Shown here piece after piece: positions 1-64,000 of a stretch of 64,000 bases of DNA. This DNA is from Geoglobus acetivorans. GTDB taxonomy: Archaea; Halobacteriota; Archaeoglobi; Archaeoglobales; Archaeoglobaceae. Where the stretch lies: contig NZ_CP009552.1 of assembly GCF_000789255.1 (NCBI RefSeq), positions 558,001 to 622,000 of the forward strand. The letters run 5' to 3'. A program made the position numbers and the translations under genes. The notes beneath the pieces are model-generated. The model did not search any database and was not told the DNA's origin. It saw only the letters and a list, made by a program, of their open reading frames with translations. The first letter of the stretch is position 1. Each line of letters begins with the position of its first letter.

Positions 1-1213
1 AATGACCGATGATGCCATGCCAGAAAACACTCTCACCGACATTGAGTATGAGGAAATGCTGAAGAATGCAAGCAGCGATTACGATTTCCCCGATTTTGAC
101 GAGAACACCATGGCCACCCTCAGCTACACAACCGGCACGACAGGGAGACCAAAGGGGGTGTGGTTCACCCACAGGAAGCTTGTCCTGCACACCCTTTCTG
201 GAAGTGTGGCACTTGCCGCTTATAGATCTCCTCTGAGGCTTGTGCTGGAAAAAGAAGTATACATGCCCCTCACACCAATGTTTCACGTTCATGCATGGGG
301 AGTGCCATACATGATGTTCCTCCTCGGGCACAAGCACGTGTATCCAGGCAGGTATGAACCTGAAATGATTGTAAAACTCGTACTCTCAGAGGGTGTCACA
401 ATTACGCACTGCGTCCCAACCATACTTCAGATGATCGTTGACAATATCCCCGAAGGATTGAAGTTCAACGGGTGGAAGATTCTGATTGGAGGAGCGAAAC
501 TCCCTGAGGGTCTTGCAATTAAAGCGAGGGAGAAGGGCATCATAACAATGTCGGCCTACGGCATGTCTGAAACCTGTCCTGCCTTAACCGGAGCGTTTCT
601 GAAGCCCCACCTGCTTGACCTGTCTGAAGAGGAGAAAACAAAGATTTCCGTGAAAACCGGAATACCCTTCCCGCTTGTGTACGTCAGGGTTGTCGATGAG
701 GACATGGCTGATGTGCCTGCCGACGGAAAAACGATGGGTGAGGTTGTTACAAGGGCGCCGTGGCTTACGGACACCTACCTCAAAGACGAGGAGAAAACGA
801 AAGAACTGTGGAGGGGTGGCTGGCTTCACACCGGAGATATAGCGGTGGTGGATGAGGAAGGATACATAACAATCGTTGACAGGCTCAAGGACGTGGTTAA
901 AAGCGGTGGGGAGTGGATCTCTACTCTGACACTCGAGAACATTCTCAGCCTGCATCCGAAGGTCAGAGAGGCGGCGGTGATTGGTATTCCGGATGAGAAA
1001 TGGGGTGAGAGGCCGCTCGCAATTGTCGTTCCTGCTGAAGGCGTAAGCGAGGAGGAGATCAGGCAATATCTCATGGAATACGTCGAGAAGGGGACGATAA
1101 CAAAGTGGGCCGTTCCTGACAGGGTTGTGTTCATGAATGAACTGCCAAAAACGAGTGTTGGCAAGATAGACAAGAAGGTCCTCAGAAAACAGTTTTCAGA
1201 AGGGTTGCAGTGA
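1..1213 (+). CDS. Acyl-CoA synthetase (AMP-forming), 5' truncated by window edge
   Basis: C-terminal 403 or so residues of an AMP-dependent fatty-acyl-CoA synthetase, which joins a carboxylic acid to CoA through an acyl-adenylate. Seen: the phosphate-binding motif YTTGTTGRPKGV near visible residue 42, the YGMSET motif near 185, the TGD motif of the hinge region, DRLKDVVKSGG, and the C-terminal PKTSVGKIDKK with the catalytic lysine near visible residue 388. Family members are about 520-570 residues, so roughly the first quarter lies outside the window; the ATG at base 2 is probably an internal methionine. Family-level call is secure; chain-length preference cannot be read. It fits the CoA-transferase and thiolase genes at the other end of the window as part of fatty-acid degradation. 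Confidence 0.9.
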   Translation, partial: MTDDAMPENTLTDIEYEEMLKNASSDYDFPDFDENTMATLSYTTGTTGRPKGVWFTHRKLVLHTLSGSVALAAYRSPLRLVLEKEVYMPLTPMFHVHAWGVPYMMFLLGHKHVYPGRYEPEMIVKLVLSEGVTITHCVPTILQMIVDNIPEGLKFNGWKILIGGAKLPEGLAIKAREKGIITMSAYGMSETCPALTGAFLKPHLLDLSEEEKTKISVKTGIPFPLVYVRVVDEDMADVPADGKTMGEVVTRAPWLTDTYLKDEEKTKELWRGGWLHTGDIAVVDEEGYITIVDRLKDVVKSGGEWISTLTLENILSLHPKVREAAVIGIPDEKWGERPLAIVVPAEGVSEEEIRQYLMEYVEKGTITKWAVPDRVVFMNELPKTSVGKIDKKVLRKQFSEGLQ

Positions 1214-1221
1214 AACGCTCC

Positions 1222-1265
1222 CCAGCTTTTTATTTTTGATTAATTTTTTATTAAAATTAAATAGG
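1222..1265. terminator. T-rich bidirectional terminator between convergent genes
   Basis: Runs of T and A between the stop codons of the acyl-CoA synthetase (+) and alba (-) give U-tracts on both transcripts, the usual archaeal termination signal. No GC-rich hairpin precedes it. Confidence 0.5.
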
Positions 1266-1277
1266 AGGTAGAAAAAA

Positions 1278-1553
1278 TTACTCCTTAACAAGCTCAATTT
1301 CGATGGTTGAAACGTTGACGATCCTTCCCTGCTCGCTCTCAAGCTCCTCTGTGTCAATTCTGATGTCGCTGACCTTCACGTTGGGCATAAACCTGTTCTT
1401 GACAATCTCTGCAACATCGACAGCCCTGCTGATTGCCTTTCCTCTTGCCTTTATCACAACCTTGCTTGCGCCCTCATTGAGCTGCGTAAGGGTTGCGAGA
1501 ACGTAGTTCATTACCGGCTTTGAACCCACAAACACTACTGCTTCCTCTGCCAT
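1278..1553 (-). CDS. albA: DNA/RNA-binding chromatin protein Alba
   Basis: A 91-residue Alba (Sac10b) protein, the small abundant dimeric nucleic-acid-binding protein that coats archaeal chromosomes and RNA. The family core is clear: [13 protein letters not shown] near the N terminus, then [19 protein letters not shown] and the C-terminal [10 protein letters not shown]. In Sulfolobus Alba the regulatory lysine pair is KK; here the first position is Ser and the second Lys (SKPVMNY). The start is placed at the ATG preceded by AGGTGAT four bases upstream; a GTG three codons earlier lies inside that site. A TATA-like TTTAAATA sits about 30 bases upstream. Single-gene unit, convergent with the acyl-CoA synthetase. 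Confidence 0.95.
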
Positions 1554-1629
1554 GGCTATCACCTGGCCTGCTAAAAAGGACTCGATATTTAAACCTTATT
1601 AAATGCCGGGAGTTCCGATACCCAACTTT

Positions 1630-1683
1630 CACTTTTGCAATTACAAAATGTAAATTTCATTGATAAAAAAAGAATATTTATAT
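1630..1683 (+). promoter_or_regulatory. Archaellum operon promoter with upstream palindrome
   Basis: An AT-rich TATA box (atatttatat, 1674-1683) lies about 45 bases before the first archaellin start, giving a predicted leader of about 20 bases with a GAGGTGGT ribosome site. Just upstream is the 13-base inverted repeat TTACA-AAA-TGTAA (1641-1653) inside a 30-base stretch (1630-1659) that recurs almost intact upstream of the chemoreceptor gene. Position directly upstream of the TATA box suits an activator site; the binding protein is unknown. Confidence 0.55.
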
Positions 1684-1725
1684 TTTTGCATTTCAAGAGT
1701 GATTGTAATTGTGAGGTGGTGAGCT

Positions 1726-2331
1726 GTGAGTTGGAAAAAGTTAAGGAAAAACGAAAAGGGATTTACAGGGCTCGAAGCAGCAATTGTTCTGATAGCTTTT
1801 GTTACAGTGGCTGCAGTGTTCAGCTACGTTATGCTTGGAGCCGGTTTCTATACGACCCAGAAAGGAAAGCAGAGCGTTGACACTGGAGTTAAACAGGCCT
1901 CTTCAAGCATGGAGCTTGATGGCCAGTATATCTACCTTGTAGCAAATACAACAGGCTCGAGCGGAGATGTCAAGGAAATCTACTATTATGTTACACTGTC
2001 TGCTGGAGCAACCGCTATCGACCTCAACAATACTGTTGTTGCACTCAGATATCAGAACTACTACCTCCAGCTGCCCTATGATGCGACAACCAAATACTGG
2101 ACATACCAGGGCATAGTGGATGTGGACGGAGGTACGCCAGACAACCTGCTTGAGAAGAACGAGAAGTACAAGATAACGATAAACATTACGGCCTTGCAGA
2201 ATGCTGGCATGGTTACCAACCTGCCTACGACAAACGACTACGTGACCATCGAAATGAAGCCACCAATAGGTGCGCCGCTCATAGTTAACAAGCAGATTCC
2301 GCCAAGCCTGACGAGTCTTACATGGGTGTGA
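1726..2331 (+). CDS. arlB1: Archaellin (archaellum filament subunit) 1
   Basis: A 201-residue type IV pilin-like filament protein of the archaellum. Residues 1-12 form a class III signal peptide ending in KNEKG, cut by the prepilin peptidase (ArlK/FlaK) before FTGLEAAIVLIAF, the hydrophobic helix that packs the filament core. The outer domain has sequons such as NTT and NIT that could carry N-glycans. The GTG start is supported by GAGGTGGT seven bases upstream and by the canonical length of the leader. It is followed after ten bases by a second, about 40-50 percent similar archaellin gene. No prepilin peptidase gene is in the window. Confidence 0.95.
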   Translation: MSWKKLRKNEKGFTGLEAAIVLIAFVTVAAVFSYVMLGAGFYTTQKGKQSVDTGVKQASSSMELDGQYIYLVANTTGSSGDVKEIYYYVTLSAGATAIDLNNTVVALRYQNYYLQLPYDATTKYWTYQGIVDVDGGTPDNLLEKNEKYKITINITALQNAGMVTNLPTTNDYVTIEMKPPIGAPLIVNKQIPPSLTSLTWV

Positions 2332-2341
2332 GGTGATAAGA

Positions 2342-2956
2342 ATGAAGGGTAGGTTTGTTAAGGACATAAAGGGTTTTACGGGTCTTGAGGCTGCAATAAC
2401 TCTGATAGCGTTCATAACAGTTGCGGCAGTGTTCAGCTACGTACTGCTTGGAGCCGGTTTCTTCTCGACCCAGAAGGGTCAGGAGGTCGTCCACACGGGT
2501 GTTCAGCAGGTATCATCAAGTATGGAGATAGTTGGATCGGTCATAGGGTACGGCAACACCACAAGTAATGAGCTTAAAGGAACTGTGTTCACAATCCAGC
2601 TTACTGCTGGAGGTCAGCCAATCGACCTGAGCAAGACAGTCATAACGATTGTCAACCCCAAGGACGGACAGAGTGTGGAACTCAAGTATAACGCCAGCAC
2701 AACATCTTCACAGGATGCTGCGACCGCAAGTCAGTACGGTGTATACTGGGTCACAACCGTTAACACCGGCGGGGCTGACAGCTACCTTGAGGAATTTGAG
2801 AAGGCCGAGATATACATCGACCTTGAAGCTGCTGGATTTACTCTCAATCCAAACGAAGTGTTCCTGATTGAAATCAAGCCACCAATGGGTGCGACATATC
2901 CGCTCGAGCTTAAAGTGCCACCATCCATCGATCCGACAATGGTCCTGCTGCAGTAA
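2342..2956 (+). CDS. arlB2: Archaellin (archaellum filament subunit) 2
   Basis: A 204-residue archaellin with the same architecture as its upstream neighbour: an 11-residue leader ending in DIKG, then FTGLEAAITLIAF and a beta-rich outer domain. The N-terminal 60 residues are nearly identical to archaellin 1 while the exposed half differs strongly, as usual for paralogous filament subunits that play different roles (bulk filament versus base or tip). The start is set at ATG 2342, preceded by GAGGTGAT; an in-frame GTG nine bases earlier overlaps that site. A T-rich tract follows the gene. Confidence 0.95.
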   Translation: MKGRFVKDIKGFTGLEAAITLIAFITVAAVFSYVLLGAGFFSTQKGQEVVHTGVQQVSSSMEIVGSVIGYGNTTSNELKGTVFTIQLTAGGQPIDLSKTVITIVNPKDGQSVELKYNASTTSSQDAATASQYGVYWVTTVNTGGADSYLEEFEKAEIYIDLEAAGFTLNPNEVFLIEIKPPMGATYPLELKVPPSIDPTMVLLQ

Positions 2957-2963
2957 CTGACTC

Positions 2964-2992
2964 AAAGCTTTTATTTTTTATTTTTGGGTTTC
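2964..2992 (+). terminator. T-rich attenuating terminator after the archaellins
   Basis: The 56-base gap after archaellin 2 contains agcttttattttttatttttggg. Such a U-tract could release most transcripts after the abundant filament genes and let a fraction read on into the motor genes. Inferred from sequence only. Confidence 0.45.
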
Positions 2993-3012
2993 TTCTAAAG
3001 AGGTGATAGAGA

Positions 3013-3837
3013 ATGCAGGAAGGGATAGACGAAAGTGTGGTAGACGACATCCTGAAAACTGCTGAAGCAGACACTCCCGAAGGAAAGCTTGAGAAGCTGG
3101 AAAAAGAGGTGGACTTGATAAAAGGTTCGATCAAAAAGCTGCTTATTGACATAAGGGAGACATTGAACAACATAGAAAATCCGTTTCAAAACCTTCAGAG
3201 TCTTGCTGAAGGTTTAGGATATGCTGCATCTCAGGCCCCACCCCCTCAGCAGATACAGATAATACCTGGAAAACCTCTTGAAGAACAGATGGAAGAGGAA
3301 ACACAAGAGGCCCAAGAAACGCCTGCTGAAGAAGAAGCTGAGGTTCCTGCTGAGCCTGTGGGAGGTGTTAATGGAGATATGAGAGGGGTTAAACCTTTCC
3401 ACGATAATATCACGTCTCAAGATAAAGTAGAATCAGAAGAAAAATCAAATGGAGGTGAATCTATTGGGATGGAGGTAATTCAGCCTGAGTTTGGGGCATT
3501 AGACGATATGGGCAAGGATATGCTTTTTGCTGATAAGAAGCTTTTAAAGTATGATATTGAAGTGCTCTTTGAAATAATGGGCTGGGTAAGGGGCATGCTT
3601 GAAAAATATAGCATCGAATCTCTCAAGCTCATGCTGGGGATCTTTGAATCCGCAGGATATATAAAAGAGGAGACGGCAGAGTTCGTGTCACAGATTGCTG
3701 ATCTGATAGTCATGAACGATAACTTCGAAGAGATTGTCTTCGAGCTGTACAGGCTTTACAAGATTCTGTACCCTGAGGACAGAACAATTGATTCCAAAGT
3801 GCTTAGCCTGATACTGGATAGAAAAATAGTGATGTAA
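3013..3837 (+). CDS. arlD: ArlD/E-like archaellum motor scaffold protein
   Basis: A 274-residue cytosolic protein with the layout of archaellum accessory proteins ArlC/D/E, which form the ring that couples the ArlH-ArlI-ArlJ motor to the chemotaxis system. Seen: an N-terminal coiled coil (about 20-65) with the ENPF segment typical of this family, a long acidic Pro/Glu-rich linker (70-150), and a C-terminal helical domain (about 170-274) with MGWVRGMLEKY and SAGYIKEE resembling the FlaD/E domain. Only one such gene is present, so it may do the work of separate ArlC, D and E proteins elsewhere. GAGGTGAT lies just upstream of the ATG. Function is by family resemblance and position. Confidence 0.75.
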   Translation: MQEGIDESVVDDILKTAEADTPEGKLEKLEKEVDLIKGSIKKLLIDIRETLNNIENPFQNLQSLAEGLGYAASQAPPPQQIQIIPGKPLEEQMEEETQEAQETPAEEEAEVPAEPVGGVNGDMRGVKPFHDNITSQDKVESEEKSNGGESIGMEVIQPEFGALDDMGKDMLFADKKLLKYDIEVLFEIMGWVRGMLEKYSIESLKLMLGIFESAGYIKEETAEFVSQIADLIVMNDNFEEIVFELYRLYKILYPEDRTIDSKVLSLILDRKIVM

Positions 3838-3861
3838 ATATGTCAAACGGGGAGGTAACCT

Positions 3862-4323
3862 ATGAGGGAGGTGATAGAAACATACATCCTTGTAATTGCG
3901 ACGGTTGTGGCTGTATCTTCCGTTAGCCTGGCAATGCTTCCAACTGTAAACGATTTAGCACATTCTTATGTTTCTTTAAGCAACAATTTAAACGATAAAG
4001 TCAAAACCGACTTTGAAATTATATTTTCCTCAGCAAATGATACGCAGGTAACAATATGGGCTAAAAACACAGGAGATGTCTCTCTGTCTCTGGATGTTAT
4101 AAACATGAGTGATGTATTCATAACATCCAGCACAGATAACTACCACTATTCTTTCAACTCACCTGAAGTGCAGACGAGCATTGTCAATGGAGATGGAGAT
4201 TCTTACTGGGACAAAGGCGAGACACTGATGGTTTCAATAAATACCACCCTCCCTCAAAACGAATACTCTGTGGTAATGATACTGTATAACGGAGTAAAGG
4301 CGAGTGATGTTTTCTCGAGGTGA
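3862..4323 (+). CDS. arlG: ArlG-like archaellum stator protein
   Basis: A 153-residue protein with one N-terminal transmembrane helix (about 8-28, YILVIATVVAVSSVSLAML) and an extracytoplasmic beta-sandwich domain. The pattern of helix, then KVKTDFEII, then a beta-rich domain with AKNTGDVSL matches ArlG of other euryarchaea, which forms filaments that anchor the motor to the S-layer with ArlF. It precedes the ArlF-like gene by five bases. The F and G families are similar, so the two names could be exchanged; the first-helix residues favour G here. GGAGGT precedes the ATG. Confidence 0.65.
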   Translation: MREVIETYILVIATVVAVSSVSLAMLPTVNDLAHSYVSLSNNLNDKVKTDFEIIFSSANDTQVTIWAKNTGDVSLSLDVINMSDVFITSSTDNYHYSFNSPEVQTSIVNGDGDSYWDKGETLMVSINTTLPQNEYSVVMILYNGVKASDVFSR

Positions 4324-4328
4324 TGTAA

Positions 4329-4802
4329 ATGGGGTTCCATACCATTATTGCCACATTGATAATCACCGTGTTTCTAATATCCCTTGCGTACACCCTTATA
4401 GCTGGAAACACCAGCCTGGCAGATACGACTCTTGAGGGCTATAAGGGGGGCGTTAAATCTGAAATTGATAAACTCAGAACGGATATAACGTTGATAAATG
4501 TTTCTTATGACCCGGTTTTGGGGGTACTGACGACTTACGTGAAAAATACAGGTGCGGAAAAGTTTTCCAATTTCAATAAATTCGACATGTTCATCTATGG
4601 TACAACAACAAGCGGAGCCACGATTACAAAGTATTTGACCGCAAATTACACGATAGTCAACGAACTGATCAACCCGAACATATTCGACCCCGGTGAAATT
4701 GCTTCCGCAAATGCGACTGTATTGCTTGATAACGGCACGTATGTATTGCAAGTATGCACTCCAAATGCGATCTGCAATGTTCTGGATTTTGTTGTTGGTT
4801 GA
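4329..4802 (+). CDS. arlF: ArlF-like archaellum stator protein
   Basis: A 157-residue protein beginning MGFHTIIATLIITVFLISLAY, the start typical of ArlF, followed by an extracytoplasmic beta-sandwich domain. ArlF binds the S-layer and with ArlG gives the rotating motor a fixed point. Two cysteines near the C terminus (TPNAICNVL and VCTP) could form a disulfide outside the cell. It lies between ArlG and ArlH, 16 bases before the latter. The G-then-F order is the reverse of methanococcal and haloarchaeal operons if the assignments are right. Confidence 0.65.
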   Translation: MGFHTIIATLIITVFLISLAYTLIAGNTSLADTTLEGYKGGVKSEIDKLRTDITLINVSYDPVLGVLTTYVKNTGAEKFSNFNKFDMFIYGTTTSGATITKYLTANYTIVNELINPNIFDPGEIASANATVLLDNGTYVLQVCTPNAICNVLDFVVG

Positions 4803-4818
4803 TTGGGGGTGGTGATGG

Positions 4819-5541
4819 ATGGACATATTCGAAGATGAAGAAAACAAGAATATTTTGACCAGTGGAAACACTGAAATAGATAAAAGGCTGGGTGGTGGAA
4901 TTCCCTTAGGTTCATTGACATTAATCGAAGGCGAGAACGATACAGGTAAGAGTGTTTTATGCCAGCAATTCGCTTACGGGGGACTCCTCAACGGACTGGA
5001 AATTGCATACTATACAACAGAGAACACCATAAAAAGCCTGCTGAGACAGATGGAATCACTCAGTCTCGACATATCTGACTTCTACGCGTTTGGATATGTC
5101 AGAATATTTCCTGTCCATATCGAAGGTATTGACTGGAGTACTGAACAGATGAGAAGGATTCTAAACCTGGTCGCCAACCATATGAAGGTCATAAAAGAAA
5201 ATGTGATTATAGTGGATTCATTAACGATGTTCACAACATATTCGACTGAAGATGACGTGCTCGAATTCCTTACCCGACTGAAAAACCTTGCAGACAACGG
5301 TAAAACGATATTGATCACATTACACCAGCATGCTTTTAAAGAAGATACTCTCGTCAGAATCAGATCAGCATGTGACTGTCATCTGTTCCTTCGAAAGGAG
5401 CAGGTTGGTGAGAGGTATGTAAGCGTCCTTGAAGTTGCAAAAATAAGAGGGGCCAAGAAGACCACAGGAAATATTGTAAGCTTTGAGGTCCATCCTGGAT
5501 TCGGCCTTAAGATCATACCTGTGTCTGAGGCGAGAACATAA
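4819..5541 (+). CDS. arlH: Archaellum motor regulatory ATP-binding protein ArlH
   Basis: A 240-residue RecA/KaiC-like protein that binds ATP, oligomerises and interacts with the ArlI motor ATPase and the cytosolic ring. Seen: Walker A GENDTGKS at 38-45 and Walker B VIIVDSL at about 129-135. As in other ArlH proteins the fold is a single RecA domain with no catalytic C-terminal KaiC repeat. ATG 4819 follows a G-rich ribosome site. The gene ends 40 bases before the chosen ArlI start; an alternative longer ArlI frame would overlap it. Confidence 0.93.
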   Translation: MDIFEDEENKNILTSGNTEIDKRLGGGIPLGSLTLIEGENDTGKSVLCQQFAYGGLLNGLEIAYYTTENTIKSLLRQMESLSLDISDFYAFGYVRIFPVHIEGIDWSTEQMRRILNLVANHMKVIKENVIIVDSLTMFTTYSTEDDVLEFLTRLKNLADNGKTILITLHQHAFKEDTLVRIRSACDCHLFLRKEQVGERYVSVLEVAKIRGAKKTTGNIVSFEVHPGFGLKIIPVSEART

Positions 5542-5581
5542 GAATGATATATCGAGAAAACGTTGTGTATTGGATGCGAAT

Positions 5582-7471
5582 ATGACAGACAGTAAACTTG
5601 AATTCAGTTACAAGCCCAGGGAGCTTAAACAGGGTGTTGTGGCTAATTTCCCGTTTAAGCCCAAGCAACTCGAAGATACACATAGCCACGAGAATCTTCA
5701 GAGCTGTGGAATCTACAGATTGCTGCCTGAAAGGATGAAAAGAGAGGTGGAGAAAAATCTCCACCTGCTTGAATATATTCACATTCTCCCGATAGACAAG
5801 ATTGGAATACCGAGATTTGCCCCAAAGCTCGACAGGAAAAAGCACGGAGACATGGATAATCCAAATCTTATCTACCCCGCTGACGAGCAGATATATATTC
5901 ATATTTATCCGGATAAGAATGATGTCAGGAATTACTACATTCCAATAGAGCCGACACTGCTAACTGGTGTTGAAGACCTGCTGAAACAGGTAGAACTGAA
6001 GCTTGTTGATTACATAACTGACATCGAATTTGATCCTGAAGACGAGGCTGTAAAAACCAGAATTCTGAAAGATGCTCTTAAAGAGATATGTGAAATCGTC
6101 GATAAAAGTGAGCTTGCTGAAAAAGGTATTGCGAACGATGTTCAGGGCAAATTGAGTCTCGCACCATCTCCAAAAATAAAATTTGGCTTCTTGTCCAGAC
6201 TATTCAGCAAAAATGGGTCATCCAAAATCGACAAGATTTATGTAACTGAACAGCAATACAAGGCGCTGGAATATGCACTAATAAGGGATAAAATAGGTCT
6301 CGGTGTTCTTGAACCATATATTCGAGATAAATACATAGAGGATATTTCATGCAGCGGTCTCGGTCCAATATTTATTGAACACAAGATCTTCAAAGGGTTG
6401 AAAAGCGTAATTGAATTTAGAGAAGAAGAGACGCTCAACAAATTTATAATAAAGCTTGCTGAAAGGATTGGCAAACCAGTCACTTACAAAGACCCCATAG
6501 TCGATGCTACCCTGCCAGATGGAAGCAGAATTAACATAGTGTACGGCAACGATATTAGCAAAAACGGAAGTAATTTTACAATAAGAAAGTTCAATGAAAC
6601 ACCATTTAGCGTCTTACAGCTAATAGAATTTGGTTCTCTCGACTATATGATTGCAGGATATCTTTGGCTTCTGATAAGTGAAGGTATGAGTGGATTTATC
6701 TGCGGAGAAACTGCAAGTGGTAAAACCACATTACTCAATGCGATAACAGCATTTATTAGGCCTGATGCTAAAGTTGTCACCATTGAGGACACTCCTGAGC
6801 TGCAGGTACCCCACAGAAACTGGACGAGAGAAGTCACCAGAGGCAGTACGAGAGGTGGTACACTTGGCGAAGGGAGTGGCTCAGATGTTACAATGTTCGA
6901 TTTGCTCAAAGCGGCATTAAGGCAGAGGCCCAATTACATACTCGTCGGAGAGATCAGAGGTGTTGAGGGCAACATTGCATTTCAGGCCATGCAGACGGGT
7001 CATCCTGTCATGTCCACGTTTCATGCTGCCACTGTGGAAAAGCTCATCCAGAGACTTACAACCGAGCCCATAAGCGTTCCAAAAACGTTTATCGATAACC
7101 TAAACTTCGTAGTTATTCAGAGTGCCGTGAGAAGACCTGATGGAAAACTCGTAAGAAGGGTGTTGAGCGTAAGCGAGATAATTGGGTACAACCCACAAAA
7201 AGGTGGAGTATCATTTATCGAAGTTTTTCAGTGGGATCCTGTAACAGACACTCATGTTTTTACCGGATTTGGTAGCTCGTATCTTTTGGAGCAGAAGATA
7301 GCCACTCGACTCGGCATTCCACCTAATAAGAAGAAAGTGATTTACCAAGAAGTCGAAAAAAGAGCAAAAATACTGAAAAAATTGCACCAGGAAGGCGTAG
7401 TGGACTTCTACGAGTTCTTTAGAACACTGTCGAAGATACAGAAAAGCGGTCTGCTGAACATAAAGGTGTGA
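5582..7471 (+). CDS. arlI: Archaellum motor and assembly ATPase ArlI
   Basis: A 629-residue secretion-type ATPase of the PilT/GspE superfamily that powers both filament assembly and rotation. Walker A GETASGKT is at about 375-382, an Asp box region follows, and Walker B ILVGEIRG at about 453-460. The start ATG 5582 has no good ribosome site, but the open frame to 5483 would overlap ArlH by 59 bases with unrelated sequence. The 370 residues before the nucleotide-binding domain are longer than usual for this family (typically about 510-560 residues in total); the N-terminal hundred residues look poorly conserved. Translationally coupled to ArlJ, whose ribosome site overlaps the stop codon. Confidence 0.93.
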   Translation: MTDSKLEFSYKPRELKQGVVANFPFKPKQLEDTHSHENLQSCGIYRLLPERMKREVEKNLHLLEYIHILPIDKIGIPRFAPKLDRKKHGDMDNPNLIYPADEQIYIHIYPDKNDVRNYYIPIEPTLLTGVEDLLKQVELKLVDYITDIEFDPEDEAVKTRILKDALKEICEIVDKSELAEKGIANDVQGKLSLAPSPKIKFGFLSRLFSKNGSSKIDKIYVTEQQYKALEYALIRDKIGLGVLEPYIRDKYIEDISCSGLGPIFIEHKIFKGLKSVIEFREEETLNKFIIKLAERIGKPVTYKDPIVDATLPDGSRINIVYGNDISKNGSNFTIRKFNETPFSVLQLIEFGSLDYMIAGYLWLLISEGMSGFICGETASGKTTLLNAITAFIRPDAKVVTIEDTPELQVPHRNWTREVTRGSTRGGTLGEGSGSDVTMFDLLKAALRQRPNYILVGEIRGVEGNIAFQAMQTGHPVMSTFHAATVEKLIQRLTTEPISVPKTFIDNLNFVVIQSAVRRPDGKLVRRVLSVSEIIGYNPQKGGVSFIEVFQWDPVTDTHVFTGFGSSYLLEQKIATRLGIPPNKKKVIYQEVEKRAKILKKLHQEGVVDFYEFFRTLSKIQKSGLLNIKV

Positions 7472-7482
7472 GGTGGATACGT

Positions 7483-9120
7483 ATGGAATTCAAGACATCT
7501 AAGATATTCAAAACCAAAAAAAGTTTCAGACAGAAGGAAATAAACATACCTCTGTTTGCAAACATAGCCAGGAAACTAAAAGAAATGAGTGAAGAGAAGC
7601 TAATGGATAACGATCTACTTTTCACACTCACATACATGGCATCACTATCAACTGCAAACCTGAGCAGAGATAAAATATTTGAACTCGTTGCCGAAAAAAA
7701 GGAATACAGTCCCAGCAAGTACTTCAAACAAATTCGCGATTTGACTCAAAACTGGCATTATGACTATGCAACGGCATGTGAGCTTATAGCAGAGAAAGTA
7801 AAGCATAAAAGGTTGAAAGAGCTTCTTAACAGATTTTCAAATGCCATAGCGTCTGGAGAACCTGATGAAGAATTTATAGAGCGAGAATGGAGAACTTTCA
7901 AGACCGTGAGAAAGGACGAGTATCAGAGGAGTCTTGAAAGCCTGAGAAAGTGGACCGATGCATATGTGTCTATCCTTGTCTCCACCACATTGATTTCGGT
8001 GGTTATCCTGCTTTCCATCGTAATCTACAGCGTTAGCGATCCCCTATCAATGATACTCACAGCGATATTCTCAAGCCTTGCATTTTCGCTTTTTGGAGTT
8101 TTTATGCTGTATAAGGCGACGCCAAAAGACGCAAAGACACACAATATGCCAATAAAATCAAAGGAACAAACGACAATCTCAAGGCTACAAGTACTGCTTT
8201 TACCAATTTTTCTCGCGGCGTTACTTGTTTTTTCGATCTTACCTGCCGTATTTAATCCCGAAATGGAAATACTGGGCATTGATGCAAAAGGAATTGGTCT
8301 TATAATTTCAGGTTTCGTTTTGTTACCACTGGGAATAATTGGTTACAGGGATGACAAGAAAATCAGTAAAAGGGATGAAGCGTTCACCAGCGTAATCCGA
8401 GGCCTTGGTGCAACAATTTCCGGTGCTGGAGTCGGAATGGCCGAAGCCCTGTCAAGGCTGGACAAAAAGAATCTGGGTGAACTGAAAGACCTCGTCATGC
8501 CATTGCATAAGAGATTGAGTCTCGGACTGGATCCAAAGATAAGCTGGGACAAATTTACCGGCGAGAGTGGAAGCTATCTAATAAGCAAACTTACACCAAT
8601 ATTCATTGATGCAACGGATATGGGTGGTGATGCGAATTTAGTCGGAGAGATTGTGGGTTCTTCAAACCTGGAGATGGTCCTCTTAAGACTTAAAAGAGAC
8701 CTGATCTCTAACGGTTTTATAAACTTGGTAATCCCGCTGCACGTTTCGATGGTTGGTTTGATACTTTTTATCACAAAAATACTTGAGAAATTCACGAGTC
8801 TGATTTCAAAAATGTTTGAGTCTCAACTCTCTACTTTTGGAAGTGCCTCGGATATTATGAGCAAGACTGGACTGGCAGGTATGAACTTTGGACTTTTCAG
8901 TGCTGTGCCAGTTGGCCTTTTTGAGATGTATGCACTCTTTGTCAGCCTAATTCTGATTCTCTCAAACGCTCTGTCAATGAAAATTGTAAAGGGAAGTGCT
9001 AATTACATGATGTACTTCTACATCAGCATTTTGATGATACTTTCGGGCATAATATTCATATTTGTGCCAATAGGCGTAGATTGGGCGTTTTCATTCCCCT
9101 CGTTAGCGGAGGCGGGTTAA
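7483..9120 (+). CDS. arlJ: Archaellum membrane platform protein ArlJ
   Basis: A 545-residue polytopic membrane protein of the type II/IV secretion platform family (TadC/GspF-like), the membrane anchor of the archaellum. Two or three hydrophobic helices near 160-215, two near 240-285, then a soluble loop with conserved SGAGVGMAEAL, and further helices near 425 and 470-540. The start ATG 7483 has GAGGTGG upstream overlapping the ArlI stop; the earlier GTG at 7468 lies inside that site. Completes the ArlH-I-J core. Confidence 0.92.
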   Translation: MEFKTSKIFKTKKSFRQKEINIPLFANIARKLKEMSEEKLMDNDLLFTLTYMASLSTANLSRDKIFELVAEKKEYSPSKYFKQIRDLTQNWHYDYATACELIAEKVKHKRLKELLNRFSNAIASGEPDEEFIEREWRTFKTVRKDEYQRSLESLRKWTDAYVSILVSTTLISVVILLSIVIYSVSDPLSMILTAIFSSLAFSLFGVFMLYKATPKDAKTHNMPIKSKEQTTISRLQVLLLPIFLAALLVFSILPAVFNPEMEILGIDAKGIGLIISGFVLLPLGIIGYRDDKKISKRDEAFTSVIRGLGATISGAGVGMAEALSRLDKKNLGELKDLVMPLHKRLSLGLDPKISWDKFTGESGSYLISKLTPIFIDATDMGGDANLVGEIVGSSNLEMVLLRLKRDLISNGFINLVIPLHVSMVGLILFITKILEKFTSLISKMFESQLSTFGSASDIMSKTGLAGMNFGLFSAVPVGLFEMYALFVSLILILSNALSMKIVKGSANYMMYFYISILMILSGIIFIFVPIGVDWAFSFPSLAEAG

Positions 9121-9156
9121 AATGGCCAGAATGGTAGTACTGGGAGGTGGATGAGT

Positions 9157-9798
9157 ATGTGGGAAATAATTGTTGGAGTCGTATTCGCAGTTGTGGCTAT
9201 TGCTGTGCCACAGCTACTGTCCAAAAATAATCTGAGCCTTAGGCTACCAAATATAAAAATAAAGAAAAACGTGGACGAAGAGATCAAAAAAATTGACCAG
9301 GTGCTGGAGAAAGTTGCTTCAGAAGGCATAAAGAAGGGTGCTGAATCAAATCCTGGCAGTACAGACGACGCAAGCCCAATTGACGAACTCGGCGTGAAAA
9401 ATGTAGAAGTGCAGGAAAATCTGCTCGAAGAAATGGATACTGCGAGTCAGATAAACACACCTGAAGCAGTTTCTGAGGAAACTGAAGATCTCCCTGGATT
9501 GCCAGAGCTTGGACAGCTGGATGACTTGTCTATGGAAGATGTTGAGGAGGAGATTTCCATTGTTCCTCTTGAAGAGACTGACGAAGAAGACTATGATGAA
9601 GATGAGGGTGAAACGAAAATAGAATTCGATGAAGAGGATGATCTGATCTCCAGCCTTGCGAAAGAAGTTCAGGTAGAGGAAGAGGAGGAGATAGACCTGC
9701 TCAGAGACCTCAAAGGGAAAAAATTTGCTGCTGAGGAGCTTGAATCTGAATTGAATGAAATATTGACGAAATTAAAGTCCCTGCAGGGAGTGTCATGA
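9157..9798 (+). CDS. Membrane-anchored acidic protein, archaellum-linked, unknown function
   Basis: A 213-residue protein not assigned to a family. Seen: one N-terminal transmembrane helix (about 2-20, IIVGVVFAVVAIAVPQLL), a basic stretch just after it (LRLPNIKIKKN) that suggests a cytoplasmic tail, a coiled-coil-like segment, a long low-complexity acidic region (about 70-170, many Glu/Asp), and a C-terminal amphipathic helix (AAEELESELNEILTKLKSL). It begins 36 bases after ArlJ and overlaps the next gene by four bases, so it is in the archaellum operon. The shape recalls a tethered scaffold, as ArlX is in Crenarchaeota, but no sequence similarity is claimed. The start is ATG 9157, six bases after GGGAGGTGG; ATG 9151 abuts it. 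Confidence 0.75.
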   Translation: MWEIIVGVVFAVVAIAVPQLLSKNNLSLRLPNIKIKKNVDEEIKKIDQVLEKVASEGIKKGAESNPGSTDDASPIDELGVKNVEVQENLLEEMDTASQINTPEAVSEETEDLPGLPELGQLDDLSMEDVEEEISIVPLEETDEEDYDEDEGETKIEFDEEDDLISSLAKEVQVEEEEEIDLLRDLKGKKFAAEELESELNEILTKLKSLQGVS

Positions 9799-10469
9799 TG
9801 GATAGCAACTCTGCAAGAATTAGTGAACTGCTTTTCAAAGCGTTTGAAATAGCAATCAATGTATGGTTTCTTAAAGATAGAAAGGATATTTTCAAATACT
9901 TTACAAGTAAAATTTCTGAACTCGACATCTGCACGGCCGTTATAATTCTGGATGGTTCAGAAAAGTATACTATGTTAAAAGAGGATGTGAGCACATGCAG
10001 ATATTTAAACTTCCAGCCAAAGTTCGTCAACATTGTTCCGTGTAGCAGGTGCAATGGGAACACAATGCATGATTTTTTGTTCACAATGCCCCTTTCCGAA
10101 GATACGTCGATATACATATTTATAAAAGAGGACGAAAACTTCGAAGAGGCTGTTCAAGTTTTCAGTGATCTCACGAATTTTTTGATCAAGGTTGTCGAAT
10201 CAATTGAAGCAAGAGAAAAGCTGGAAGGCGCTTTAAATCAGTTAAATGCCAATCTGGAGTATTTCCAGTATCTTGCAGACAGGTTGAGGAATGCTCTTGC
10301 CGTCATTCTTGGCGTTGCTGAACTTGAAGACGAGATAGAATATAAACAGGCCATACGTTTTATCAAGGAGAGCAGTCTAAAAATGAAAAAAGTTCTTGAC
10401 GAAATGCATGAATATGAATCAAAAACTAAAAAGAATTTTGATGAAATTCTATCTTCTTTTGAGGATTAA
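9795..10469 (+). CDS. GAF-like plus degenerate histidine-kinase dimerisation domain protein
   Basis: A 224-residue soluble protein. Residues about 1-135 look like a GAF-type sensor domain (alternating helices and strands, ELDICTAVIIL) with a CSRC motif near 78-81 that could bind metal or act as a redox pair. Residues about 150-215 resemble the two-helix dimerisation domain of histidine kinases: LADRLRNALAVILGVAEL aligns with the H-box SHELRTPL, but the histidine position is Asp. There is no ATPase domain. So it cannot be a kinase; it may bind CheY-type receivers, a kinase or the motor. It overlaps the acidic membrane protein gene by four bases and precedes the chemoreceptor gene, linking motor and taxis genes. 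ATG 9798 is an alternative start. Confidence 0.7.
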   Translation: MMDSNSARISELLFKAFEIAINVWFLKDRKDIFKYFTSKISELDICTAVIILDGSEKYTMLKEDVSTCRYLNFQPKFVNIVPCSRCNGNTMHDFLFTMPLSEDTSIYIFIKEDENFEEAVQVFSDLTNFLIKVVESIEAREKLEGALNQLNANLEYFQYLADRLRNALAVILGVAELEDEIEYKQAIRFIKESSLKMKKVLDEMHEYESKTKKNFDEILSSFED

Positions 10470-10795
10470 AAGTACAAGCGAAGCGGTTAGAAGAGCAGAG
10501 TAGAAGTTTATAACCGGATCAAATTTATCATATAGGCTCAACCACCGATAAGTGAGCATTACTGAGGAGAATACAGCTATCGCTGAGAAACTTATGTCTG
10601 TCGGGCTTATTTTTTGCGCATCCATTACTTTAGTTAAACATAAAATCAGATATATAATTTACTTTCCACACTGTGCTTACATTTTTGCAATTGCATTTTT
10701 GAAATTTCACAATACCACTTTCGGATTTTGGATTCGCTTTCTCAAAGCAATCTTTATTATTATCTTAAGAAGTTAATTTGCCTGAGGTGGTGAGC
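10470..10795 (+). promoter_or_regulatory. Non-coding gap and promoter region before the chemoreceptor gene
   Basis: A 326-base AT-rich stretch without a convincing gene. A 30-base segment at 10680-10709 matches 22 of 30 positions of a segment upstream of the first archaellin (1630-1659), including TTTTGCAATT and AAATTTCA at identical spacing. A TATA-like tttattatt lies at 10753-10761, about 35 bases before the GTG start, with GAGGTGG at 10784-10790. A second TATA-like gtttataac at 10508-10516 has no gene at the right distance. A 74-codon open frame here was judged spurious. Confidence 0.5.
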
Positions 10796-13700
10796 GTGGA
10801 TGATTTAGAAAAACTCCTCTCTGTTCTAAATGACGAAGAGACAGTTTCAAGACTCAGGTCAATTATAGAATCTGGAACATTTGCCAAAAGGGAGAACGAC
10901 TGCAACAAAGAGAAAACAGAAATTAAAAAACTAAAAAATGAACTTTCTGAGAAAAACAAAGAAATAGAGTCTCTAAAGAAGCAGCTCACGAGTAAAAAAG
11001 ATGGCTCAGCCGTATTGATAAGGGCGATTTTCAAAAATCTTCCAGGAATAGTGATTTTTGTAGACAGGGATGGTAGAATCGCTTATGCTAACGATAATGC
11101 TGCCAGACTTGCAGGGTATGAGACTGGAGAACAGTTAATCGGAAAAAAACCGTCTGATTTTGCAGTGATCCATCCAGATTACGAGGACGTGGGCAGGGAG
11201 ATGATCAATAGAATAAAAAGCGGAGAATCAGTCGAAATTGGAGCAAAAATCATAGCCAAGAATGGGTTTGAGTTTTTTGCAGAAATAAAAGCATACCCCG
11301 TGTACATCGACGGTAACTACGTTGGCTACGTTGAGTCATTTTACGATATTACTGAACTCAAACAAAAAGAAAATGAGCTTAATGAAAGGAGAGAGTTCGT
11401 TAAAAGAGTCTTTTTCAATCTACCTCAGCCCATCTATGCAGTATTCGTAGATTCGGATGGTAAAATCAGATATGTGAATAACGAGCTTGTCAGACTGGCA
11501 GGATACAATGACGCGAATGATATAACCGGGAAAAATATAAGTGAAGTAATCATATCAAAAACGGAGGGTAACCTTGTCGAGCGTGTATTGAGAACGGGTA
11601 GACCTGTCGTCGGATTCGAGGACGAAATAATGGTGGGTAATACAAATTTTCCGGCAGTGATCTCATGTGTGCCTGTTTTTGGTCAGGAGAATAAACTCGA
11701 TGGTGTGCTTTATACGTTTATCGATGTCACCGAGACAAAGGAGAAGGAAGAAGAAATTAAAGAGATTCTCGACAGTATCCCTGTCGCTGCGTTCATGGTC
11801 GATAAAGACCACAAGCTGAGATACTGGAACAAGGCAGCGGAGAAGCTCACAGGTGTTAAGGCTGAAGAAATCGTTGGTACAGATAAACAGTGGATGCCAT
11901 TTTACAAGGAGAAGCGCCCCATTCTCGCAGATCTGATTATAGACAATCCCAAGGATGCTGAGAAACACTACGACATTGTTAACAGGTCCGACATAGCAGA
12001 TGAGGCCTACGTTGTTGAGACGTGGATTGATGTTAAAAACGGAGAGAGACGTTACGTAAAGGCCACTGCAGCACCTATCTATGATATAAACGGTAATCTT
12101 ACCGCAGTTGTAGAAACTGTTGAAGATTTGACTGAAATTAAACAAACATTGTCCTTCATAGAGCAGTTTGTGAAAAACATACCCTATCCAGCGTATCTTC
12201 TGTTTGTGGATGAAGATGGTATCATAAGATACTGTAATGACGAGGTGGCAAAGCTTGCAGGATTCGAAAAAGCCGATGAACTTATTGGAAAACACCCCAG
12301 CGAGGTCTTCCACACTGTCGGTGGAAAGACTGTGGCAGACAGAGTAATTGAGACGAAAGAACCTGTAATAAACCTTAGAGCAACCACAAGAGCTGTCAAC
12401 GGAGAAGAGATACCCGTACTGGTTTCATGCGTTCCAATGTACATTGACGGTAAATTCGTCGGAGCGATAGATGTTTTCATGGATGTTTCAGAGGTTAAAC
12501 AGAAAGAGGAGGAAGTAAAAACAATACTCAATGCAGTTGCCACCCCGGTCATAAAGGTGGATCGGGACTTTACAATTACTGCTGCCAACAATGCCACTGA
12601 GAAAGTTCTTGGGATAAAGTTGGATGACATTATAGGTAAGAAATGTTACGAGCTTTTCAGAACAGATGACTGTAATACCGAAAAGTGTGCGGTCCATAGA
12701 GCGATGGTCACCGGGGAGTCAGTAACCGAAGAGACAATTGCAAGATATAATGGAAACGAAACTCCCATAATGTACACCGGATCACCCATAAGAAACGAAA
12801 AGGGAGAGATAATTGGAGCTGTAGAATATGTTGTTGACCTGAGTGAAATTAAACAGAAAGAAAAGGAAATCGAGGATATGCTCAAATACGTTAGGTCAAA
12901 CCTTGAAAAACTTAGCTATGGAATCAAGGAACTTCAATCAGGAAATCTCGATGTGAGACTTGAAAAAGAGAAGGATGATGAGTTTGGTGATGTTGTTGAC
13001 ACATTCAATACTCTTGCCGAAAAGATGGAAAATATAGTTGTGAAACTTGTATACGGTATGAAAAACGTCAACGAGAAGCTTAACGAGACTGACGAAGCGC
13101 TCACCCAGATGAATTCAGGAATGGAACAGATCAGCTCTGCCTCTCAGCAGATTGCAACCGGAAGTGAAAATCTATCAAGACTCGCAAACGAATCGATGGT
13201 GCATCTAAAGGAATCAGAAAAAATGTTCAAGGATCTCACAGAAAAAGCTGTAGAATTCACACATACTTCCAAGGTCGCATCGGAAAATGCACAGAAAGCA
13301 GCGGAGGTTGGTGAAAAGGCACTGAGTGCAATCGAGCAGATTGTTGCTGAAGTGGATGTTGCAGCCAGTGTTGTGCAGGCTCTTGAGGAAGCAGTCATTA
13401 AAATAGGAAAGGTTACAGAGAAAATCAAGACGATTGCAGATCAGACCAACCTTCTCGCATTAAATGCAGCTATCGAGGCAGCAAGAGCTGGAGAACACGG
13501 CAGGGGATTTGCAGTTGTTGCAGATGAAGTCAGAAAACTAGCTGAAGAGAGCCGGAAGAGCACTGAAGAGATAAATGAGATTGTCTCAAAAGTCCAGGAG
13601 GAAACCAAGAAAGTTATCAATGCAACAAACGCTGTGAAAGAAGCGAGTATGGAAGGCAGTGCCAACATTACTGAAGCATTAAATAAAGCGAGAGATATAG

Positions 13701-14002
13701 GCAATTCTGTGATTGAAATCAGTAAAATGCTTGAAACAGTGGCAGATGCTGCTCAGAAGGGGCTGGAAAAGATAGAGCAGGTAGCTAAGAACTTTGAGGA
13801 AGTCGCATCAACGGCTGAAGAAAACGCTGCAAGCAGCGAAGAGACTTCAGCAGCGATTGAGGAGCAGACTGCAGCAATCCAGCAGATCAACCTTGCTATG
13901 GCAAAGATAAAAGACATTGCTAATGAAACGTTGAATACGATGATTGAAACATTTAAGTCAAGCAAGGTTGCTCAATCCAATAACCTGTTAGATGAGAAAT
14001 AG
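10796..14002 (+). CDS. Soluble methyl-accepting taxis receptor with five PAS domains
   Basis: A 1068-residue cytoplasmic chemoreceptor; no transmembrane helix is present. Order: N-terminal coiled coil (about 25-65), five PAS domains starting near 73, 203, 322, 454 and 576, HAMP-like segment (about 694-745), then a methyl-accepting signalling domain whose hairpin tip ([28 protein letters not shown] region) is near 877-920. PAS domains usually bind flavin, haem or small ligands, so redox or gas sensing is likely; the fifth carries [15 protein letters not shown], a possible cysteine sensor. The GTG start at 10796 follows GAGGTGG at five bases; an in-frame TTG at 10778 precedes that site. First gene of the che cluster. 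Confidence 0.93.
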
Positions 14003-14039
14003 TATCCACTGCACCTAAATTTTTTTATGGGTGATTAGG

Positions 14040-14507
14040 ATGCAGGAAGTTATAAGAAGCAACGATAATGTTCAAGTAATAGTGTTCACACTCGGAGAAG
14101 AGAGATACGGAGTAGATATCTCGCAAGTCAGGGAGATAATCAAACCTTCAGAGATTACGAGGATTCCAAACGCCCCCGATTTTGTAGAAGGAGTGATAAA
14201 CTTGCGAGGGCAGATTACAACAATAATCAATCTCAGAAAGCGTTTTAACATGGAACCAAAACCAATAGACAACAATACAAGAATTATAGTCGTGGAATAC
14301 GATAATGCAGTAATTGGCATGATGGTCGACAATGTAACTGAAGTCAAGTACCTTCCAGTCTCGGAAATTGAGGAGCTTCCCCAAGTCATTACTTCCCGGA
14401 GTGAAGCAAGATTTCTAAAAGGCGTTGGAAAGCTACCGGATGGTCTCTTAATACTGATTGACCTGAATAAAGTTCTGAGCGATGAAGAATATGAAAAATT
14501 GAAGTGA
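14040..14507 (+). CDS. cheW: Chemotaxis coupling protein CheW
   Basis: A 155-residue single-domain CheW that joins receptor signalling tips to CheA. Seen: the core VFTLGEERYGVDISQVREII, the NLRGQ loop (VINLRGQITTIINLRKRF) that contacts receptors and CheA P5, and the DNVTEV strand. Start placed at ATG 14040 with GGTGAT upstream; the GTG nine bases earlier is part of that site. Located between the receptor and cheF, with cheF starting three bases after its stop. Confidence 0.95.
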   Translation: MQEVIRSNDNVQVIVFTLGEERYGVDISQVREIIKPSEITRIPNAPDFVEGVINLRGQITTIINLRKRFNMEPKPIDNNTRIIVVEYDNAVIGMMVDNVTEVKYLPVSEIEELPQVITSRSEARFLKGVGKLPDGLLILIDLNKVLSDEEYEKLK

Positions 14508-14509
14508 CT

Positions 14510-15319
14510 ATGCCGGAAAAAGTTCTACTCAAAACGCCTGTGGAACTGTATGAAAACGGATGGATTCAAAAGGAGGCCATACTATATAATGACGCTATAA
14601 TGGTTGGTGGATTGAATATCCTATTCAAGGAGATAAAAGATGTTGAATTAACCAGTTACAACGGCAAGACTGCTATAAGGCTACAGACGAATAATGGCGA
14701 GTTTTTTTTAAATTTCGGAAGTAAACAAGGCCAGATTTTTAGATTTCTCACATTCAACTTAAAGGCGGATCGTTTTGCAGTATATTTTATTTCGCCCGCT
14801 ATTCGTGGTGGAGTAATCGTGAGCGATGCAAGGTGGGAAAAAGGATACCTTGCCATCACTGAAAATGCAATATGGTTCCTATCGCCCAACAAACAGATAA
14901 GAATTCCGTGGGATAATCTGGGGTCGGTGGGCAAAGAACTTAAGACAGTAAATAAAAAGCAACGTGCAGTGTTAAAGGTAACCCATGTAGAGAAAAATGA
15001 AGTAATTACGAGTTATGTCTTGTGTCCTGAAACTACGCTGGAGCTACTTGACCAATATATAAACCAGTTACTGGACAGGCAAAAACCAAGAGAGAAGCTC
15101 TCGGAGATAGAAGAACAGATACTCACAATGGTTTATTCGGGTGTGGATTCAGCAGGTATAGAGTCAATATTGGGGATACCTACGGAAGAACTGAACAGAT
15201 ATTATGACCGCCTAATAGAATTAGGATTAGCCAAAGTTGTTAAAATACGGAAAGAAATAGAATTGACCCCCAAAGGGGTAAATCTCGTAAATGATGCTAT
15301 GAAAAAAGTGGTGGGGTGA
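14510..15319 (+). CDS. cheF: Archaeal taxis adaptor CheF
   Basis: A 269-residue protein of the CheF family (formerly DUF439), found only in archaea that have both archaella and che genes. In Halobacterium and Haloferax it binds CheY, CheC/CheD and the archaellum ring and is needed for switching. Seen: two N-terminal beta-rich PH-like segments (about 1-185) and a C-terminal winged-helix-like segment (about 195-269, with SEIEEQILTMVYSGV and ELNRYYDRLIELGL). Its place between cheW and cheY agrees. A GTG two codons upstream overlapping the cheW stop is an alternative start. Confidence 0.88.
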   Translation: MPEKVLLKTPVELYENGWIQKEAILYNDAIMVGGLNILFKEIKDVELTSYNGKTAIRLQTNNGEFFLNFGSKQGQIFRFLTFNLKADRFAVYFISPAIRGGVIVSDARWEKGYLAITENAIWFLSPNKQIRIPWDNLGSVGKELKTVNKKQRAVLKVTHVEKNEVITSYVLCPETTLELLDQYINQLLDRQKPREKLSEIEEQILTMVYSGVDSAGIESILGIPTEELNRYYDRLIELGLAKVVKIRKEIELTPKGVNLVNDAMKKVVG

Positions 15320-15324
15320 TCTAA

Positions 15325-15687
15325 ATGCCGAAAGTTTTGATAGTGGACGACGCAGCATTTATGAGAAAACTGCTGAGAAATATACTGTTTACAGGGGGAT
15401 TTGACATAGCTGGTGAGGCCGAGAATGGAAAACAGGCTGTGGAGATGTATAAACAGCTGAGACCTGACGTAGTAACAATGGATATTGTTATGCCAGAAAT
15501 GAACGGGATCGAGGCACTCAAGGAGATAAAAAGGATGGACCCAAGCGCTAAAATTGTCATGTGTACTGCAGTTGGACAGGAACAGATGGTCAAAACAGCA
15601 ATTAAACTCGGTGCTAAGGGTTATATCGTAAAGCCTTTCCAGGCTCCGAAAGTTATTGAGGAACTCAAAAGAGTGGCAGGAATATGA
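15325..15687 (+). CDS. cheY: Chemotaxis response regulator CheY
   Basis: A 120-residue single receiver domain. Acidic pocket DD at 9-10, phosphorylated Asp53 (VTMDIVMPEMNG), the Thr of MCTAV, and the Lys of IVKPF are all present. Phosphorylated by CheA, it signals through CheF to the archaellum ring. GGGGTGAT precedes the ATG; the stop overlaps the cheB start by four bases, so the two are translated together. Confidence 0.96.
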   Translation: MPKVLIVDDAAFMRKLLRNILFTGGFDIAGEAENGKQAVEMYKQLRPDVVTMDIVMPEMNGIEALKEIKRMDPSAKIVMCTAVGQEQMVKTAIKLGAKGYIVKPFQAPKVIEELKRVAGI

Positions 15688-16727
15688 AAGTTTTAGTAGT
15701 CGATGATTCGGCACTGATACGGAGATCTGTTTCCGAACTATTGTCCAGAGAAAACATCGATGCAGTCACAGCCAAAAATGGTCTTGAGGCTGTTGAAAAA
15801 ACGCTCCAGTTAAAACCGGATATCATAGTTTTGGACATCAACATGCCTGTTATGGATGGTTTAACTGCTCTAAAACTCATAATGGAAAAGAAACCTACCC
15901 CCGTAATAATGTTTAGCTCATACACCAAAGAAGGCGCCAAAGAAACAATAGAAGCCCTTAAACTGGGTGCAACGGATTTTGTACCCAAACCGGATGGAGT
16001 GGCGATAGACATATCGGAGGTGAAAGACGAACTTCTGGCCAAGATACGCGCAATTATGAAGACTCCACCCAATTTGATAAGACTTCAAAAGCTTAAGAAA
16101 ATTAGAGAAGGTCCAGTTAAGGGGACCTGGAAGGAGAAAAACAGGGACGTGGCGGTTCTTATCGGGTCATCAACGGGTGGACCCAGTGCCCTTGAAATGG
16201 TTATCCCTAGGTTGCCAGACGATTTACCAGCTCCAGTATTCGTTGTCCAGCACATGCCACCGCAATTTACAAGACAGCTTGCAGACAGGCTGAACAATAT
16301 ATCTGACATAAATGTCAAAGAGGCTGAAAATAACGAACGGGTGAAAGATGGAGTGGTGTACATTGCCCCTGGTGGGTATCACATGGGAGTAAAAAAGATA
16401 ATGAACGTTACCAGAATAAAAATAATCGACGGCATGTTAGTAAATGCCGTAAAACCCTCAGTAGATGTGACTGCTGAATATCTGGCAGAGGTTTATGGTG
16501 GAGACACTGTTGGTGTAATACTGACAGGAATGGGTGAAGATGGGGCAAGAGGGCTGAAAAAAATCAGAGAGCTCGGTGGGTACACTATCGCCAGCAGTGA
16601 GGATACGTGTGTTGTTTTTGGGATGCCAAAAGCGGCAATTGAGATTGGTGCAATAAATGTCGTGAAACCGGTTTACGAGATTGCCGAGGAGATTGTTAGA
16701 CGTCTTGAGGTGATGATTTGTGGATGA
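15684..16727 (+). CDS. cheB: Receptor methylesterase/deamidase CheB
   Basis: A 347-residue two-domain enzyme that removes receptor methyl groups under CheA control. Receiver domain 1-120 with acidic pair DD at 7-8 and phosphorylated Asp51 (VLDINMP); linker; catalytic domain from about 150 with the nucleophile motif IGSSTGGPSALE, the histidine in VQHMPPQF and the aspartate in TGMGEDGARG. Length is standard. It overlaps both cheY (4 bases) and cheA (8 bases). Confidence 0.96.
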   Translation: MKVLVVDDSALIRRSVSELLSRENIDAVTAKNGLEAVEKTLQLKPDIIVLDINMPVMDGLTALKLIMEKKPTPVIMFSSYTKEGAKETIEALKLGATDFVPKPDGVAIDISEVKDELLAKIRAIMKTPPNLIRLQKLKKIREGPVKGTWKEKNRDVAVLIGSSTGGPSALEMVIPRLPDDLPAPVFVVQHMPPQFTRQLADRLNNISDINVKEAENNERVKDGVVYIAPGGYHMGVKKIMNVTRIKIIDGMLVNAVKPSVDVTAEYLAEVYGGDTVGVILTGMGEDGARGLKKIRELGGYTIASSEDTCVVFGMPKAAIEIGAINVVKPVYEIAEEIVRRLEVMICG

Positions 16728-18663
16728 AATGGAACAGTTCAAGGAGGAATTCATACAGGAGACGAGAGAATACATAGATGCCATGAATCAGCAATTCATT
16801 GATCTTGAAAAAGGAGACCTTCAGGCGGTAAATGAGATTTTCAGGCTTGCCCATACAATTAAAGGCATGGCAGGTTTTATGGGTTATAAAAGAGTTGAAG
16901 AGCTATGTCATAAGCTTGAAAACGTAATGGGAGCAGTAAGAGATGGTAAAATTCAGATAACCAGCGATATTGTGGATGTTCTTCTATCCGCTATTGATTT
17001 GCTCGAAGTCCTTGTCGATAAAATAGAAGAGGAGGGTAATGACCACCAGGATATATCACAGGTGATTACTGAACTCCAGAGAATACTTAAAGAGGACGTG
17101 AAAATTGAAACCGGAGGACGCCAGAAAACTGAAAGAATACACGAAGACGAAGCCAATATCCGCATAAACATAACCTTAGCAGAAGACTGTGTCATGAAGT
17201 CTGTAAGGGCTCTTCTGATTATTGAATCTCTTAAGGAGATAGGAGAAATTGTCGGAACAGTTCCTGACGAAGATATGATGGACAGTGAGAGATTTGATGG
17301 CCGATTTACAGTACTGATGAAGGCGGATAGATTACACGATATAAATGAGGTCCTCTCGAAAATCGGAGAAATTGAAAAATTCGAGGTTGAAGAGATTGTA
17401 TCTCAAAACTCCAAACTCGAGTCGAAAGAGCAAGTAGATGCCCCAAATAGAAAAGAAAAGAGCGATTCATCAGTTCAAACAAAAGCAGACATTGCCCCAC
17501 ATCCGAAAAAAGAAAAGAAAATTGAATTTATACGGGTAAGTATTTCCCAGCTGGACACTATCATGAACTTGGTTGGTGAACTGGTAATAAACAAGGGAAG
17601 ATTGCTGCAGATATCCTCTGATTACGATATCCCTGAGCTCAAGGAGGCAGTTTCTATTATGGACAAAATAATTTCGAACCTGCAGGACGAAGTTATGGAA
17701 ATGAGGATGGAAAAAGTGGAGAGAGTTTTCAGTAAATTCCCAAGAATGGTGAGAGACCTTGCTAAAAAACTTGGTAAAAAAGTGGAACTTATCATGGAGG
17801 GGCTTGATACGGAACTCGACAGAACAGTCCTTGATCAGATTAATGATCCTCTAATACACATAGTCAGAAATTGCGTAGATCACGGCATTGAGTATCCCGA
17901 TGAAAGAAAAGCATCTGGAAAGAGTGAAGTTGGAAAAATACGGCTTTCAGCTTGGAGAGATAAGAACTACATAATCATTGAAATTGAAGACGATGGTAAG
18001 GGACTGGATACAGAAAAGATTAAGAAAAAGGCTATTGAGAAGGGTCTGATTTCACCTGATGAAGCAGAAAGGATGAATGAAGATGACATAAAAATGCTGA
18101 TATTCATGCCTGGCTTTTCTACAAAGGAGAAAGCAAGTGAGATCTCCGGAAGAGGGGTTGGCATGGACGTTGTGAAAACCACTGTAGAAAAACTTGGAGG
18201 ATCAGTAAAACTATTCTCTGAAAAAGGCAAAGGCACAAAAATCCGAATACAGCTTCCGCCTACAGTTGCCATTATAAAATCGCTCCTCATACGGGTTGGA
18301 AACGAGACATACGCGATTCCAATATCAAACGTGGTTGAAGCAATATATGTAACGAGCGATTCCGTCAAAAATATTCATGGCTCGGAGTTTCTACTGGTAA
18401 GGGGAAAACTCGTTCCAGTATTTAGACTGAGGGATCTTTTCAAGATAAATGGTTCAAAATCTGAAAAAGAAGTTGGCATCATTGTAGAAAAAGAAAATGA
18501 GAAATATGTTTTGATTGCAGATGCTATAACAGATCAGCAGGAAATAGTAATTAAGCCGCTCTATGGTCATTTAGCCAAGATTAAAGGTTTCAATGGAGTC
18601 ACGATACTGGGCGATGGAAAAGTAGTCCCAATTCTTGATGTTTCAACACTGATTGGGGGGTGA
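16720..18663 (+). CDS. cheA: Chemotaxis histidine kinase CheA
   Basis: A 647-residue kinase with all five domains. P1 phosphotransfer domain with His45 (RLAHTIKGMAGFMG); P2 (about 145-230); P3 dimerisation helices (about 270-340, from RVSISQLDTIMNLVGELV); P4 ATPase with the N box (NCVDHGIEYPDER), G1 (EDDGKGLD) and G2 (GRGVGMDVV); P5 CheW-like domain from about 515. GTG start with GAGGTGAT five bases upstream, inside the end of cheB. Central enzyme that phosphorylates CheY and CheB. Confidence 0.96.
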   Translation: MDEMEQFKEEFIQETREYIDAMNQQFIDLEKGDLQAVNEIFRLAHTIKGMAGFMGYKRVEELCHKLENVMGAVRDGKIQITSDIVDVLLSAIDLLEVLVDKIEEEGNDHQDISQVITELQRILKEDVKIETGGRQKTERIHEDEANIRINITLAEDCVMKSVRALLIIESLKEIGEIVGTVPDEDMMDSERFDGRFTVLMKADRLHDINEVLSKIGEIEKFEVEEIVSQNSKLESKEQVDAPNRKEKSDSSVQTKADIAPHPKKEKKIEFIRVSISQLDTIMNLVGELVINKGRLLQISSDYDIPELKEAVSIMDKIISNLQDEVMEMRMEKVERVFSKFPRMVRDLAKKLGKKVELIMEGLDTELDRTVLDQINDPLIHIVRNCVDHGIEYPDERKASGKSEVGKIRLSAWRDKNYIIIEIEDDGKGLDTEKIKKKAIEKGLISPDEAERMNEDDIKMLIFMPGFSTKEKASEISGRGVGMDVVKTTVEKLGGSVKLFSEKGKGTKIRIQLPPTVAIIKSLLIRVGNETYAIPISNVVEAIYVTSDSVKNIHGSEFLLVRGKLVPVFRLRDLFKINGSKSEKEVGIIVEKENEKYVLIADAITDQQEIVIKPLYGHLAKIKGFNGVTILGDGKVVPILDVSTLIGG

Positions 18664-18667
18664 AAAT

Positions 18668-19276
18668 GTGTCCAAGTTCGAAAACCTAACAAATGAAGAA
18701 CTTGACATTTTAAGAGAGATGGGTAATATCGGAGTTGGGAACGCATCTACAGCCTTAGCCACGATGCTTGGCAGACCGATAAACATAACGGTGCCAGAGG
18801 TATATTTGCTGAAATTTTCAAATTTGGATAAAGTCATAAAACCAGATGAGATAGTGGTTGGAACTGTTGTGGGGCTTAGCACCATAGATAATGATAATTC
18901 TGGATTTCTATACATGATATTTCCCCAGGATTCTCCAAACAAGCTCGCCGAACTGTTGATAGGTGACTCAAGTGATGAAAGCATGGTCGAATCAACAATA
19001 ATGGAAATCTCGAATATTCTTGCATCCCATTTCTGTGATGGGATTGCAAACATGCTCGATACTGTATTGATCCCCACTCCACCCAGCTATGCCAAAGATT
19101 ACTCTGTTGCGGTCATTGACGCACTCCTCGCACAGATTGCCGATAGAACTGACAACCTTATAATTTTCGAAACCGACCTGGTAGATCAAGATAATGCAGT
19201 AGACATTCTCTTAATGCTGATACCAACTGAAAAATTCTTTGAATATATAATGCAGCTATTAGAGATGGTAAAATGA
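18668..19276 (+). CDS. cheC: CheY phosphatase CheC
   Basis: A 202-residue CheC/CheX/FliY-type phosphatase that dephosphorylates CheY and binds CheD. Two catalytic D/S-x3-E-x2-N motifs are visible: Asp13-Glu17-Asn20 in LDILREMGNIG, and STIMEISN in the second half. GTG 18668 is chosen, five bases after the cheA stop and with a G-rich site overlapping it; a TTG 15 bases upstream, inside cheA, is the alternative. The stop overlaps cheD by four bases, matching the known CheC-CheD partnership. Confidence 0.94.
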   Translation: MSKFENLTNEELDILREMGNIGVGNASTALATMLGRPINITVPEVYLLKFSNLDKVIKPDEIVVGTVVGLSTIDNDNSGFLYMIFPQDSPNKLAELLIGDSSDESMVESTIMEISNILASHFCDGIANMLDTVLIPTPPSYAKDYSVAVIDALLAQIADRTDNLIIFETDLVDQDNAVDILLMLIPTEKFFEYIMQLLEMVK

Positions 19277-19749
19277 TCCACGAACACTTAATAGGCATAG
19301 GTGAGTTCAGAGTCGTAAAAGGACTGGCAGTACTTAAAACCATAGGGTTAGGCTCCTGTATCGGTCTTGCACTTTATGACCCATACAACAAGGTTGGCGG
19401 TCTTGCACATGTCATGCTTCCGAATTCCAAGAATGGTACCGTCAAAAGTGCAAAGTATGCAGATCATGCCGTGGAAATGATGCTCAGCGCAATGAAGAGG
19501 CTCGGTAGTAAGGAGAGCAATATTGTCGCAAAACTTGCCGGGGGAGCACAGATATTCAAACACATGAACATGAATTTGCTTAAAATTGGCGAAAGAAATG
19601 TTGATGCAATAAAAAACATCTTGGAGAGTCAGGGAATAAAAATCGTTTCAGAAGACGTTGGAGGAGAAGTTGGAAGATCAGTTTACTTCTATACAGATAG
19701 TGGGAAAATGCTCGTTAGATACAGCAACGGTGTAGAACTATGGATATAG
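19273..19749 (+). CDS. cheD: Receptor glutamine deamidase CheD
   Basis: A 158-residue CheD that converts receptor glutamines to glutamates and is sequestered by CheC. The catalytic triad lines up with the Thermotoga enzyme in spacing: Thr23, Cys29 (GLGSCIGLALYD) and His46 (GGLAHVMLP). Overlaps cheC by four bases and cheR by ten. Confidence 0.95.
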   Translation: MIHEHLIGIGEFRVVKGLAVLKTIGLGSCIGLALYDPYNKVGGLAHVMLPNSKNGTVKSAKYADHAVEMMLSAMKRLGSKESNIVAKLAGGAQIFKHMNMNLLKIGERNVDAIKNILESQGIKIVSEDVGGEVGRSVYFYTDSGKMLVRYSNGVELWI

Positions 19750-20543
19750 CATTCAAGATGCTTATAAGCTACGTATCAAAACAATCGGGCATAGACTTAA
19801 ACCAGTACAGAGAAAGTTACTTAAAAAGGCGTATTGAGCTGAGAATGAAAGCTACGGGAAACAAAACATTTGAAGAATATCTCAGTTTTCTCAGAAAAAA
19901 CGGTAAAAAAGAGATCGAAGAGCTGATAAATACAATTGCCATAAATGTAACAGAATTTATGCGAGATGTAACCCCATTCAAGTTTTTCATGGAGAGGATA
20001 TTGCCAGATATTGCTAACAGAAAACACAAGGTTAAAAGCAACATGCTACGTTTTTGGAGTGCGGGATGCTCGAATGGTGAGGAGCCATACAGCATTGCAA
20101 TATGCATCTACGAATCTCTCGGCAGCGACTGGTTGTTTACGATATATGCAACAGATATTGATTTGGACTCGTTAGAAAAGGCAAAAGAAGGATATTATGA
20201 CGCATCACAATTGAAAAATCTGAATAAAACCCTCCTTTACAAATATTTTGAAAAAGAAGACGATGGATATCGAGTGAAAAGTTTTCTGAAGAGACATATC
20301 CGGTTCAAAAGACATGACCTGACCACTGACACTCCTGTATCTAAATATCTTGACGGAATTTTTTGCAGAAATGTGATCATATATTTCAACGATTCGCAAA
20401 AATCCAAGATATTCAATGATTTCTACAATGCTCTCGTAAACAGAGGTTACTTGATCATAGGTAAAAGTGAGACTTTACCTTCGGAGTTCAATGACAAATT
20501 TAAATGTATCAACCTAAAGGACAAAGTATATCAGAAGACATAA
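19740..20543 (+). CDS. cheR: Chemoreceptor methyltransferase CheR
   Basis: A 267-residue S-adenosylmethionine-dependent methyltransferase that methylates receptor glutamates. An N-terminal helical domain (1-75) with LKRRIELRM, then a Rossmann domain with FWSAGCSNGEEPYSIAI, ATDIDLDSL and DGIFCRNVIIYF. Length and order are standard; no C-terminal pentapeptide-binding extension. Last gene of the archaellum-taxis run on this strand. Confidence 0.96.
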   Translation: MDIAFKMLISYVSKQSGIDLNQYRESYLKRRIELRMKATGNKTFEEYLSFLRKNGKKEIEELINTIAINVTEFMRDVTPFKFFMERILPDIANRKHKVKSNMLRFWSAGCSNGEEPYSIAICIYESLGSDWLFTIYATDIDLDSLEKAKEGYYDASQLKNLNKTLLYKYFEKEDDGYRVKSFLKRHIRFKRHDLTTDTPVSKYLDGIFCRNVIIYFNDSQKSKIFNDFYNALVNRGYLIIGKSETLPSEFNDKFKCINLKDKVYQKT

Positions 20544-20581
20544 TACCCTTGAAGGACAATACTTCTGGAATATAAAAAATA

Positions 20582-20989
20582 TCAGTAAATTCCTTTGTTG
20601 TTGAAAAAAGGACCATATTTCTTATCTGAGTTTAATATGTGGTTTGTCAACCAACTTTTTAAAAAGCTGAGGACTTCCATTGTTAACGTCAGCTGTCCAT
20701 CTTCATACTTTTTCTTAAACTCACCAACTTTGGATACAAACTGTTCATGTTCTGCCTTGTGCTTAATGTATCCCGGATAGTTATATTGTTCCATAAGTTT
20801 TTCTTCCGTTGAAAAATGAGTTATTGTGTATTCAACCATATCATTCAGCAATTCGCCCATAATTTCTTTCCCCTTTCCTTCAAGCATTGCATCATGCAGT
20901 CTATTTATCATGGAAACAAGCTTCTTATGCTGCTCATCAATCTCCTTAATGTTAACACTAAAACTTTCATTCCATGAAATCAACGCCAT
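20582..20989 (-). CDS. Bacteriohemerythrin-type O2-binding protein
   Basis: A 135-residue single-domain hemerythrin. The full set of di-iron ligands is present: DEQH, HFSTE (HxxxE), HKAEH (HxxxH) and HILNSD (HxxxxD). Such proteins bind O2 reversibly and in prokaryotes often serve O2 sensing or delivery, frequently beside taxis genes. Convergent with cheR, 38 bases apart. Start set at ATG 20989 (MALISWNESF), eight bases after GGGGG; ATG 20995 is nearer to it. A 37-base near-perfect palindrome lies 46 bases upstream and probably controls it. Confidence 0.9.
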   Translation of the reverse strand: MALISWNESFSVNIKEIDEQHKKLVSMINRLHDAMLEGKGKEIMGELLNDMVEYTITHFSTEEKLMEQYNYPGYIKHKAEHEQFVSKVGEFKKKYEDGQLTLTMEVLSFLKSWLTNHILNSDKKYGPFFNNKGIY

Positions 20990-21034
20990 GCTCATTACCC
21001 CCTTTACTATACTATTCTGGTTCAAGTTCGTGGT

Positions 21035-21071
21035 CTTAAATTTTACTTTCAGACCTGAAAGTAAATTTAAG
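21035..21071. promoter_or_regulatory. Long palindrome upstream of the hemerythrin gene
   Basis: CTTAAATTTTACTTTCAG, spacer AC, CTGAAAGTAAATTTAAG: arms of 18 and 17 bases, complementary apart from one extra T in the left arm. On the minus strand the inner half contains a TATA-like AATTTAAG at a distance compatible with transcription start near 21010, so the palindrome overlaps the likely hemerythrin promoter. It could equally act as a transcript-end hairpin of the gene at 21103-21318. Confidence 0.6.
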
Positions 21072-21102
21072 TAACTAAGGTATTACGTAACTTGCACGCA
21101 AT

Positions 21103-21318
21103 TCAAGTTCTGAACAGCAAACTTATGGCGACCACAACTAAAAGAACCATAAGAACTATCATGATAAACACTTTTGCCATACTTTTCAAAATATGGTTCG
21201 TTTCTTTTAAAGATGCAGGCATATTGGCATCCTCTTCTGAAAGAATCTGATGATACATAATAAAAACAATACCGATTACAATGAGGGAGATAATGCCCAA
21301 TGTAGCCATACTTTTCAT
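21103..21318 (-). CDS. Small two-helix membrane protein
   Basis: A 71-residue protein with two predicted transmembrane helices (about 5-22, LGIISLIVIGIVFIMY, and about 47-68, KVFIMIVLMVLLVVVAISLLF) joined by a soluble loop with acidic and polar residues. Not recognised. Same strand as the hemerythrin gene, 113 bases upstream of it, and downstream of the winged-helix gene; the three may form a small unit. Coding status is supported by the clean hydrophobic pattern, not by homology. Confidence 0.55.
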   Translation of the reverse strand: MKSMATLGIISLIVIGIVFIMYHQILSEEDANMPASLKETNHILKSMAKVFIMIVLMVLLVVVAISLLFRT

Positions 21319-21458
21319 ATTCTATCAGAATTAATCACAACACCATACTTAAACTTTGCTCGTGAATGAAGGCAGATACAATATACAAAAAATCATTACC
21401 AAACGAATTTGCGATGTTGCGGTTAGGCAGCCTACCAAAATTTGTTAAAAAGATCGGT

Positions 21459-21806
21459 TCAATTTTCAATTAAAGCTGCTAACCTCTTTAAGTCCTCCAA
21501 GATTTCAATAGCACCAATTCCTACATCGGTAAGGAAATAATAATCGCCTTCCTTATCGACCATGTTCAGAGATTTCAATTCTTTCAGATGCCTACCAAGA
21601 ACACCAGGATTCAAACGTGTTTCGAACATTATTTGTGAGAATTTCTTCTCCCCCCGTTTTAGACAGAATAGTATTTCTGGAACCCCTCTTTTTGAAATCG
21701 TTTTCAGAATTCCTTTGAAAATTTCAAGTTCTTTACTCTCAAACTGGCTTATCACCATCAGTTCCTGAGGCGAGATCATCGCACCGACACCCCACATCCT
21801 CATCAT
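21459..21806 (-). CDS. Winged-helix transcription regulator
   Basis: A protein of up to 115 residues with an ArsR/HxlR-like winged helix (about 30-100): helix-turn-helix FSQIMFETRLNPGVLGRHLKELKSLNMV followed by a wing (KEGDYYFLTDVG). No effector domain. Candidate regulator of the neighbouring hemerythrin or of the archaellum operon, as winged-helix EarA is in Methanococcus; that is inference. Start uncertain: ATGs at 21806, 21803, 21797 and 21779, with a TATA-like ctatatc near 21822 that would give a nearly leaderless message. An IS481-like element is inserted 65 bases upstream. Confidence 0.75.
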   Translation of the reverse strand: MMRMWGVGAMISPQELMVISQFESKELEIFKGILKTISKRGVPEILFCLKRGEKKFSQIMFETRLNPGVLGRHLKELKSLNMVDKEGDYYFLTDVGIGAIEILEDLKRLAALIEN

Positions 21807-21855
21807 TATTGTTAGCTTGATATAGCATAGGAAATCCTGGTATATTTACTTTTCG

Positions 21856-21870
21856 AAACAAATCGAGAGA
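21856..21870. repeat. Left copy of 15-bp target site duplication
   Basis: AAACAAATCGAGAGA immediately before the insertion sequence; the identical 15 bases follow its right end at 22834-22848. Confidence 0.88.
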
Positions 21871-22833
21871 TGTCTTTTCCCGAAATTATTTCCCACTTCA
21901 ACAAACCCCCATGTGAAACTTGACGAGAAAGCGATAAAATGGATTATCAGAGAGAAAGGGAAGGGTACACCGACAAAGGAGATAGCAGAGATCGAAAACA
22001 TAACACCAAGAAGAGTAAATCAGATCTACAAGCAATACAAAGATACTGGAGAAATACCAAAGCCAAAGAAACCAGGTAGACCTAAAAAAGAACTATCAGA
22101 AGAAGAAATAGAAGCCATAAAAGAAGCCTATGAAGAGTACAGGTGTAATGCAGTAGTTCTCCAAACAATCTTAAAGGAAAGAGGTTACAGAATAAGCAAG
22201 AACAAAATACACGAAGTGTTGAGAATGAACGGCTATGCTAAGGAGGAGAAGAACAAGAAAAAGCGTAAAAAGTGGATAAGGTATGAGAGAAAGCACTCTA
22301 TGGAATTATGGCATGCAGACTGGTTTTTCTATAACGGGAAGTGGATAATTGCTTATCTGGACGATGCTTCCCGTCTGATTACTGGTTACGGAGTATTTGA
22401 TAAAGCAACATCTGAGAATGCCATAAAAGTGCTAAAAGAAGCCATGGATGATTATGGCAGGCCGGAATCAATCCTGACGGATAGAGGTACTCAGTTCTAC
22501 GCATCTGCAGGGGAGAAGAAGGCTAAAGGAGTATCTAAATTTGAGAAATTCCTTGCAGAGAATGAAATTAAGCATATTGTGGGTAGGGTGAATCACCCAC
22601 AAACGAATGGAAAGATAGAGAGGTTCTATGGAACGCTGGAAGCTAAAATCAAGTATTTCGATACAGTAGATGAATTCATGGAGTGGTACAATCACAAAAG
22701 ACCCCACATGAGTCTCAACTTAGATGAACTGGAGACTCCCTATAAAGCATTTTTGAGAAAGTTGACTCCTGAGAGAATATTGAGTTATTCGTGGAGGTGG
22801 TTTGATGGTGGGAAATGATTTTAGGAAACTACA
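21871..22833 (+). mobile_element. IS481-family insertion sequence, intact, 963 bp
   Basis: A complete insertion sequence. Ends are TGT...ACA; the terminal inverted repeats match at 21 of the first 26 positions (left 21871-21896, right 22808-22833). It carries one transposase gene filling nearly the whole element and is flanked by a perfect 15-base direct repeat. Size, TGT ends and long target duplication agree with the IS481 family. The perfect duplication and open transposase frame point to a recent insertion. It sits upstream of a winged-helix gene and beyond the taxis operon. Confidence 0.9.
21913..22818 (+). CDS. IS481-family transposase
   Basis: A 301-residue DDE transposase. N-terminal helix-turn-helix (about 1-45, ending RRVNQIYKQY), a second HTH region (60-105), basic stretch KKKRKKW, then an rve/RNase H-like integrase core with Asp in MELWHADWF, Asp in ILTDRGTQF and Glu in NGKIERFYG. 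Starts with GTG; an ATG two bases earlier is out of frame and hits a stop. The stop lies 15 bases from the right end of the element. Full length with no frameshift, so probably active. Confidence 0.93.
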   Translation: MKLDEKAIKWIIREKGKGTPTKEIAEIENITPRRVNQIYKQYKDTGEIPKPKKPGRPKKELSEEEIEAIKEAYEEYRCNAVVLQTILKERGYRISKNKIHEVLRMNGYAKEEKNKKKRKKWIRYERKHSMELWHADWFFYNGKWIIAYLDDASRLITGYGVFDKATSENAIKVLKEAMDDYGRPESILTDRGTQFYASAGEKKAKGVSKFEKFLAENEIKHIVGRVNHPQTNGKIERFYGTLEAKIKYFDTVDEFMEWYNHKRPHMSLNLDELETPYKAFLRKLTPERILSYSWRWFDGGK

Positions 22834-22848
22834 AAACAAATCGAGAGA
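22834..22848. repeat. Right copy of 15-bp target site duplication
   Basis: AAACAAATCGAGAGA directly after the ACA right end of the insertion sequence, identical to 21856-21870. Confidence 0.88.
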
Positions 22849-23255
22849 TAATATATGCTCAAATGTAGATTACTTGAACAGAAAGATACGAAAACAAGAT
22901 TCAAAGCACCAGATTAATTATCTCATAGTAGATATAAAATAATTAAAGACTAAAATATAGCCAACAAAAAACAGTTTGGTTAAAGCAACTGTATATATAA
23001 ACACTTTAGGGGGTGCCAATAAAACTTATCGGTGGCGGCGGCATCGTTGATAAAACGACTATTCCGGCACCCCCAATTTAAATTTATGGTCGGGAGTAAT
23101 AGATAAACTTTTTGGTGATTTTTCGAAAGATGGTGGGTTTGCGGAAATCCTGGACGCCTGACAGACAGTATTTATAAGTTTTAGTCATGATATGTTCTGC
23201 ACGGAGCCGAATCATCATGAGATAAAGTAATATATCCTGTATTCATCCCACGTTC
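22849..23255. other. Gene-free AT-rich intergenic region
   Basis: About 400 bases without a credible gene on either strand. It holds a 6-base inverted repeat ACAGTT/AACTGT near 22970-22991, a strong TATA-like gtatatataa at 22991-23000, a 66-base hairpin-forming element at 23009-23074, a TATA-like tatttataag at 23168-23177 and a second TATA-like taatatatc near 23228-23236 that is placed correctly for a leaderless start of the following gene. Confidence 0.6.
23009..23074 (+). ncRNA. Putative structured RNA or palindromic DNA element
   Basis: Ends in a perfect 9-base inverted repeat, GGGGGTGCC at 23009-23017 and GGCACCCCC at 23066-23074, far richer in GC than its surroundings. Inside are two mutually overlapping small hairpins: CGGTG/CATCG around a GCGGCGG loop, and TCGTT/AACGA around a GATAA loop. 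It has tRNA-like size and acceptor-like stem but no T-loop motif or CCA, so it is not a tRNA. The nearest TATA box (22992-23000) is too close for transcription to start exactly at the stem. A small RNA, a terminator or a mobile-element relic are all possible. Confidence 0.4.
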
Positions 23256-24068
23256 ATGAAACTCAGAGTTGCCCATACGCCAGATGCAGATGATGCGTTC
23301 ATGTTCTATGCGATGATGGAGGGTAAGATTCCACTCGATTTCGAGGTCGAACACATTATCGAGGACATAGAGAGTCTGAACAGACGGGCGTTTCAGGAGA
23401 ACATAGAGGTTACTGCTCTTTCTGTCCACGCTTACGCATACCTGAGCGACAGATACAGAATTCTATCAGCCGGTGCGAGTGTTGGAGATGGGTATGGTCC
23501 GATTGTAGTTGCAAGGGACAGCATTGAGCTTGAAGGGAGAAGGATAGCAATTCCGGGCAAATACACCTCGGCGAGCCTTTATCTGAAGCTGGCTGTAAGC
23601 GATTACGAGCCGGTCGAAATGAGATTCGACAGGATAATCGATGCTGTAAAGTCCGGGGAGGTTGATGCAGGCCTGCTGATACACGAGGGACAGATCACCT
23701 ATGAGAGACATGGCCTCGAGAAGGTGCTTGACCTGTGGGAGTGGTGGAAGGAGAAGACGTCTCTTCCAATGCCACTTGGCGTAAACGTCATCTCGAGGAG
23801 GGTTCCTGAAGGGCTGCAGAAAAAATTCCTCAGGGCGATGCAGGAGAGCATAGAGTATGCCCTCAAAAATCCTGACGAGGCCACGGACTACGCCATGAAG
23901 TACTCAAGGGGGATGGACTTCGAGACCACAAAGAAGTTTGCGATGATGTATGTGAACGAGTACACATACAAGATGCCAGAAAGCGTTGTCAGGGCCATTG
24001 AGACCCTTTTCGACATGGCTGAAGAGAGAGGGATTCTGAAAAAACCACCCCTCGATATCCTCTTTTAA
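23256..24068 (+). CDS. mqnD: MqnA/MqnD-family protein, probable 1,4-dihydroxy-6-naphthoate synthase
   Basis: A 270-residue periplasmic-binding-protein-like fold without a signal peptide, of the MqnA/MqnD family that acts in the futalosine route to menaquinone. Seen: HTPDADDAFMFYAMMEGKI at the N terminus, then VTALSVHAYAYLSDRY and GDGYGPIVVA, the pattern of the MqnD branch. MqnD turns cyclic dehypoxanthine futalosine into 1,4-dihydroxy-6-naphthoate. A related uncharacterised subgroup exists, so the reaction is inferred. There is no ribosome site before the ATG and a TATA-like taatatatc lies about 25 bases upstream, so the message is probably leaderless. Confidence 0.7.
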   Translation: MKLRVAHTPDADDAFMFYAMMEGKIPLDFEVEHIIEDIESLNRRAFQENIEVTALSVHAYAYLSDRYRILSAGASVGDGYGPIVVARDSIELEGRRIAIPGKYTSASLYLKLAVSDYEPVEMRFDRIIDAVKSGEVDAGLLIHEGQITYERHGLEKVLDLWEWWKEKTSLPMPLGVNVISRRVPEGLQKKFLRAMQESIEYALKNPDEATDYAMKYSRGMDFETTKKFAMMYVNEYTYKMPESVVRAIETLFDMAEERGILKKPPLDILF

Positions 24069-24071
24069 CCT

Positions 24072-24767
24072 TTATTTCAGATCCCTGCCGCTGAATACCG
24101 GGCCATCTGCACAGACCCTCAATCCGTTTTCGATGACACACGAACCGCATACACCAATTCCGCATTTCATGTATCTCTCAAGGGAGATTTCGGCTTTGTG
24201 AAGACTATCACCATCATCCAGAATTTTAACCACGGCGTCAATCATCCCCTCCGGGCCACACACGTAAATTCTCTCATACCTTTCAAAATCCTCCCCTGCC
24301 AGTGCGTCGGTTACAGTGCCCTTTTCTCCGAGAGACCCGTCCTCAGTGAGGATAACGGAATCATCGAACCTGTCCGGGAATATCATGTCTTCAGCGGTTT
24401 TTCCACCGTATATCACTCTGATTTTTGCATCGCATGTTCTGAGATAATCATACAGGTACAGCATCGGGGCAATCCCTATCCCTCCGGCTACGATCAGGGC
24501 CCTCTTCGAGGGCGTAAACGGTCTGCCAAACGGACCCCTTACACCCACAAGCTCACCACCGCTGAACTTCACAAGTTTCCGTGTCGTCTCACCGACGGCC
24601 TTGACAGTAACACTGCTGCTGGAGGAAAGGCTAAGGGGTATCTCCTCCATATCAAAAACGTTCAGCATTATGAACTGCCCCGGATACGAGTTTAGCGGTG
24701 AAGAGAAGTAAAGCGTTGCCACCCTGTCGGAGTGATGAACAACCTTTCGGATTCTGAGCGTGAACAT
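24072..24767 (-). CDS. pyrK: Dihydroorotate dehydrogenase electron transfer subunit PyrK
   Basis: A 231-residue ferredoxin-reductase-like flavoprotein that passes electrons from dihydroorotate dehydrogenase (PyrD) to NAD or another acceptor in pyrimidine synthesis. FAD-binding domain with IPLSLSSSS in place of the usual RxxS motif, NAD-binding domain with VAGGIGIAPMLYLYDYL, and a C-terminal [2Fe-2S] site CGIGVCGSC plus a later Cys (LRVC). No pyrD is adjacent. Convergent with mqnD, three bases apart. A TATA box about 26 bases before the ATG and no ribosome site indicate a leaderless message. Confidence 0.87.
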   Translation of the reverse strand: MFTLRIRKVVHHSDRVATLYFSSPLNSYPGQFIMLNVFDMEEIPLSLSSSSSVTVKAVGETTRKLVKFSGGELVGVRGPFGRPFTPSKRALIVAGGIGIAPMLYLYDYLRTCDAKIRVIYGGKTAEDMIFPDRFDDSVILTEDGSLGEKGTVTDALAGEDFERYERIYVCGPEGMIDAVVKILDDGDSLHKAEISLERYMKCGIGVCGSCVIENGLRVCADGPVFSGRDLK

Positions 24768-24839
24768 AGCCAGAGGTTATGTTTCAAATTTATAAAGGCA
24801 TCGTAAGTATTATCTTCCAGCAACCTGAAATGTGATTCA

Positions 24840-25298
24840 ATGCTCAAACCAACGATTGCATCTGCGTTCAGATCAAAGGGCAAGAAAAAAATGGACAGGA
24901 AGGAACTGACATACACGCTCTCATTTGATCTCAAGTATTTCTCGCATGAAACAAGCAAAAAGGTCGTTGATCTTGCAGAGAAAAAGGGATTGCTCAGTGA
25001 AGAGGACGGTCTGCTGACACCATCTTTCAGCTTCGAGGACATCGACGTACCTCCGGGGTTCAAACCAGATGTGAACAGAATCTTCAGGAGTGAGGATGTG
25101 TTTGAGAGGCTGCTGGACGAGATATCACTCAAGCTCGGCAAGGAACGGGCTGATGTGATCAGGGAAATAAACACGAGGCAGATGGAGCTTGGAAATATTC
25201 TCGACGGTGAAGTCGTTGCAATACTCTACGCTCTGGAAAATGGAATTGATGTGAGAAACTATATAGGTGAAGTGGAGGAAGAGATATTCAAGAAATGA
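24840..25298 (+). CDS. DUF2240 family protein
   Basis: A 152-residue archaeal protein of the DUF2240 type, function unknown. The N terminus (TIASAFRSKGKKKMDRKELTY) with basic residues, then LSFDLKYFSHE and a helical C-terminal half are what I associate with this family. Overlaps the phosphoesterase gene by four bases, so the two are likely co-translated. The neighbouring phosphoesterase suggests nucleic-acid or nucleotide processing, but nothing in the sequence proves it. Confidence 0.65.
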   Translation: MLKPTIASAFRSKGKKKMDRKELTYTLSFDLKYFSHETSKKVVDLAEKKGLLSEEDGLLTPSFSFEDIDVPPGFKPDVNRIFRSEDVFERLLDEISLKLGKERADVIREINTRQMELGNILDGEVVAILYALENGIDVRNYIGEVEEEIFKK

Positions 25299-25906
25299 AA
25301 ATCTCTGAAAGCGGAGCGATAAAACTGGGGAAAACGCTTGTCATTGCGGACATACATCTGGGAATTCTTGGTTTTCCTGACTACAGCATCAGGGACAGAA
25401 TACTTGAAGTTGTTCACTCCAGCAAAGCCGAGAGACTTGTGATAAACGGCGATTTCAAGCACAGTCTCGGGAAATACGAGCTCAAACACGTGGAAAAAAT
25501 AATAGGCGAAATCGAAGAACACGTTTCGGAATTATTGCTTCTCAGAGGAAACCACGATGGCCTGCTTCATGAGATTCACGAGGTCCACGATTTTGTGGAG
25601 GTTGGGAACGCCACAATCGCACATGGACACAAGGAGTTTGAAGAGATGCGGGATGCAGGAATATTAATTCTCGCACATTCACACCCTGCTGTGCTCATCA
25701 AGGACTACATCTCCGGACACAAGGAAAGAGCCTGGCTCTTCGGTGAATTAGGGGGCAGGAGGATTATTGTAATGCCGGCCTTCAATGAACTGTGCAGCTC
25801 GACTGCAGTGAATGTTGAGAAACCCGCCGGTTTTATTTTTGGTTACGTGAGAGAATTTGAGGCTTTCACAATCAACGGGTTTTACTTCGGGAGAGTGATA
25901 GTTTAG
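25295..25906 (+). CDS. Calcineurin-like metallophosphoesterase
   Basis: A 203-residue metallophosphoesterase. Metal-binding motifs are present in order: ADIHLG (DxH), NGDFKHS (GD), LLRGNHDG (GNHD), AHGHKEF and ILAHSHPA (H, GHxH-like). Homologues occur across archaea and bacteria, often beside DNA repair or helicase genes, and act on phosphodiesters or phosphomonoesters; the substrate is not known. Its last 35 bases overlap the end of the convergent DUF763 gene on the other strand. Confidence 0.88.
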   Translation: MKISESGAIKLGKTLVIADIHLGILGFPDYSIRDRILEVVHSSKAERLVINGDFKHSLGKYELKHVEKIIGEIEEHVSELLLLRGNHDGLLHEIHEVHDFVEVGNATIAHGHKEFEEMRDAGILILAHSHPAVLIKDYISGHKERAWLFGELGGRRIIVMPAFNELCSSTAVNVEKPAGFIFGYVREFEAFTINGFYFGRVIV

Positions 25907-26924
25907 CCAGTCTTTCAAGCAACGACCTTTTTTCAAAGTCAGAGAGTTCCGCCTGTCTTACTGCCTCCTCCATGAACTCAATAACGTCGTCATAATCTCT
26001 TCTGTTAACCGGAAATGGCACTCCATCCTTACCACCGAGGGCGAAGCTGAACTTTGCCGGGTCTTTTTTGCTGTATTCTGCGTCGTAAACAAGCTCAGCT
26101 ATGAGTGCAAGTGCCCTGATCGCACCCTTTCCAACGCCCCTTACCAGCAACAGGTCCTCAAACCTGTCGGGCTGGAGGCTGTATGCCTTTTCGAGAGCCT
26201 TCCAGTCCACTCTCTTTGGGACAAGCGATTCCCGGTATTTGACCATTGAGAGCACCTTCGAAAAATCAAACCGGTATGTTCCGTCATTGACGATGTCAAG
26301 GATTGTTTTTCTCGCTTCCCCACTATTTTCGGCGGTCAGATCCATCACGCTGTTTTCGAACCTCTGGGTAATTATTCCGGAATGCGGTTCAACAATGCTG
26401 ATATCTTTAAGGTGGTATCTCCGCGCCATTCTCAGGCTCTCGTTCATTCCCTGCTGGATGACAACGAAATGCTTTCTGGTGAAGACAATGGTATGGTGGT
26501 ACAGGTCGTAGCCATCCTGAAGAGCGGCACTGTCAAGCTTTGCTGAAAGCCTGCTTGCCCTTATAAGCTCGACCCTTTTTCTCTCACCAATTCCAAGCTC
26601 GCTGGCGAACTTTTCTATCTCTTCGACGGTTTTCAGGGCATTGCCACCCTTTCCACCTGCGATCCTCAAATCGAATTCATCTGTGTTGAGAACGCTCTTC
26701 AGAACACCGGTCAGGACAGTGGTTGAACCGGAGGAATTCCAGTCAAAGCCAAGCACGTTTGAAAAACTCTGGAAGAATATTGGATCGGAAAGCCTGTTGA
26801 TGACCTCCTTTTCACCATATTCCTGAATTATTAACGTTAAAATTGGCCTTGCAAGCTTTTTCATTCTGTTCAGCAGCCAGTACGGGGCCTTCCCGTAGTG
26901 AAGTGGAAGATATATGCTGTTCAC
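25872..26924 (-). CDS. DUF763 family protein
   Basis: A 350-residue protein of the DUF763 family, uncharacterised but conserved in archaea and some bacteria. Recognised by LPLHYGKAPYWLLNRM at the N terminus, LRIAGGKGGNALKTVEEI, the TRKHFVVIQQGMNESLRMARRYH region, and a helix-hairpin-helix-like segment (FEDLLLVRGVGKGAIRALALIAELVY, about 255-285), which suggests DNA or RNA binding. Its 3' end overlaps the phosphoesterase gene tail to tail. Function unknown. Confidence 0.82.
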   Translation of the reverse strand: MNSIYLPLHYGKAPYWLLNRMKKLARPILTLIIQEYGEKEVINRLSDPIFFQSFSNVLGFDWNSSGSTTVLTGVLKSVLNTDEFDLRIAGGKGGNALKTVEEIEKFASELGIGERKRVELIRASRLSAKLDSAALQDGYDLYHHTIVFTRKHFVVIQQGMNESLRMARRYHLKDISIVEPHSGIITQRFENSVMDLTAENSGEARKTILDIVNDGTYRFDFSKVLSMVKYRESLVPKRVDWKALEKAYSLQPDRFEDLLLVRGVGKGAIRALALIAELVYDAEYSKKDPAKFSFALGGKDGVPFPVNRRDYDDVIEFMEEAVRQAELSDFEKRSLLERLAKLSLSRSKTR

Positions 26925-26955
26925 GAATTATGTTTTAAAAAAAGAGATAAAAAAG

Positions 26956-27384
26956 TTATTCATTGAAATACCTTTCAAGTATGCCCTTCAGAGCCATTGC
27001 GTGCCTGTGTTCGTCTCTTGACGCTTCATCCCAGATGTCGTGCACCTCGTCAAGCCCATTTTCCTTGGCCTCAAGAGCGACCTTTCTCTTGTGAACGTTC
27101 GCCTTCATCTCTCCATTCAGCATGTACTCCAGACTCTCCTTCAGAGTTTCCTTTATTTTTCCATTGAGTTCAGCAAATCTGCTTGCGTGATAAGCCTCAT
27201 CCATTGCTATTCTCTGGAGTATGGCTGCGATTTCAGGATATCCCTCTCTCTCGGCCTGTCTGGCCATGGCGAGATAAAGTCCAACCTCCATGCACTCTCC
27301 CATGAATTCCCTCTCAACGAACTCCTCAAAATCGGTTCCCTTTGCAATTCCAATTTTGTTCTTATTTTCACCAAACTCTACCAT
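26956..27384 (-). CDS. Rubrerythrin-type di-iron protein, no rubredoxin domain
   Basis: A 142-residue ferritin-like four-helix protein with two carboxylate-histidine iron motifs: GECMEVGLYL with MDEAYH (ExxH), and EMKANVHKR with SRDEHRHAM. It corresponds to the di-iron domain of rubrerythrins, which reduce peroxide in anaerobes, but it has no C-terminal rubredoxin domain, so electrons must come from a separate protein. Start chosen at MVEFGENKNK; 17 extra upstream codons in frame overlap the promoter. Fits oxidative defence of a strict anaerobe. Confidence 0.86.
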   Translation of the reverse strand: MVEFGENKNKIGIAKGTDFEEFVEREFMGECMEVGLYLAMARQAEREGYPEIAAILQRIAMDEAYHASRFAELNGKIKETLKESLEYMLNGEMKANVHKRKVALEAKENGLDEVHDIWDEASRDEHRHAMALKGILERYFNE

Positions 27385-27496
27385 GTTTTGTACTATATCG
27401 GTTCGATATTTAAACGTTTCGATTGAGTTAAACAACTAACTGAATTGCCATGCTATACAATTGAGTAACAGAAAGTGTATAGATTGTTCCTGAAAT

Positions 27497-28291
27497 TTAA
27501 AAAATGGAATTCACCCACACGAGAATAACGCTAAAAACTCCCAGGAGCTTCATGGACGAAACCAGCACAATTGCAACGAGGAGTCTGTGGACCCATACGG
27601 CAGCACCCTTTTTTGAAGCAAATTTCACCCCGAGATACGCCCCCAACATGCTCCCCAGTGCGAGAATTGCTCCTACCGTCCACACCACCTGACCATTAAG
27701 CATGAAGACTGCAAGAGCGGGCAATGTGAGGAGCAGAGTTACAAAAACCTTGATGGCATTTGCCCTGAGAATGTCCATACCGGAAATGAGAACAAGTGAG
27801 GATATGAGGAATATCCCGACTCCCGCCTGAATAAAACCCCCGTAAACACCGGTCAGGAAATACACCACCGGTTCGAGAAATGCAACTCTGTGTCTCTTTT
27901 TTCCACCCTCGACCCATCTCTTGGGGTTCAGGAGCATTATGACAAGCATCAGAACCATTATTGCCCCAATCACTCTCCTCATCAGCTCTTCGTTTAGATC
28001 CACTGCAATCTGAGCTCCGAGAACTGCCCCAACCATGGCAGGAACTGCGAAGCGAACAGAGGACTTTGGGTCAAGAAAACCGTGGGATTGAAAACCCCTC
28101 ATACCGACAAGGCTCTGGAGAAGTATTGCAACCCTGTTTGTTCCATTGGCAACATTTGCGGGAAGTCCTAAGAAAATCAGCAGTGGAAGAGTTATGAGCG
28201 AACCGCTACCTGCAAGTGTGTTTATGAACCCAGACAGGATTCCCGCCAGAATTGTGAGGATGTAAAAATACCATTCCAGAGTACCACCCAT
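27497..28291 (-). CDS. TSUP (TauE/SafE) family anion exporter
   Basis: A 264-residue membrane protein with about eight hydrophobic helices, of the sulfite/sulfonate exporter family. Seen: GFINTLAGSGSLITLPLLIFLGLPANVANGTNR in the first repeat (positions about 20-55) and YGGFIQAGVGIFLISSLVLI in the second repeat, the twin signatures of the family. In sulfur-metabolising archaea these may move sulfite or organic sulfonates; substrate not determined. ATG 28291 is preferred over GTG 28309 because of a TATA-like tract about 27 bases upstream. Confidence 0.85.
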   Translation of the reverse strand: MGGTLEWYFYILTILAGILSGFINTLAGSGSLITLPLLIFLGLPANVANGTNRVAILLQSLVGMRGFQSHGFLDPKSSVRFAVPAMVGAVLGAQIAVDLNEELMRRVIGAIMVLMLVIMLLNPKRWVEGGKKRHRVAFLEPVVYFLTGVYGGFIQAGVGIFLISSLVLISGMDILRANAIKVFVTLLLTLPALAVFMLNGQVVWTVGAILALGSMLGAYLGVKFASKKGAAVWVHRLLVAIVLVSSMKLLGVFSVILVWVNSIF

Positions 28292-28367
28292 GTTCAAATC
28301 ATTCAGCACAGGTTTTTAGTTTTTTGAGCATCGCAACTGATAAATTCACCCAATTTCTATAAAGAAC

Positions 28368-29771
28368 ATGCATGAAACAATCGATTCCAGACACATGAAC
28401 GCTCTTGACTTAAACTGTGAATTTTTCGGGCTTTCGAGACTTCAGCTGATGGAAAATGCGGGAAAAGGTGTTGCCGAGGAAATCCTCAGCAGATTCGATC
28501 AGGGCAGGGTCGTTATTTTTGCCGGGACGGGAAACAACGGAGGAGATGCTTTTGTCGCTGCAAGGTTTCTTAAAGGATTTGACGTTGAAATCGTTCTGGC
28601 AGGAGAGGTGAAAAGCGAACTTGCCAGAAGAAATCTGTCCATTCTCGAAAAGGCGGGCCTGCCCGTTCACAGGTGGGGTAGCTATGAGTTCGGGGGTGGT
28701 GACATAATCGTAGACGCCCTCCTTGGAACAGGTATCAGGGGTAAGCTGAGAGAGCCATACAGGACGATTATTGAGAGAATAAACGAATCTGATGGATTCA
28801 AAGTTTCTGTGGATGTTCCAAGCGGACTTGATGCAGATACCGGAGAATACGAGACGGCAGTTAGGGCAGACCTCACCGTAACATTCCACAGAGCCAAACC
28901 CGGGCTTTTCAGGGCGGGTGAACTTGCGGGAGAGATCGTGGTTAAAGACATTGGAATTCCAGAACTTTTTGAGAAGCTTTCGGGCCCTGGAGATTTCAAA
29001 CTGGCTTACAGGCGATTTGAGGATGCTCACAAGGGCATGCACGGCAGAGTTCTCGTTGTCGGCGGTTCCCCGTACATAGGTGCTCCGGTTCTCTCTGCCC
29101 TTGCAGCCCTGAAGGCCGGGGCAGACATCGTAACACTCGCCGTTCCTGAAAGCATATATCCTCTGGCTGGCTCATTCTCTCCGGAGCTTATCGTGAAGTC
29201 AATTCCCGGAGATGAACTGACTGCAGAAAACGTTTCGGAGATTCTCAGGCTGGCTGAAAAGCATGATGTTGTTGTTTTCGGCATGGGGACGGTCGATAAA
29301 GGAGATGTTGCAGAGGAGATATCAAAGAGGGTTGAAAAAATGGTGATTGACGCCGGAGGGCTGACGTCCAGCATTAACTGCAGTGCGATTCTGACGCCCC
29401 ATGCTGGAGAGTTCAGAAGGGTGTTCGGGAAGGAGGCCAGCGAGATTAACGTCATAGGAGCTGCAGAAAAAAGTGGCACATGCATAATCCTCAAGGGTAA
29501 GAGGGACATAATATCTGACGGAGAGAGAATAAAATACAACGATACCGGAAATGCCGGTATGACTGTGGGAGGTACAGGCGATGTGCTTGCAGGGATTGCC
29601 GGAGCGCTTTTTGCGGTAAACGACGATGCCTTCACCGCTGCATGTGCCTCAGCTTTTATTGCAGGCTATGCCGGTGATCTGTGCTTTGAGGAAAAGGGCT
29701 ACAATTTCACGGCCCTCGACGTTATTGAAAAACTGCCCCATGCCGTAAAAAAGATAATGGAACTAAAATAG
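28368..29771 (+). CDS. nnr: Bifunctional NAD(P)HX epimerase/dehydratase Nnr
   Basis: A 467-residue fusion that repairs hydrated NADH and NADPH. N-terminal YjeF_N epimerase domain (about 1-205) with FAGTGNNGGDAFVAARFL and DALLGTGIRG; C-terminal ADP-dependent dehydratase domain (about 215-467), ribokinase-like, with GRVLVVGGSPYIGAPVLSA, LTPHAGEFRRVFG and the catalytic NAGMTVGGTGDVLAGIAG. Useful at high growth temperature, where NAD(P)H hydrates form quickly. Its last nine bases overlap the convergent CetZ gene. Confidence 0.94.
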   Translation: MHETIDSRHMNALDLNCEFFGLSRLQLMENAGKGVAEEILSRFDQGRVVIFAGTGNNGGDAFVAARFLKGFDVEIVLAGEVKSELARRNLSILEKAGLPVHRWGSYEFGGGDIIVDALLGTGIRGKLREPYRTIIERINESDGFKVSVDVPSGLDADTGEYETAVRADLTVTFHRAKPGLFRAGELAGEIVVKDIGIPELFEKLSGPGDFKLAYRRFEDAHKGMHGRVLVVGGSPYIGAPVLSALAALKAGADIVTLAVPESIYPLAGSFSPELIVKSIPGDELTAENVSEILRLAEKHDVVVFGMGTVDKGDVAEEISKRVEKMVIDAGGLTSSINCSAILTPHAGEFRRVFGKEASEINVIGAAEKSGTCIILKGKRDIISDGERIKYNDTGNAGMTVGGTGDVLAGIAGALFAVNDDAFTAACASAFIAGYAGDLCFEEKGYNFTALDVIEKLPHAVKKIMELK

Positions 29772-30932
29772 TGGCTCAAGGTCTTCTTCATCGAACAGAG
29801 AAATTGTCTTTTCTATTCTTACCTTTTCTGCCTCCTCAACCTCTTCCCTGGCCTCTGCTGCAAGTTTCTGGAGCTGTTTGACTCTCGGTATTTCGGTTAC
29901 GTTTGCAAGAACCACCAGTGCGGCAACATGCTTCGTCCTCCTCGTCGGGTAATCACCCGCTCTGACCTCCACTCCGGCAATCTGTTCTTCAAGCCAGAGT
30001 TTGGCCTTCTCAAGTCCCTTTCTGTCCAGGTACTCTGGCGGACCGGCCACAAGCACCAATGCCCTTTCTGCGCTCGAGATGTTGCACGGTATTGTCAATC
30101 TTCCAAGGGCAGCCTTTCTGACAAGCGTGGCGATTTTTGTCGATTTGTCCTCTTCGGCCGTAACCAGTTCTGTCTCCTTCTTCTTGAAAAGTCCGAATAA
30201 TCCTGTTTTTTTCTTCTCCTGCACTGGCAGTGTTGCATAGCCTATCGAGGATATTCCTCCACCCCTGAGTGTGTTGATAACCTCGGAGCTGTCGACAACC
30301 ATTTCACCAACGAGATTTTCCTCCACAGGCTCTCCTGCCCTGGCAAGAATGGCAAGCCTTCTGACGATTTCTTCATTTATCTTTGCGTAGCTTTCCTTGA
30401 GACTCAGACCCTCAAACTTCCAGGCACCATTATCAACAAGAATCAGGTTATCAACATATTTCAGAAGGGTGATCATGCTCCTTGCAGCGTTGAGTGAGTA
30501 AAGCTTTCCTTCCTCAGGCGCAGGAAGCACGCCAACACAGTATACTGGCTCGGAATACATTTCGGACAGATATTTGGCGAGAACCGGGCTGCCACCACTG
30601 CCAGTTCCGCCACCAAGTCCGGCTATGATGAGGAAAGCGTCAACTTCATGCGTCCCCATCTCATCAATCGCATTGAGAATGGTCTCAATTTCCTCCTGAG
30701 CCACTTTTGCACCGAGTTTGTTGTCTGTCCCGACACCGTGACCCTTTACGGTCGTCTGTCCGATAAGAATTCTGTTTTTCGGGGGAATGTGCTTCAACCC
30801 CATCAGGTCTGTTCGTGCAGTATTTACTGCAAGAGCTTTAAGTGTGTTCGTACCCCTGAGCTTCTCGTTTTCCATGAACAGATCAAGTATTTTTCCACCG
30901 GCCTGACCAAATCCTATTGCGAAGAACCTCAT
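29763..30932 (-). CDS. cetZ: Tubulin-superfamily protein CetZ
   Basis: A 389-residue GTPase of the archaeal CetZ branch of the tubulin/FtsZ superfamily. N-terminal FAIGFGQAGGKILDLF replaces the FtsZ start, and the tubulin signature appears as GLGGGTGSGGSP near 105-115; the T7-loop region follows in the middle. An insert of basic and Glu residues (KKKTGLFGLFKKKETEL, about 235-250) and a Glu-rich C-terminal tail ending DEEDLEPLF are seen. In Haloferax, CetZ1 controls cell shape and is needed for normal swimming; a similar role here is inference. Single gene on its strand. Confidence 0.9.
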   Translation of the reverse strand: MRFFAIGFGQAGGKILDLFMENEKLRGTNTLKALAVNTARTDLMGLKHIPPKNRILIGQTTVKGHGVGTDNKLGAKVAQEEIETILNAIDEMGTHEVDAFLIIAGLGGGTGSGGSPVLAKYLSEMYSEPVYCVGVLPAPEEGKLYSLNAARSMITLLKYVDNLILVDNGAWKFEGLSLKESYAKINEEIVRRLAILARAGEPVEENLVGEMVVDSSEVINTLRGGGISSIGYATLPVQEKKKTGLFGLFKKKETELVTAEEDKSTKIATLVRKAALGRLTIPCNISSAERALVLVAGPPEYLDRKGLEKAKLWLEEQIAGVEVRAGDYPTRRTKHVAALVVLANVTEIPRVKQLQKLAAEAREEVEEAEKVRIEKTISLFDEEDLEPLF

Positions 30933-31027
30933 GTTTAATGCACCTTCTTATCTTTTTTCTTTTCTTTAAAGACTCCCCACTGAAATATAATCTTTTTCTA
31001 CTGCCCCGCCACCCTGCAGCCGTTAAG

Positions 31028-31118
31028 TACATTTTGTAAAATACATGTCAAAAATTGCATTCTCTTCAATATTTATTTTCCGGTATCTATTATAATTTCA
31101 TCAAAAATTATATATACT
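31028..31118 (+). promoter_or_regulatory. Promoter of small membrane protein gene with TACA-N3-TGTA site
   Basis: TATA box attatatatacta at 31107-31118, about 45 bases before the start. About 70 bases further upstream lies the palindrome TACA-TTT-TGTA (31028-31038), the reverse complement of the site TACA-AAA-TGTA at the archaellin promoter. Confidence 0.45.
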
Positions 31119-31157
31119 AATAATGACAAATTGTATACTGTACAAGAGGGGATGAAT

Positions 31158-31316
31158 ATGTCAGGAGAGTTGTTTGTGTATGTTCTGTTCGCTGGAGGCT
31201 TAATTTCTGCAGGAATACTCGTTGTTGTGTCAGTGGGTGGAATAATAAAGGCAGTTTCCACCATGCTCGGTGGAAAGAAAGAATCGGCTAAAGCTTACAC
31301 GACCTCAGGGGTCTGA
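31158..31316 (+). CDS. Small membrane protein of 52 residues
   Basis: A short protein with one strong transmembrane helix (about 4-35, ELFVYVLFAGGLISAGILVVVSVGGIIKAV) and a short basic tail (GGKKESAKAYTTSG). Not recognised. Support for being real: an AT-rich TATA box at 31107-31118, a GAGGGGAT ribosome site, and an ATG (31158) at the right spacing; a second ATG six bases earlier is possible. Its last 12 bases overlap the end of the convergent korB gene. Small proteins of this kind often attach to larger membrane complexes; partner unknown. Confidence 0.65.
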   Translation: MSGELFVYVLFAGGLISAGILVVVSVGGIIKAVSTMLGGKKESAKAYTTSGV

Positions 31317-32114
31317 ATGAAATTCCCGTGATCTCATATCTCTTTCACAACTTTTTTTGGGAACTCTCAGTGAGTTGAGGAGGGTCTCCTCAAACGTCTG
31401 TTTTTCTGTCCTGAACAGCAATCCGGTTGCCACCCCATCACTGACCAGTTTTAATGCCTCATCAAAACTTTCTGCCGGTTCAGCGACGTAAACGTTTTCT
31501 CTGTAGTAATCCCAGGTGTTGTTGAACGTGATGCAAGGCTGGAGAATCTCAACAAAAGCGAATCCCCTGTGTTTTATCGCATCATACATCAGATCCGATA
31601 GCTGGCTGACATTTCCGGCAAACCCCCTGGCAATGAAGGTTGCTCCCGACACAAGGGCTATAAGTGCCGGGTTTATTGGCCATTCTGGATTTCCGGCTGG
31701 AGTTGTTCTCGTTTTCTTCCCTCTGGGCGTTGTCGCTGTGAACTGACCCGTTGTCAGTCCGAAAACCTGATTGTTGTGGAGGAACAGAGCAACATCGGTG
31801 TTCCTTTTGGCAGCATGTATGAAATGCTCCATCCCCTCGTTCAGGGCATCACCGTCTCCGGAAAATCCGGAAACCAGGAGTTCAGGATTCGCAAGCTTTA
31901 TGCCAGTCATAAGCGGTAGCACTCTTCCGTGAATTGTGTGAAATGTGGGTATATCGAGATAATCCGGCATTCTGCCATGACAGCCTATCCCGGCAACAGA
32001 GACAATCCTGCCCCTTTTTACACCCTCACTCTCAAGCCTTTCAATAACCCTTCTGAAAGCCTTGAGGATTCCAAAATTGCCGCATCCCGGGCACCATTCT
32101 ATCTTGCTCTTCAT
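31305..32114 (-). CDS. korB: 2-oxoacid:ferredoxin oxidoreductase, beta subunit
   Basis: A 269-residue thiamine-diphosphate-binding beta subunit. Seen: IEWCPGCGNFGILKAF at the N terminus with the CxxC pair for cluster binding, the ThDP motif FSGDGDALNEGMEHFIHAAKRN and HNNQVFGLTTGQ, and a C-terminal CITFNNT. Pairs with the alpha subunit just upstream to oxidise a 2-oxoacid (2-oxoglutarate or a branched-chain 2-oxoacid) to acyl-CoA with ferredoxin reduction. Start set at ATG 32114, four bases after GGGGTGAT; earlier GTG/ATG codons overlap the korA stop. Confidence 0.85.
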   Translation of the reverse strand: MKSKIEWCPGCGNFGILKAFRRVIERLESEGVKRGRIVSVAGIGCHGRMPDYLDIPTFHTIHGRVLPLMTGIKLANPELLVSGFSGDGDALNEGMEHFIHAAKRNTDVALFLHNNQVFGLTTGQFTATTPRGKKTRTTPAGNPEWPINPALIALVSGATFIARGFAGNVSQLSDLMYDAIKHRGFAFVEILQPCITFNNTWDYYRENVYVAEPAESFDEALKLVSDGVATGLLFRTEKQTFEETLLNSLRVPKKSCERDMRSREFHSDP

Positions 32115-32119
32115 ACCCA

Positions 32120-33703
32120 TCACCCCAGAAGTTCCCTGAGTTCATCGGGTGTGAACGGCCTCCCATCCCACTTGTTCACCCTTTTAACCTCAACACCGTG
32201 CATCTCAAGAAGTTTCGCAAGCTGTCCTGTGTAGTTCTGTTCCACCACGACAGCGTGAGCAAGACCGGGTTTAATGAACGGTCTGAGGTATCTCGGTACC
32301 GCCACTCTGTACCCCAGTTCCTCAGCAACCTCGTAAACTGGACCAAATGTAGATCCCCATGTTACAATCGTGTCTTTACCCTTTAAAAAGAACTTCCAGG
32401 CCCTGTCACGTATGTCTTCCCTGAGAAGGTTTTCTTTTAGCATTCTTTTCTCATGCATCTGCGTTCTAACCGACGCATCGTCGGTGGTAATACCAAACTC
32501 GTCGTGTTCGTTGGAGTTTGCCTTCACAATGGCAGGCGGTACTGCGTATTTCGAGATACCGCTTTCGGTTACTTCATACCGCATGTATTCGCCTTCACTG
32601 CTCTTCACAATTTCAATCTCTTCGATCAGATTGGTCCTCTCGATTTCAGCAGTTTTGTAGCTCTCAACAAGGTTTTTATCGGTGAGCAGAATGGCCGGAA
32701 TCTGGTACTTCCATGCAATGTTCATAAGCTCTGCAGACAGGTAAAAAGCCTCCTCCACACTGTAGGGACATGCCACAGCCATCGGAAACTCTCCGTGTGC
32801 CGGGTGCATCGCAAAATAAAGGTCTTCCTGACCGTGATATGTCGCCATGCCGGTGGATGGAGAGGTTCTCTGTGCCTCGATCACAAGCAGTGGAATCTCT
32901 GCCATCCCGGCGAGGCTTATTGACTCGGCCATGAGTGCAAAACCCCCACCACTCGTTCCGGTTGCACTTCTTTTTCCAGCATAAGCACTTCCTATCGCCA
33001 TACCCACCGCAGCAATCTCGCTTTCAGGCTGATACGCCACGATTTCCCTCTTTTTTATGAGATAGTGCAAAATTGGAGATGCCGGTGTCATCGGGTAGGC
33101 ATAGAAATGGGTCAAACCTGCAGAAATCAACCCCTCTGCTATTGCCACAGCACCGGACACGAGCTTCTTTCTCCTGCCTATTTTTTCGAGCCTCATTTTT
33201 GGGTCATATCTGCTTCTGTAATACTCATACGCAGCCTTTGCTATGGTGATGTCGTCCTTGGCCCTTGCTCCAAACCTGTCTGAGAATATTCTCTCCAGAA
33301 TATCGAATTCGATGTCGAGGTATGCTGCGAGGGCACCGAGCGATGCCGCATTCCTGAAAATATTGGGCTCCTGTTCTTCTTTGATGATTTCGGTCATGGG
33401 AATGCCAATGCCCCCGCATTTGAACTTGGTATCGTAGATCAGGTCTCCCCTGAGATAGGGCCTGTACAGTTCATACGCATAATCTTCGAGGCAGATCATC
33501 AGATCAAAGTATTTTCTGTGGGAGTTTATCTCTCTGTCCGACATCCTCACAATGCTGGCGTTATGCCCACCCCGAATTATGGACTGGTATTCCTGATACA
33601 CAAAAACGCTGTAACCAAAATGGGCGAAGAGCTCTGCCGCAAGCTCTCCTGCTTCTTTAACACCATCACCTGCAGCACCAACTATGCAAACGTTCAAATC
33701 CAT
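32120..33703 (-). CDS. korA: 2-oxoacid:ferredoxin oxidoreductase, fused gamma-alpha subunit
   Basis: A 527-residue protein joining the gamma domain (about 1-180, VCIVGAAGDGVKEAGELAAEL and YQEYQSIIRGGHNASIVRMS) to the alpha domain (from about 190, FYAYPMTPASPILHYLIKKREI and GTSGGGFALMAESISLAGM), with a C-terminal transketolase-like domain (TIVTWGSTFGPVYEV). This fused arrangement is typical of two-subunit KorAB-type enzymes. No ferredoxin-like delta subunit is adjacent. Single transcription unit with korB; its AT-rich upstream region is shared by no other gene. Confidence 0.88.
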   Translation of the reverse strand: MDLNVCIVGAAGDGVKEAGELAAELFAHFGYSVFVYQEYQSIIRGGHNASIVRMSDREINSHRKYFDLMICLEDYAYELYRPYLRGDLIYDTKFKCGGIGIPMTEIIKEEQEPNIFRNAASLGALAAYLDIEFDILERIFSDRFGARAKDDITIAKAAYEYYRSRYDPKMRLEKIGRRKKLVSGAVAIAEGLISAGLTHFYAYPMTPASPILHYLIKKREIVAYQPESEIAAVGMAIGSAYAGKRSATGTSGGGFALMAESISLAGMAEIPLLVIEAQRTSPSTGMATYHGQEDLYFAMHPAHGEFPMAVACPYSVEEAFYLSAELMNIAWKYQIPAILLTDKNLVESYKTAEIERTNLIEEIEIVKSSEGEYMRYEVTESGISKYAVPPAIVKANSNEHDEFGITTDDASVRTQMHEKRMLKENLLREDIRDRAWKFFLKGKDTIVTWGSTFGPVYEVAEELGYRVAVPRYLRPFIKPGLAHAVVVEQNYTGQLAKLLEMHGVEVKRVNKWDGRPFTPDELRELLG

Positions 33704-33757
33704 CGATTTAAAAAGAATTTAAACCCCAATAAAAACTTATTGGTTTTATCTGCCCGA

Positions 33758-34048
33758 TTACCTGTCCTGTTCGGTGAGCACTGTTTCCACAATTCTTTTA
33801 CCCGCTACAACCTCATCAACGCTGTGAATCACACCCCCGAGACTCTCAATCGTTTTCTTAATTTCATCAAAATCCATGTCATCGCCCACTATTGTGATCT
33901 TGACGTTCTCTGTATTCTGGTCTATCTCATAGAGGCTGAGGTTGACTCCGTCAACGAACTCAAGCTCACTGAGTATCTTTGCAAGGAGCAGATTGCTGGG
34001 TTCATGGGGTTTTAAAACATCCAGGACAAGCCTTCTTATTCCTGCCAC
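33758..34048 (-). CDS. DUF211 family protein
   Basis: A 96-residue archaeal protein of the DUF211 family with a ferredoxin-like alpha-beta fold: [16 protein letters not shown], then a [16 protein letters not shown] strand-turn and [20 protein letters not shown]. Structures of family members show metal-binding homotrimers or dodecamers; the role is unknown. Divergent from the PHP gene with about 38 bases between starts. Confidence 0.85.
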
Positions 34049-34086
34049 GGAAAAATTATTATCCCGACATTATTTAACCCTTGTGT

Positions 34087-34725
34087 ATGATTGACCTTCA
34101 TATCCATTCAACCTTCAGCGATGGTGAGCTGATACCTTCGGAAATATCCAGAAGGCTTTCAGCAATGAATTACGAGGCTTTTGCAATCACCGACCATGTT
34201 GATTTCTCGAACATGGATCATGTCCTATCTTCACTTCTGAAGCTTAGGGATTTTATGGAGGATTATGAGATCACGATGATTCCCGGAGTTGAGCTGACAC
34301 ACATCCCGCCCAGACTCATTGGCAGGGCGGCCAGAATGGCCCGCAAGCTTGGTGCGGAGATCGTCATTGTGCATGGTGAAACGATTGCAGAACCGGTAAA
34401 GGAAGGCACAAATCTCAGTGCAGTTAATGAGGAAATCGATATTCTTGCCCATCCAGGGCTGGTAGATGAGAGAACATGCGAGATTGCCTCGGACAACGGA
34501 ATTTATTTTGAGATTACTTCGAGGAGAGGACACAGCCTCACAAATGGTCATGTGGCAAAAATGGCGCAGATGTACGGGGTCAAACTCGTACTGAACACCG
34601 ATTCCCACTCCCCGTTCGATTTCATAACAGGAGAGCAGGCGGTGAAGATTCTCAGAGGTGCGGGAATAGAAGATGCTGAAGGAGTTTTCAGAAACTCCTC
34701 AGATATTGTGCGCCTCAAGAAGTGA
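34087..34725 (+). CDS. PHP-domain phosphoesterase
   Basis: A 212-residue polymerase-and-histidinol-phosphatase domain protein. Metal-ligand motifs: LHIHSTFSDGE (HxH), FAITDHVDFSN (DH), GVELTH (E), IVHGE (H), ILAHPGLVDE (H) and LNTDSHSPFD (DxH). Such proteins hydrolyse small phosphate esters or nucleotides; histidinol phosphatase is one candidate but no his genes are near. ATG 34087 is chosen; the upstream TTG is in frame too. Its 3' end overlaps the convergent prenyl synthase by 27 bases. Confidence 0.84.
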   Translation: MIDLHIHSTFSDGELIPSEISRRLSAMNYEAFAITDHVDFSNMDHVLSSLLKLRDFMEDYEITMIPGVELTHIPPRLIGRAARMARKLGAEIVIVHGETIAEPVKEGTNLSAVNEEIDILAHPGLVDERTCEIASDNGIYFEITSRRGHSLTNGHVAKMAQMYGVKLVLNTDSHSPFDFITGEQAVKILRGAGIEDAEGVFRNSSDIVRLKK

Positions 34726-35604
34726 GATTATTTCTCTGTTTTTTGTAACATAGTTTCTTATCATGTTGACAGTCATGTAATCGACAAGCTGAAGGAGCTT
34801 TTCCTTCGCATCACAGCTCGGGAAGGTTTTGAGTGCGTCCTTGCTCATCCCGGTGAATTTCCGGATCAGTTCCAGCACCTCGTCCACTGCATTTCTGAAG
34901 CCAACCCTCGCCTCAAGTATAACCGGAAGTGTCATGGATTCAAACTCACTCTTCTTCTCCTCAAATATTTCCAGAAATTCGAGCAGGTCATCAACAAGCT
35001 GATAGGCAATTCCAAGATTCAGCCCATACTGAAATAGCCTATCAGCCCCTTCAGAATCGCCTGAAACGAATTTATATGCATTTCTTGCTGAAAAAGCGAA
35101 AAGAGATGCAGTTTTTGACTCAATACACCTGAAATAATCATCTCTGCTGAAATCATCAGTGAGGCTGTAAACGTCGAGAATCTCTCCCTCGCTCATCACC
35201 ATACCGGTTCTTGCGAAATTCCTGACAATTTCATGACCGTACCGTGATGTAAGCTCAACAGATTTTGAAATGAGCCAGTCTCCAACAAGCATTGCCAGGG
35301 ATGGATCGTACTTAACATTCAGAGTTTCAACGTTTCTCCTTACCACGCCCCTATCTATGATGTCATCATGGGCAAGACTTGCGGTGTGGATCAGTTCAAC
35401 AGCCATTGCCATGTCAATGACATCCTCATACTTTCCCCCTGCAAGCTTTGCACTGAGCAAAACCACAAGAGGCCTCGTCCTTTTGCCTCCTGCTCTGATA
35501 AGATGCTCTATGGCTCTTTTTACCTTGGGCAGGGTTTCGAGATTGTTTACCAACCTGTTCAGCGCGTCATTTATTACTCTGTATTCCTCCCAGCTTTCAA
35601 TCAT
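34699..35604 (-). CDS. Trans-isoprenyl diphosphate synthase
   Basis: A 301-residue all-helical prenyltransferase. First aspartate-rich motif ASLAHDDIIDRGVVRR (DDxxD, about 78-84) with GGKRTRP upstream for IPP binding; second motif IAYQLVDDLLEF has DDxxE in place of the usual DDxxD. It adds isopentenyl units head to tail; the product could be geranylgeranyl diphosphate for lipids or a longer chain for menaquinone. The presence of an MqnD-like gene in the window makes the quinone side chain plausible. Gene is 38 bases downstream of deoxyhypusine synthase on the same strand. Confidence 0.87.
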   Translation of the reverse strand: MIESWEEYRVINDALNRLVNNLETLPKVKRAIEHLIRAGGKRTRPLVVLLSAKLAGGKYEDVIDMAMAVELIHTASLAHDDIIDRGVVRRNVETLNVKYDPSLAMLVGDWLISKSVELTSRYGHEIVRNFARTGMVMSEGEILDVYSLTDDFSRDDYFRCIESKTASLFAFSARNAYKFVSGDSEGADRLFQYGLNLGIAYQLVDDLLEFLEIFEEKKSEFESMTLPVILEARVGFRNAVDEVLELIRKFTGMSKDALKTFPSCDAKEKLLQLVDYMTVNMIRNYVTKNREIISLLEAHNI

Positions 35605-35642
35605 CTAACCTTCCCTCGTACTTGGATTTTATATAACTTTTC

Positions 35643-36545
35643 TCAGGATTTATCCCCAAGCTCATCAGCAAGGTAGGCATAAATCAACGGCAGAGCTATT
35701 GTTGCATCCACGTATGCTGTTACAGATTTTGCATTTTCCTTCAGCTTGCACCAGCTCTTCGCCTCATCAAGTGTGGCCCCGCTAAGCCCGCCCCACTGGG
35801 GCGAATCCGTGGTGATCTGGACAGCATAATCGTAGCCGTGTGCAAGCAGCATTGCCTGGAGTGTGAAGTTCTTGGGCACGCCCCCTCCAACGATGACCAC
35901 TCCGTATCTCTCATGCTGAAAACAGAGATCAACCATTTTCTCAACGTCTTTGATTGGATCGTACACCAGCTTTCTGCCATAGATGTAGATGTGCAGACCG
36001 AGAATCGAATCATGGAGTGTTGGGGCGAACACGGGAATTTTTTTCTCGTAAGCCACTCTCAAAAACGAATCCTTCGGGAGGTGGCTTCCGATCTCCCATA
36101 AAAGCTCATAGCTTGTGTATCTCCCCTCCATCCCGGACAGTATCTGCGAGATAAATTCTTCGACGCCTTCGAATGCTTCATTCGATATGAAGACATCATA
36201 AATTCTGTTTATGTTCTCCCTGCTCAGCTCAACATCGTCAACCTCGTCACTCCCTCTTTCATGCCTGAAACCGAGAGCTTCGGCTATTTCATGGGTAACG
36301 TTGGCACCGGTGGTTACAAGGACGTTTGCAAAATCGTTTTCGAGGATCCCTCGAATTATCCCCCTCATGCCTGCGGGAATCATCGCTCCCGCAAGAGTGA
36401 AAAAAATGAAGCTGTTGCTTTCGATCATCTCTCTGTAGATTTCTGCTGCCTCACCCAGCCTTCTGGCGTTGTACGCTGTGTCCTTCATCTGTCTGATCAG
36501 ATCCGAGGCTCTAATGCCTCCTGAAATGCTGATTTCCCTTATCAT
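35643..36545 (-). CDS. dys: Deoxyhypusine synthase
   Basis: A 300-residue enzyme that moves the aminobutyl group of spermidine to a lysine of translation factor aIF5A. NAD-binding and fold motifs: FTLAGAMIPAGMRGIIRGI, VTTGANVTHE, VIVGGGVPKNFTLQ, TDSPQWGGLSGATLDEAKSW, with the catalytic lysine expected in the SWCKLK segment (WGK in most members). Archaea can carry two paralogues; this one has the usual length. Overlaps the upstream rtcB by four bases. Confidence 0.9.
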   Translation of the reverse strand: MIREISISGGIRASDLIRQMKDTAYNARRLGEAAEIYREMIESNSFIFFTLAGAMIPAGMRGIIRGILENDFANVLVTTGANVTHEIAEALGFRHERGSDEVDDVELSRENINRIYDVFISNEAFEGVEEFISQILSGMEGRYTSYELLWEIGSHLPKDSFLRVAYEKKIPVFAPTLHDSILGLHIYIYGRKLVYDPIKDVEKMVDLCFQHERYGVVIVGGGVPKNFTLQAMLLAHGYDYAVQITTDSPQWGGLSGATLDEAKSWCKLKENAKSVTAYVDATIALPLIYAYLADELGDKS

Positions 36546-37984
36546 CCCTTTGCAACTCCCAATGGTCTCAGTCTTGCTACTATTTTCGAGATGCCTGCCC
36601 GATCAACGACATTCACAACATCGTCGCTGCTCTTGTATGCCTGAGGCGCCTCTTCAGCAAGCAATGCTCCGTGGGTTGCCCTGACATAAATTCCTTCCCT
36701 CATGAGGTCTGCCCTTATTCTGTCGCCTCTCAGTTTTCTCTTTGCTGCCGCTCTGCTCATAACTCTGCCACTGCCGTGACAGGTCGAGCCGAAAGTCTCC
36801 TCCATGGCCTTTTCCGTCCCTACAAGAACATAGCTCGGAGTTCCCATGCTTCCGGGGATTATCACGGGCTGACCGACGTCTCTGTATATTGCCGGGACTT
36901 CCTTACTGCCCGGCCCGAATGCTCTGGTGGCGCCTTTCCTGTGTACGACAACCCTGAATTTCTCCCCCTCAACCACATGGGTTTCAAACTTGGCGATGTT
37001 GTGGGCAACATCGTAAACAAGGTCCATTCCGAGGTCTTCCTCACTCATGCCAAATACCTTCTGAAATGTTTCCCTAACCCAGTGAGTTATGATCTGCCTG
37101 TTTGTCCAGGCGAAGTTGGCCGAAGAAGCCATACCGCCAAAGTAATCCTCTCCCTCTCTGCTGTTTATTGGCGCACAGGCGAGCTGCCTGTCCGGCAGTT
37201 TTATCCGGTATTTCTTAACGGCCCTGTCAAGCACGGTCAGGAAATCTGTACACACCTGGTGTCCGAGACCTCTGCTGCCGGTGTGGATCATCACGGTGAC
37301 CATCCCTTCCTCCAGTCCAAATGCTTTAGCAGTTTCATGGTCATATATCTTGTCCACATACTGGATTTCGAGGAAGTGATTTCCACTGCCAAGTGTGCCG
37401 AGCTGTCCTCTCCCCCTGTTTCTCGCCCTTTTGCTCACAACCTCGGGCTTGGCTCCATCAAGTGCTCCATTCTCCTCACACCTGTCAGCGTCCTCCTTTC
37501 TCCCGTACCCGTTCTCTATTGCCCATTTAACTCCGTCAACAAATATCTCATCAAGCTCTCTGTCGGTGACCCTCAGCCTTCCCTCACTTCCAACTCCTGA
37601 GGGGACGGCAACGAAGAGTTCGTCAACAAGGGTCTTTATTTTAGGTTTAACCTCATCAACCTTAAGACTGGTTGTTAAAAGCCTGACACCGCAGTTTATG
37701 TCGAAACCCACTCCACCGGGGCTTACAACACCGTCTTCAGCATCAAACGCCGCAACACCACCGATCGGAAAACCATACCCCACATGAACATCAGGCATGA
37801 CCAAGGATGCAACCTGTATTCCGGGCATTGTTGCAACATTGGCCGCCTGAACCATCGCGTCTCTTTCAAGCATTTCCATGAGCTTTCTGTTGATGTAGAA
37901 ATAAGCCGGCACCCTCATGCCAGTTTTGTATGATTTTGGCAGTTCCCACTTGTAATCCGTAATCTTTTTCAGAATGTTCTCCAT
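36542..37984 (-). CDS. rtcB: RNA-splicing ligase RtcB
   Basis: A 480-residue GTP- and Mn-dependent RNA ligase that seals tRNA exon halves after endonuclease cleavage. Seen: MPDVHVGYGFPIGGVAAFD, the metal-binding cysteine in GFDINCGVRLL, LGTLGSGNHFLEIQ, the guanylylation region HTGSRGLGHQVC, and the C-terminal HGSGRVMSRAAA. No intein or insert, unlike several archaeal RtcB genes. Stop overlaps the start of the deoxyhypusine synthase gene, so the two form an operon for RNA and translation-factor maturation. Confidence 0.96.
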   Translation of the reverse strand: MENILKKITDYKWELPKSYKTGMRVPAYFYINRKLMEMLERDAMVQAANVATMPGIQVASLVMPDVHVGYGFPIGGVAAFDAEDGVVSPGGVGFDINCGVRLLTTSLKVDEVKPKIKTLVDELFVAVPSGVGSEGRLRVTDRELDEIFVDGVKWAIENGYGRKEDADRCEENGALDGAKPEVVSKRARNRGRGQLGTLGSGNHFLEIQYVDKIYDHETAKAFGLEEGMVTVMIHTGSRGLGHQVCTDFLTVLDRAVKKYRIKLPDRQLACAPINSREGEDYFGGMASSANFAWTNRQIITHWVRETFQKVFGMSEEDLGMDLVYDVAHNIAKFETHVVEGEKFRVVVHRKGATRAFGPGSKEVPAIYRDVGQPVIIPGSMGTPSYVLVGTEKAMEETFGSTCHGSGRVMSRAAAKRKLRGDRIRADLMREGIYVRATHGALLAEEAPQAYKSSDDVVNVVDRAGISKIVARLRPLGVAKG

Positions 37985-38149
37985 GAAGAAAATGGGTCGG
38001 TGGGGGTATTAATTTATTATGCTCACCTCTCCAGCCCGACCATCCCCTCCCACAGGTAAAATCTGAATGGAGTGGGTGCGTGTGACCTTGTGAGAGAACA
38101 CGAAAGCTGGTGACCATCAGCCAAAAATTTTCATAAAAACCAGAAAAGG
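37985..38149. other. Intergenic gap between tatA and rtcB
   Basis: 165 bases of comparatively high GC for an intergenic region. On the minus strand it has a TATA-like ataataaatta about 25-30 bases before the rtcB start and the hexamer GGTCAC twice. No gene or clear RNA is seen. Confidence 0.4.
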
Positions 38150-38476
38150 TTAAGGCTCAGCTTTCTCTTTTGGAATCGCCTTTCTTATCTCCTCGAGGAG
38201 TTCTTCATCGCTTTTACCTTCGGGATCGATTTTCAGTGCCCTTGCCATTTCCTCAAGCTTTTCTCTTTTCTCCTTATCTTTGTTTTCGTATTTCCCTTCC
38301 CTGAGGTTTCTTTCAAACTCGACAAGTTCAAGCTCTGCCTCTCTCTGAGCCTTCTTGAACTCGCCTGAGGCTTTACCTATGCTTCTCGCCAGCTCAGGGA
38401 GCTTATTTGCCCCGAACAGCAGCACAGCAATCAGAAGAATCAGCAACAGTTCATTGGGTCCGACTCCACCAATCAT
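38150..38476 (-). CDS. tatA: Twin-arginine translocation protein TatA
   Basis: A 108-residue TatA/E-family protein: short N-terminal transmembrane helix (about 8-22, LLLILLIAVLLFG), the hinge FGANKLPELARSIGKA, an amphipathic helix, and a long charged tail. TatA oligomers form the passage for folded proteins carrying RR signal peptides. Overlaps the second Tat gene by four bases. A matching substrate, the hydrogenase small subunit at 54732-55835, is in this window. No tatC is present here. Confidence 0.9.
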   Translation of the reverse strand: MIGGVGPNELLLILLIAVLLFGANKLPELARSIGKASGEFKKAQREAELELVEFERNLREGKYENKDKEKREKLEEMARALKIDPEGKSDEELLEEIRKAIPKEKAEP

Positions 38477-38781
38477 TGTTTCACCTCACTTTCAGAACTA
38501 CTCGAATCACGATTATTTATACCTTTAGGTTGCTCGAATTCAACAATATTTTTCCTGACAGACTCGGTTATGGACTTTTCCCTGACCTCATTCACCTTCT
38601 GAAGAATTGATTCATCCGGGGGGCTGAACCCGTAAAGTATTTCGAGTTCGAGCCTTCTGCGGGCTTTTTTGTATTCTGCATAGAGCCTGCCCATTTTCCT
38701 TGCCGCATCGACCATGTTGTCGGGGCCCAGCAGAAGCAGTGCGAGGATTATCACGAGCCCCATCTCTCCCCAGCCAAACAT
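38473..38781 (-). CDS. TatA/TatB-like translocase protein
   Basis: A 102-residue paralogue of TatA: N-terminal helix GLVIILALLLLGPDNMVDAARKMGRLYAEYKKA with a GP hinge as in TatB rather than the FG of TatA, then a charged helix and a polar Ser/Glu tail. The GP hinge suggests a TatB-like role in substrate recognition, though archaeal Tat systems are usually described as TatA plus TatC only. First gene of the two-gene unit; upstream lies porB. Confidence 0.75.
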   Translation of the reverse strand: MFGWGEMGLVIILALLLLGPDNMVDAARKMGRLYAEYKKARRRLELEILYGFSPPDESILQKVNEVREKSITESVRKNIVEFEQPKGINNRDSSSSESEVKQ

Positions 38782-38818
38782 TCAGTAGAAACTAAAAATG
38801 AAAGGCTATTAAATCTTT

Positions 38819-39673
38819 TTATTGATGCTCACTTTCCAGGTGTTCGAGAATCCTGTATTTCTCTTCAATCTCCAGTGCAATTCTCTTAAGGTTGTCGTCA
38901 TCAAAGGCTTTGAATCTCCCCTGAATTCCAAAATACTCCTTCAGATCTCTTCTGTTAATGGCCGCCCTTCTGCTCAGCTCTGATATTCTGAGCCTTCCGT
39001 CATACTCCCACAGAATCCATGCGAGTGTCTCGACAGCCAACCTTGCAACGTCCACCGTCATGCTGGCGTCAAATCTCCAGCCGGGAGGGCATGGTGCGTG
39101 AACATGTATAAACCGGAATCCCTCCATCCTGCCCGCTTTCCTGAATTTCCTTCTGAGGTCTTTCATGTAACCCACACTCGCAGTTGCGACGTAGCTCACC
39201 TTGTGGGAAAGCATTATCAGACCAAGGTCTCTGCCGGACGTTTTCTTGCCCGCAGGTGTGGTGGTTGTGACTGCACCGTAGGGTGTGGCAAGACTCGACT
39301 GTGTTCCTGTGTTCATGTATGCCTCATTGTCCACAACAATAACGAGAAGGTCATCATTCCTGGAGGCTGATGCACTCAAAGTGGAGAAACCAATATCTGC
39401 CGCACCATCACCCATCCACGCTACAACGGTGGCATCCACACCCTGCTTTCTGTAGGACTCCCGAAGACCTGCAGCAACAGCCGTTGTTGAGGCAAAAGGA
39501 ACATGCACCACCGGACATTTCAGGGAGTGCACAGGATGCATGCCTGCAATAACCGTTGAGCAACCTGCCGGAATGACGAGTACTGGATTGTCGATTTCAT
39601 CAAGTGCCTTAAACGCTATGGATATTGGACAGCCCTGACAGCTCGCATTACCCGGAAGTATCATGGAAACCAC
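38819..39673 (-). CDS. porB: Pyruvate (2-oxoacid):ferredoxin oxidoreductase, beta subunit
   Basis: A 284-residue thiamine-diphosphate-binding subunit. N-terminal cluster motif GNASCQGCPISIAFKAL, then a further cysteine VIPAGCSTVIAGMHP, ThDP motif AWMGDGAADIGFSTLSASASRNDD and VVDNEAYMNTGTQSS, typical of PorB. Works with the alpha, gamma and delta subunits encoded directly upstream to convert pyruvate, or another 2-oxoacid, and CoA to acyl-CoA, CO2 and reduced ferredoxin. Overlaps porA by 13 bases. Confidence 0.88.
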   Translation of the reverse strand: MVSMILPGNASCQGCPISIAFKALDEIDNPVLVIPAGCSTVIAGMHPVHSLKCPVVHVPFASTTAVAAGLRESYRKQGVDATVVAWMGDGAADIGFSTLSASASRNDDLLVIVVDNEAYMNTGTQSSLATPYGAVTTTTPAGKKTSGRDLGLIMLSHKVSYVATASVGYMKDLRRKFRKAGRMEGFRFIHVHAPCPPGWRFDASMTVDVARLAVETLAWILWEYDGRLRISELSRRAAINRRDLKEYFGIQGRFKAFDDDNLKRIALEIEEKYRILEHLESEHQ

Positions 39674-40788
39674 ACCACCCCGTCCATCTTACCATCGGCG
39701 AAATCCCTGAAAAGTCTTTCAAAATCTTCAGAAGTTACCTCAATCCCGCCAAGACCTGCTATCAGGTTGGCCCTAACGTCTCTGACACTCGAAATTTCAA
39801 TGCCGAGAATTCCCCTGTTTCCTGATGTCGCTCTGTCGACAACCAGCACATCCCCGTCCAGACGCCTGATTGCCTCATACGGAAACGGTCTTATGTATCT
39901 GAGCTTGACCAGACCTATTTTCACACCCTCTTTTCTCAGACTGTCTATTGCATCCTTTGCATCTCCCGCAAACGCACCCGTCAAAACGACAACGTAATCG
40001 GAGTTGTCTGTCCTGTATTCCTCAATGACTCTATACTCCTCGGGAAACTCCCGGCCAACTTTTTCGATTATTCTGACAGATTTTTCGAGATCTTCCATCA
40101 ATTCCTTCCTCGCATGATGTCTCGTCCATGTTGTCACGGGATTGAGACCAACAGCATTACCGGGCGTAATGCGATAAGCCTGCTTTCTTTCAGGAATTTC
40201 GTAATCTTCTCTGACAAAAACCGGTTCTGAAGTGTGACTTATCTGAAAGGCATCATACCCCACCGCAAAGGGAATGTTCACCTCTTCGCTGATAACAAAA
40301 CCCTGAAGAGCCAGATCGTGTGCCTCCTGTGCGTTTTCAGCCATTGAGATTATCCATCCGGCATCCCTGAGAAGCATTATATCGGAGTGGTCAGCGTGGA
40401 TGTTCCAGGGTGCCCCAATGGACCTCGTGGCGACCGCCATAACAAGAGGCAGTCTTGAGCCTGCAACCCACCAGCACATCTCGTACATGTAGGCAAGCCC
40501 GTGACTTGATGTTGCGGTGAAGGCTCTTGAACCTCCGGCTACAGCTCCAAAGACCACAGCCATTGCAGAATGCTCCGATTCAACATTAATCATCTCCGCA
40601 TCAATCACCCCTTCGCTGATCATCTCGGCAAGCTTTTCCACTATTGGAGTCTGGGGCGTTATGGGATACGCTGCTATGATTTCCGGCTTTGCTATCCTTA
40701 CAGCCTCCGCAACTGCATAGTTTCCGGTAAGCAGTTTCAGCCTTCCCTTACCATCTCCACTGCTCCGGTTACGCACACCCTCTGACAT
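39661..40788 (-). CDS. porA: Pyruvate (2-oxoacid):ferredoxin oxidoreductase, alpha subunit
   Basis: A subunit of about 375 residues with the pyrimidine-binding fold: LLTGNYAVAEAVRIAKPEIIAAYPITPQTPIVEKL, NVESEHSAMAVVFGAVAGGSRAFTATSSHGLAYM, and a C-terminal transketolase-C-like domain (DYVVVLTGAFAGDAKDAIDSL). The reading frame begins inside the end of porD: starts at 40797 and 40788 both overlap it by more than 50 bases, an unusually deep overlap, so the real start may be a GTG at 40776. Central subunit of the four-gene por operon. Confidence 0.87.
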   Translation of the reverse strand: MSEGVRNRSSGDGKGRLKLLTGNYAVAEAVRIAKPEIIAAYPITPQTPIVEKLAEMISEGVIDAEMINVESEHSAMAVVFGAVAGGSRAFTATSSHGLAYMYEMCWWVAGSRLPLVMAVATRSIGAPWNIHADHSDIMLLRDAGWIISMAENAQEAHDLALQGFVISEEVNIPFAVGYDAFQISHTSEPVFVREDYEIPERKQAYRITPGNAVGLNPVTTWTRHHARKELMEDLEKSVRIIEKVGREFPEEYRVIEEYRTDNSDYVVVLTGAFAGDAKDAIDSLRKEGVKIGLVKLRYIRPFPYEAIRRLDGDVLVVDRATSGNRGILGIEISSVRDVRANLIAGLGGIEVTSEDFERLFRDFADGKMDGVVWFP

Positions 40789-40988
40789 ACGCCACATCCC
40801 TTGCAGAATTCATAATCAATCTCAATTCTCCCGTCAACTGCATGAACCACATCTTCGGGACAGTATTCCACGCAGCTCATACAGAGAACGCATCGCTCAT
40901 GAATGATTTCAGGTCTGAACGTTCTCCATTCTCCGGTTTTCCCGGCACTCCCTTTTGAAGGTCTTGCAGTAAAATAATCGACATTCAT
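40737..40988 (-). CDS. porD: Pyruvate:ferredoxin oxidoreductase delta subunit (2[4Fe-4S] ferredoxin)
   Basis: An 83-residue ferredoxin-like subunit with two [4Fe-4S] motifs, CVLCMSCVEYCP and CKGCGVCQRVCV, that carries electrons out of the enzyme. Overlaps porC by four bases upstream and porA downstream. Order C-D-A-B on the minus strand matches por operons of hyperthermophilic archaea. Confidence 0.92.
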   Translation of the reverse strand: MNVDYFTARPSKGSAGKTGEWRTFRPEIIHERCVLCMSCVEYCPEDVVHAVDGRIEIDYEFCKGCGVCQRVCVTGAVEMVREG

Positions 40989-41491
40989 TTTATCATCCCG
41001 TAAGCCATCTCCGCAGCCTTTATATTTTTGTCAACCTTGGATGCAATCTCCTCTTCAATTCCCTTAGAAATGCTTTCAAAGCTGAACCCCAGAATTTTTC
41101 CCACAGCACCGCTCATCGCCGAATTGACGACGGGCCATCCCGCCACAACCAGACCAAAATTCAGGGCTATGGAGCTTGCGTTTATGGCAATCATCCCGGG
41201 ATCATCGAGTTCTTCATCTGTGTTCACGACAACAAGCTCCGAGACATTCGCTTCAAAGTCCAGTCTGTCGTCAAAAACCACGAGTATATCTGGCTGGGTT
41301 ATCCTTGATCTTTTCCGTATGGGTGTTTCTGACACACGCAGATGCGCCATAACCTTCGCTCCTCTTCTCTCAGCACCGAACTGGGGCATTGCCTGGGTGT
41401 AGTATCCCTCGTAAAGTCCCGCCCTCGCAAGTATTCTTGCGAAGGTTATGCCACCCTGTCCACCCCTGCACATTACGGAAACTTCCCTCAT
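40985..41491 (-). CDS. porC: Pyruvate (2-oxoacid):ferredoxin oxidoreductase, gamma subunit
   Basis: A 168-residue gamma subunit: CRGGQGGITFARILARAGLYEGYYTQAMPQFGAERRGAKVMAHLR is the family core (residues about 8-52), followed by a Rossmann-like half. First gene of the por operon. No ribosome site precedes the ATG; a TATA box (tttataataa on the minus strand) is centred about 27 bases upstream, so the message should be leaderless. A 16-base palindrome directly abuts the start codon. Confidence 0.9.
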   Translation of the reverse strand: MREVSVMCRGGQGGITFARILARAGLYEGYYTQAMPQFGAERRGAKVMAHLRVSETPIRKRSRITQPDILVVFDDRLDFEANVSELVVVNTDEELDDPGMIAINASSIALNFGLVVAGWPVVNSAMSGAVGKILGFSFESISKGIEEEIASKVDKNIKAAEMAYGMIK

Positions 41492-41522
41492 CCAGACCCC
41501 AGTCTGGCATGATTATTATAAA
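41492..41522 (-). promoter_or_regulatory. por operon promoter with palindrome touching the start codon
   Basis: The perfect inverted repeat CCAGAC-CCCA-GTCTGG occupies 41492-41507, immediately before the porC ATG; the TATA box lies next to it at about 41510-41522. A protein bound to the palindrome would cover the transcription start, so repression is the likely mode. Confidence 0.6.
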
Positions 41523-41591
41523 TTTTACTTAATTTCACATCGGGACACAAAAATTGTTTTAAACTTATGGAAATAAATTCGGAATAGAACA

Positions 41592-42674
41592 ATGAAATTG
41601 ATTATAGTTATCGACAGGGACGATGACATCGGAAGGAAAACAGAGTTCAAAACGCCCATAGTCGGAAGAAAGGCAAGCATCGATGCAGCAATCCAGCTCG
41701 GGATTACTGACCCGGAAGACAGTGACCTGAACACGATATTTGGAGCAATAAAGATCTACGACAGGATGAAAACAGAGGGCGAGGACGTTGAGATAGCGAT
41801 CATATCAGGAGACGAGAATGTGGGCGTTATTTCCGATTCAAGAATAGCGGAGCAGGTGGATTACCTCAAAAAGAAGTTCAACGCCACAAACGTCATCCTC
41901 GTAACTGATGGCAGTGAGGATGAATTTGTAATTCCAATAATATCTTCAAGATTCAGGGTTGATGCCGTGAACAGAATCGTCGTCAAGCAGAGCAAGAGTC
42001 TCGAAAGCACATATTACCTGATCAAAAAAATGTTTGAGGACCCAAAAATCGCAAAAGCCACGCTGTCACCGCTCGGCATAATACTGCTGATATTTTCGAT
42101 ATTCTCCCTTCTCGGATTGAGGGATATTGGATACGGGACGATCGTGTTCTTCATAGGGTCATACCTGCTGCTGAAGGCGTACGGTATGGATTACGCAATA
42201 GAAGACTACTTCTCAACAATAAAGAACTCTCTGCTCGAGGGGAGGTTCTCATTTATCATATACATAGTCTCGCTCATACTCGTCATCGTTGGAATTATTC
42301 AGGGACTCAACAGCGTCTGGAAACTTCTGAACAGCCCTGTTGCAGCAGGAGCAGTGTACCTCATAACCACGTTTATATACGGCAGCCTCTGGTGGACGAT
42401 TGCAGGAGGTGTGAGCATAATCGTCGGAAGGATTTTCGATGCATTCATTGAGAAGAAACCCATGAGAAGATACATATCCATGATGTTTCTCCTGTTTTCG
42501 GCCGGTCTGATTTTCTGGGGAGGTTCGGTCTACATAATCTCGTCAACGGAGGCTTATGCCCATCTGAGGGAGAACGCTCTTTACTACTTCATGATGGCAC
42601 TTTTCGGAGCATTTGTATCCGGAATCATAGGGGTTCTGCCCTTCAGGCATTATGGCTCGAAGGACTCAAATTAA
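41592..42674 (+). CDS. DUF373 family membrane protein
   Basis: A 360-residue protein of the archaeal DUF373 family. N-terminal soluble Rossmann-like domain (about 1-150) starting LIIVIDRDDDIGRK with acidic residues, then six or seven transmembrane helices to the end. Function unknown; the aspartate-rich start suggests nucleotide or metal binding. TATA-like ttttaaactta lies 35 bases upstream. Divergent from the por operon; its 3' end overlaps the convergent thiolation gene by nine bases. Confidence 0.85.
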   Translation: MKLIIVIDRDDDIGRKTEFKTPIVGRKASIDAAIQLGITDPEDSDLNTIFGAIKIYDRMKTEGEDVEIAIISGDENVGVISDSRIAEQVDYLKKKFNATNVILVTDGSEDEFVIPIISSRFRVDAVNRIVVKQSKSLESTYYLIKKMFEDPKIAKATLSPLGIILLIFSIFSLLGLRDIGYGTIVFFIGSYLLLKAYGMDYAIEDYFSTIKNSLLEGRFSFIIYIVSLILVIVGIIQGLNSVWKLLNSPVAAGAVYLITTFIYGSLWWTIAGGVSIIVGRIFDAFIEKKPMRRYISMMFLLFSAGLIFWGGSVYIISSTEAYAHLRENALYYFMMALFGAFVSGIIGVLPFRHYGSKDSN

Positions 42675-43574
42675 TCCAAGCTCCCTCTTCAGCTCGCATG
42701 CCTGACATATTTTTTTTGGGGTTGGTTCACCGCAAAGCTCGCAGTTGTTCAGATCAATCTGCGGATACATCTCCCACAGACAGGGAAGGAGGGTTTCAAA
42801 GCTCCTCATAACAGAGAACTTCCTGCCAGGATACCTGTTTTCAAATTCGTACAGGAAATCCCTTACGACAGCCCTGACAGGCTCTCTGCTGTACGGACAC
42901 TCTTCGAGCGAAACTGGAAGGTTGTGCAGCAGAGCGTAAACCACAATTTCCTGCTCGTAAATCTCTCGCAGGGGCTTTATTCTCATCACCAGTCCCTTCT
43001 GCACTCTTGAGGGGACAAGTCTTGCCATTCTCTCGATGTCTGACTGCAGAAAGTTGAGCAGGATGGTCTGGGTTTCATCGTCGAGATTGTGACCTGTGGC
43101 AAGTTTTGTGGCTCCAATTTCCCTGGCTTTTTTGTTCAGAAGGTACTTCCTGAAAACCCCACAGTATGAGCATGCGTTTCTACCACCTCTTTTGACTATT
43201 TCATCCAGCTCAAGTCCAACCTCATCCCTGAACGACACGACATGATGTTCCATGTCAAGCTCCCTGCAGAGCCTCTCCGAGATCTCAACCGTGGGGGGGC
43301 GGTAGTCCTCAATACCCTCATCAACCGTTATTGCATGCAGCTCAATGTCTCTTCTCCCTCCGTATAGTGTTTTTATAACGTGGGACAGCACCACGCTATC
43401 CTTTCCACCGCTCAGTGCAATCGCAATTATCTCGTTTCTCTCAATCATTCGGTACTTCCTGATGCTTCTCTTTACACGTTTCAGAAAATTCTCAACAAAG
43501 TGCTTTCTGCACAGGTGTTTCCCTGAATGTCTCTGAAAGTACACGGCCCTCCTGTTACAGTAGGAACAGTTCAC
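42666..43574 (-). CDS. ncsA: tRNA 2-thiouridine synthesis protein, NcsA/TtuA family
   Basis: A 302-residue PP-loop ATPase that adenylates and thiolates uridine in tRNA (U34 or U54). N-terminal zinc finger CSYCNRRAVYFQRHSGKHLC, ATP pyrophosphatase motif IALSGGKDSVVL (about 52-60), catalytic CSYCGVFRKY, GHNLDDETQTILLN, and C-terminal zinc finger CELCGEPTPKKICQAC. All motif cysteines are present. Begins with GTG, with a TATA-like tttaaataat 28 bases upstream, so probably leaderless. Divergent from rio2 with only 36 bases between the two starts. Confidence 0.92.
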   Translation of the reverse strand: MNCSYCNRRAVYFQRHSGKHLCRKHFVENFLKRVKRSIRKYRMIERNEIIAIALSGGKDSVVLSHVIKTLYGGRRDIELHAITVDEGIEDYRPPTVEISERLCRELDMEHHVVSFRDEVGLELDEIVKRGGRNACSYCGVFRKYLLNKKAREIGATKLATGHNLDDETQTILLNFLQSDIERMARLVPSRVQKGLVMRIKPLREIYEQEIVVYALLHNLPVSLEECPYSREPVRAVVRDFLYEFENRYPGRKFSVMRSFETLLPCLWEMYPQIDLNNCELCGEPTPKKICQACELKRELGLI

Positions 43575-43610
43575 GAAAGTTGTTTATACTGGGTCTGGTT
43601 TAAATAATAT

Positions 43611-44468
43611 GTGCAGGACCTGATTGAGCTGTACAGGGGACTTGACAGAAAGGACGAATGCATCCTCAACGCCATTTTTGACAACATGTGGGATTTTGAG
43701 TATGTCCCCGTTCATGCCATCGCCAGAGAATGTGGGATGGGTGAGGAAAAGATAGAGCTCGCTCTGAAAAAACTCGGCGGGATGAGAATAACTGAAAACA
43801 AATATACTGAGTACCTCGGAGCGAGCTTTACGTTCAAGGGCCTTTCGGTCTTCTCGCTTAAACGGCTGGTGAATAAAAACGCAATATCGATGCTCGGCAA
43901 CATCATGGGAGAGGGGAAGGAGAGTGTTGTTTACAATGCCATGTCCGAAAGGTACGGCGAGGTTGTCGTGAAGTTCCACAGAGTTGGATATCCAAGCTTC
44001 AAAAAGGTCAAGGAGAAGAGAGATTACGGAAGCCTCCATTACACGGTTCTTACGGTCAGGTCTGCGAAAAGAGAATATGCTGCTCTGAAAAAGCTTTATG
44101 GATACGCCAGCGTCCCTCAGCCGGTTGCATGGGAAGGGAATGCCGTTGTAACAAGACTCATAGATGCCAAGGAACTTTTCAGGGTGAAAATATCGAATCC
44201 AGAGGATGTCCTTGACATGATTCTGGAAGAGATCAGAAAAATGTACTCCCGTGGCATAGTCCATGGCGATCTGAGTCAGTTCAACATTCTCGTTAACAGC
44301 GATGGCGTCTGGATAATCGATTTTCCACAATCAGTTGACACCAAAGACCCGATGGCTCAGGAATATCTCGAACGGGACGTGAAAAATGTTCTCGATTACT
44401 TTGAAAGAACATACAGATTGAAAAAAGATTTAAAAGAAGTCATGGAATATATTAAAGACGAAGCATGA
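43611..44468 (+). CDS. rio2: Atypical serine/threonine kinase Rio2
   Basis: A 285-residue Rio2 kinase/ATPase used in small-subunit ribosome maturation. N-terminal winged helix (about 1-80, YVPVHAIARECGMGEEKIELALKKLGG), ATP loop IMGEGKESVVYNA, catalytic lysine in VVVKFHRVG, catalytic loop IVHGDLSQFNILV and metal-binding IIDFPQSVD. GTG start without ribosome site; TATA-like tttatact lies 25 bases upstream. Its stop overlaps the DUF460 gene by four bases. Confidence 0.95.
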   Translation: MQDLIELYRGLDRKDECILNAIFDNMWDFEYVPVHAIARECGMGEEKIELALKKLGGMRITENKYTEYLGASFTFKGLSVFSLKRLVNKNAISMLGNIMGEGKESVVYNAMSERYGEVVVKFHRVGYPSFKKVKEKRDYGSLHYTVLTVRSAKREYAALKKLYGYASVPQPVAWEGNAVVTRLIDAKELFRVKISNPEDVLDMILEEIRKMYSRGIVHGDLSQFNILVNSDGVWIIDFPQSVDTKDPMAQEYLERDVKNVLDYFERTYRLKKDLKEVMEYIKDEA

Positions 44469-46339
44469 AAATTATCGGAGTTGACATAATAAGAGGTTCT
44501 GCAACAGCAAAATCGAGATATGCAGCGTATTTCATAAGCGATGGCTCGGAATGGAGCAAGGATGTCTCAAAACACCGGCTTTTGAAATACATAAAGGAAA
44601 TAAGGCCGGACATCGTGGCTGTGGACAACATCTTCGAACTGTTTGAGAGTAAGAGAGAGCTTGTATCGTTCCTCAAATCAATCCCTCCAACCACCAAAAT
44701 CGTTCAAACTGCGGGAAAGCAGTCTCTTCCAGCTTTGGCAAAGAGATACGGGATAAGAATTGATCCGAAAAATCCGTTTGACGAGGCGAAAGCATCTGCA
44801 CTTCTTGCGAAATACGGTGTCGGAGAGATTGTCTCGGTTTTCACGGACAAGACCGTGATAAAGGTTTCAAGAAACAGAAGCTTGGGGAAGGGAGGGTGGA
44901 GGCAGAACAAATACAGGAGAAAAGTTCACGACAGTGTAAGGGCCGTTTTCAGAGAGATTAAAAAGATTCTGGATGAAAAAGGGCTGGAGTACGTTGAAGA
45001 AATTAGGAGAGGATATGGCGGTATAAGCAGGGGAATTTTCATCGTCAACAGTCCCCGGGAAAGTGTTCCAATCAACTCGTTCAGGCTGAGAGATGTCCAG
45101 GTTAACGTCAGTGCCGTTGAAAAGGAAAAAATAGAGTTCATTCCGATGAAAAAGCACACTAAGTATACAATAGTTGGAATCGATCCCGGCACCACAGTTG
45201 GTGTTGCGGTTCTCGACCTGAATGGTCACGTCATTTCCGTAAAAAGCAAAAAAGGCTGGAGCTATTCAGAGGTTACGGAGTTTATACTGTCTCACGGGAA
45301 ACCTGTCATAATCGCCACAGACAAAAAAAATGCCCCAGAATACGTTCAGAAAATGAGAGCTTCTTTTAACTGCACCCTGTACACACCGAAAGAAGACCTG
45401 CCTGTGGAAAAAAAGAAGGTTCTCACGTCTCTCTACCAGCCATTCAACGACCATGAAAGAGATGCTCTTGCCTCCGCAATCGATGCATTCAATGCATACA
45501 AAAACAAGTTCAGAAACATAGAGAAACGCATTCCGGAGGGATTTGATTTTGAAGAAATAAAGGCCGGGATCATCAAAGGAATGAGTCTGAAATCACTTAT
45601 TGAAAAGAGTGAACTCCAGGAACAGTCGAAAGAGAGAGCTGAACCCCGGTTTAATCTGGAAGAGATAAAGAAAAGGGACAGACTTATTGCTGAACTCAGG
45701 GAGGAGAACAGAAGACTCAGCACTCAAATCAGGGAATTGAAAAAGGAAATAGAGAGGTTGCAGGACAGAATCCACAAAATCGCCAGTGAAGAGTACAGAA
45801 AGGTGAGAGAGCTGAATCACATAAAATCGCTCGAGGGTGAAATAAAAACTCTGAAAAAGGTTATTGCCGACAAGGACAGGACGATCAGAGAGCTCGAAAA
45901 TAAAATAGAGGAGCTCAGAAGCATAAAGTATCTCGAGTTCAGAGGATGGAAGGCGATAAAAACCCTGAGGAAGTTCACAAGAGAAGAGATAGAGAAGCTG
46001 ATATCCACCATAGGCCTTGACGAGGGTGAGGTGGTGTACATTTCTGATGCCGGCGGTGGAGGAAAGAGTGCCGCCGAACTGCTGGTAAACAGAAAAATAA
46101 AAGCAGTGCTATTCTCTGGCGAGATGTCCCATTACGCAAAGGAAGTTTTTGACAGGAGTAAGATCCCGATAATAGACCTTGAGAGGCTTGAAACAAAGCA
46201 GTTTGAGGATTTCATTCTTGTGAGAGCCGACAGGCTTGATGAAGAAGTCCAGAACGCCATAGAGGAAATTGAAAAAAGGACACTGAACAGACTTGAAGAA
46301 ATGATACTCGATTACAGAAACAGGAGAAAAATGTTTTAA
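44465..46339 (+). CDS. DUF460 protein with RNase H-like domains and coiled coil
   Basis: A 624-residue protein of the archaeal DUF460 family. Two regions with RNase H/RuvC-like starts: VDIIRGSATAKSRYAAYFI (1-90) and VGIDPGTTVGVAVLDLNG (about 238-255), the latter with acidic residues in IIATDKKNAPEYV and NDHERDALASAIDAF as in Holliday-junction-resolvase-like nucleases. Then a long coiled coil (about 385-500) and a C-terminal segment with SDAGGGGKSAAELLVNRKIKAVLF that may bind RNA or nucleotide. A nuclease role in DNA repair or RNA processing is inferred. Co-translated with rio2, hinting at ribosome biogenesis. Confidence 0.82.
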   Translation: MKIIGVDIIRGSATAKSRYAAYFISDGSEWSKDVSKHRLLKYIKEIRPDIVAVDNIFELFESKRELVSFLKSIPPTTKIVQTAGKQSLPALAKRYGIRIDPKNPFDEAKASALLAKYGVGEIVSVFTDKTVIKVSRNRSLGKGGWRQNKYRRKVHDSVRAVFREIKKILDEKGLEYVEEIRRGYGGISRGIFIVNSPRESVPINSFRLRDVQVNVSAVEKEKIEFIPMKKHTKYTIVGIDPGTTVGVAVLDLNGHVISVKSKKGWSYSEVTEFILSHGKPVIIATDKKNAPEYVQKMRASFNCTLYTPKEDLPVEKKKVLTSLYQPFNDHERDALASAIDAFNAYKNKFRNIEKRIPEGFDFEEIKAGIIKGMSLKSLIEKSELQEQSKERAEPRFNLEEIKKRDRLIAELREENRRLSTQIRELKKEIERLQDRIHKIASEEYRKVRELNHIKSLEGEIKTLKKVIADKDRTIRELENKIEELRSIKYLEFRGWKAIKTLRKFTREEIEKLISTIGLDEGEVVYISDAGGGGKSAAELLVNRKIKAVLFSGEMSHYAKEVFDRSKIPIIDLERLETKQFEDFILVRADRLDEEVQNAIEEIEKRTLNRLEEMILDYRNRRKMF

Positions 46340-46364
46340 TATTGCCGAATGTAAATCCACGCCA

Positions 46365-47003
46365 ATGGACATCACCACTATAGCCATCCTGTCCTACGCA
46401 CCCGCCCTGTTCCTCCTGTGGTACGTTTACAGCAAGGACAGGATAGAGCCGGAACCAAAAAGATATGTGGTGGCAGTTTTTCTGGTATCCTCGACAATCT
46501 CAACGACACTCGCTCTTCTGCTGGAACAGATTACTCCAGCGCTTCTTACATTCTATTTCGCACCATTTATTGAGGAATTCACGAAGTTTCTCGCATTGCT
46601 CATCCCGTACAGGGGAAAGCAGATGGATGGGGTTATGGATGGCGTTGTATATGGTGTGGCGGCAGGACTTGGATTTGCATCCTTCGAAAATCTCATGTAC
46701 GGGCTGTCTTTTGGACAGGATGTTGCTCTTACAAGGGCATTTCTCACTCCGGTTGCACACTCAACATTCACCGCAATAACCGGTGTGGGCCTTGGACTCA
46801 AGGCTGAGGGGAAAACCTCAAGTGTTCTCCCCTATCTGATCACCGGGAGCTTTTTCCACCTGTGGTGGAATTTCTCAGCCCTCAACGGATTGTGGGTTAT
46901 CCCGATGCTGATAACGAATGCCTTTGTCCTATACAGTCTTATAAAGCTTGGAATGAAAGAAGATGTCGAAAAAATCGAATATTACCTCCTGCGAAAGATT
47001 TAA
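46365..47003 (+). CDS. PrsW-type intramembrane protease
   Basis: A 212-residue polytopic membrane protein with the PrsW family motifs: APFIEEFTKFLALL (EE pair, about 68-71), GLGFASFENLMYG, PVAHSTFTAITGVGLG and FHLWWNFSAL. These glutamic intramembrane proteases cleave anti-sigma or other membrane proteins in bacteria; archaeal substrates are unknown. Follows DUF460 by 25 bases on the same strand and may share its transcript. Confidence 0.87.
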   Translation: MDITTIAILSYAPALFLLWYVYSKDRIEPEPKRYVVAVFLVSSTISTTLALLLEQITPALLTFYFAPFIEEFTKFLALLIPYRGKQMDGVMDGVVYGVAAGLGFASFENLMYGLSFGQDVALTRAFLTPVAHSTFTAITGVGLGLKAEGKTSSVLPYLITGSFFHLWWNFSALNGLWVIPMLITNAFVLYSLIKLGMKEDVEKIEYYLLRKI

Positions 47004-47027
47004 TATGTTTCCCGGCTCTTTTTTAAT

Positions 47028-47261
47028 ATGGCTATTGGTTTTGTCCTGATAAAGGTAATGCCGAGAAAGGAGAGGAAAGTCTATGACAGACTCTTGAAAC
47101 TCCAGGAAGTCGAGGAGATATACCCTCTTTTCGGAGAATACGACCTGATTGCGAAGATCAATGTTAAGGACTTTGAAGAACTCAGCGAGGTTGTCGTGAA
47201 CAACATCAGGTCGATAGAGGGTGTTATAGAGACAAAAACACTGACCGGAGCGAAGTTCTGA
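47028..47261 (+). CDS. Stand-alone Lrp/AsnC effector-binding (RAM) domain protein
   Basis: A 77-residue protein consisting only of the amino-acid-binding RAM domain of Lrp/AsnC regulators (FVLIKVMPRKERKVYDRLLKL, EVEEIYPLFGEYDLIAKIN), without a DNA-binding domain. Such single-domain forms assemble into decamers that bind amino acids and may modulate full-length regulators. One base separates it from the ACT-domain gene, so the pair is probably an amino-acid-responsive unit. Confidence 0.87.
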   Translation: MAIGFVLIKVMPRKERKVYDRLLKLQEVEEIYPLFGEYDLIAKINVKDFEELSEVVVNNIRSIEGVIETKTLTGAKF

Positions 47262-47262
47262 T

Positions 47263-47922
47263 ATGATCAGAGGATTGCAGATTATTGCAGAAAACCGGGT
47301 CGGTGTGCTCAGAGATGTTACTGCCAAGGTAGCCGAGCATGGGGGAAACATCACCTATGCCCAGAGTTTCATCATAGAATATGGTGAGTACAGAAACAAG
47401 GCCCTGATCTACCTTGAAATTGAGGGGGGAGATTTTGACAGGATAATCGATGAAATCCGGGAATTTCCCACTACGGTGGAGGTTACCGAGGAAAAACCTT
47501 TTGAAAAGGTATTCGGGAAGAGAATTCTGATTTTTGGCGGAGGAGCACTGGTTTCTCAGGTGGCACTCGGTGCGGTTACCGAAGCGGACAGACACAACCT
47601 GAGGGGTGAGCGGATCAGCGTGGATACGATGCCTCTCGTTGGCGAGGATGAGCTTGTGGATGCGGTCAGGGCTGTTTCAAGGCTGCACAGGGCTGAGGTG
47701 CTTGTACTTGCTGGAGGACTCATGGGGGGGAGGATTGCAGATGAGGTTAAAAAGCTGAGAAAAACTGGAATCCCCGTGATCAGTCTCAACATGTTCGGTT
47801 CTGTGCCAAAAGTGAGCGACATTGTTGTTACCGACCCGGTTATGGCGGGAACGCTTGCGGTCATGCACGCATCTGAAAAAGCCCAGTTCGACATAACAAA
47901 GGTGAAGGGCAGGAAAATCTGA
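47263..47922 (+). CDS. ACT-domain protein with DUF5612 C-terminal domain
   Basis: A 219-residue protein: N-terminal ACT domain (about 1-75, QIIAENRVGVLRDVTAKVAEHGGNITYAQSF) that typically binds amino acids, followed by a Rossmann-like domain (about 85-219) with FGGGALVSQVALGAVTEAD and LVLAGGLMGGRIADEVKKL, matching the archaeal DUF5612 type. No catalytic motif recognised. Coupled to the RAM-domain gene. Confidence 0.82.
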   Translation: MIRGLQIIAENRVGVLRDVTAKVAEHGGNITYAQSFIIEYGEYRNKALIYLEIEGGDFDRIIDEIREFPTTVEVTEEKPFEKVFGKRILIFGGGALVSQVALGAVTEADRHNLRGERISVDTMPLVGEDELVDAVRAVSRLHRAEVLVLAGGLMGGRIADEVKKLRKTGIPVISLNMFGSVPKVSDIVVTDPVMAGTLAVMHASEKAQFDITKVKGRKI

Positions 47923-47974
47923 TACATGATTTCATCAATAATTTTAAATCTGCATTTCTTCAAATACATGCTTA

Positions 47975-49930
47975 ATGAAAAAAGGCATCTTTATCTGCCA
48001 CTGCGGCACAAACATTTCTGAACGTGTGAATGTAGAACGGCTAAAGTCCATTCTTGAATCTGATGGGTATCTCGTGAGAGATCACCTCTTTCTGTGTTCT
48101 CAGGACGCAAAACAGCTGATATTAAATTTCCAGGATGAGGTTGACGGATTTGTTATTGCGGCCTGCTCTCCGGAAAACCATGAGACCTACTTTTCCAGCT
48201 TTATCAGAAAGCCATTTGTGATCGTTAACCTGAGAGAGCAGTGTTCGTGGCCACACAGAGACGGAGAACACGCCACAAAAAAAGCGAGAGACCTCATCAG
48301 AGCGGGCATAAACAAGCTATCATACATAAAAAAACCAAAAACAGTGAAAACCAAAATGGAGGAGAGCGTAGCGGTTATTGGTGGAGGAATTGCGGGAATT
48401 ACAGCATCCATCGAGCTCGCCAAACTGGGATACAGGGTGCACATAATCGAAAAGTCTCCTTCCATAGGAGGTAAGCTCCTGAAATTTGATAAGATATATC
48501 CTCTCAACGACTGTGCGTCGTGTGTCATTTCATCCCTGATTTCCGAGGTGTCGGCAGCAAAAAACATTCAGATACACGTCTATACGGAGGTCGAGGAGGT
48601 AAGCGGATACCCCGGCAATTTCAGGATCAGACTGAGAAAGAAACAAACCTACGTGGACTGGGAAAAATGCACGGGCTGTGGAAAATGTATTGACGCATGT
48701 CCGGACAGGGCAAAGGTCCCAAGCGAATTTGATGACGGTCTGACCTTCAGAAAGGCCATGTACATCTATTCCCCGTTTGCCTACCCAAAAAAAGCCGTTC
48801 ACGATCCAGAAGCGTGTGTTAACTGCGGCAAGAAAAAGATTGGCACCAGAAGGCTGCTCAGGAGTGGAAAGGAGTATCTCACACCCTGTGAAAAGGCATG
48901 TCCCACTGGAGCAATAGACAGGAGCAAAAACTGGGATCCTGAAGGGGAGGTTTTCGAAATCAGAGCAGGTTCCATACTGCTTGCAATGGGTTATGAGGTC
49001 ATGAGCAAGGATTCATTTCCCGAATTTCCTTCCCACCTTCCAAACGTCGTCACGGGCATACAGATGGAGCGGATCCTGTCCCCGACAGGTCCCACAGGGG
49101 GAGAACTCCTCGTTCCTGAAACCCTCAGAAAGCCCGAAGCGATATCATTCATTTCATGTGTTGGAAGCAGGGATGAGAGATATCACACCTACTGCTCAAA
49201 GGTATGCTGCATGTACATGCTCAAGCAGGCAAGGCTGATAAAGGAGAGAAATCCCGAAATCGACGTGTTCATACACTACATCGACATAAGAGCTCCGGGA
49301 AGGGACCTTGAGGAGTACTACACCCTCGCACGCAAGCTTGGAATAAAGATTCTCAGGGGCAGGGTTGGGAATGTGGAACCCCTGAACAACGGGAAGCTGA
49401 GAATACTCGGATTTGACTCAGATACAGGAGACCCGGTGGAATACACCGCAGATATGGTCGTTCTTGCTACGGCTGTTGAGCTTCGCGAATCCGAGAGGGA
49501 TGTGGCAAGGAAAATGAGACTGGATATAGACTCCTCTGGATTTGTAAAGGAAAAACACCCCAAGCTGCAGACATTCGAGACATCAATAGATGGCATTTAT
49601 CTGGCGGGGTGTGTTCAGGGCCCAAAGGATGTTACCGAGACGGTTCTCCAGGCCAAATCTGCAGCCCTCTCCGTCTCCAGTTTCCTTGGTAAAGGGGAGC
49701 GAGAGATAGACGTCGAGACAATCATAGATGCCGAAAGGTGTACCGGTTGCGGCATGTGCATTATTTCCTGTCCGTTCAAGGCAATAACAGCAGAGAACGA
49801 CATTCCCGAGATCAATCCAATTTCCTGCAGAAACTGCGGGATCTGCTACTCAGTATGTCCGGTAAAGGCAGTGGATATGGCGACTCACGGCAAGGCAATT
49901 GAAAAGGAACTTGAGGGGTTGAAGGCATGA
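47975..49930 (+). CDS. hdrA: Heterodisulfide reductase subunit A (flavin-based electron bifurcation)
   Basis: A 651-residue HdrA. N-terminal domain FICHCGTNISERVNVERL, FAD Rossmann motif VIGGGIAGITASIELAKLG (about 133-151), DCASCVISSLISEV, an inserted ferredoxin CTGCGKCIDACP plus CVNCGKKK...CEKACP, the YCSKVCCMYMLKQARL segment, and a C-terminal pair of [4Fe-4S] motifs (CTGCGMCIISCP, CRNCGICYSVCP). Length matches methanogen HdrA. The FAD splits an electron pair between ferredoxin and the heterodisulfide-type acceptor. First gene of an operon hdrA-C-B-mvhD-G-A; each junction overlaps by four bases. No ribosome site before ATG; TATA-like aattttaaat about 30 bases upstream. Confidence 0.94.
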   Translation: MKKGIFICHCGTNISERVNVERLKSILESDGYLVRDHLFLCSQDAKQLILNFQDEVDGFVIAACSPENHETYFSSFIRKPFVIVNLREQCSWPHRDGEHATKKARDLIRAGINKLSYIKKPKTVKTKMEESVAVIGGGIAGITASIELAKLGYRVHIIEKSPSIGGKLLKFDKIYPLNDCASCVISSLISEVSAAKNIQIHVYTEVEEVSGYPGNFRIRLRKKQTYVDWEKCTGCGKCIDACPDRAKVPSEFDDGLTFRKAMYIYSPFAYPKKAVHDPEACVNCGKKKIGTRRLLRSGKEYLTPCEKACPTGAIDRSKNWDPEGEVFEIRAGSILLAMGYEVMSKDSFPEFPSHLPNVVTGIQMERILSPTGPTGGELLVPETLRKPEAISFISCVGSRDERYHTYCSKVCCMYMLKQARLIKERNPEIDVFIHYIDIRAPGRDLEEYYTLARKLGIKILRGRVGNVEPLNNGKLRILGFDSDTGDPVEYTADMVVLATAVELRESERDVARKMRLDIDSSGFVKEKHPKLQTFETSIDGIYLAGCVQGPKDVTETVLQAKSAALSVSSFLGKGEREIDVETIIDAERCTGCGMCIISCPFKAITAENDIPEINPISCRNCGICYSVCPVKAVDMATHGKAIEKELEGLKA

Positions 49931-50418
49931 GAACTCTGAACCTCGATATGAAAAACCCGGGTCTCAAGGAGGAAATAGAAAAAGACGGTGGATATATTAC
50001 GGGCTGCATACAGTGCGGTGCCTGCATGAGCATCTGTCCGGTCGCAATTTCGGGATTTGAGTTTCCGAATAAGAGGCTGTTCAAGCTGATAATACTCGAG
50101 CTGGAAAAGGAAGTTCTCGAACACAGGTCTCCCTGGATATGCATTTCCTGTCAGAGATGCGTCCATGTTTGCCCGAGGAATGTCAATCCCCATTCCATCT
50201 ATTTCGCGCTCAGAAGATACCAGTCAAAGCAGTTCAAACACCCGAGGATTTTTGAGGATATTGTAAGGAGCATCTACCAGTACGGATATGTAATAGAGCC
50301 GGAAAACAGCAAAAGGAGAGAGCTGAACCTGCCAGAAATAAAACTCGACGAAGAGGAACTGGACGAAATAAGAATGCTGATGGAAGATAGCAGATTGAGG
50401 ATTCTTGGAATAATATGA
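49927..50418 (+). CDS. hdrC: Heterodisulfide reductase subunit C
   Basis: A 163-residue subunit with two complete [4Fe-4S] motifs, CIQCGACMSICP (about 27-38) and CISCQRCVHVCP (about 72-83), relaying electrons from HdrA to HdrB. Helical tail after residue 95 is typical. Between hdrA and hdrB with four-base overlaps at both ends. Confidence 0.93.
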   Translation: MRTLNLDMKNPGLKEEIEKDGGYITGCIQCGACMSICPVAISGFEFPNKRLFKLIILELEKEVLEHRSPWICISCQRCVHVCPRNVNPHSIYFALRRYQSKQFKHPRIFEDIVRSIYQYGYVIEPENSKRRELNLPEIKLDEEELDEIRMLMEDSRLRILGII

Positions 50419-51215
50419 CGGGTTACGCTTTCTTTCCCGGATGCAAAGTGGCATTCGAAATGCCGGAGCTTGAAAGAAAGATCAGAGATACGCTGGAGTA
50501 TCTCAACGTCGATGTGGTCGATGTTGGCGGCCTTTCCTGCTGCCCGGGATATGACTCGATAATGTCATTTGACTCCACAGCATCTCTCGCGATAACTGCC
50601 AGAAACTTCTCCATTGTGGAGGAGCAGAACCTCGACATCCTCACGCCATGCAGCGAGTGTTTTTCCGTCTTCAAATACGCCATTTCCAGACTTGAAGATG
50701 AGAAGACGTTTCTGGACGTGAACTCAAAGCTGGCGAAAATCGGGAGAATCTACCGGGGAAAAATCAGGGTGCTTCACATTACGGACGTTTATTACGATGA
50801 GATAGTCAAGAAAAACCCGAAGACCGCAAAGCTCGGGCTTAAGGCAGGAATACACACGGGATGCCATTTGCTATACACCGAAAAAAGTAGCGAATACCTT
50901 GAAAAAATAAAAAGGATTCTGAACAAGATCGGCGTTTCCACAGAAAAGTACAGCAGAGAGGATTATTACTGTGGTAAAGGCTCTATAAGCCTTTTAAGTC
51001 CTGAATCATCTGCAGAATTCACGGAAAGACTGATTGAAAGCCTTGATGCCGAGACTGACGTAGATGCCATTGTCGCTGCGTGTCCCCACTGTTACGATCA
51101 GATTAAGACCGCCCAGGATTCTCTTCTGGGCAGAGGAAAGATTTCGAAGAGGTATGATGTTTACCACATATCCGAACTGGTGTGGATGGCCATGAGGCCG
51201 GGTGAAAGAACATGA
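50415..51215 (+). CDS. hdrB: Heterodisulfide reductase subunit B, variant CCG motif
   Basis: A 266-residue HdrB, the subunit that carries two non-cubane [4Fe-4S] clusters where the disulfide is reduced. The first CCG motif is complete: Cys10, Cys42, Cys43, Cys79, Cys82, matching the spacing of the methanogen protein. The second has Cys150, Cys186, Cys223 and Cys226, but the first of the usual adjacent pair is Tyr185 (YYCGKG instead of xCCGxG). One of the ten cluster-linked cysteines of the archetype is therefore missing. Co-translated with hdrC and mvhD. Confidence 0.92.
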   Translation: MTGYAFFPGCKVAFEMPELERKIRDTLEYLNVDVVDVGGLSCCPGYDSIMSFDSTASLAITARNFSIVEEQNLDILTPCSECFSVFKYAISRLEDEKTFLDVNSKLAKIGRIYRGKIRVLHITDVYYDEIVKKNPKTAKLGLKAGIHTGCHLLYTEKSSEYLEKIKRILNKIGVSTEKYSREDYYCGKGSISLLSPESSAEFTERLIESLDAETDVDAIVAACPHCYDQIKTAQDSLLGRGKISKRYDVYHISELVWMAMRPGERT

Positions 51216-51598
51216 CTGAAATAATCGGGTTTGCATGCAAATGGTGCGCTTACCGGGCAATAGACCTTGCCGGAAGACTCAAGCTGAAGTATCCCGAGTC
51301 CATAAAAATAATCAAGGTTCCCTGCTCGGGGAGAGTTGATGCGGAGACTGTAATGAAAGCATTTGGGCTGGGATTCGACGGTGTTTTCATCGCGGGATGC
51401 CCAGAAAATGAATGCCACTATCTGAACGGAAACTCAATAGCAAGGAAGAGGGTTAAACTGCTCAAAAAATTGCTGCACAGTCTCAACATAGAGCCTGCGA
51501 GACTGGAATTTGTCGAAATCTCGTCAACTGATGCCGTCAAATTCGCTGATTTCGCGGCTGAGTTTAGCAGAAGAATTGAGGGGCTCACGAGGAGGTGA
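51212..51598 (+). CDS. mvhD: Hydrogenase iron-sulfur (delta) subunit MvhD
   Basis: A 128-residue [2Fe-2S] protein that links the MvhAG hydrogenase to HdrA. Cysteine motifs: FACKWCAYRAIDLAG (Cys9, Cys12), IKVPCSGRVD, and GCPENECHYLNGN, with usual spacing. Ends with GAGGAGGTGA, which is also the ribosome site of mvhG. Confidence 0.93.
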   Translation: MTEIIGFACKWCAYRAIDLAGRLKLKYPESIKIIKVPCSGRVDAETVMKAFGLGFDGVFIAGCPENECHYLNGNSIARKRVKLLKKLLHSLNIEPARLEFVEISSTDAVKFADFAAEFSRRIEGLTRR

Positions 51599-51608
51599 AA
51601 CCATCAGA

Positions 51609-52508
51609 GTGGCTTTTTACCTTGCATCAGGGTGCATGGGATGCGAGATGGCAGCGGTTGACTCACTTCACCGGATTTTTGACGAGTTTCAGAGCCTTGA
51701 GATAGTCTGGAGCATACCCATGTTTACCTCATCAAAATACCATGAGCTTGACAGCATACCCGACGGCCATATCGATGTGGCGATAATAGAGGGAGGTGTG
51801 GGGAACGGGGAAGTGAAGGACGTCGTGATCAAACTCAGAAAGAAGAGCAAAAAAATCATTGCGCTTGGAACCTGTGCGGTGTTTGGAGGAGTCCCTGCAC
51901 TGGCAGCATTCCACACCGTGGATGAGATTGCGGGAGAGGTTTTCAGCAAAACCCGACCGGAAAAGCAGGTTGTACACGATGGAAAGTACATTCTGAAGCT
52001 TCCAGAGATGGAGATTCAGAAGCCGCTTGATGAGGTTGTTGAGGTGGATCACTATCTTCCGGGATGCCCGCCCAAGCCTAAAGCTATTGCAGACCTTTTC
52101 AGCAACCTGAAAAATCTGAAAGAAAAGTGGATAATCTCCGGAAAATCCGTGTGTTCTTTCTGTCCCAGATCTCCTGTGAACGGAGGTGTAACACCAGCTT
52201 CTGCATTCGATGGCGATAGATTTGTTTCTGAAACTGGGGAAAATTCATGCTTGCTCTACGGGGGAGTGCTGTGCTCCGGATTCATCACCATCGGTGACTG
52301 CGGGGCTGACTGTTTGAAAATAGACGTACCGTGCAGGGGTTGTTACGGTCCGCTTCCAGATGTTGCGGATGCAGGAGGAAAGATGATAGATGTCCTGTCC
52401 ATCGTGCTGCCAGATGAGGCCGCTGAAGCACTCCTTTCCGAATACCGTGAATTCGGCAAGATTTTCTACATCTACAGACGATCGCTGCTGAAAGGTGGTA
52501 AACCATGA
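51609..52508 (+). CDS. mvhG: F420-non-reducing hydrogenase small subunit MvhG
   Basis: A 299-residue [NiFe]-hydrogenase small subunit with cysteines for three clusters: proximal YLASGCMGCEMAAVD, GTCAVFGG and PGCPPKP; then CSFCPR, CLLYGG, CSGF, CGADC and CRGCYGP for the others. No Tat signal, so the enzyme is cytoplasmic. The open frame extends back into mvhD, but family alignment starts at VAFYLASG; no ATG is available there. GTG 51609 lies 10 bases after GGAGGTGA; an ATC at 51603 lies closer and cannot be excluded as a rare start. Confidence 0.9.
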   Translation: MAFYLASGCMGCEMAAVDSLHRIFDEFQSLEIVWSIPMFTSSKYHELDSIPDGHIDVAIIEGGVGNGEVKDVVIKLRKKSKKIIALGTCAVFGGVPALAAFHTVDEIAGEVFSKTRPEKQVVHDGKYILKLPEMEIQKPLDEVVEVDHYLPGCPPKPKAIADLFSNLKNLKEKWIISGKSVCSFCPRSPVNGGVTPASAFDGDRFVSETGENSCLLYGGVLCSGFITIGDCGADCLKIDVPCRGCYGPLPDVADAGGKMIDVLSIVLPDEAAEALLSEYREFGKIFYIYRRSLLKGGKP

Positions 52509-53845
52509 AAACGATCCGGATAGACCCGGTTTCCCGAATTGAGGGTCATGCCAGAATTACCGTTTTCGCCGATCGATCCAGCAGGATCGAGAAAATTTTC
52601 TTTCAGTCAACTGAATTCAGGGGCTATGAGAAAATCCTCACTGGACTTCCTGCAGAAGATGTCCCGAGGATATCATCAACAATATGCGGAATATGCAGAG
52701 CAGTGCATTTCATCGCATCGTTGAAGGCCGTGGACAGTATTTACGGGGTTTCTCCCCCGGAGCCTGCTGAAAAATTGAGACAATTGGTGCTGTATGCAAA
52801 CATAATAGAGGATCACGCCGCATCACTGTTGCTACTCGCCCTTCCAGACCTCGTTAACGAGGGAGATGTGATCGCTTCATTCAAAAAAGTGGGAACGAGA
52901 AAAATCAAAGACCTTCTGAACAAGAGAAGCAGCGCCGTGAAAATAATTGAAATCCTCGCAGGAAGGCTTCTCCACCCGGTGGCCGCTGTACCGGGAGGGT
53001 GGGCAAAGAAACCTGATGAACACGAACTGGGTATGCTGAACAGATACACCATGGATCTCCTGACGCTCGGTTTAGAGCTATATGAATTATTCTCCGATTT
53101 GCTTGAACATAGCGGCAGTTTAGAGCGATTTCCGAGCAAACACATGCACTTCATGACCCTCCGCGGGGAAAAAACGGACTTTTACAGTGGCGATATTTGT
53201 GTTTTAAACAGCTCGAAAGAGGAAGTCTTCAGGATCGAGCCATCAAACTATGAGGATGTTGTGGCAGAGGACGAGAGGGAGTATTCCTATTCGAAAGACG
53301 CATATGTGAGTTACAGAGGAGACAGAATGGATGTGATAACGGGCGTTCTCGGCAGGTTTTCTGCAGGATTTCATGAATTTGACCTAAGCTCAGAACTGTA
53401 TTCTCAGATTGAGAGCGAGATTGACCTGAACACCATACGCCCCGAAATGGCATACCTGCTGAGAGCACTTGAAATTGTTCACTGTGCAGAGGCAATGAGA
53501 GACATTATTGAGAACATCGATCTTTCTGGTGGGATTGTGAACAGGGACTACAAAATCAGGAGAGAGGGTATTGGTGCCGTTGAAGCCCCCAGAGGTACGC
53601 TGATACACCACTACACAACAGATGCCAGGGGCTTCATACGGAAGGTGAATATAATCACTCCAACCCAGTTCAACATCAATTCTCTCAACGTTATCCTGAA
53701 CCAGCATTTCAGGGGAAGAAGGGCTGGAAAGGGGCTGGCAGAGAGCATAGAAAGGATGGTCAGAACATTTGACCCGTGCATAGCCTGTTCAACGCACTCG
53801 ATAAATGGAAAGTCTGATCTCGATGTTCGGATTGTAAGGCTATGA
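52505..53845 (+). CDS. mvhA: F420-non-reducing hydrogenase large subunit MvhA
   Basis: A 446-residue [NiFe] catalytic subunit. Nickel and iron ligands are present in both motifs: STICGICRAVHF near 62-73 and DPCIACSTHS near 422-431, followed by a 15-residue C-terminal peptide removed on maturation. The Arg that usually precedes the first motif (RxCGxC) is Thr here. With MvhG and MvhD it oxidises H2 and feeds HdrABC. Followed with four-base overlap by a maturation endopeptidase gene. Confidence 0.93.
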   Translation: MKTIRIDPVSRIEGHARITVFADRSSRIEKIFFQSTEFRGYEKILTGLPAEDVPRISSTICGICRAVHFIASLKAVDSIYGVSPPEPAEKLRQLVLYANIIEDHAASLLLLALPDLVNEGDVIASFKKVGTRKIKDLLNKRSSAVKIIEILAGRLLHPVAAVPGGWAKKPDEHELGMLNRYTMDLLTLGLELYELFSDLLEHSGSLERFPSKHMHFMTLRGEKTDFYSGDICVLNSSKEEVFRIEPSNYEDVVAEDEREYSYSKDAYVSYRGDRMDVITGVLGRFSAGFHEFDLSSELYSQIESEIDLNTIRPEMAYLLRALEIVHCAEAMRDIIENIDLSGGIVNRDYKIRREGIGAVEAPRGTLIHHYTTDARGFIRKVNIITPTQFNINSLNVILNQHFRGRRAGKGLAESIERMVRTFDPCIACSTHSINGKSDLDVRIVRL

Positions 53846-54267
53846 CGACCGTGGTCATAGGTGTCGGCAATCCCTACGACGAAATCGATTCAACGGGACT
53901 GAAAATAGCCGAAAAACTTGCGAGAGTTCTGAAGTTGGAATGCAGGCTCTGTTTTAGCCCCGGACTGGAGCTTGCTGACCTTATGAGGGAGTGCAGCGTT
54001 GCAATAATTGTGGATTCAACCTGCGAACTTGATTTTGGTGAGGTCAGGCTGTACGAGCCGAGAACTCCGGGTCTGAAAAAACTGATCCACAGCCTGGACG
54101 TCCTTGAAACCCTGCACATCACACAGTTCCTTCTTGATGAACCACCTCAAAAGGTAATCGTCATCGGGATCGGCGTGAAAGATTTAAAATCTGCAGTGGG
54201 AAAGATTGATGAACTGGTAATGAAAATTGTTGAACTGCTTGAAACCGGTGGTCTACATGAGGGATGA
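53842..54267 (+). CDS. Hydrogenase maturation endopeptidase (for MvhA)
   Basis: A 141-residue HyaD/HycI-type protease that trims the large-subunit C terminus after metal insertion. The family start GxGNxxxxDxG appears as GVGNPYDEIDSTG, with Asp where the usual nickel-sensing Glu or Asp stands; second ligand in IIVDSTCELDF and third in TLHITQFL. More divergent than the second protease at 58109-58570. Overlaps mvhA, the likely substrate. Confidence 0.83.
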   Translation: MTTVVIGVGNPYDEIDSTGLKIAEKLARVLKLECRLCFSPGLELADLMRECSVAIIVDSTCELDFGEVRLYEPRTPGLKKLIHSLDVLETLHITQFLLDEPPQKVIVIGIGVKDLKSAVGKIDELVMKIVELLETGGLHEG

Positions 54268-54550
54268 GCTTGCAGACAAACCAGGACTTTTGTTCAAAGA
54301 AAGGGTCCTCGAAATTCTTCTGACAATTTACAGTGGTGAAAACGAGGGAAAGGAGATTTACATACAGTATATCGCCAACAAAATCAACAGTCCCCACAGC
54401 TACGTCTGGCTTGTTATAAAAAAACTTGAAGACGTCGGTCTTGTGGAATCCGTTCAGTCGGGCAGGGTCAGAATAATTCACCTGACCGACAAGGGATATG
54501 AGGTTTGCAGTCACATAAAAAAGATTATAGAGCTTCTTGACAGGGGCTGA
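54257..54550 (+). CDS. Winged-helix regulator at the end of the hdr-mvh operon
   Basis: A 97-residue winged-helix DNA-binding protein: FKERVLEILLTIYSG, recognition region YIQYIANKINSPHSYVWLVIKKLEDVGLVE, wing SGRVRIIHLTDKG, of MarR/ArsR type. Start placed at the ATG overlapping the protease stop by 11 bases; a TTG in the same frame is ten codons upstream. Position between the two hydrogenase operons makes it a candidate regulator of one or both, perhaps through the direct repeats just downstream. No effector-binding domain. Confidence 0.8.
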   Translation: MRDELADKPGLLFKERVLEILLTIYSGENEGKEIYIQYIANKINSPHSYVWLVIKKLEDVGLVESVQSGRVRIIHLTDKGYEVCSHIKKIIELLDRG

Positions 54551-54731
54551 ACTTTTCTGTGTCTGCTTTTTCCGAAATCGTTCAATGCTCGGCAATTAAC
54601 TATATCAAATTACATGCATTTTTCAAAATACTTGAGAAAAATTACAGTTTTTTCAATGTAATATTTAACGCAAAAATAGTTTTATAATTATCATTTTTCA
54701 GGCAATACAGCAATTTAAAAAGGTGATGAAT
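54551..54731 (+). promoter_or_regulatory. Vht hydrogenase promoter with repeated upstream elements
   Basis: AT-rich region. Two similar elements lie in direct orientation about 32 bases apart: ATTACATGCATTTTTCAA at 54609-54626 and ATTACAGTTTTTTCAA at 54641-54656. The second is also half of the inverted repeat ATTACA-N10-TGTAAT (54641-54662). The TATA-like ttttataat near 54678-54686 is about 50 bases before the first gene. T-runs at 54551-54575 may end the upstream operon. Confidence 0.5.
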
Positions 54732-55835
54732 GTGAGTGGGCTGAGCAGAAGAGATTTTATCAAATCAGCGGGTTTAATGGGTGCAAGTGCTGTTCTTCTC
54801 GCGAACAAGGCAGAGATCGTGCAGGCTTTTGAGACGGCAAAGAACAACGGGGTCAAACTTGTATGGATACAGGGACAGAGCTGTACTGCATGTACGATTT
54901 CACTTCTCCAGGCCGATAACCCCGATCTGTACGATGCAATCGAGGAGCTTAAGGTGAACGTGGCATTCCACCAGACGGTTATGCAGCCGTTTGGCGATGA
55001 GGCAATAAAAATCCTGGAAGAGGTGGAGCCTGACGTTCTCGTTCTTGAAGGTGCCATACCCATCGGCATGAAGGAGGCCTGTCTGCTGGGTGAGAAGAAC
55101 GGTCAGCCGATATACTTCGAGGACTGGGTAAAACAGCTCGTTTCGAAGACAAAGGTTGCAGTGGTTGGATTTGGTGTCTGCGCCACATACGGAGGAATCC
55201 CTGCTGCGAAGGACGGTCTCGGTTCATCTTACGAAAATGGAAGTGTAACTGGTGCGGTGGGGCTGTATGACTTCTTCAAGAAATATGGAAAGCCGTCTGT
55301 ACCTGTTGTGTTCATTCCGGGATGTCCGGGTCATCCTGACTGGCTTATGATCGTTCTTGCAAGCATCCTTCTCGGAATCGTGCCTGAAGTTGACGAGTAT
55401 TACAGGCCTAAAGCCATGTTCTCAAGGATCATCCATGACAACTGTCCGAGAAGAGGCTATTACGGAAAGGGCCAGTTCGCCGCAGACCTTACAGAAACGG
55501 ATGCAAAGTATGAAACATGCCTTTACAAGGTCGGATGCAAGGCGCCATTTGTGTATGCTGCATGTGCCGAGACGAGATGGAACAGTGGGCTCAACGTTTG
55601 TATGAACGCTGGAGCTCCCTGCATCGGGTGCATGGACCCCGGTTTCCCTGACAAGATGTCCCCATTCTACGAATCGAGAGAAAGCACCGAAATCATGTTT
55701 GGAATCGACCCAACCACACTTGGTAAGGTTGCCGTGGGAGCTGCAGTGCTCGGTGTTGCCGCTCATGCTGTGAGAAGGGGGAGGAAGCATCCTGAAATCA
55801 AGGATGACGAAATTGAAAAGACTAAGAAGAAATAA
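54732..55835 (+). CDS. vhtG: Membrane-bound hydrogenase small subunit with Tat signal (VhtG type)
   Basis: A 367-residue [NiFe] small subunit exported by the Tat pathway. N-terminal SRRDFIK followed by a hydrophobic stretch (GLMGASAVLLANKA) is the Tat signal. Cluster ligands: GQSCTACTISLL, VGFGVCATYGG, PGCPGHPDW, then DNCPRRGYYGKG, CLYKVGCKAP, CAETRWN, CMNAGAPCIGC. A C-terminal transmembrane helix (VAVGAAVLGVAAHAV) anchors it at the outer face. GTG 54732 fits the AGGTGATG site; ATG 54726 overlaps it. First gene of vhtGAC-D. H2 oxidised outside, electrons passed to cytochrome b. Confidence 0.92.
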   Translation: MSGLSRRDFIKSAGLMGASAVLLANKAEIVQAFETAKNNGVKLVWIQGQSCTACTISLLQADNPDLYDAIEELKVNVAFHQTVMQPFGDEAIKILEEVEPDVLVLEGAIPIGMKEACLLGEKNGQPIYFEDWVKQLVSKTKVAVVGFGVCATYGGIPAAKDGLGSSYENGSVTGAVGLYDFFKKYGKPSVPVVFIPGCPGHPDWLMIVLASILLGIVPEVDEYYRPKAMFSRIIHDNCPRRGYYGKGQFAADLTETDAKYETCLYKVGCKAPFVYAACAETRWNSGLNVCMNAGAPCIGCMDPGFPDKMSPFYESRESTEIMFGIDPTTLGKVAVGAAVLGVAAHAVRRGRKHPEIKDDEIEKTKKK

Positions 55836-55848
55836 GGAGGTGATTTAG

Positions 55849-57438
55849 GTGGAAATCACAATTGATCCGGTTACGAGACTTGAGGGTCATCACGGTGTGA
55901 AGATCAATGTTGAGGATGGTGTTGTTACCGATGCAAAAGCTCTGGCTCTGATGTTCAGGGGTTTTGAGAGAATTCTCATTGGCAGAGACATAAGAGATGC
56001 TCCGATCATAACCCAGAGAATCTGCGGTGTGTGCCACAATGATCACAGGCTTGCCAGCCTCTTTGCAATTGAAAATGCATCAGGTATGGCAGATGAATGG
56101 AACGTCGGAATGCCTCCCGCCGCAACTGCATTCAGAAACCTCGTTACCACCCTCCAGTATGTTTATGACCATCCTGTCTGGGTCTATGTTCTCGTCGGGC
56201 CAGATTTCAGCGATTCGCCACACAAAACCGGATTGACGAGGCTCAACCCCATTGTTGGCAAGGGTGTCAAGGAGGCTGTCTGGGCCCAGAAAGAACTTCA
56301 CAAAGCCATGGCAATCATTGGAGGTAAGGTTCCGCACATGATGACCCCCGCTCCCGGTGGAATGACCCTTGAGATTGACGAGAAGATCATCACCCAGCTC
56401 GTTGGAATTGTTGCGGATGTGAAGAAGTGGGCAGTTGGCGTGGGCATAGGACAGCCGGCAGCCACAAACGCAGAATACGTCCTCGATGAAGTGCTCAAGC
56501 AGATGGAAGAGATTAAAGCAGGAAAGAGAGATGCATTTGAACCAAAGGAAGGCATGGGTAATGCTCTCTTCGACATGGTGGCGATGATTGCAGTTGCTCA
56601 TGACATGGGGCTCAACGAACAGGGAGTCTGGGAAGATTCAAAAATGCTGGCATACGGGTTCCTTCCTGACCCAGAAAGCGGCGAGCTGTACTTCCCCTCC
56701 GGATTCTTCAATGGCTCTGAACTCGAAAACATGGATTACAGAAAGATTTCGGAAGATGTCACATACTCCTGGTACAAGGACGAGACCCAGACGGGTTATG
56801 TTGGTACAGACCTCCCGCCTGAACCATATTACGGCAAATCGGGAGCATACACATGGGGCAAGGCTCCAAGATACGACGGATGGCCAGCCGAGGTTGGACC
56901 CCTTCCAAGGCTCGTGGCGTTGTACCTCAAGAAGAGCAAGGAACTCGGAGACCCACTCGGACTCAGAAAGACGTTCTGTGGAAGCGCAACTGCCTCAACT
57001 GCCCTCAGCAGGATGATTGCGAGAATTCAGGAAGAACTCATAATGATAGACTACTTAGAGAGCCTCCTTCTCCAGCTCAAGGAATACGCAGGAAAGAAGA
57101 CGGCAATTGAGTATCCAAAGGACATAACCGGTGAGGGCGTCGGTCTCAGAGAAGCGCCAAGAGGCGCTCTTGGTCACTGGGTTGTTGCAGAAAAGGGCAA
57201 GATAAAGAGGTATCAGGCCGTTGTCCCAACAACCTGGAACGTCTCACCAAAGGACAGCAAGGGTCAGCACGGACCGCTCGAAAGTGCCCTTATAGGCACA
57301 CCTGTCAGCGACCCATCCAATCCGTGGGAGGTCGTCAGGACAATCCACAGCTTTGACCTCTGTCTGGCATGCACAGTCCACATTTTCACAAAAGAGGGCA
57401 GGAAATACAACCTGACACTCGACGCCTGCTCCATTTAA
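55849..57438 (+). CDS. vhtA: Membrane-bound hydrogenase large subunit (VhtA type)
   Basis: A 529-residue [NiFe] catalytic subunit. Both metal-binding motifs are canonical: QRICGVCHNDHRL near 61-72 and DLCLACTVHI near 503-512, with an 18-residue C-terminal tail (ending DACSI) that the endopeptidase removes. Begins with GTG four bases after a perfect GGAGGTGAT. It leaves the cell together with VhtG by hitch-hiking on the Tat signal. Confidence 0.95.
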   Translation: MEITIDPVTRLEGHHGVKINVEDGVVTDAKALALMFRGFERILIGRDIRDAPIITQRICGVCHNDHRLASLFAIENASGMADEWNVGMPPAATAFRNLVTTLQYVYDHPVWVYVLVGPDFSDSPHKTGLTRLNPIVGKGVKEAVWAQKELHKAMAIIGGKVPHMMTPAPGGMTLEIDEKIITQLVGIVADVKKWAVGVGIGQPAATNAEYVLDEVLKQMEEIKAGKRDAFEPKEGMGNALFDMVAMIAVAHDMGLNEQGVWEDSKMLAYGFLPDPESGELYFPSGFFNGSELENMDYRKISEDVTYSWYKDETQTGYVGTDLPPEPYYGKSGAYTWGKAPRYDGWPAEVGPLPRLVALYLKKSKELGDPLGLRKTFCGSATASTALSRMIARIQEELIMIDYLESLLLQLKEYAGKKTAIEYPKDITGEGVGLREAPRGALGHWVVAEKGKIKRYQAVVPTTWNVSPKDSKGQHGPLESALIGTPVSDPSNPWEVVRTIHSFDLCLACTVHIFTKEGRKYNLTLDACSI

Positions 57439-57458
57439 TTTTTTACGAGGTGAAACGT

Positions 57459-58088
57459 ATGGCGAAAATTTACAGATATGATGGACTGACAAGAGCATCA
57501 CACTGGGTTCACACGACTGCCATGATTCTGCTCATAATCACGGGCCTGCAGGTGTTCACCGGCTTTGGATTCATGGACTCCTTCACGGTGCCATTCCACG
57601 TAGCACTGGGATGGATACTTGTTGCGGCTCTCGTCATGGAGGTTCTCGGATTCCTTCTGAGCCCCAGAGAGGCCCTACTGGCAATCCCCACACCCAAGGA
57701 CATTAAGAGATGGATACTGATAGCTCTCAACTTCATGGGCCTCACAGAAAAGTATCCTGCATACCACATCTACAGCAAATCAAAGAGAGAGTACATCACC
57801 AAGTGGCATCCAGTGCTCAAATTCATGATCTGGGGCGACATGTTCTTTGTCATAGTTATTGCCCTCTCTGGATTCGCTCTGTACTATCCGGCATCCCATC
57901 CCCTTGCAATAATGGCGAGATACATTGATCTCGGAACGGTAAGGCTGATACACTTCATTTCGTTCATATACTTCCTGCTGGTCCTGATTCCGCACGGATA
58001 CTTGGCACTCAATCCGGTGAACAGGGGTGTCCTGAAATCCATGATATTTGGCTGGGATGAGGGCGAGGACACCGTAATTGTTGAATAA
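57459..58088 (+). CDS. vhtC: Hydrogenase cytochrome b subunit (VhtC type)
   Basis: A 209-residue di-haem cytochrome b with about five transmembrane helices. Histidines in membrane-facing positions: TRASHWVHTTAMILL, VPFHVALGWIL, VRLIHFISFIYF and LVLIPHGYLAL. It takes electrons from VhtG and reduces a membrane carrier, menaquinone in Archaeoglobus relatives or methanophenazine in methanogens; which one cannot be read here. ATG 57459 has CGAGGTGA upstream; open frame upstream of it lies in vhtA. Confidence 0.92.
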   Translation: MAKIYRYDGLTRASHWVHTTAMILLIITGLQVFTGFGFMDSFTVPFHVALGWILVAALVMEVLGFLLSPREALLAIPTPKDIKRWILIALNFMGLTEKYPAYHIYSKSKREYITKWHPVLKFMIWGDMFFVIVIALSGFALYYPASHPLAIMARYIDLGTVRLIHFISFIYFLLVLIPHGYLALNPVNRGVLKSMIFGWDEGEDTVIVE

Positions 58089-58108
58089 TCCTAACACCCA
58101 ATTTTTTT

Positions 58109-58570
58109 ATGGCAGTCATAATCGGTGCCGGAAATCTCATTCTCGGAGACGACGGTTTTGGAATCCATGTTATTGAAAGACTGAAGAAGATGAAAGAATT
58201 CGAGAATGTGAAAATTGTGGACTCGATGACCAATTCTGCAATAATGCTTGAGGCAATGGATGGTGAGGACAGGGCAATAATAGTCGATGCCATTGATGTT
58301 GGACAGGAAGAGGGCATTGCGGTGTACAGGTTCAATCCGAAGGAGGAGGATTTTCCGTCTGATATCATGCTGAGCATGCATGACCTGCACTTCAGGGACG
58401 TGATAGCGATGGCGAGAGGCGTTTACAATCTGCCTGACGAAATAGTCATTGTGGGGGTTAAACCGGAAAGGGTCGAGCTCAGTATGGATCTGAGCGAAAG
58501 CTGTTCGAGGTACATTGATGAGGTTATAGAATTCATACGAAAGGAACTTGGCATCAGTCCCATGAGCTGA
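58109..58570 (+). CDS. vhtD: Hydrogenase maturation endopeptidase (for VhtA)
   Basis: A 153-residue protease with a textbook N terminus IIGAGNLILGDDGFGIH, second metal ligand in IIVDAIDVG and third in SMHDLHFRDV. Cleaves the C-terminal peptide of VhtA. Last gene of the operon; its 3' end overlaps the convergent gene at 58554 by 17 bases. Confidence 0.92.
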   Translation: MAVIIGAGNLILGDDGFGIHVIERLKKMKEFENVKIVDSMTNSAIMLEAMDGEDRAIIVDAIDVGQEEGIAVYRFNPKEEDFPSDIMLSMHDLHFRDVIAMARGVYNLPDEIVIVGVKPERVELSMDLSESCSRYIDEVIEFIRKELGISPMS

Positions 58571-59231
58571 AGGGTTCCATTGTGCTAAATGGCTCGGAAT
58601 TCCACCAGTCGATTTCATCGGGTCTCAGCTTCTTCCAGCCAGGGTATTTTATTGAGGAAGCGATACCCATAGCCTGTCCGGGGTTTTCAAAGATTTTGGG
58701 CGGTTTGTAATAGTATTCATACCTCTTGAGAAACTCGGAGTAGGTGCCATCGAAATCTCCCTTCACGTATTCCCTCCAGGTTACCGAAAAATTCCTGAAC
58801 CTTCCATCGGGTGAATCTATTATTCCGGGAGGGTTGTAGTTGCTCGAACACAGAAACATGGGTTCCACCGCAACCCTTGATCCATCATCGAGCTCGACAA
58901 TCACCCACATCTTATTCATGGCGTCAGACCTTGCAATGTATGTTTTGAATCCGTGTCCCTCGAGATACCACTCCAGGTATGCAGATGCCTTACTGGCGTC
59001 CGGGTCCTTGATGTAGCAGGCTGGAATCACTGTGCTGTTGAGAATCACACTCAGATTCCAGATGTCGTGGACTCTCGGGTAAGAGTACATGCTTTCCGCA
59101 ACGCGGTAATAGTCGTCCGGAAGATAAGCAAGACCGCTGTAGTAGTGGTAGAAAACGGCCGTAACCAGGTACAGGACCATGGCGAAAGATACATACTTCA
59201 GAACCTTTCCGATAATTCCCAGAATATCCAT
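58554..59231 (-). CDS. Membrane-anchored protein, possible degenerate transglutaminase-like fold
   Basis: A 225-residue protein not firmly recognised. N-terminal hydrophobic helix (about 12-30, YVSFAMVLYLVTAVFYHYY) and a soluble domain. The segment IPACYIKDPDASKASAYLEWYLEGHGF followed by MWVIVELDDGSRVAVEPM resembles the Cys...His...Asp layout of transglutaminase-like domains, but the expected histidine position holds Met, so it is probably not catalytic. Rich in Tyr/Trp/Pro toward the C terminus. It stands alone beside the hydrogenase operon. Confidence 0.6.
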   Translation of the reverse strand: MDILGIIGKVLKYVSFAMVLYLVTAVFYHYYSGLAYLPDDYYRVAESMYSYPRVHDIWNLSVILNSTVIPACYIKDPDASKASAYLEWYLEGHGFKTYIARSDAMNKMWVIVELDDGSRVAVEPMFLCSSNYNPPGIIDSPDGRFRNFSVTWREYVKGDFDGTYSEFLKRYEYYYKPPKIFENPGQAMGIASSIKYPGWKKLRPDEIDWWNSEPFSTMEPFSSWD

Positions 59232-59278
59232 GAATTAATATTTGAAATAAAAGGTTAAGACTTTTACCCTTCCGGGTA

Positions 59279-60673
59279 TCACCTCATGGCCCCGGAAAGG
59301 ATGAGGTCGAGGTCAATTTTTTTGTGAATCATCTCAACGAATTTATCGATGGGGTCTTCGTACGGCACATATTTTCTGTTGAGGTACCTGTAGAATTCTT
59401 TTCTAACGTTTTCATTGAAAAACAGGCCATGCAGATATGTTCCCCAGACAAGGCCACTCTCGTTCATCCCGCCGTCATCCTCAAAAACAGGTCTGTCTGA
59501 TATCGTTCTCCCCATGTGAATCTCGTATCCTCTGACCGTCTCGCCAACAATGCCGTCTATGATCGCCACCCTCTCTGTAATTCTCTTTTCAACCTGTCTG
59601 GTTATCTTGTCATAGGCCACGAATTCTGTTACAGAGTCTATGAGACCCAGACCCCTTGCCCTGATGTTTTCAAGCCTGTCGATGATCTCCCTGCCGAGAA
59701 TCTGGAAACCGCCGCATATACCTATGACAGGTCGATCACGTGAGAATTTCACGATCTTCCTGTCCATGCCCCACCTCTTCAGTTCTTTCAGGTCATGTAG
59801 TGTCTCCTTTGTTCCGGGAATTACAATGGCACTGTAGTCATCTATCTCATCCTTGGGCGAAACGAAGCTGACGATGTCTCTAACTGGCTCAAAATCAGTG
59901 AAGTTCGACACTCTGGGAAGCCTGATTATTCCGATTTCTCCCCCGTCCTGCCATTCATCTATGCTCAGGGAATCCTCAGAAGGCAGATTGCCATCGAAGT
60001 AGGGAACTATGCCCACAACCCTGACTCCGGTCAGTTTTTCAAGCTCATCAATCCCGGAGTAAAGCAGGTTCTCATAACCCCTGAACTTGTTGATTATGAA
60101 CCCTCTGACAAGAGCCCTAACATCATCCGGCAGAAGAGAATATGTGCCGTACAGTGATGCAAAGGTCCCTCCTCTGTCTATATCGCTTACAATGTAAACG
60201 TCTGGCCTAGCAATTCTCGCAATGCCTATATTGGCCATGTCCCTGTCATAGAGGTTTATCTCCGCCATTCCACCTGCACCCTCAATTATGACAAAATCGT
60301 TCTCGCTCTCAAGCTCTCTGTAAGCCCGTTCGACTGTTTTCATGAGCTCGGGGATTTCCCTGTAATACTTCAGAGCGCTGACGTCCTTTCGGGCTTTTCC
60401 CATGACGATAAGCTGTGACTTGAGATTGCCCTTCGGTTTGAGTAAAACAGGGTTCATCCTGACATCAGGCTCCTTACCACATGCGAAGGCCTGAAACGCC
60501 TGGGCATAGGCAATCTCGTGCCCCTCTTTGGTGATGTATGAGTTGAGACTCATATTCTGTGCCTTGAAAGGCGCAACTTCATAACCCATTTTTGAGAGAA
60601 TTCTGCACAGTGCCGCCACAATCACGGATTTCCCGGCACTGCTCGTGGTTCCGCCCACCATTATTGACGGCAT
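59279..60673 (-). CDS. cbiP: Cobyric acid synthase
   Basis: A 464-residue glutamine-dependent amidotransferase that amidates side chains b, d, e and g of the corrin ring in cobalamin synthesis. N-terminal P-loop-like synthetase domain VGGTTSSAGKSVIVAALCRIL, FKAQNMSLNSYIT and EGAGGMAEINLYDRDMANIG; C-terminal glutaminase domain with nucleophile VIGICGGFQILG, RGYEIHMGRT and GTYLHGLFFN. Slightly shorter than bacterial enzymes. No other cobalamin genes nearby. Confidence 0.94.
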   Translation of the reverse strand: MPSIMVGGTTSSAGKSVIVAALCRILSKMGYEVAPFKAQNMSLNSYITKEGHEIAYAQAFQAFACGKEPDVRMNPVLLKPKGNLKSQLIVMGKARKDVSALKYYREIPELMKTVERAYRELESENDFVIIEGAGGMAEINLYDRDMANIGIARIARPDVYIVSDIDRGGTFASLYGTYSLLPDDVRALVRGFIINKFRGYENLLYSGIDELEKLTGVRVVGIVPYFDGNLPSEDSLSIDEWQDGGEIGIIRLPRVSNFTDFEPVRDIVSFVSPKDEIDDYSAIVIPGTKETLHDLKELKRWGMDRKIVKFSRDRPVIGICGGFQILGREIIDRLENIRARGLGLIDSVTEFVAYDKITRQVEKRITERVAIIDGIVGETVRGYEIHMGRTISDRPVFEDDGGMNESGLVWGTYLHGLFFNENVRKEFYRYLNRKYVPYEDPIDKFVEMIHKKIDLDLILSGAMR

Positions 60674-60705
60674 ACTGGTGAAGGGACAAGCAGAAGTTTA
60701 AAAAA

Positions 60706-61452
60706 TTAGCTTATTTTGGACAGATATTTTCTCAGCTCAATGGCAATCTTGCCAACCCCGTATATGAGGAAGACGTAAATGAGGATTGCAAAAAACAGGT
60801 AGGAGCGATAGTTGTACACCCTGCCCAGAAGCAGGAGGCCCATGGAGATGGAGGCAAGAACCGACATCAGGTAAAAAATGTGAATCTCAAGCGGGACTAT
60901 GAAGAGGTCCCTGTGGTTGTAGTACTTTCCAAGCACCAGGACAAAATAAACTCCTATAATCGAAGCTGTGGTTGAAAGGGTCGTGAGCAGTCCGTATGAG
61001 ATGAAGCCCAGATGGCTGGTTAGCAACCACAGGACAATGAAGTAAAGAATGACGTCAAAGAATTCTTTTTGCATCCTGGGCAAGACCCCGCTCTCCATTA
61101 CGAGAACCTTGATGATGTACAGGTTTGCTGAGACCATAACTGCCCAGAATATGAATGCAGAGAGGTCCATCATGAATCTGGCGGTGTTCGTCCAGAAAAT
61201 GTAGTAAAAAAATCCAGACACCCAGGTAAAGAGCAGCGATGTGAAAACAAATATGGACATTATGTACGACAGTCTTACCTTCGAGTCCAGTATATCCCTG
61301 GATTCGTTTTGAAGCACAAGGTTCAGTGCTACACTTGACACGATCAGAAGTGATAATCCCTGAACTATGTATTCAGAGCCATTCACCACAAATAACTGAA
61401 AGCTTAAAAAATAAATAACTATCGATTTAACAGCGTTAATACATATCTTCAA
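60706..61452 (-). CDS. Polytopic membrane protein, unknown function
   Basis: A 248-residue protein with about seven hydrophobic helices spread over its length, basic C terminus ([17 protein letters not shown]). No family recognised. It overlaps the upstream trm56 gene by four bases, so the two are co-translated, but no functional link is evident. Confidence 0.7.
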
Positions 61453-61964
61453 TCGTTCTCAATTATCCTTTTACCTCTCTCAGATGGGATAACTCTGAGC
61501 CTGGCACCCTCAAACTCTGCATCGAATACACGTCCTTCGAGAACACGGTCAAGAAAGACCGCAAGAGCCGCAACCTCACTGTGCGGCTGGCTGCCTATGG
61601 CTATGTTATAGTCTGAAAGCTCGTAAACTTCCGGAGGAACTTTCTCCGCTCCAACGATTACCAGAATCCTTTCAGCATTTCTGATCTCACAGAGTTTATC
61701 TGGAAGAGGTAGGCCGTACATGGTCAGATGGACTTTCACTCCTTCAAAGTTTTTAATCAGGCTTTTCCATGACTCTGCCTGCCCGATGAAGAATTCTCCA
61801 CCCCACCGGTCAACCACATCTCTCACACTTTCAAAGAGCTTCGTGTCACTGGTGTCAAAGTAAATGCCCTTTGCTCCAAAGGCTCTCGCTGTGAGGGCTA
61901 CGTGGGTAGAGATCCTCTTGTCCCTCTCCGGCCTGTGACCGAGTCTGAGAACATATACCTCCAC
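61449..61964 (-). CDS. trm56: tRNA (cytidine-56) 2'-O-methyltransferase Trm56
   Basis: A 171-residue SPOUT-class methyltransferase specific to archaea that methylates C56 in the T-loop of tRNA. Seen: [80 protein letters not shown] with the knot region at 95-145. Length matches the short SPOUT-only form. Confidence 0.94.
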
Positions 61965-61994
61965 AGGTGTCAGAATTCAGAGAGGAAAATAAAT

Positions 61995-62987
61995 TTATCC
62001 CAGATGAAACCTGACCGGAAAACTGAAAGTTTTCACTTCAGTGTTCTCAAACTCAAGCTCTCTGAGAAAATCAGAGTCTGAAACTGAGTTTTCCAGAGAT
62101 TCAATCACGCCGTAAGGTATATCCTCTCCAAAGATGTCTTCGATTTCCCTTCTACTCATGTTCGACAGCCTTTCGGCAACCAGCTTTTCAATTTCTTCAG
62201 CCCTTGCAAGCCTTTCCTCAAATCCAACATCTGCAAGCTCATCGAGACCCAGTCTCCTGCAGAATATCTCCCAGAACACAGGCTCGTCCAGAATTCCTAC
62301 TGACACGTGGCAATCTCTCGCCCTGTAAATTCTGTAACCGGGATTGGCGTAAAAATCCCTGAGATGGGGCCTGCCATTCGCAGCCCTGAGAGCGTGCAGA
62401 GGCACTGAAAACAGAGCCGAACCATACATGTCAACATCGATGTAAGCACCTCTCCCAGTCCTCATCTTCCTGATGTATGCTGACAGAATTGAAATTGCAG
62501 CCATCACAGATGAAGTGTAGTCTGAGAACTGGACATTCGGATCCCTCGGAATACCCTCCGACAGCCCAGACACCTCACAGATTCCGGCCATGGAGAGAAC
62601 ATTGATATCGTGAACGGGCCTTGTTATTTTTGAGTTCTGGCCAAAGCCTGTTATGGAACAGTAAATGAGCCCCTCATTGATCCTGCTCAGAGTTTCGTAG
62701 TCAACACCCAGTTTTTTTGCGACCCCCGGCCTGAAGCCCTCAACCACAACATCCGCACTCTCAACAAGACGGTAGAATTCATCTCTGCCTTCTTCTGTTT
62801 TCAGGTCAATTCTATGCAGTTCCTTCCCCGCGTTTATCCCCGCAAATATCTCGGGCCGGTATCTCATGGGGTCTCCGGATGGTGGTTCAACCTTCACCAC
62901 TCTCGCTCCCAGGTCTGAAAGAATTTTGCAGCAGAACGGACCGGGATAGTAATACGCAAGTTCGATCACAAACATTTCCCCAAGCAT
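61995..62987 (-). CDS. CaiB/BaiF-family (class III) CoA transferase
   Basis: A 330-residue CoA transferase. Family features: VIELAYYYPGPFCCKILSDLGARVVKVEPPSGDPMR at the N terminus, DVVVEGFRPG, ITGFGQ, and the catalytic aspartate in PVHDINVLSM, normally part of H-D-x-N. It moves CoA between carboxylic acids. Together with the thiolase gene that starts divergently 136 bases away, it fits fatty or aromatic acid breakdown. ATG 62987 is preferred: a TATA box is centred 27 bases upstream (minus strand) and no ribosome site exists, so the message is leaderless; a TTG six codons earlier is unlikely. Confidence 0.87.
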   Translation of the reverse strand: MLGEMFVIELAYYYPGPFCCKILSDLGARVVKVEPPSGDPMRYRPEIFAGINAGKELHRIDLKTEEGRDEFYRLVESADVVVEGFRPGVAKKLGVDYETLSRINEGLIYCSITGFGQNSKITRPVHDINVLSMAGICEVSGLSEGIPRDPNVQFSDYTSSVMAAISILSAYIRKMRTGRGAYIDVDMYGSALFSVPLHALRAANGRPHLRDFYANPGYRIYRARDCHVSVGILDEPVFWEIFCRRLGLDELADVGFEERLARAEEIEKLVAERLSNMSRREIEDIFGEDIPYGVIESLENSVSDSDFLRELEFENTEVKTFSFPVRFHLG

Positions 62988-63123
62988 GAGGGTTTCGAGG
63001 GTCAATGTCCTATAAAAACCTCATTATTTTTTATTACTCCCAGCAGACCAATCCATTCAATTAATCATCGCCAAAAGGGAAAATATTATTAACTTAACAA
63101 TTACGTTAATTTTTGGTGATAAA

Positions 63124-64000
63124 ATGACAAGAACTGTTATCGTCAGTGGTGTCAGAACTCCAATAGGGAGGTTTGGTGGAGGCCTGAAGGACGTTTCTGC
63201 CGTTGAACTTGGAAGCATAGTGATAAGGGAGGCCATTGAAAGGGCCGGAATAAAGCCGGAGGATGTTGACGAGGTCATTATGGGTCACGTCGTCACAGCA
63301 GGATGCGGACAGAACACGGCAAGGCACGCTGCACTCAGGGCAGGATTGCCAGATACGATCCCGGCCTATCAGATCAACAAGGTCTGCACCTCCGGGCTCA
63401 AGGCCGTGGCTCTCGGGCACCTCATGATCCAGATGGGCGAGGCTGAGATTGTCGTCGCAGGTGGCATGGAGAGCATGAGCAATGTCCCGTACGCACTGAT
63501 GAAGGCAAGATGGGGCTACAGGATGTTCAACGATACCCTTGTTGATCTCATGGTGCACGACGGTTTATGGGATCCGATATACAACCAGCACATGGCGGAG
63601 AACACTGAAGATGTGGCAAATGAGTTTGGTGTCAGCAGGGATGAAATGGATGAATGGTCATATTACAGTCACGTAAAGGCGATAAAGGCAATTGATGAAG
63701 GTAAATTCAAGGACGAGATTATTCCCGTCACAATTAAGGAGAAAAAAGGCGATAAAGTTGTTGATACTGACGAGAACCCGAGAAGAGATACAACTCTTGA
63801 AAAAATAAAGAGCCTGAAACCCGTTTTCAGGCCGGATGGCAAGATTACCGCTGCCAACGCACCCAATACAAGCGATGGTGCAGCTGCTGTTGTTCTTATG
63901 AGCGAAGAGAAAGCGAAAGAGCTTGGCATAGAGCCAAAACTTGAGGTTCTTGCACACGGCCAGGCTTCGAGAGATCCAAAGTACATCGCAACTGTTCCGG
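63124..64000 (+). CDS. Acetyl-CoA acetyltransferase (thiolase), 3' truncated by window edge
   Basis: The first 292 codons of a thiolase that is open to the window end. N-terminal VSGVRTPIGRFGGGLKDVSA, active-site Cys88 in QINKVCTSGLKAV, VVAGGMESMSNVPYAL, and the substrate-loop region ITAANAPNTSDGAAAVVLMS. The C-terminal GHPxGxSGxR and final cysteine motifs lie outside. Catalyses acetoacetyl-CoA or longer 3-ketoacyl-CoA cleavage, or the reverse condensation. GGTGAT lies five bases before the ATG. Confidence 0.94.
   Translation, partial: MTRTVIVSGVRTPIGRFGGGLKDVSAVELGSIVIREAIERAGIKPEDVDEVIMGHVVTAGCGQNTARHAALRAGLPDTIPAYQINKVCTSGLKAVALGHLMIQMGEAEIVVAGGMESMSNVPYALMKARWGYRMFNDTLVDLMVHDGLWDPIYNQHMAENTEDVANEFGVSRDEMDEWSYYSHVKAIKAIDEGKFKDEIIPVTIKEKKGDKVVDTDENPRRDTTLEKIKSLKPVFRPDGKITAANAPNTSDGAAAVVLMSEEKAKELGIEPKLEVLAHGQASRDPKYIATVP

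Follow-up and report, generated by a model that had tools for sequence, protein, structure and literature searches.

The window, that is, the whole stretch of 64,000 nucleotides analysed here, corresponds to positions 558001-622000 of a single-contig genome of 1,860,815 bases. The genes of its archaellum (arl) and chemotaxis (che) region to which this paper refers are as follows:

3013..3837 (+): ArlD-like protein (distant FlaD/E), the sole one in the locus
7468..9120 (+): arlJ, platform membrane protein, the anchor of the neighbourhood analysis
9157..9798 (+): P1, putative membrane-anchored acidic tether, 213 aa, of a family kept downstream of arlJ
9795..10469 (+): P2, GAF + DHp-only protein, 224 aa, without an ATPase domain
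10778..14002 (+): chemoreceptor (PAS-HAMP-MCPsignal)
14504..15319 (+): cheF (PF04283, E 9.3e-18)

As an earlier note on this DNA had described, P1 and P2 lie directly after arlJ and overlap each other by 4 bases, the stop codon of the former and the start codon of the latter sharing ATGA. The claim of the same note that they belong to one operon with their neighbours holds on the upstream side, where a gap of 36 nt separates arlJ from P1, but not on the downstream side, where the chemoreceptor gene lies 308 nt beyond P2; therefore, P1 and P2 go with arl and not with che. The arlH-arlI-arlJ core is contiguous both in the window and in its relatives, and the arlJ of the window is 54-98% identical to that of the P1-bearing Archaeoglobi and 33-50% identical to that of other members of the phylum. 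The single ArlD-like protein, which had also been noticed earlier, belongs to a family giving weak Arch_fla_DE matches in five of the five members tested (best E 0.0019), and the window protein itself scores under the Pfam cut-off for this model. In addition, a cheC gene, which is a known type of CheY phosphatase gene, sits in the same cluster as P2.

The opposite strand encodes, immediately beyond the che genes, a protein with a hemerythrin domain at 20582-21025 (-) (PF01814, E 1.4e-18), which possibly links oxygen or iron to taxis; the host organism is taken to be an iron reducer. A small winged-helix (ArsR-like) protein is encoded at 21459-21806 (-), and similar genes are present at L044:16948-17229, L081:1078-1377, L091:11288-11575 and L092:4972-5316. 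In several Archaeoglobi such genes thus have archaellum or chemoreceptor genes as neighbours; HTH_5 was found in both proteins tested, and the recurring proteins are candidate regulators of motility. A transposase-like ORF, IS630-like by eye, is located at 21913-22818 (+), 1.4 kb past the che cluster.

The start of P1 was placed at 9157 in preference to a possible ATG at 9151, because the orthologues begin there (MWE/MIE) and GGAGGTG is properly spaced. From the N-terminus to the C-terminus, the following segments are distinguished in the protein:

9157..9231 (+): predicted N-terminal transmembrane helix, residues 3-27 (hydropathy and AF2 helix 3-27)
9259..9339 (+): juxtamembrane helix with a conserved KEIDEKLEEVV-like motif (AF2 helix 37-63, alignments A5 and A8)
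9346..9624 (+): acidic, mostly disordered linker (composition and low pLDDT)
9418..9444 (+): motif NLLEEMDTA inside the linker, strongly conserved in Archaeoglobi
9625..9789 (+): C-terminal module FDEEDDLISSL...LLRDLKG...EELESELNEIL, the portion matching phylum-wide (AF2 helix 160-213)

This anatomy nearly agrees with the earlier proposal, in which a membrane helix and a basic stretch lead into some 100 acidic residues and the protein closes with a C-terminal helix. The Kyte-Doolittle maximum is 2.54 at residue 4, the stretch after the N-terminal helix contains 7 K/R in 23 residues, and the acidic segment consists of 107 residues, of which 40 are D/E and 3 are K/R. In the linker motif, L91 and M95 are invariant and E94 is nearly so among the 19 Archaeoglobi sequences. 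Membrane insertion and disorder of the linker are predicted; the AF2 model, a monomer model, is weak as a whole (pLDDT 62), and the linker has pLDDT values mostly below 60. Sequence and fold searches of the PDB gave no meaningful match to P1, and no Pfam or NCBIfam model recognizes P1 or its homologues. Hits to SDE2, EzrA, NirdL HTH and others were below the cut-offs and inconsistent between members, so they were dismissed as low-complexity noise. Likewise, the idea that P1 diverged from a copy of the ArlD-like protein was dropped, the hhalign probability against the local one being 0.1%; P1 has a predicted membrane helix and no Pfam match to the Arch_fla_DE or FlaC domain.

A P1 profile search found the protein in 20 of the 59 genomes of the class Archaeoglobi. 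A native archaellum, defined by an ArlH with E <1e-120 to the ArlH of the window, is present in 19 genomes of this class, and all 19 have P1, in agreement with the earlier suggestion of a (predicted) membrane-anchored protein tied to the motor. Outside these 19, P1 occurs within the class only in G046, on a short contig beside an arlJ fragment; the P1 and P2 of G046 are almost identical to their G020 counterparts and are possibly contamination. Archaeoglobi genomes with only a distant arlJ-like gene, which presumably include those of A. veneficus and F. placidus, gave no P1 in the profile search. Makarova et al. (PMC4858521) describe the archaellum loci of these two species as foreign and displaced. 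In the Archaeoglobi with a native archaellum, P1 immediately follows arlJ except in G044, G050 and G049. A putative short lipoprotein gene lies between arlJ and P1 in G044 and G050 (L079:9135-9803; L084:10677-11369), and the P1 gene of G049 sits between arlH and arlI, not adjoining arlJ. G049, which is taken to be A. sulfaticallidus, has no CheF or CheW match though P1 is kept. A published table scores A. sulfaticallidus as positive for flagella and negative for chemotaxis (PMC8322695). Moreover, in five g10 genomes P1 and P2 remain with arl, and cheF and cheW are on other contigs. Because G049 retains P1 without these two chemotaxis proteins and the g10 genomes split arl from che, P1 goes with the arl motor, not with chemotaxis, and the idea that P1 or P2 is a plain chemotaxis gene was rejected on the same evidence.

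The profile made from the 19 sequences also matched proteins elsewhere in the phylum, mostly longer ones of about 200-470 aa, and the matched gene was right after arlJ in 17 of the 18 phylum regions examined, the exception being G062, in which the match was weak and no arl genes were nearby. The phylum survey consisted of searches with a joint P1 profile (A8) and with arlJ over the same 247 genomes, those with an arlJ match at E 1e-50 or better being counted as arlJ-bearing. P1 was matched in 65 of the 85 arlJ-bearing genomes as against 5 of the 162 genomes without arlJ, with a joint profile that includes the sequences of 24 matched genes or their close kin, most matches being outside the profile. 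Four of these 5 matches without arlJ are weak and N-terminal, and G088 has a strong P1 match though its arlJ was not found at the 1e-50 threshold. The association of P1 with arlJ has a Fisher P of about 2e-35, which is descriptive only, the genomes being related; the 19 Archaeoglobi and 65 phylum genomes are non-independent samples. P1 lies at most 1.7 kb downstream of arlJ on the same strand in 63 genomes, and P1 and P2 keep their place next to arlJ across many genomes. This conservation is far above chance, and the proximity to arl genes pointed out in the earlier note is thus kept in relatives. No P1 match was obtained in 20 of the 85 arlJ-bearing genomes, which comprise nearly all the arlJ-bearing ones of family f7, those of the genera g64 and g78 (f5), G182 and G243; there, P1 is either too diverged or dispensable.

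Members of the P1 family have one or two hydrophobic helices at the N-terminus, followed by a basic region, a helix resembling KEIDEKLEEVV and a long, acidic, low-complexity linker, and many carry the short motif NLLEEMETA or similar. The C-terminal module, FxxxDDLIxSLKxxxxxxKxxxxxLLRDLKGxKxxAxxLxxELEExLxxL, is common even to distant members. The wider family would appear to reach the methanogens, a view based in part on Desmond et al. (PMC1914349).

The second gene, P2, has the following parts:

9804..10124 (+): GAF-like domain (AF2 model; GAF structures matched by Foldseek)
10041..10052 (+): CSRC pair (C83, C86), not kept in all orthologues (alignment A6)
10140..10322 (+): long signalling helix and DHp helix 1, residues 116-176 (AF2 model)
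10278..10292 (+): D162-R-L-R-N166, altered H-box (DxxxN; family alignment)
10341..10463 (+): DHp helix 2, where the protein ends, without ATPase

Here too the anatomy is close to that claimed before. Residues 155-210 match HisKA with a score exceeding the Pfam cut-off (E 1.2e-6), Asp162 of the H-box occupies the aligned position of the phospho-accepting His, and no HATPase was found with Pfam. The AF2 monomer model (pLDDT 86) is composed of a GAF-like part and then a long helical hairpin. Among the orthologues C46 is invariant, and those of the Archaeoglobus and Geoglobus types have CxC or CxxC plus His; in the five g10 genomes P2 lacks the entire loop with these Cys and His residues, the remainder of the protein being conserved (A6).

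Orthologues of P2 are present in G000, G001, G009, G020, G040, G041, G042, G044, G046, G064-G068 and G070, and G043 has a broken copy in an assembly which is 79% complete. P2 is missing from four archaellum-bearing lineages, G019, G049, G050 and G053. Of these, G049 stands alone among archaellum-bearing genomes in having neither cheW nor cheF, and the other three carry chemotaxis genes. The place of P2 is taken in G019 (L044:14630-16771) by a membrane histidine kinase whose H-box is genuine (HisKA + HATPase), followed by a REC gene, and in G050 (L084:9094-9711 (-)) by an unrelated 205-aa ORF that gave no match in Pfam and resembles KaiC by eye only. In g10 genomes, a beta-propeller protein (PF09826, tested in L086), not chemoreceptors, comes after P2 (L086:11157-12977, L087:6947-8755, L089:6506-8332). 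P2 is therefore an optional, family-level (Archaeoglobaceae) addition that was replaced or lost in four lineages. The earlier view of both genes as local accessory genes consequently fits P2, an Archaeoglobaceae add-on, but not P1, whose family recurs after arlJ in related archaellum loci elsewhere in the phylum. The further proposal that the pair joins motor and taxis appears weak, in that P1-P2 accompany arl where cheF and cheW are elsewhere and the loss of P2 does not match the loss of chemotaxis.

The closest relatives of P2 are longer PAS/GAF proteins which also end after the DHp; the one seen at full length has PAS, GAF and HisKA and no HATPase. A profile search of the fetched ORFs gave 73 distinct members having the motif columns. 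The H-box position is Asp in 72 of the 73, the exception being a partial alignment without the DHp, in a set whose profile was built from Asp-type sequences and may under-sample His-type relatives. Asn is found at H+4 in 73/73, an acid at H+1 in 2/73 and His at H+1 in 8/73, and no ATPase was found behind any of the 73. A contig scan with the P2-family pattern, in which the Asp excludes His-type relatives, found Archaeoglobi and one contig labelled Alkanophagales. G040, which is taken to be A. fulgidus, holds about ten DHp-only Asp-box proteins (loci L153-L180), a large expansion. The architecture of HisKA without HATPase was reported to occur mainly in Archaeoglobi and Methanomicrobia, with a conserved His and a suggested phosphatase function (Galperin et al. 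2018, PMC5847659); as a guess, the His at H+1 in 8 of the 73 might explain why a conserved His is stated there and Asp is found here. The description of P2 as a pseudo-kinase is right insofar as the His and the ATPase are absent, but P2 is not a lone degenerate protein, since its Asp is near-invariant in a large Archaeoglobaceae family. For the same reason, Asp and Asn being near-invariant over 73 proteins, a decayed, pseudogene-like kinase was discarded as an explanation.

In the type II order of archaellum genes, arlG stands before arlF and a true flaC is absent. The archaellum locus of A. fulgidus is classed as type II, and distant FlaD homologues occur between flaB and flaG (Desmond et al., PMC1914349). 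Makarova et al. (PMC4858521) give the archaellum components as seven universal ones plus FlaC/D/E. No description of the gene downstream of arlJ was found in the main text of archaellum papers (PMC4858521 and PMC8978795), though one may stand in supplementary tables, and a literature search on the A. fulgidus locus tags AF_1046/AF_1047 returned unrelated papers only. P1 has the appearance of a genuine, as yet unnamed component of the swimming motor in related archaea with an arl2-type archaellum, and the best reading is that it would serve this archaellum as a membrane-anchored motor scaffold or tether. The N-terminal helix would be in the membrane next to ArlJ, the long acidic chain would extend into the cytoplasm, and the C-terminal helical module, with the LLEEM motif, may bind and hold a cytoplasmic motor part, thereby tethering it; the most likely partners would be the core formed by ArlH/ArlI and the ring of the ArlD-like protein. 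A membrane helix is present in ArlX and absent from ArlC/D/E (PMC8978795); a partner anchored in the membrane would therefore close a gap in the arl2 motors of euryarchaea, and P1 would supply these motors with the membrane anchor that ArlX supplies to crenarchaeal ones.

The succession of a helix, a long acidic disordered chain and a C-terminal helical module would also suit a PopZ-like polar tether or cap linker which, standing outside the motor ring, fastens the motor or the chemoreceptors to some polar structure in the cytoplasm; how the motor is connected with the polar cap is still to be worked out (PMC8978795). Such a polar tether is unlikely, because the membrane helix, the adjacency to arlJ and the presence without CheF/CheW fit a motor part at least equally, and no polar cap has been established for these species in the literature found. 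Since the P1 gene overlaps or directly adjoins arlJ in most genomes, as co-translational partners do, P1 could instead be an assembly factor or chaperone for ArlJ or the archaellins that is absent from the finished motor; however, the strongly conserved C-terminal module at the far end of a long linker points to a lasting cytoplasmic contact and the G049 gene is away from arlJ, between arlH and arlI, which makes such a role quite improbable.

With regard to P2, the residues of the H-box are instructive. HisKA kinases require T/N at H+4 for their phosphatase but not their kinase activity, and E/D at H+1 for their kinase but not their phosphatase activity; CheZ and NarX use DxxxQ (Willett and Kirby, PMC3510030). 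P2 carries an amide (Asn) at the phosphatase position and Asp four residues earlier. Because it has no His, has lost the acid at H+1 and has no ATPase, P2 would no longer be a kinase, and a protein that binds or dephosphorylates a response regulator seems a better description of it than a switch kinase. The simplest reading of the sequence is a GAF-controlled response-regulator binder or phosphatase at the motor: the GAF domain would pass a signal along the helix to the DHp hairpin, in which kinase activity would be lost and the Asn of HisKA phosphatases kept, and P2 would probably bind CheY or some other REC-containing response regulator, in or close to the motor, and shorten the lifetime of its phosphate. 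That P2 binds a REC protein in some manner is fairly probable; that it is a response-regulator phosphatase is a tentative proposal with clearly less than an even chance of being correct. An Asp-for-His HisKA phosphatase is so far without a demonstrated example, which weighs against the phosphatase reading, and the presence of cheC in the same cluster, together with the patchy occurrence of P2, counts against a necessary role.

Several relatives of P2 adjoin full kinases or REC genes (L053, L057, L058, L060), and a true kinase and a REC gene occupy its place in G019; both observations would suit a P2 that acts, without phosphatase activity, as a sensing partner heterodimerizing with true histidine kinases or as a scaffold. 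Nevertheless, the P2-bearing genomes examined have no kinase gene but cheA at the arl locus, and pure scaffolding leaves the invariant Asn unexplained, so that such a partner is rather doubtful. The earlier note took P2 to be redox-responsive through its CSRC pair. Although the invariant C46, the CxC/CxxC plus His of the Archaeoglobus/Geoglobus type and the Cys residues in the same GAF region of many relatives speak for this, the relatives L007 and L020 are without the Cys pair, and the g10 orthologues have lost the loop. The claim has accordingly been given up for the core function of P2, and a redox switch of this kind is very improbable.

Taken together, a structural arl2 motor component in P1 and a lineage-specific regulator in P2 make up a joint reading which has a little better than an even chance of being correct. 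A bolder version, in which P1 would be an unnamed core component of the euryarchaeal arl2 archaellum, that is, the membrane anchor of its ring from Archaeoglobi to methanogens, joined in Archaeoglobaceae by a DHp-only DxxxN phosphatase, is speculative and on balance not likely. The question to which P1 would be relevant is how the euryarchaeal cytoplasmic archaellum ring is held to the membrane; P1, whose gene immediately follows arlJ in most arl2-type loci sampled across the phylum, is a direct candidate for this role. If the proposal for P2 is true, a DxxxN-type phosphatase derived from a kinase fold would reset the response regulator at the motor and be a signal terminator. The kinase-dead, ATPase-less DHp proteins of Archaeoglobaceae, in which one set of residues is near-absolutely conserved, make the proposed phosphatase role testable.

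Among known systems, ArlX of the Crenarchaeota is a proposed scaffold around ArlH/ArlI (PMC8978795), and P1 is like it in having a single N-terminal membrane helix (predicted in P1), a helical cytoplasmic part and a gene in the arl locus. Unlike ArlX, P1 has a long acidic disordered linker, follows arlJ and coexists with an ArlD-like protein, and the two are likened by description, not by sequence. A cytoplasmic contact with the motor is proposed for both ArlC/D/E and P1, but ArlC/D/E are without a membrane helix, whereas one is predicted in P1, and a profile comparison of P1 with the ArlD-like protein of the locus revealed no similarity. Polar scaffolds of the PopZ/TipN type consist of an acidic disordered chain with terminal helices; P1 is similar in these respects, adds a membrane helix and is likened to them by architecture only. 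P2 resembles the CheZ/HisKA_3 phosphatases (DxxxQ) in having Asp and an amide four apart on a helix (PMC3510030), but it has Asn in place of Gln and a HisKA-type fold, is known from sequence alone, and homology is not claimed. Its closest counterparts are the proteins described as HisKA without HATPase, which likewise combine a PAS/GAF sensor with a C-terminal HisKA-like domain and no ATPase (PMC5847659). These are stated in the same paper to have a conserved His, while the Archaeoglobaceae members studied here have Asp in 72/73, and P2 differs from the others in its short length, in having GAF as its sole sensor domain and in its tie to the arl locus.
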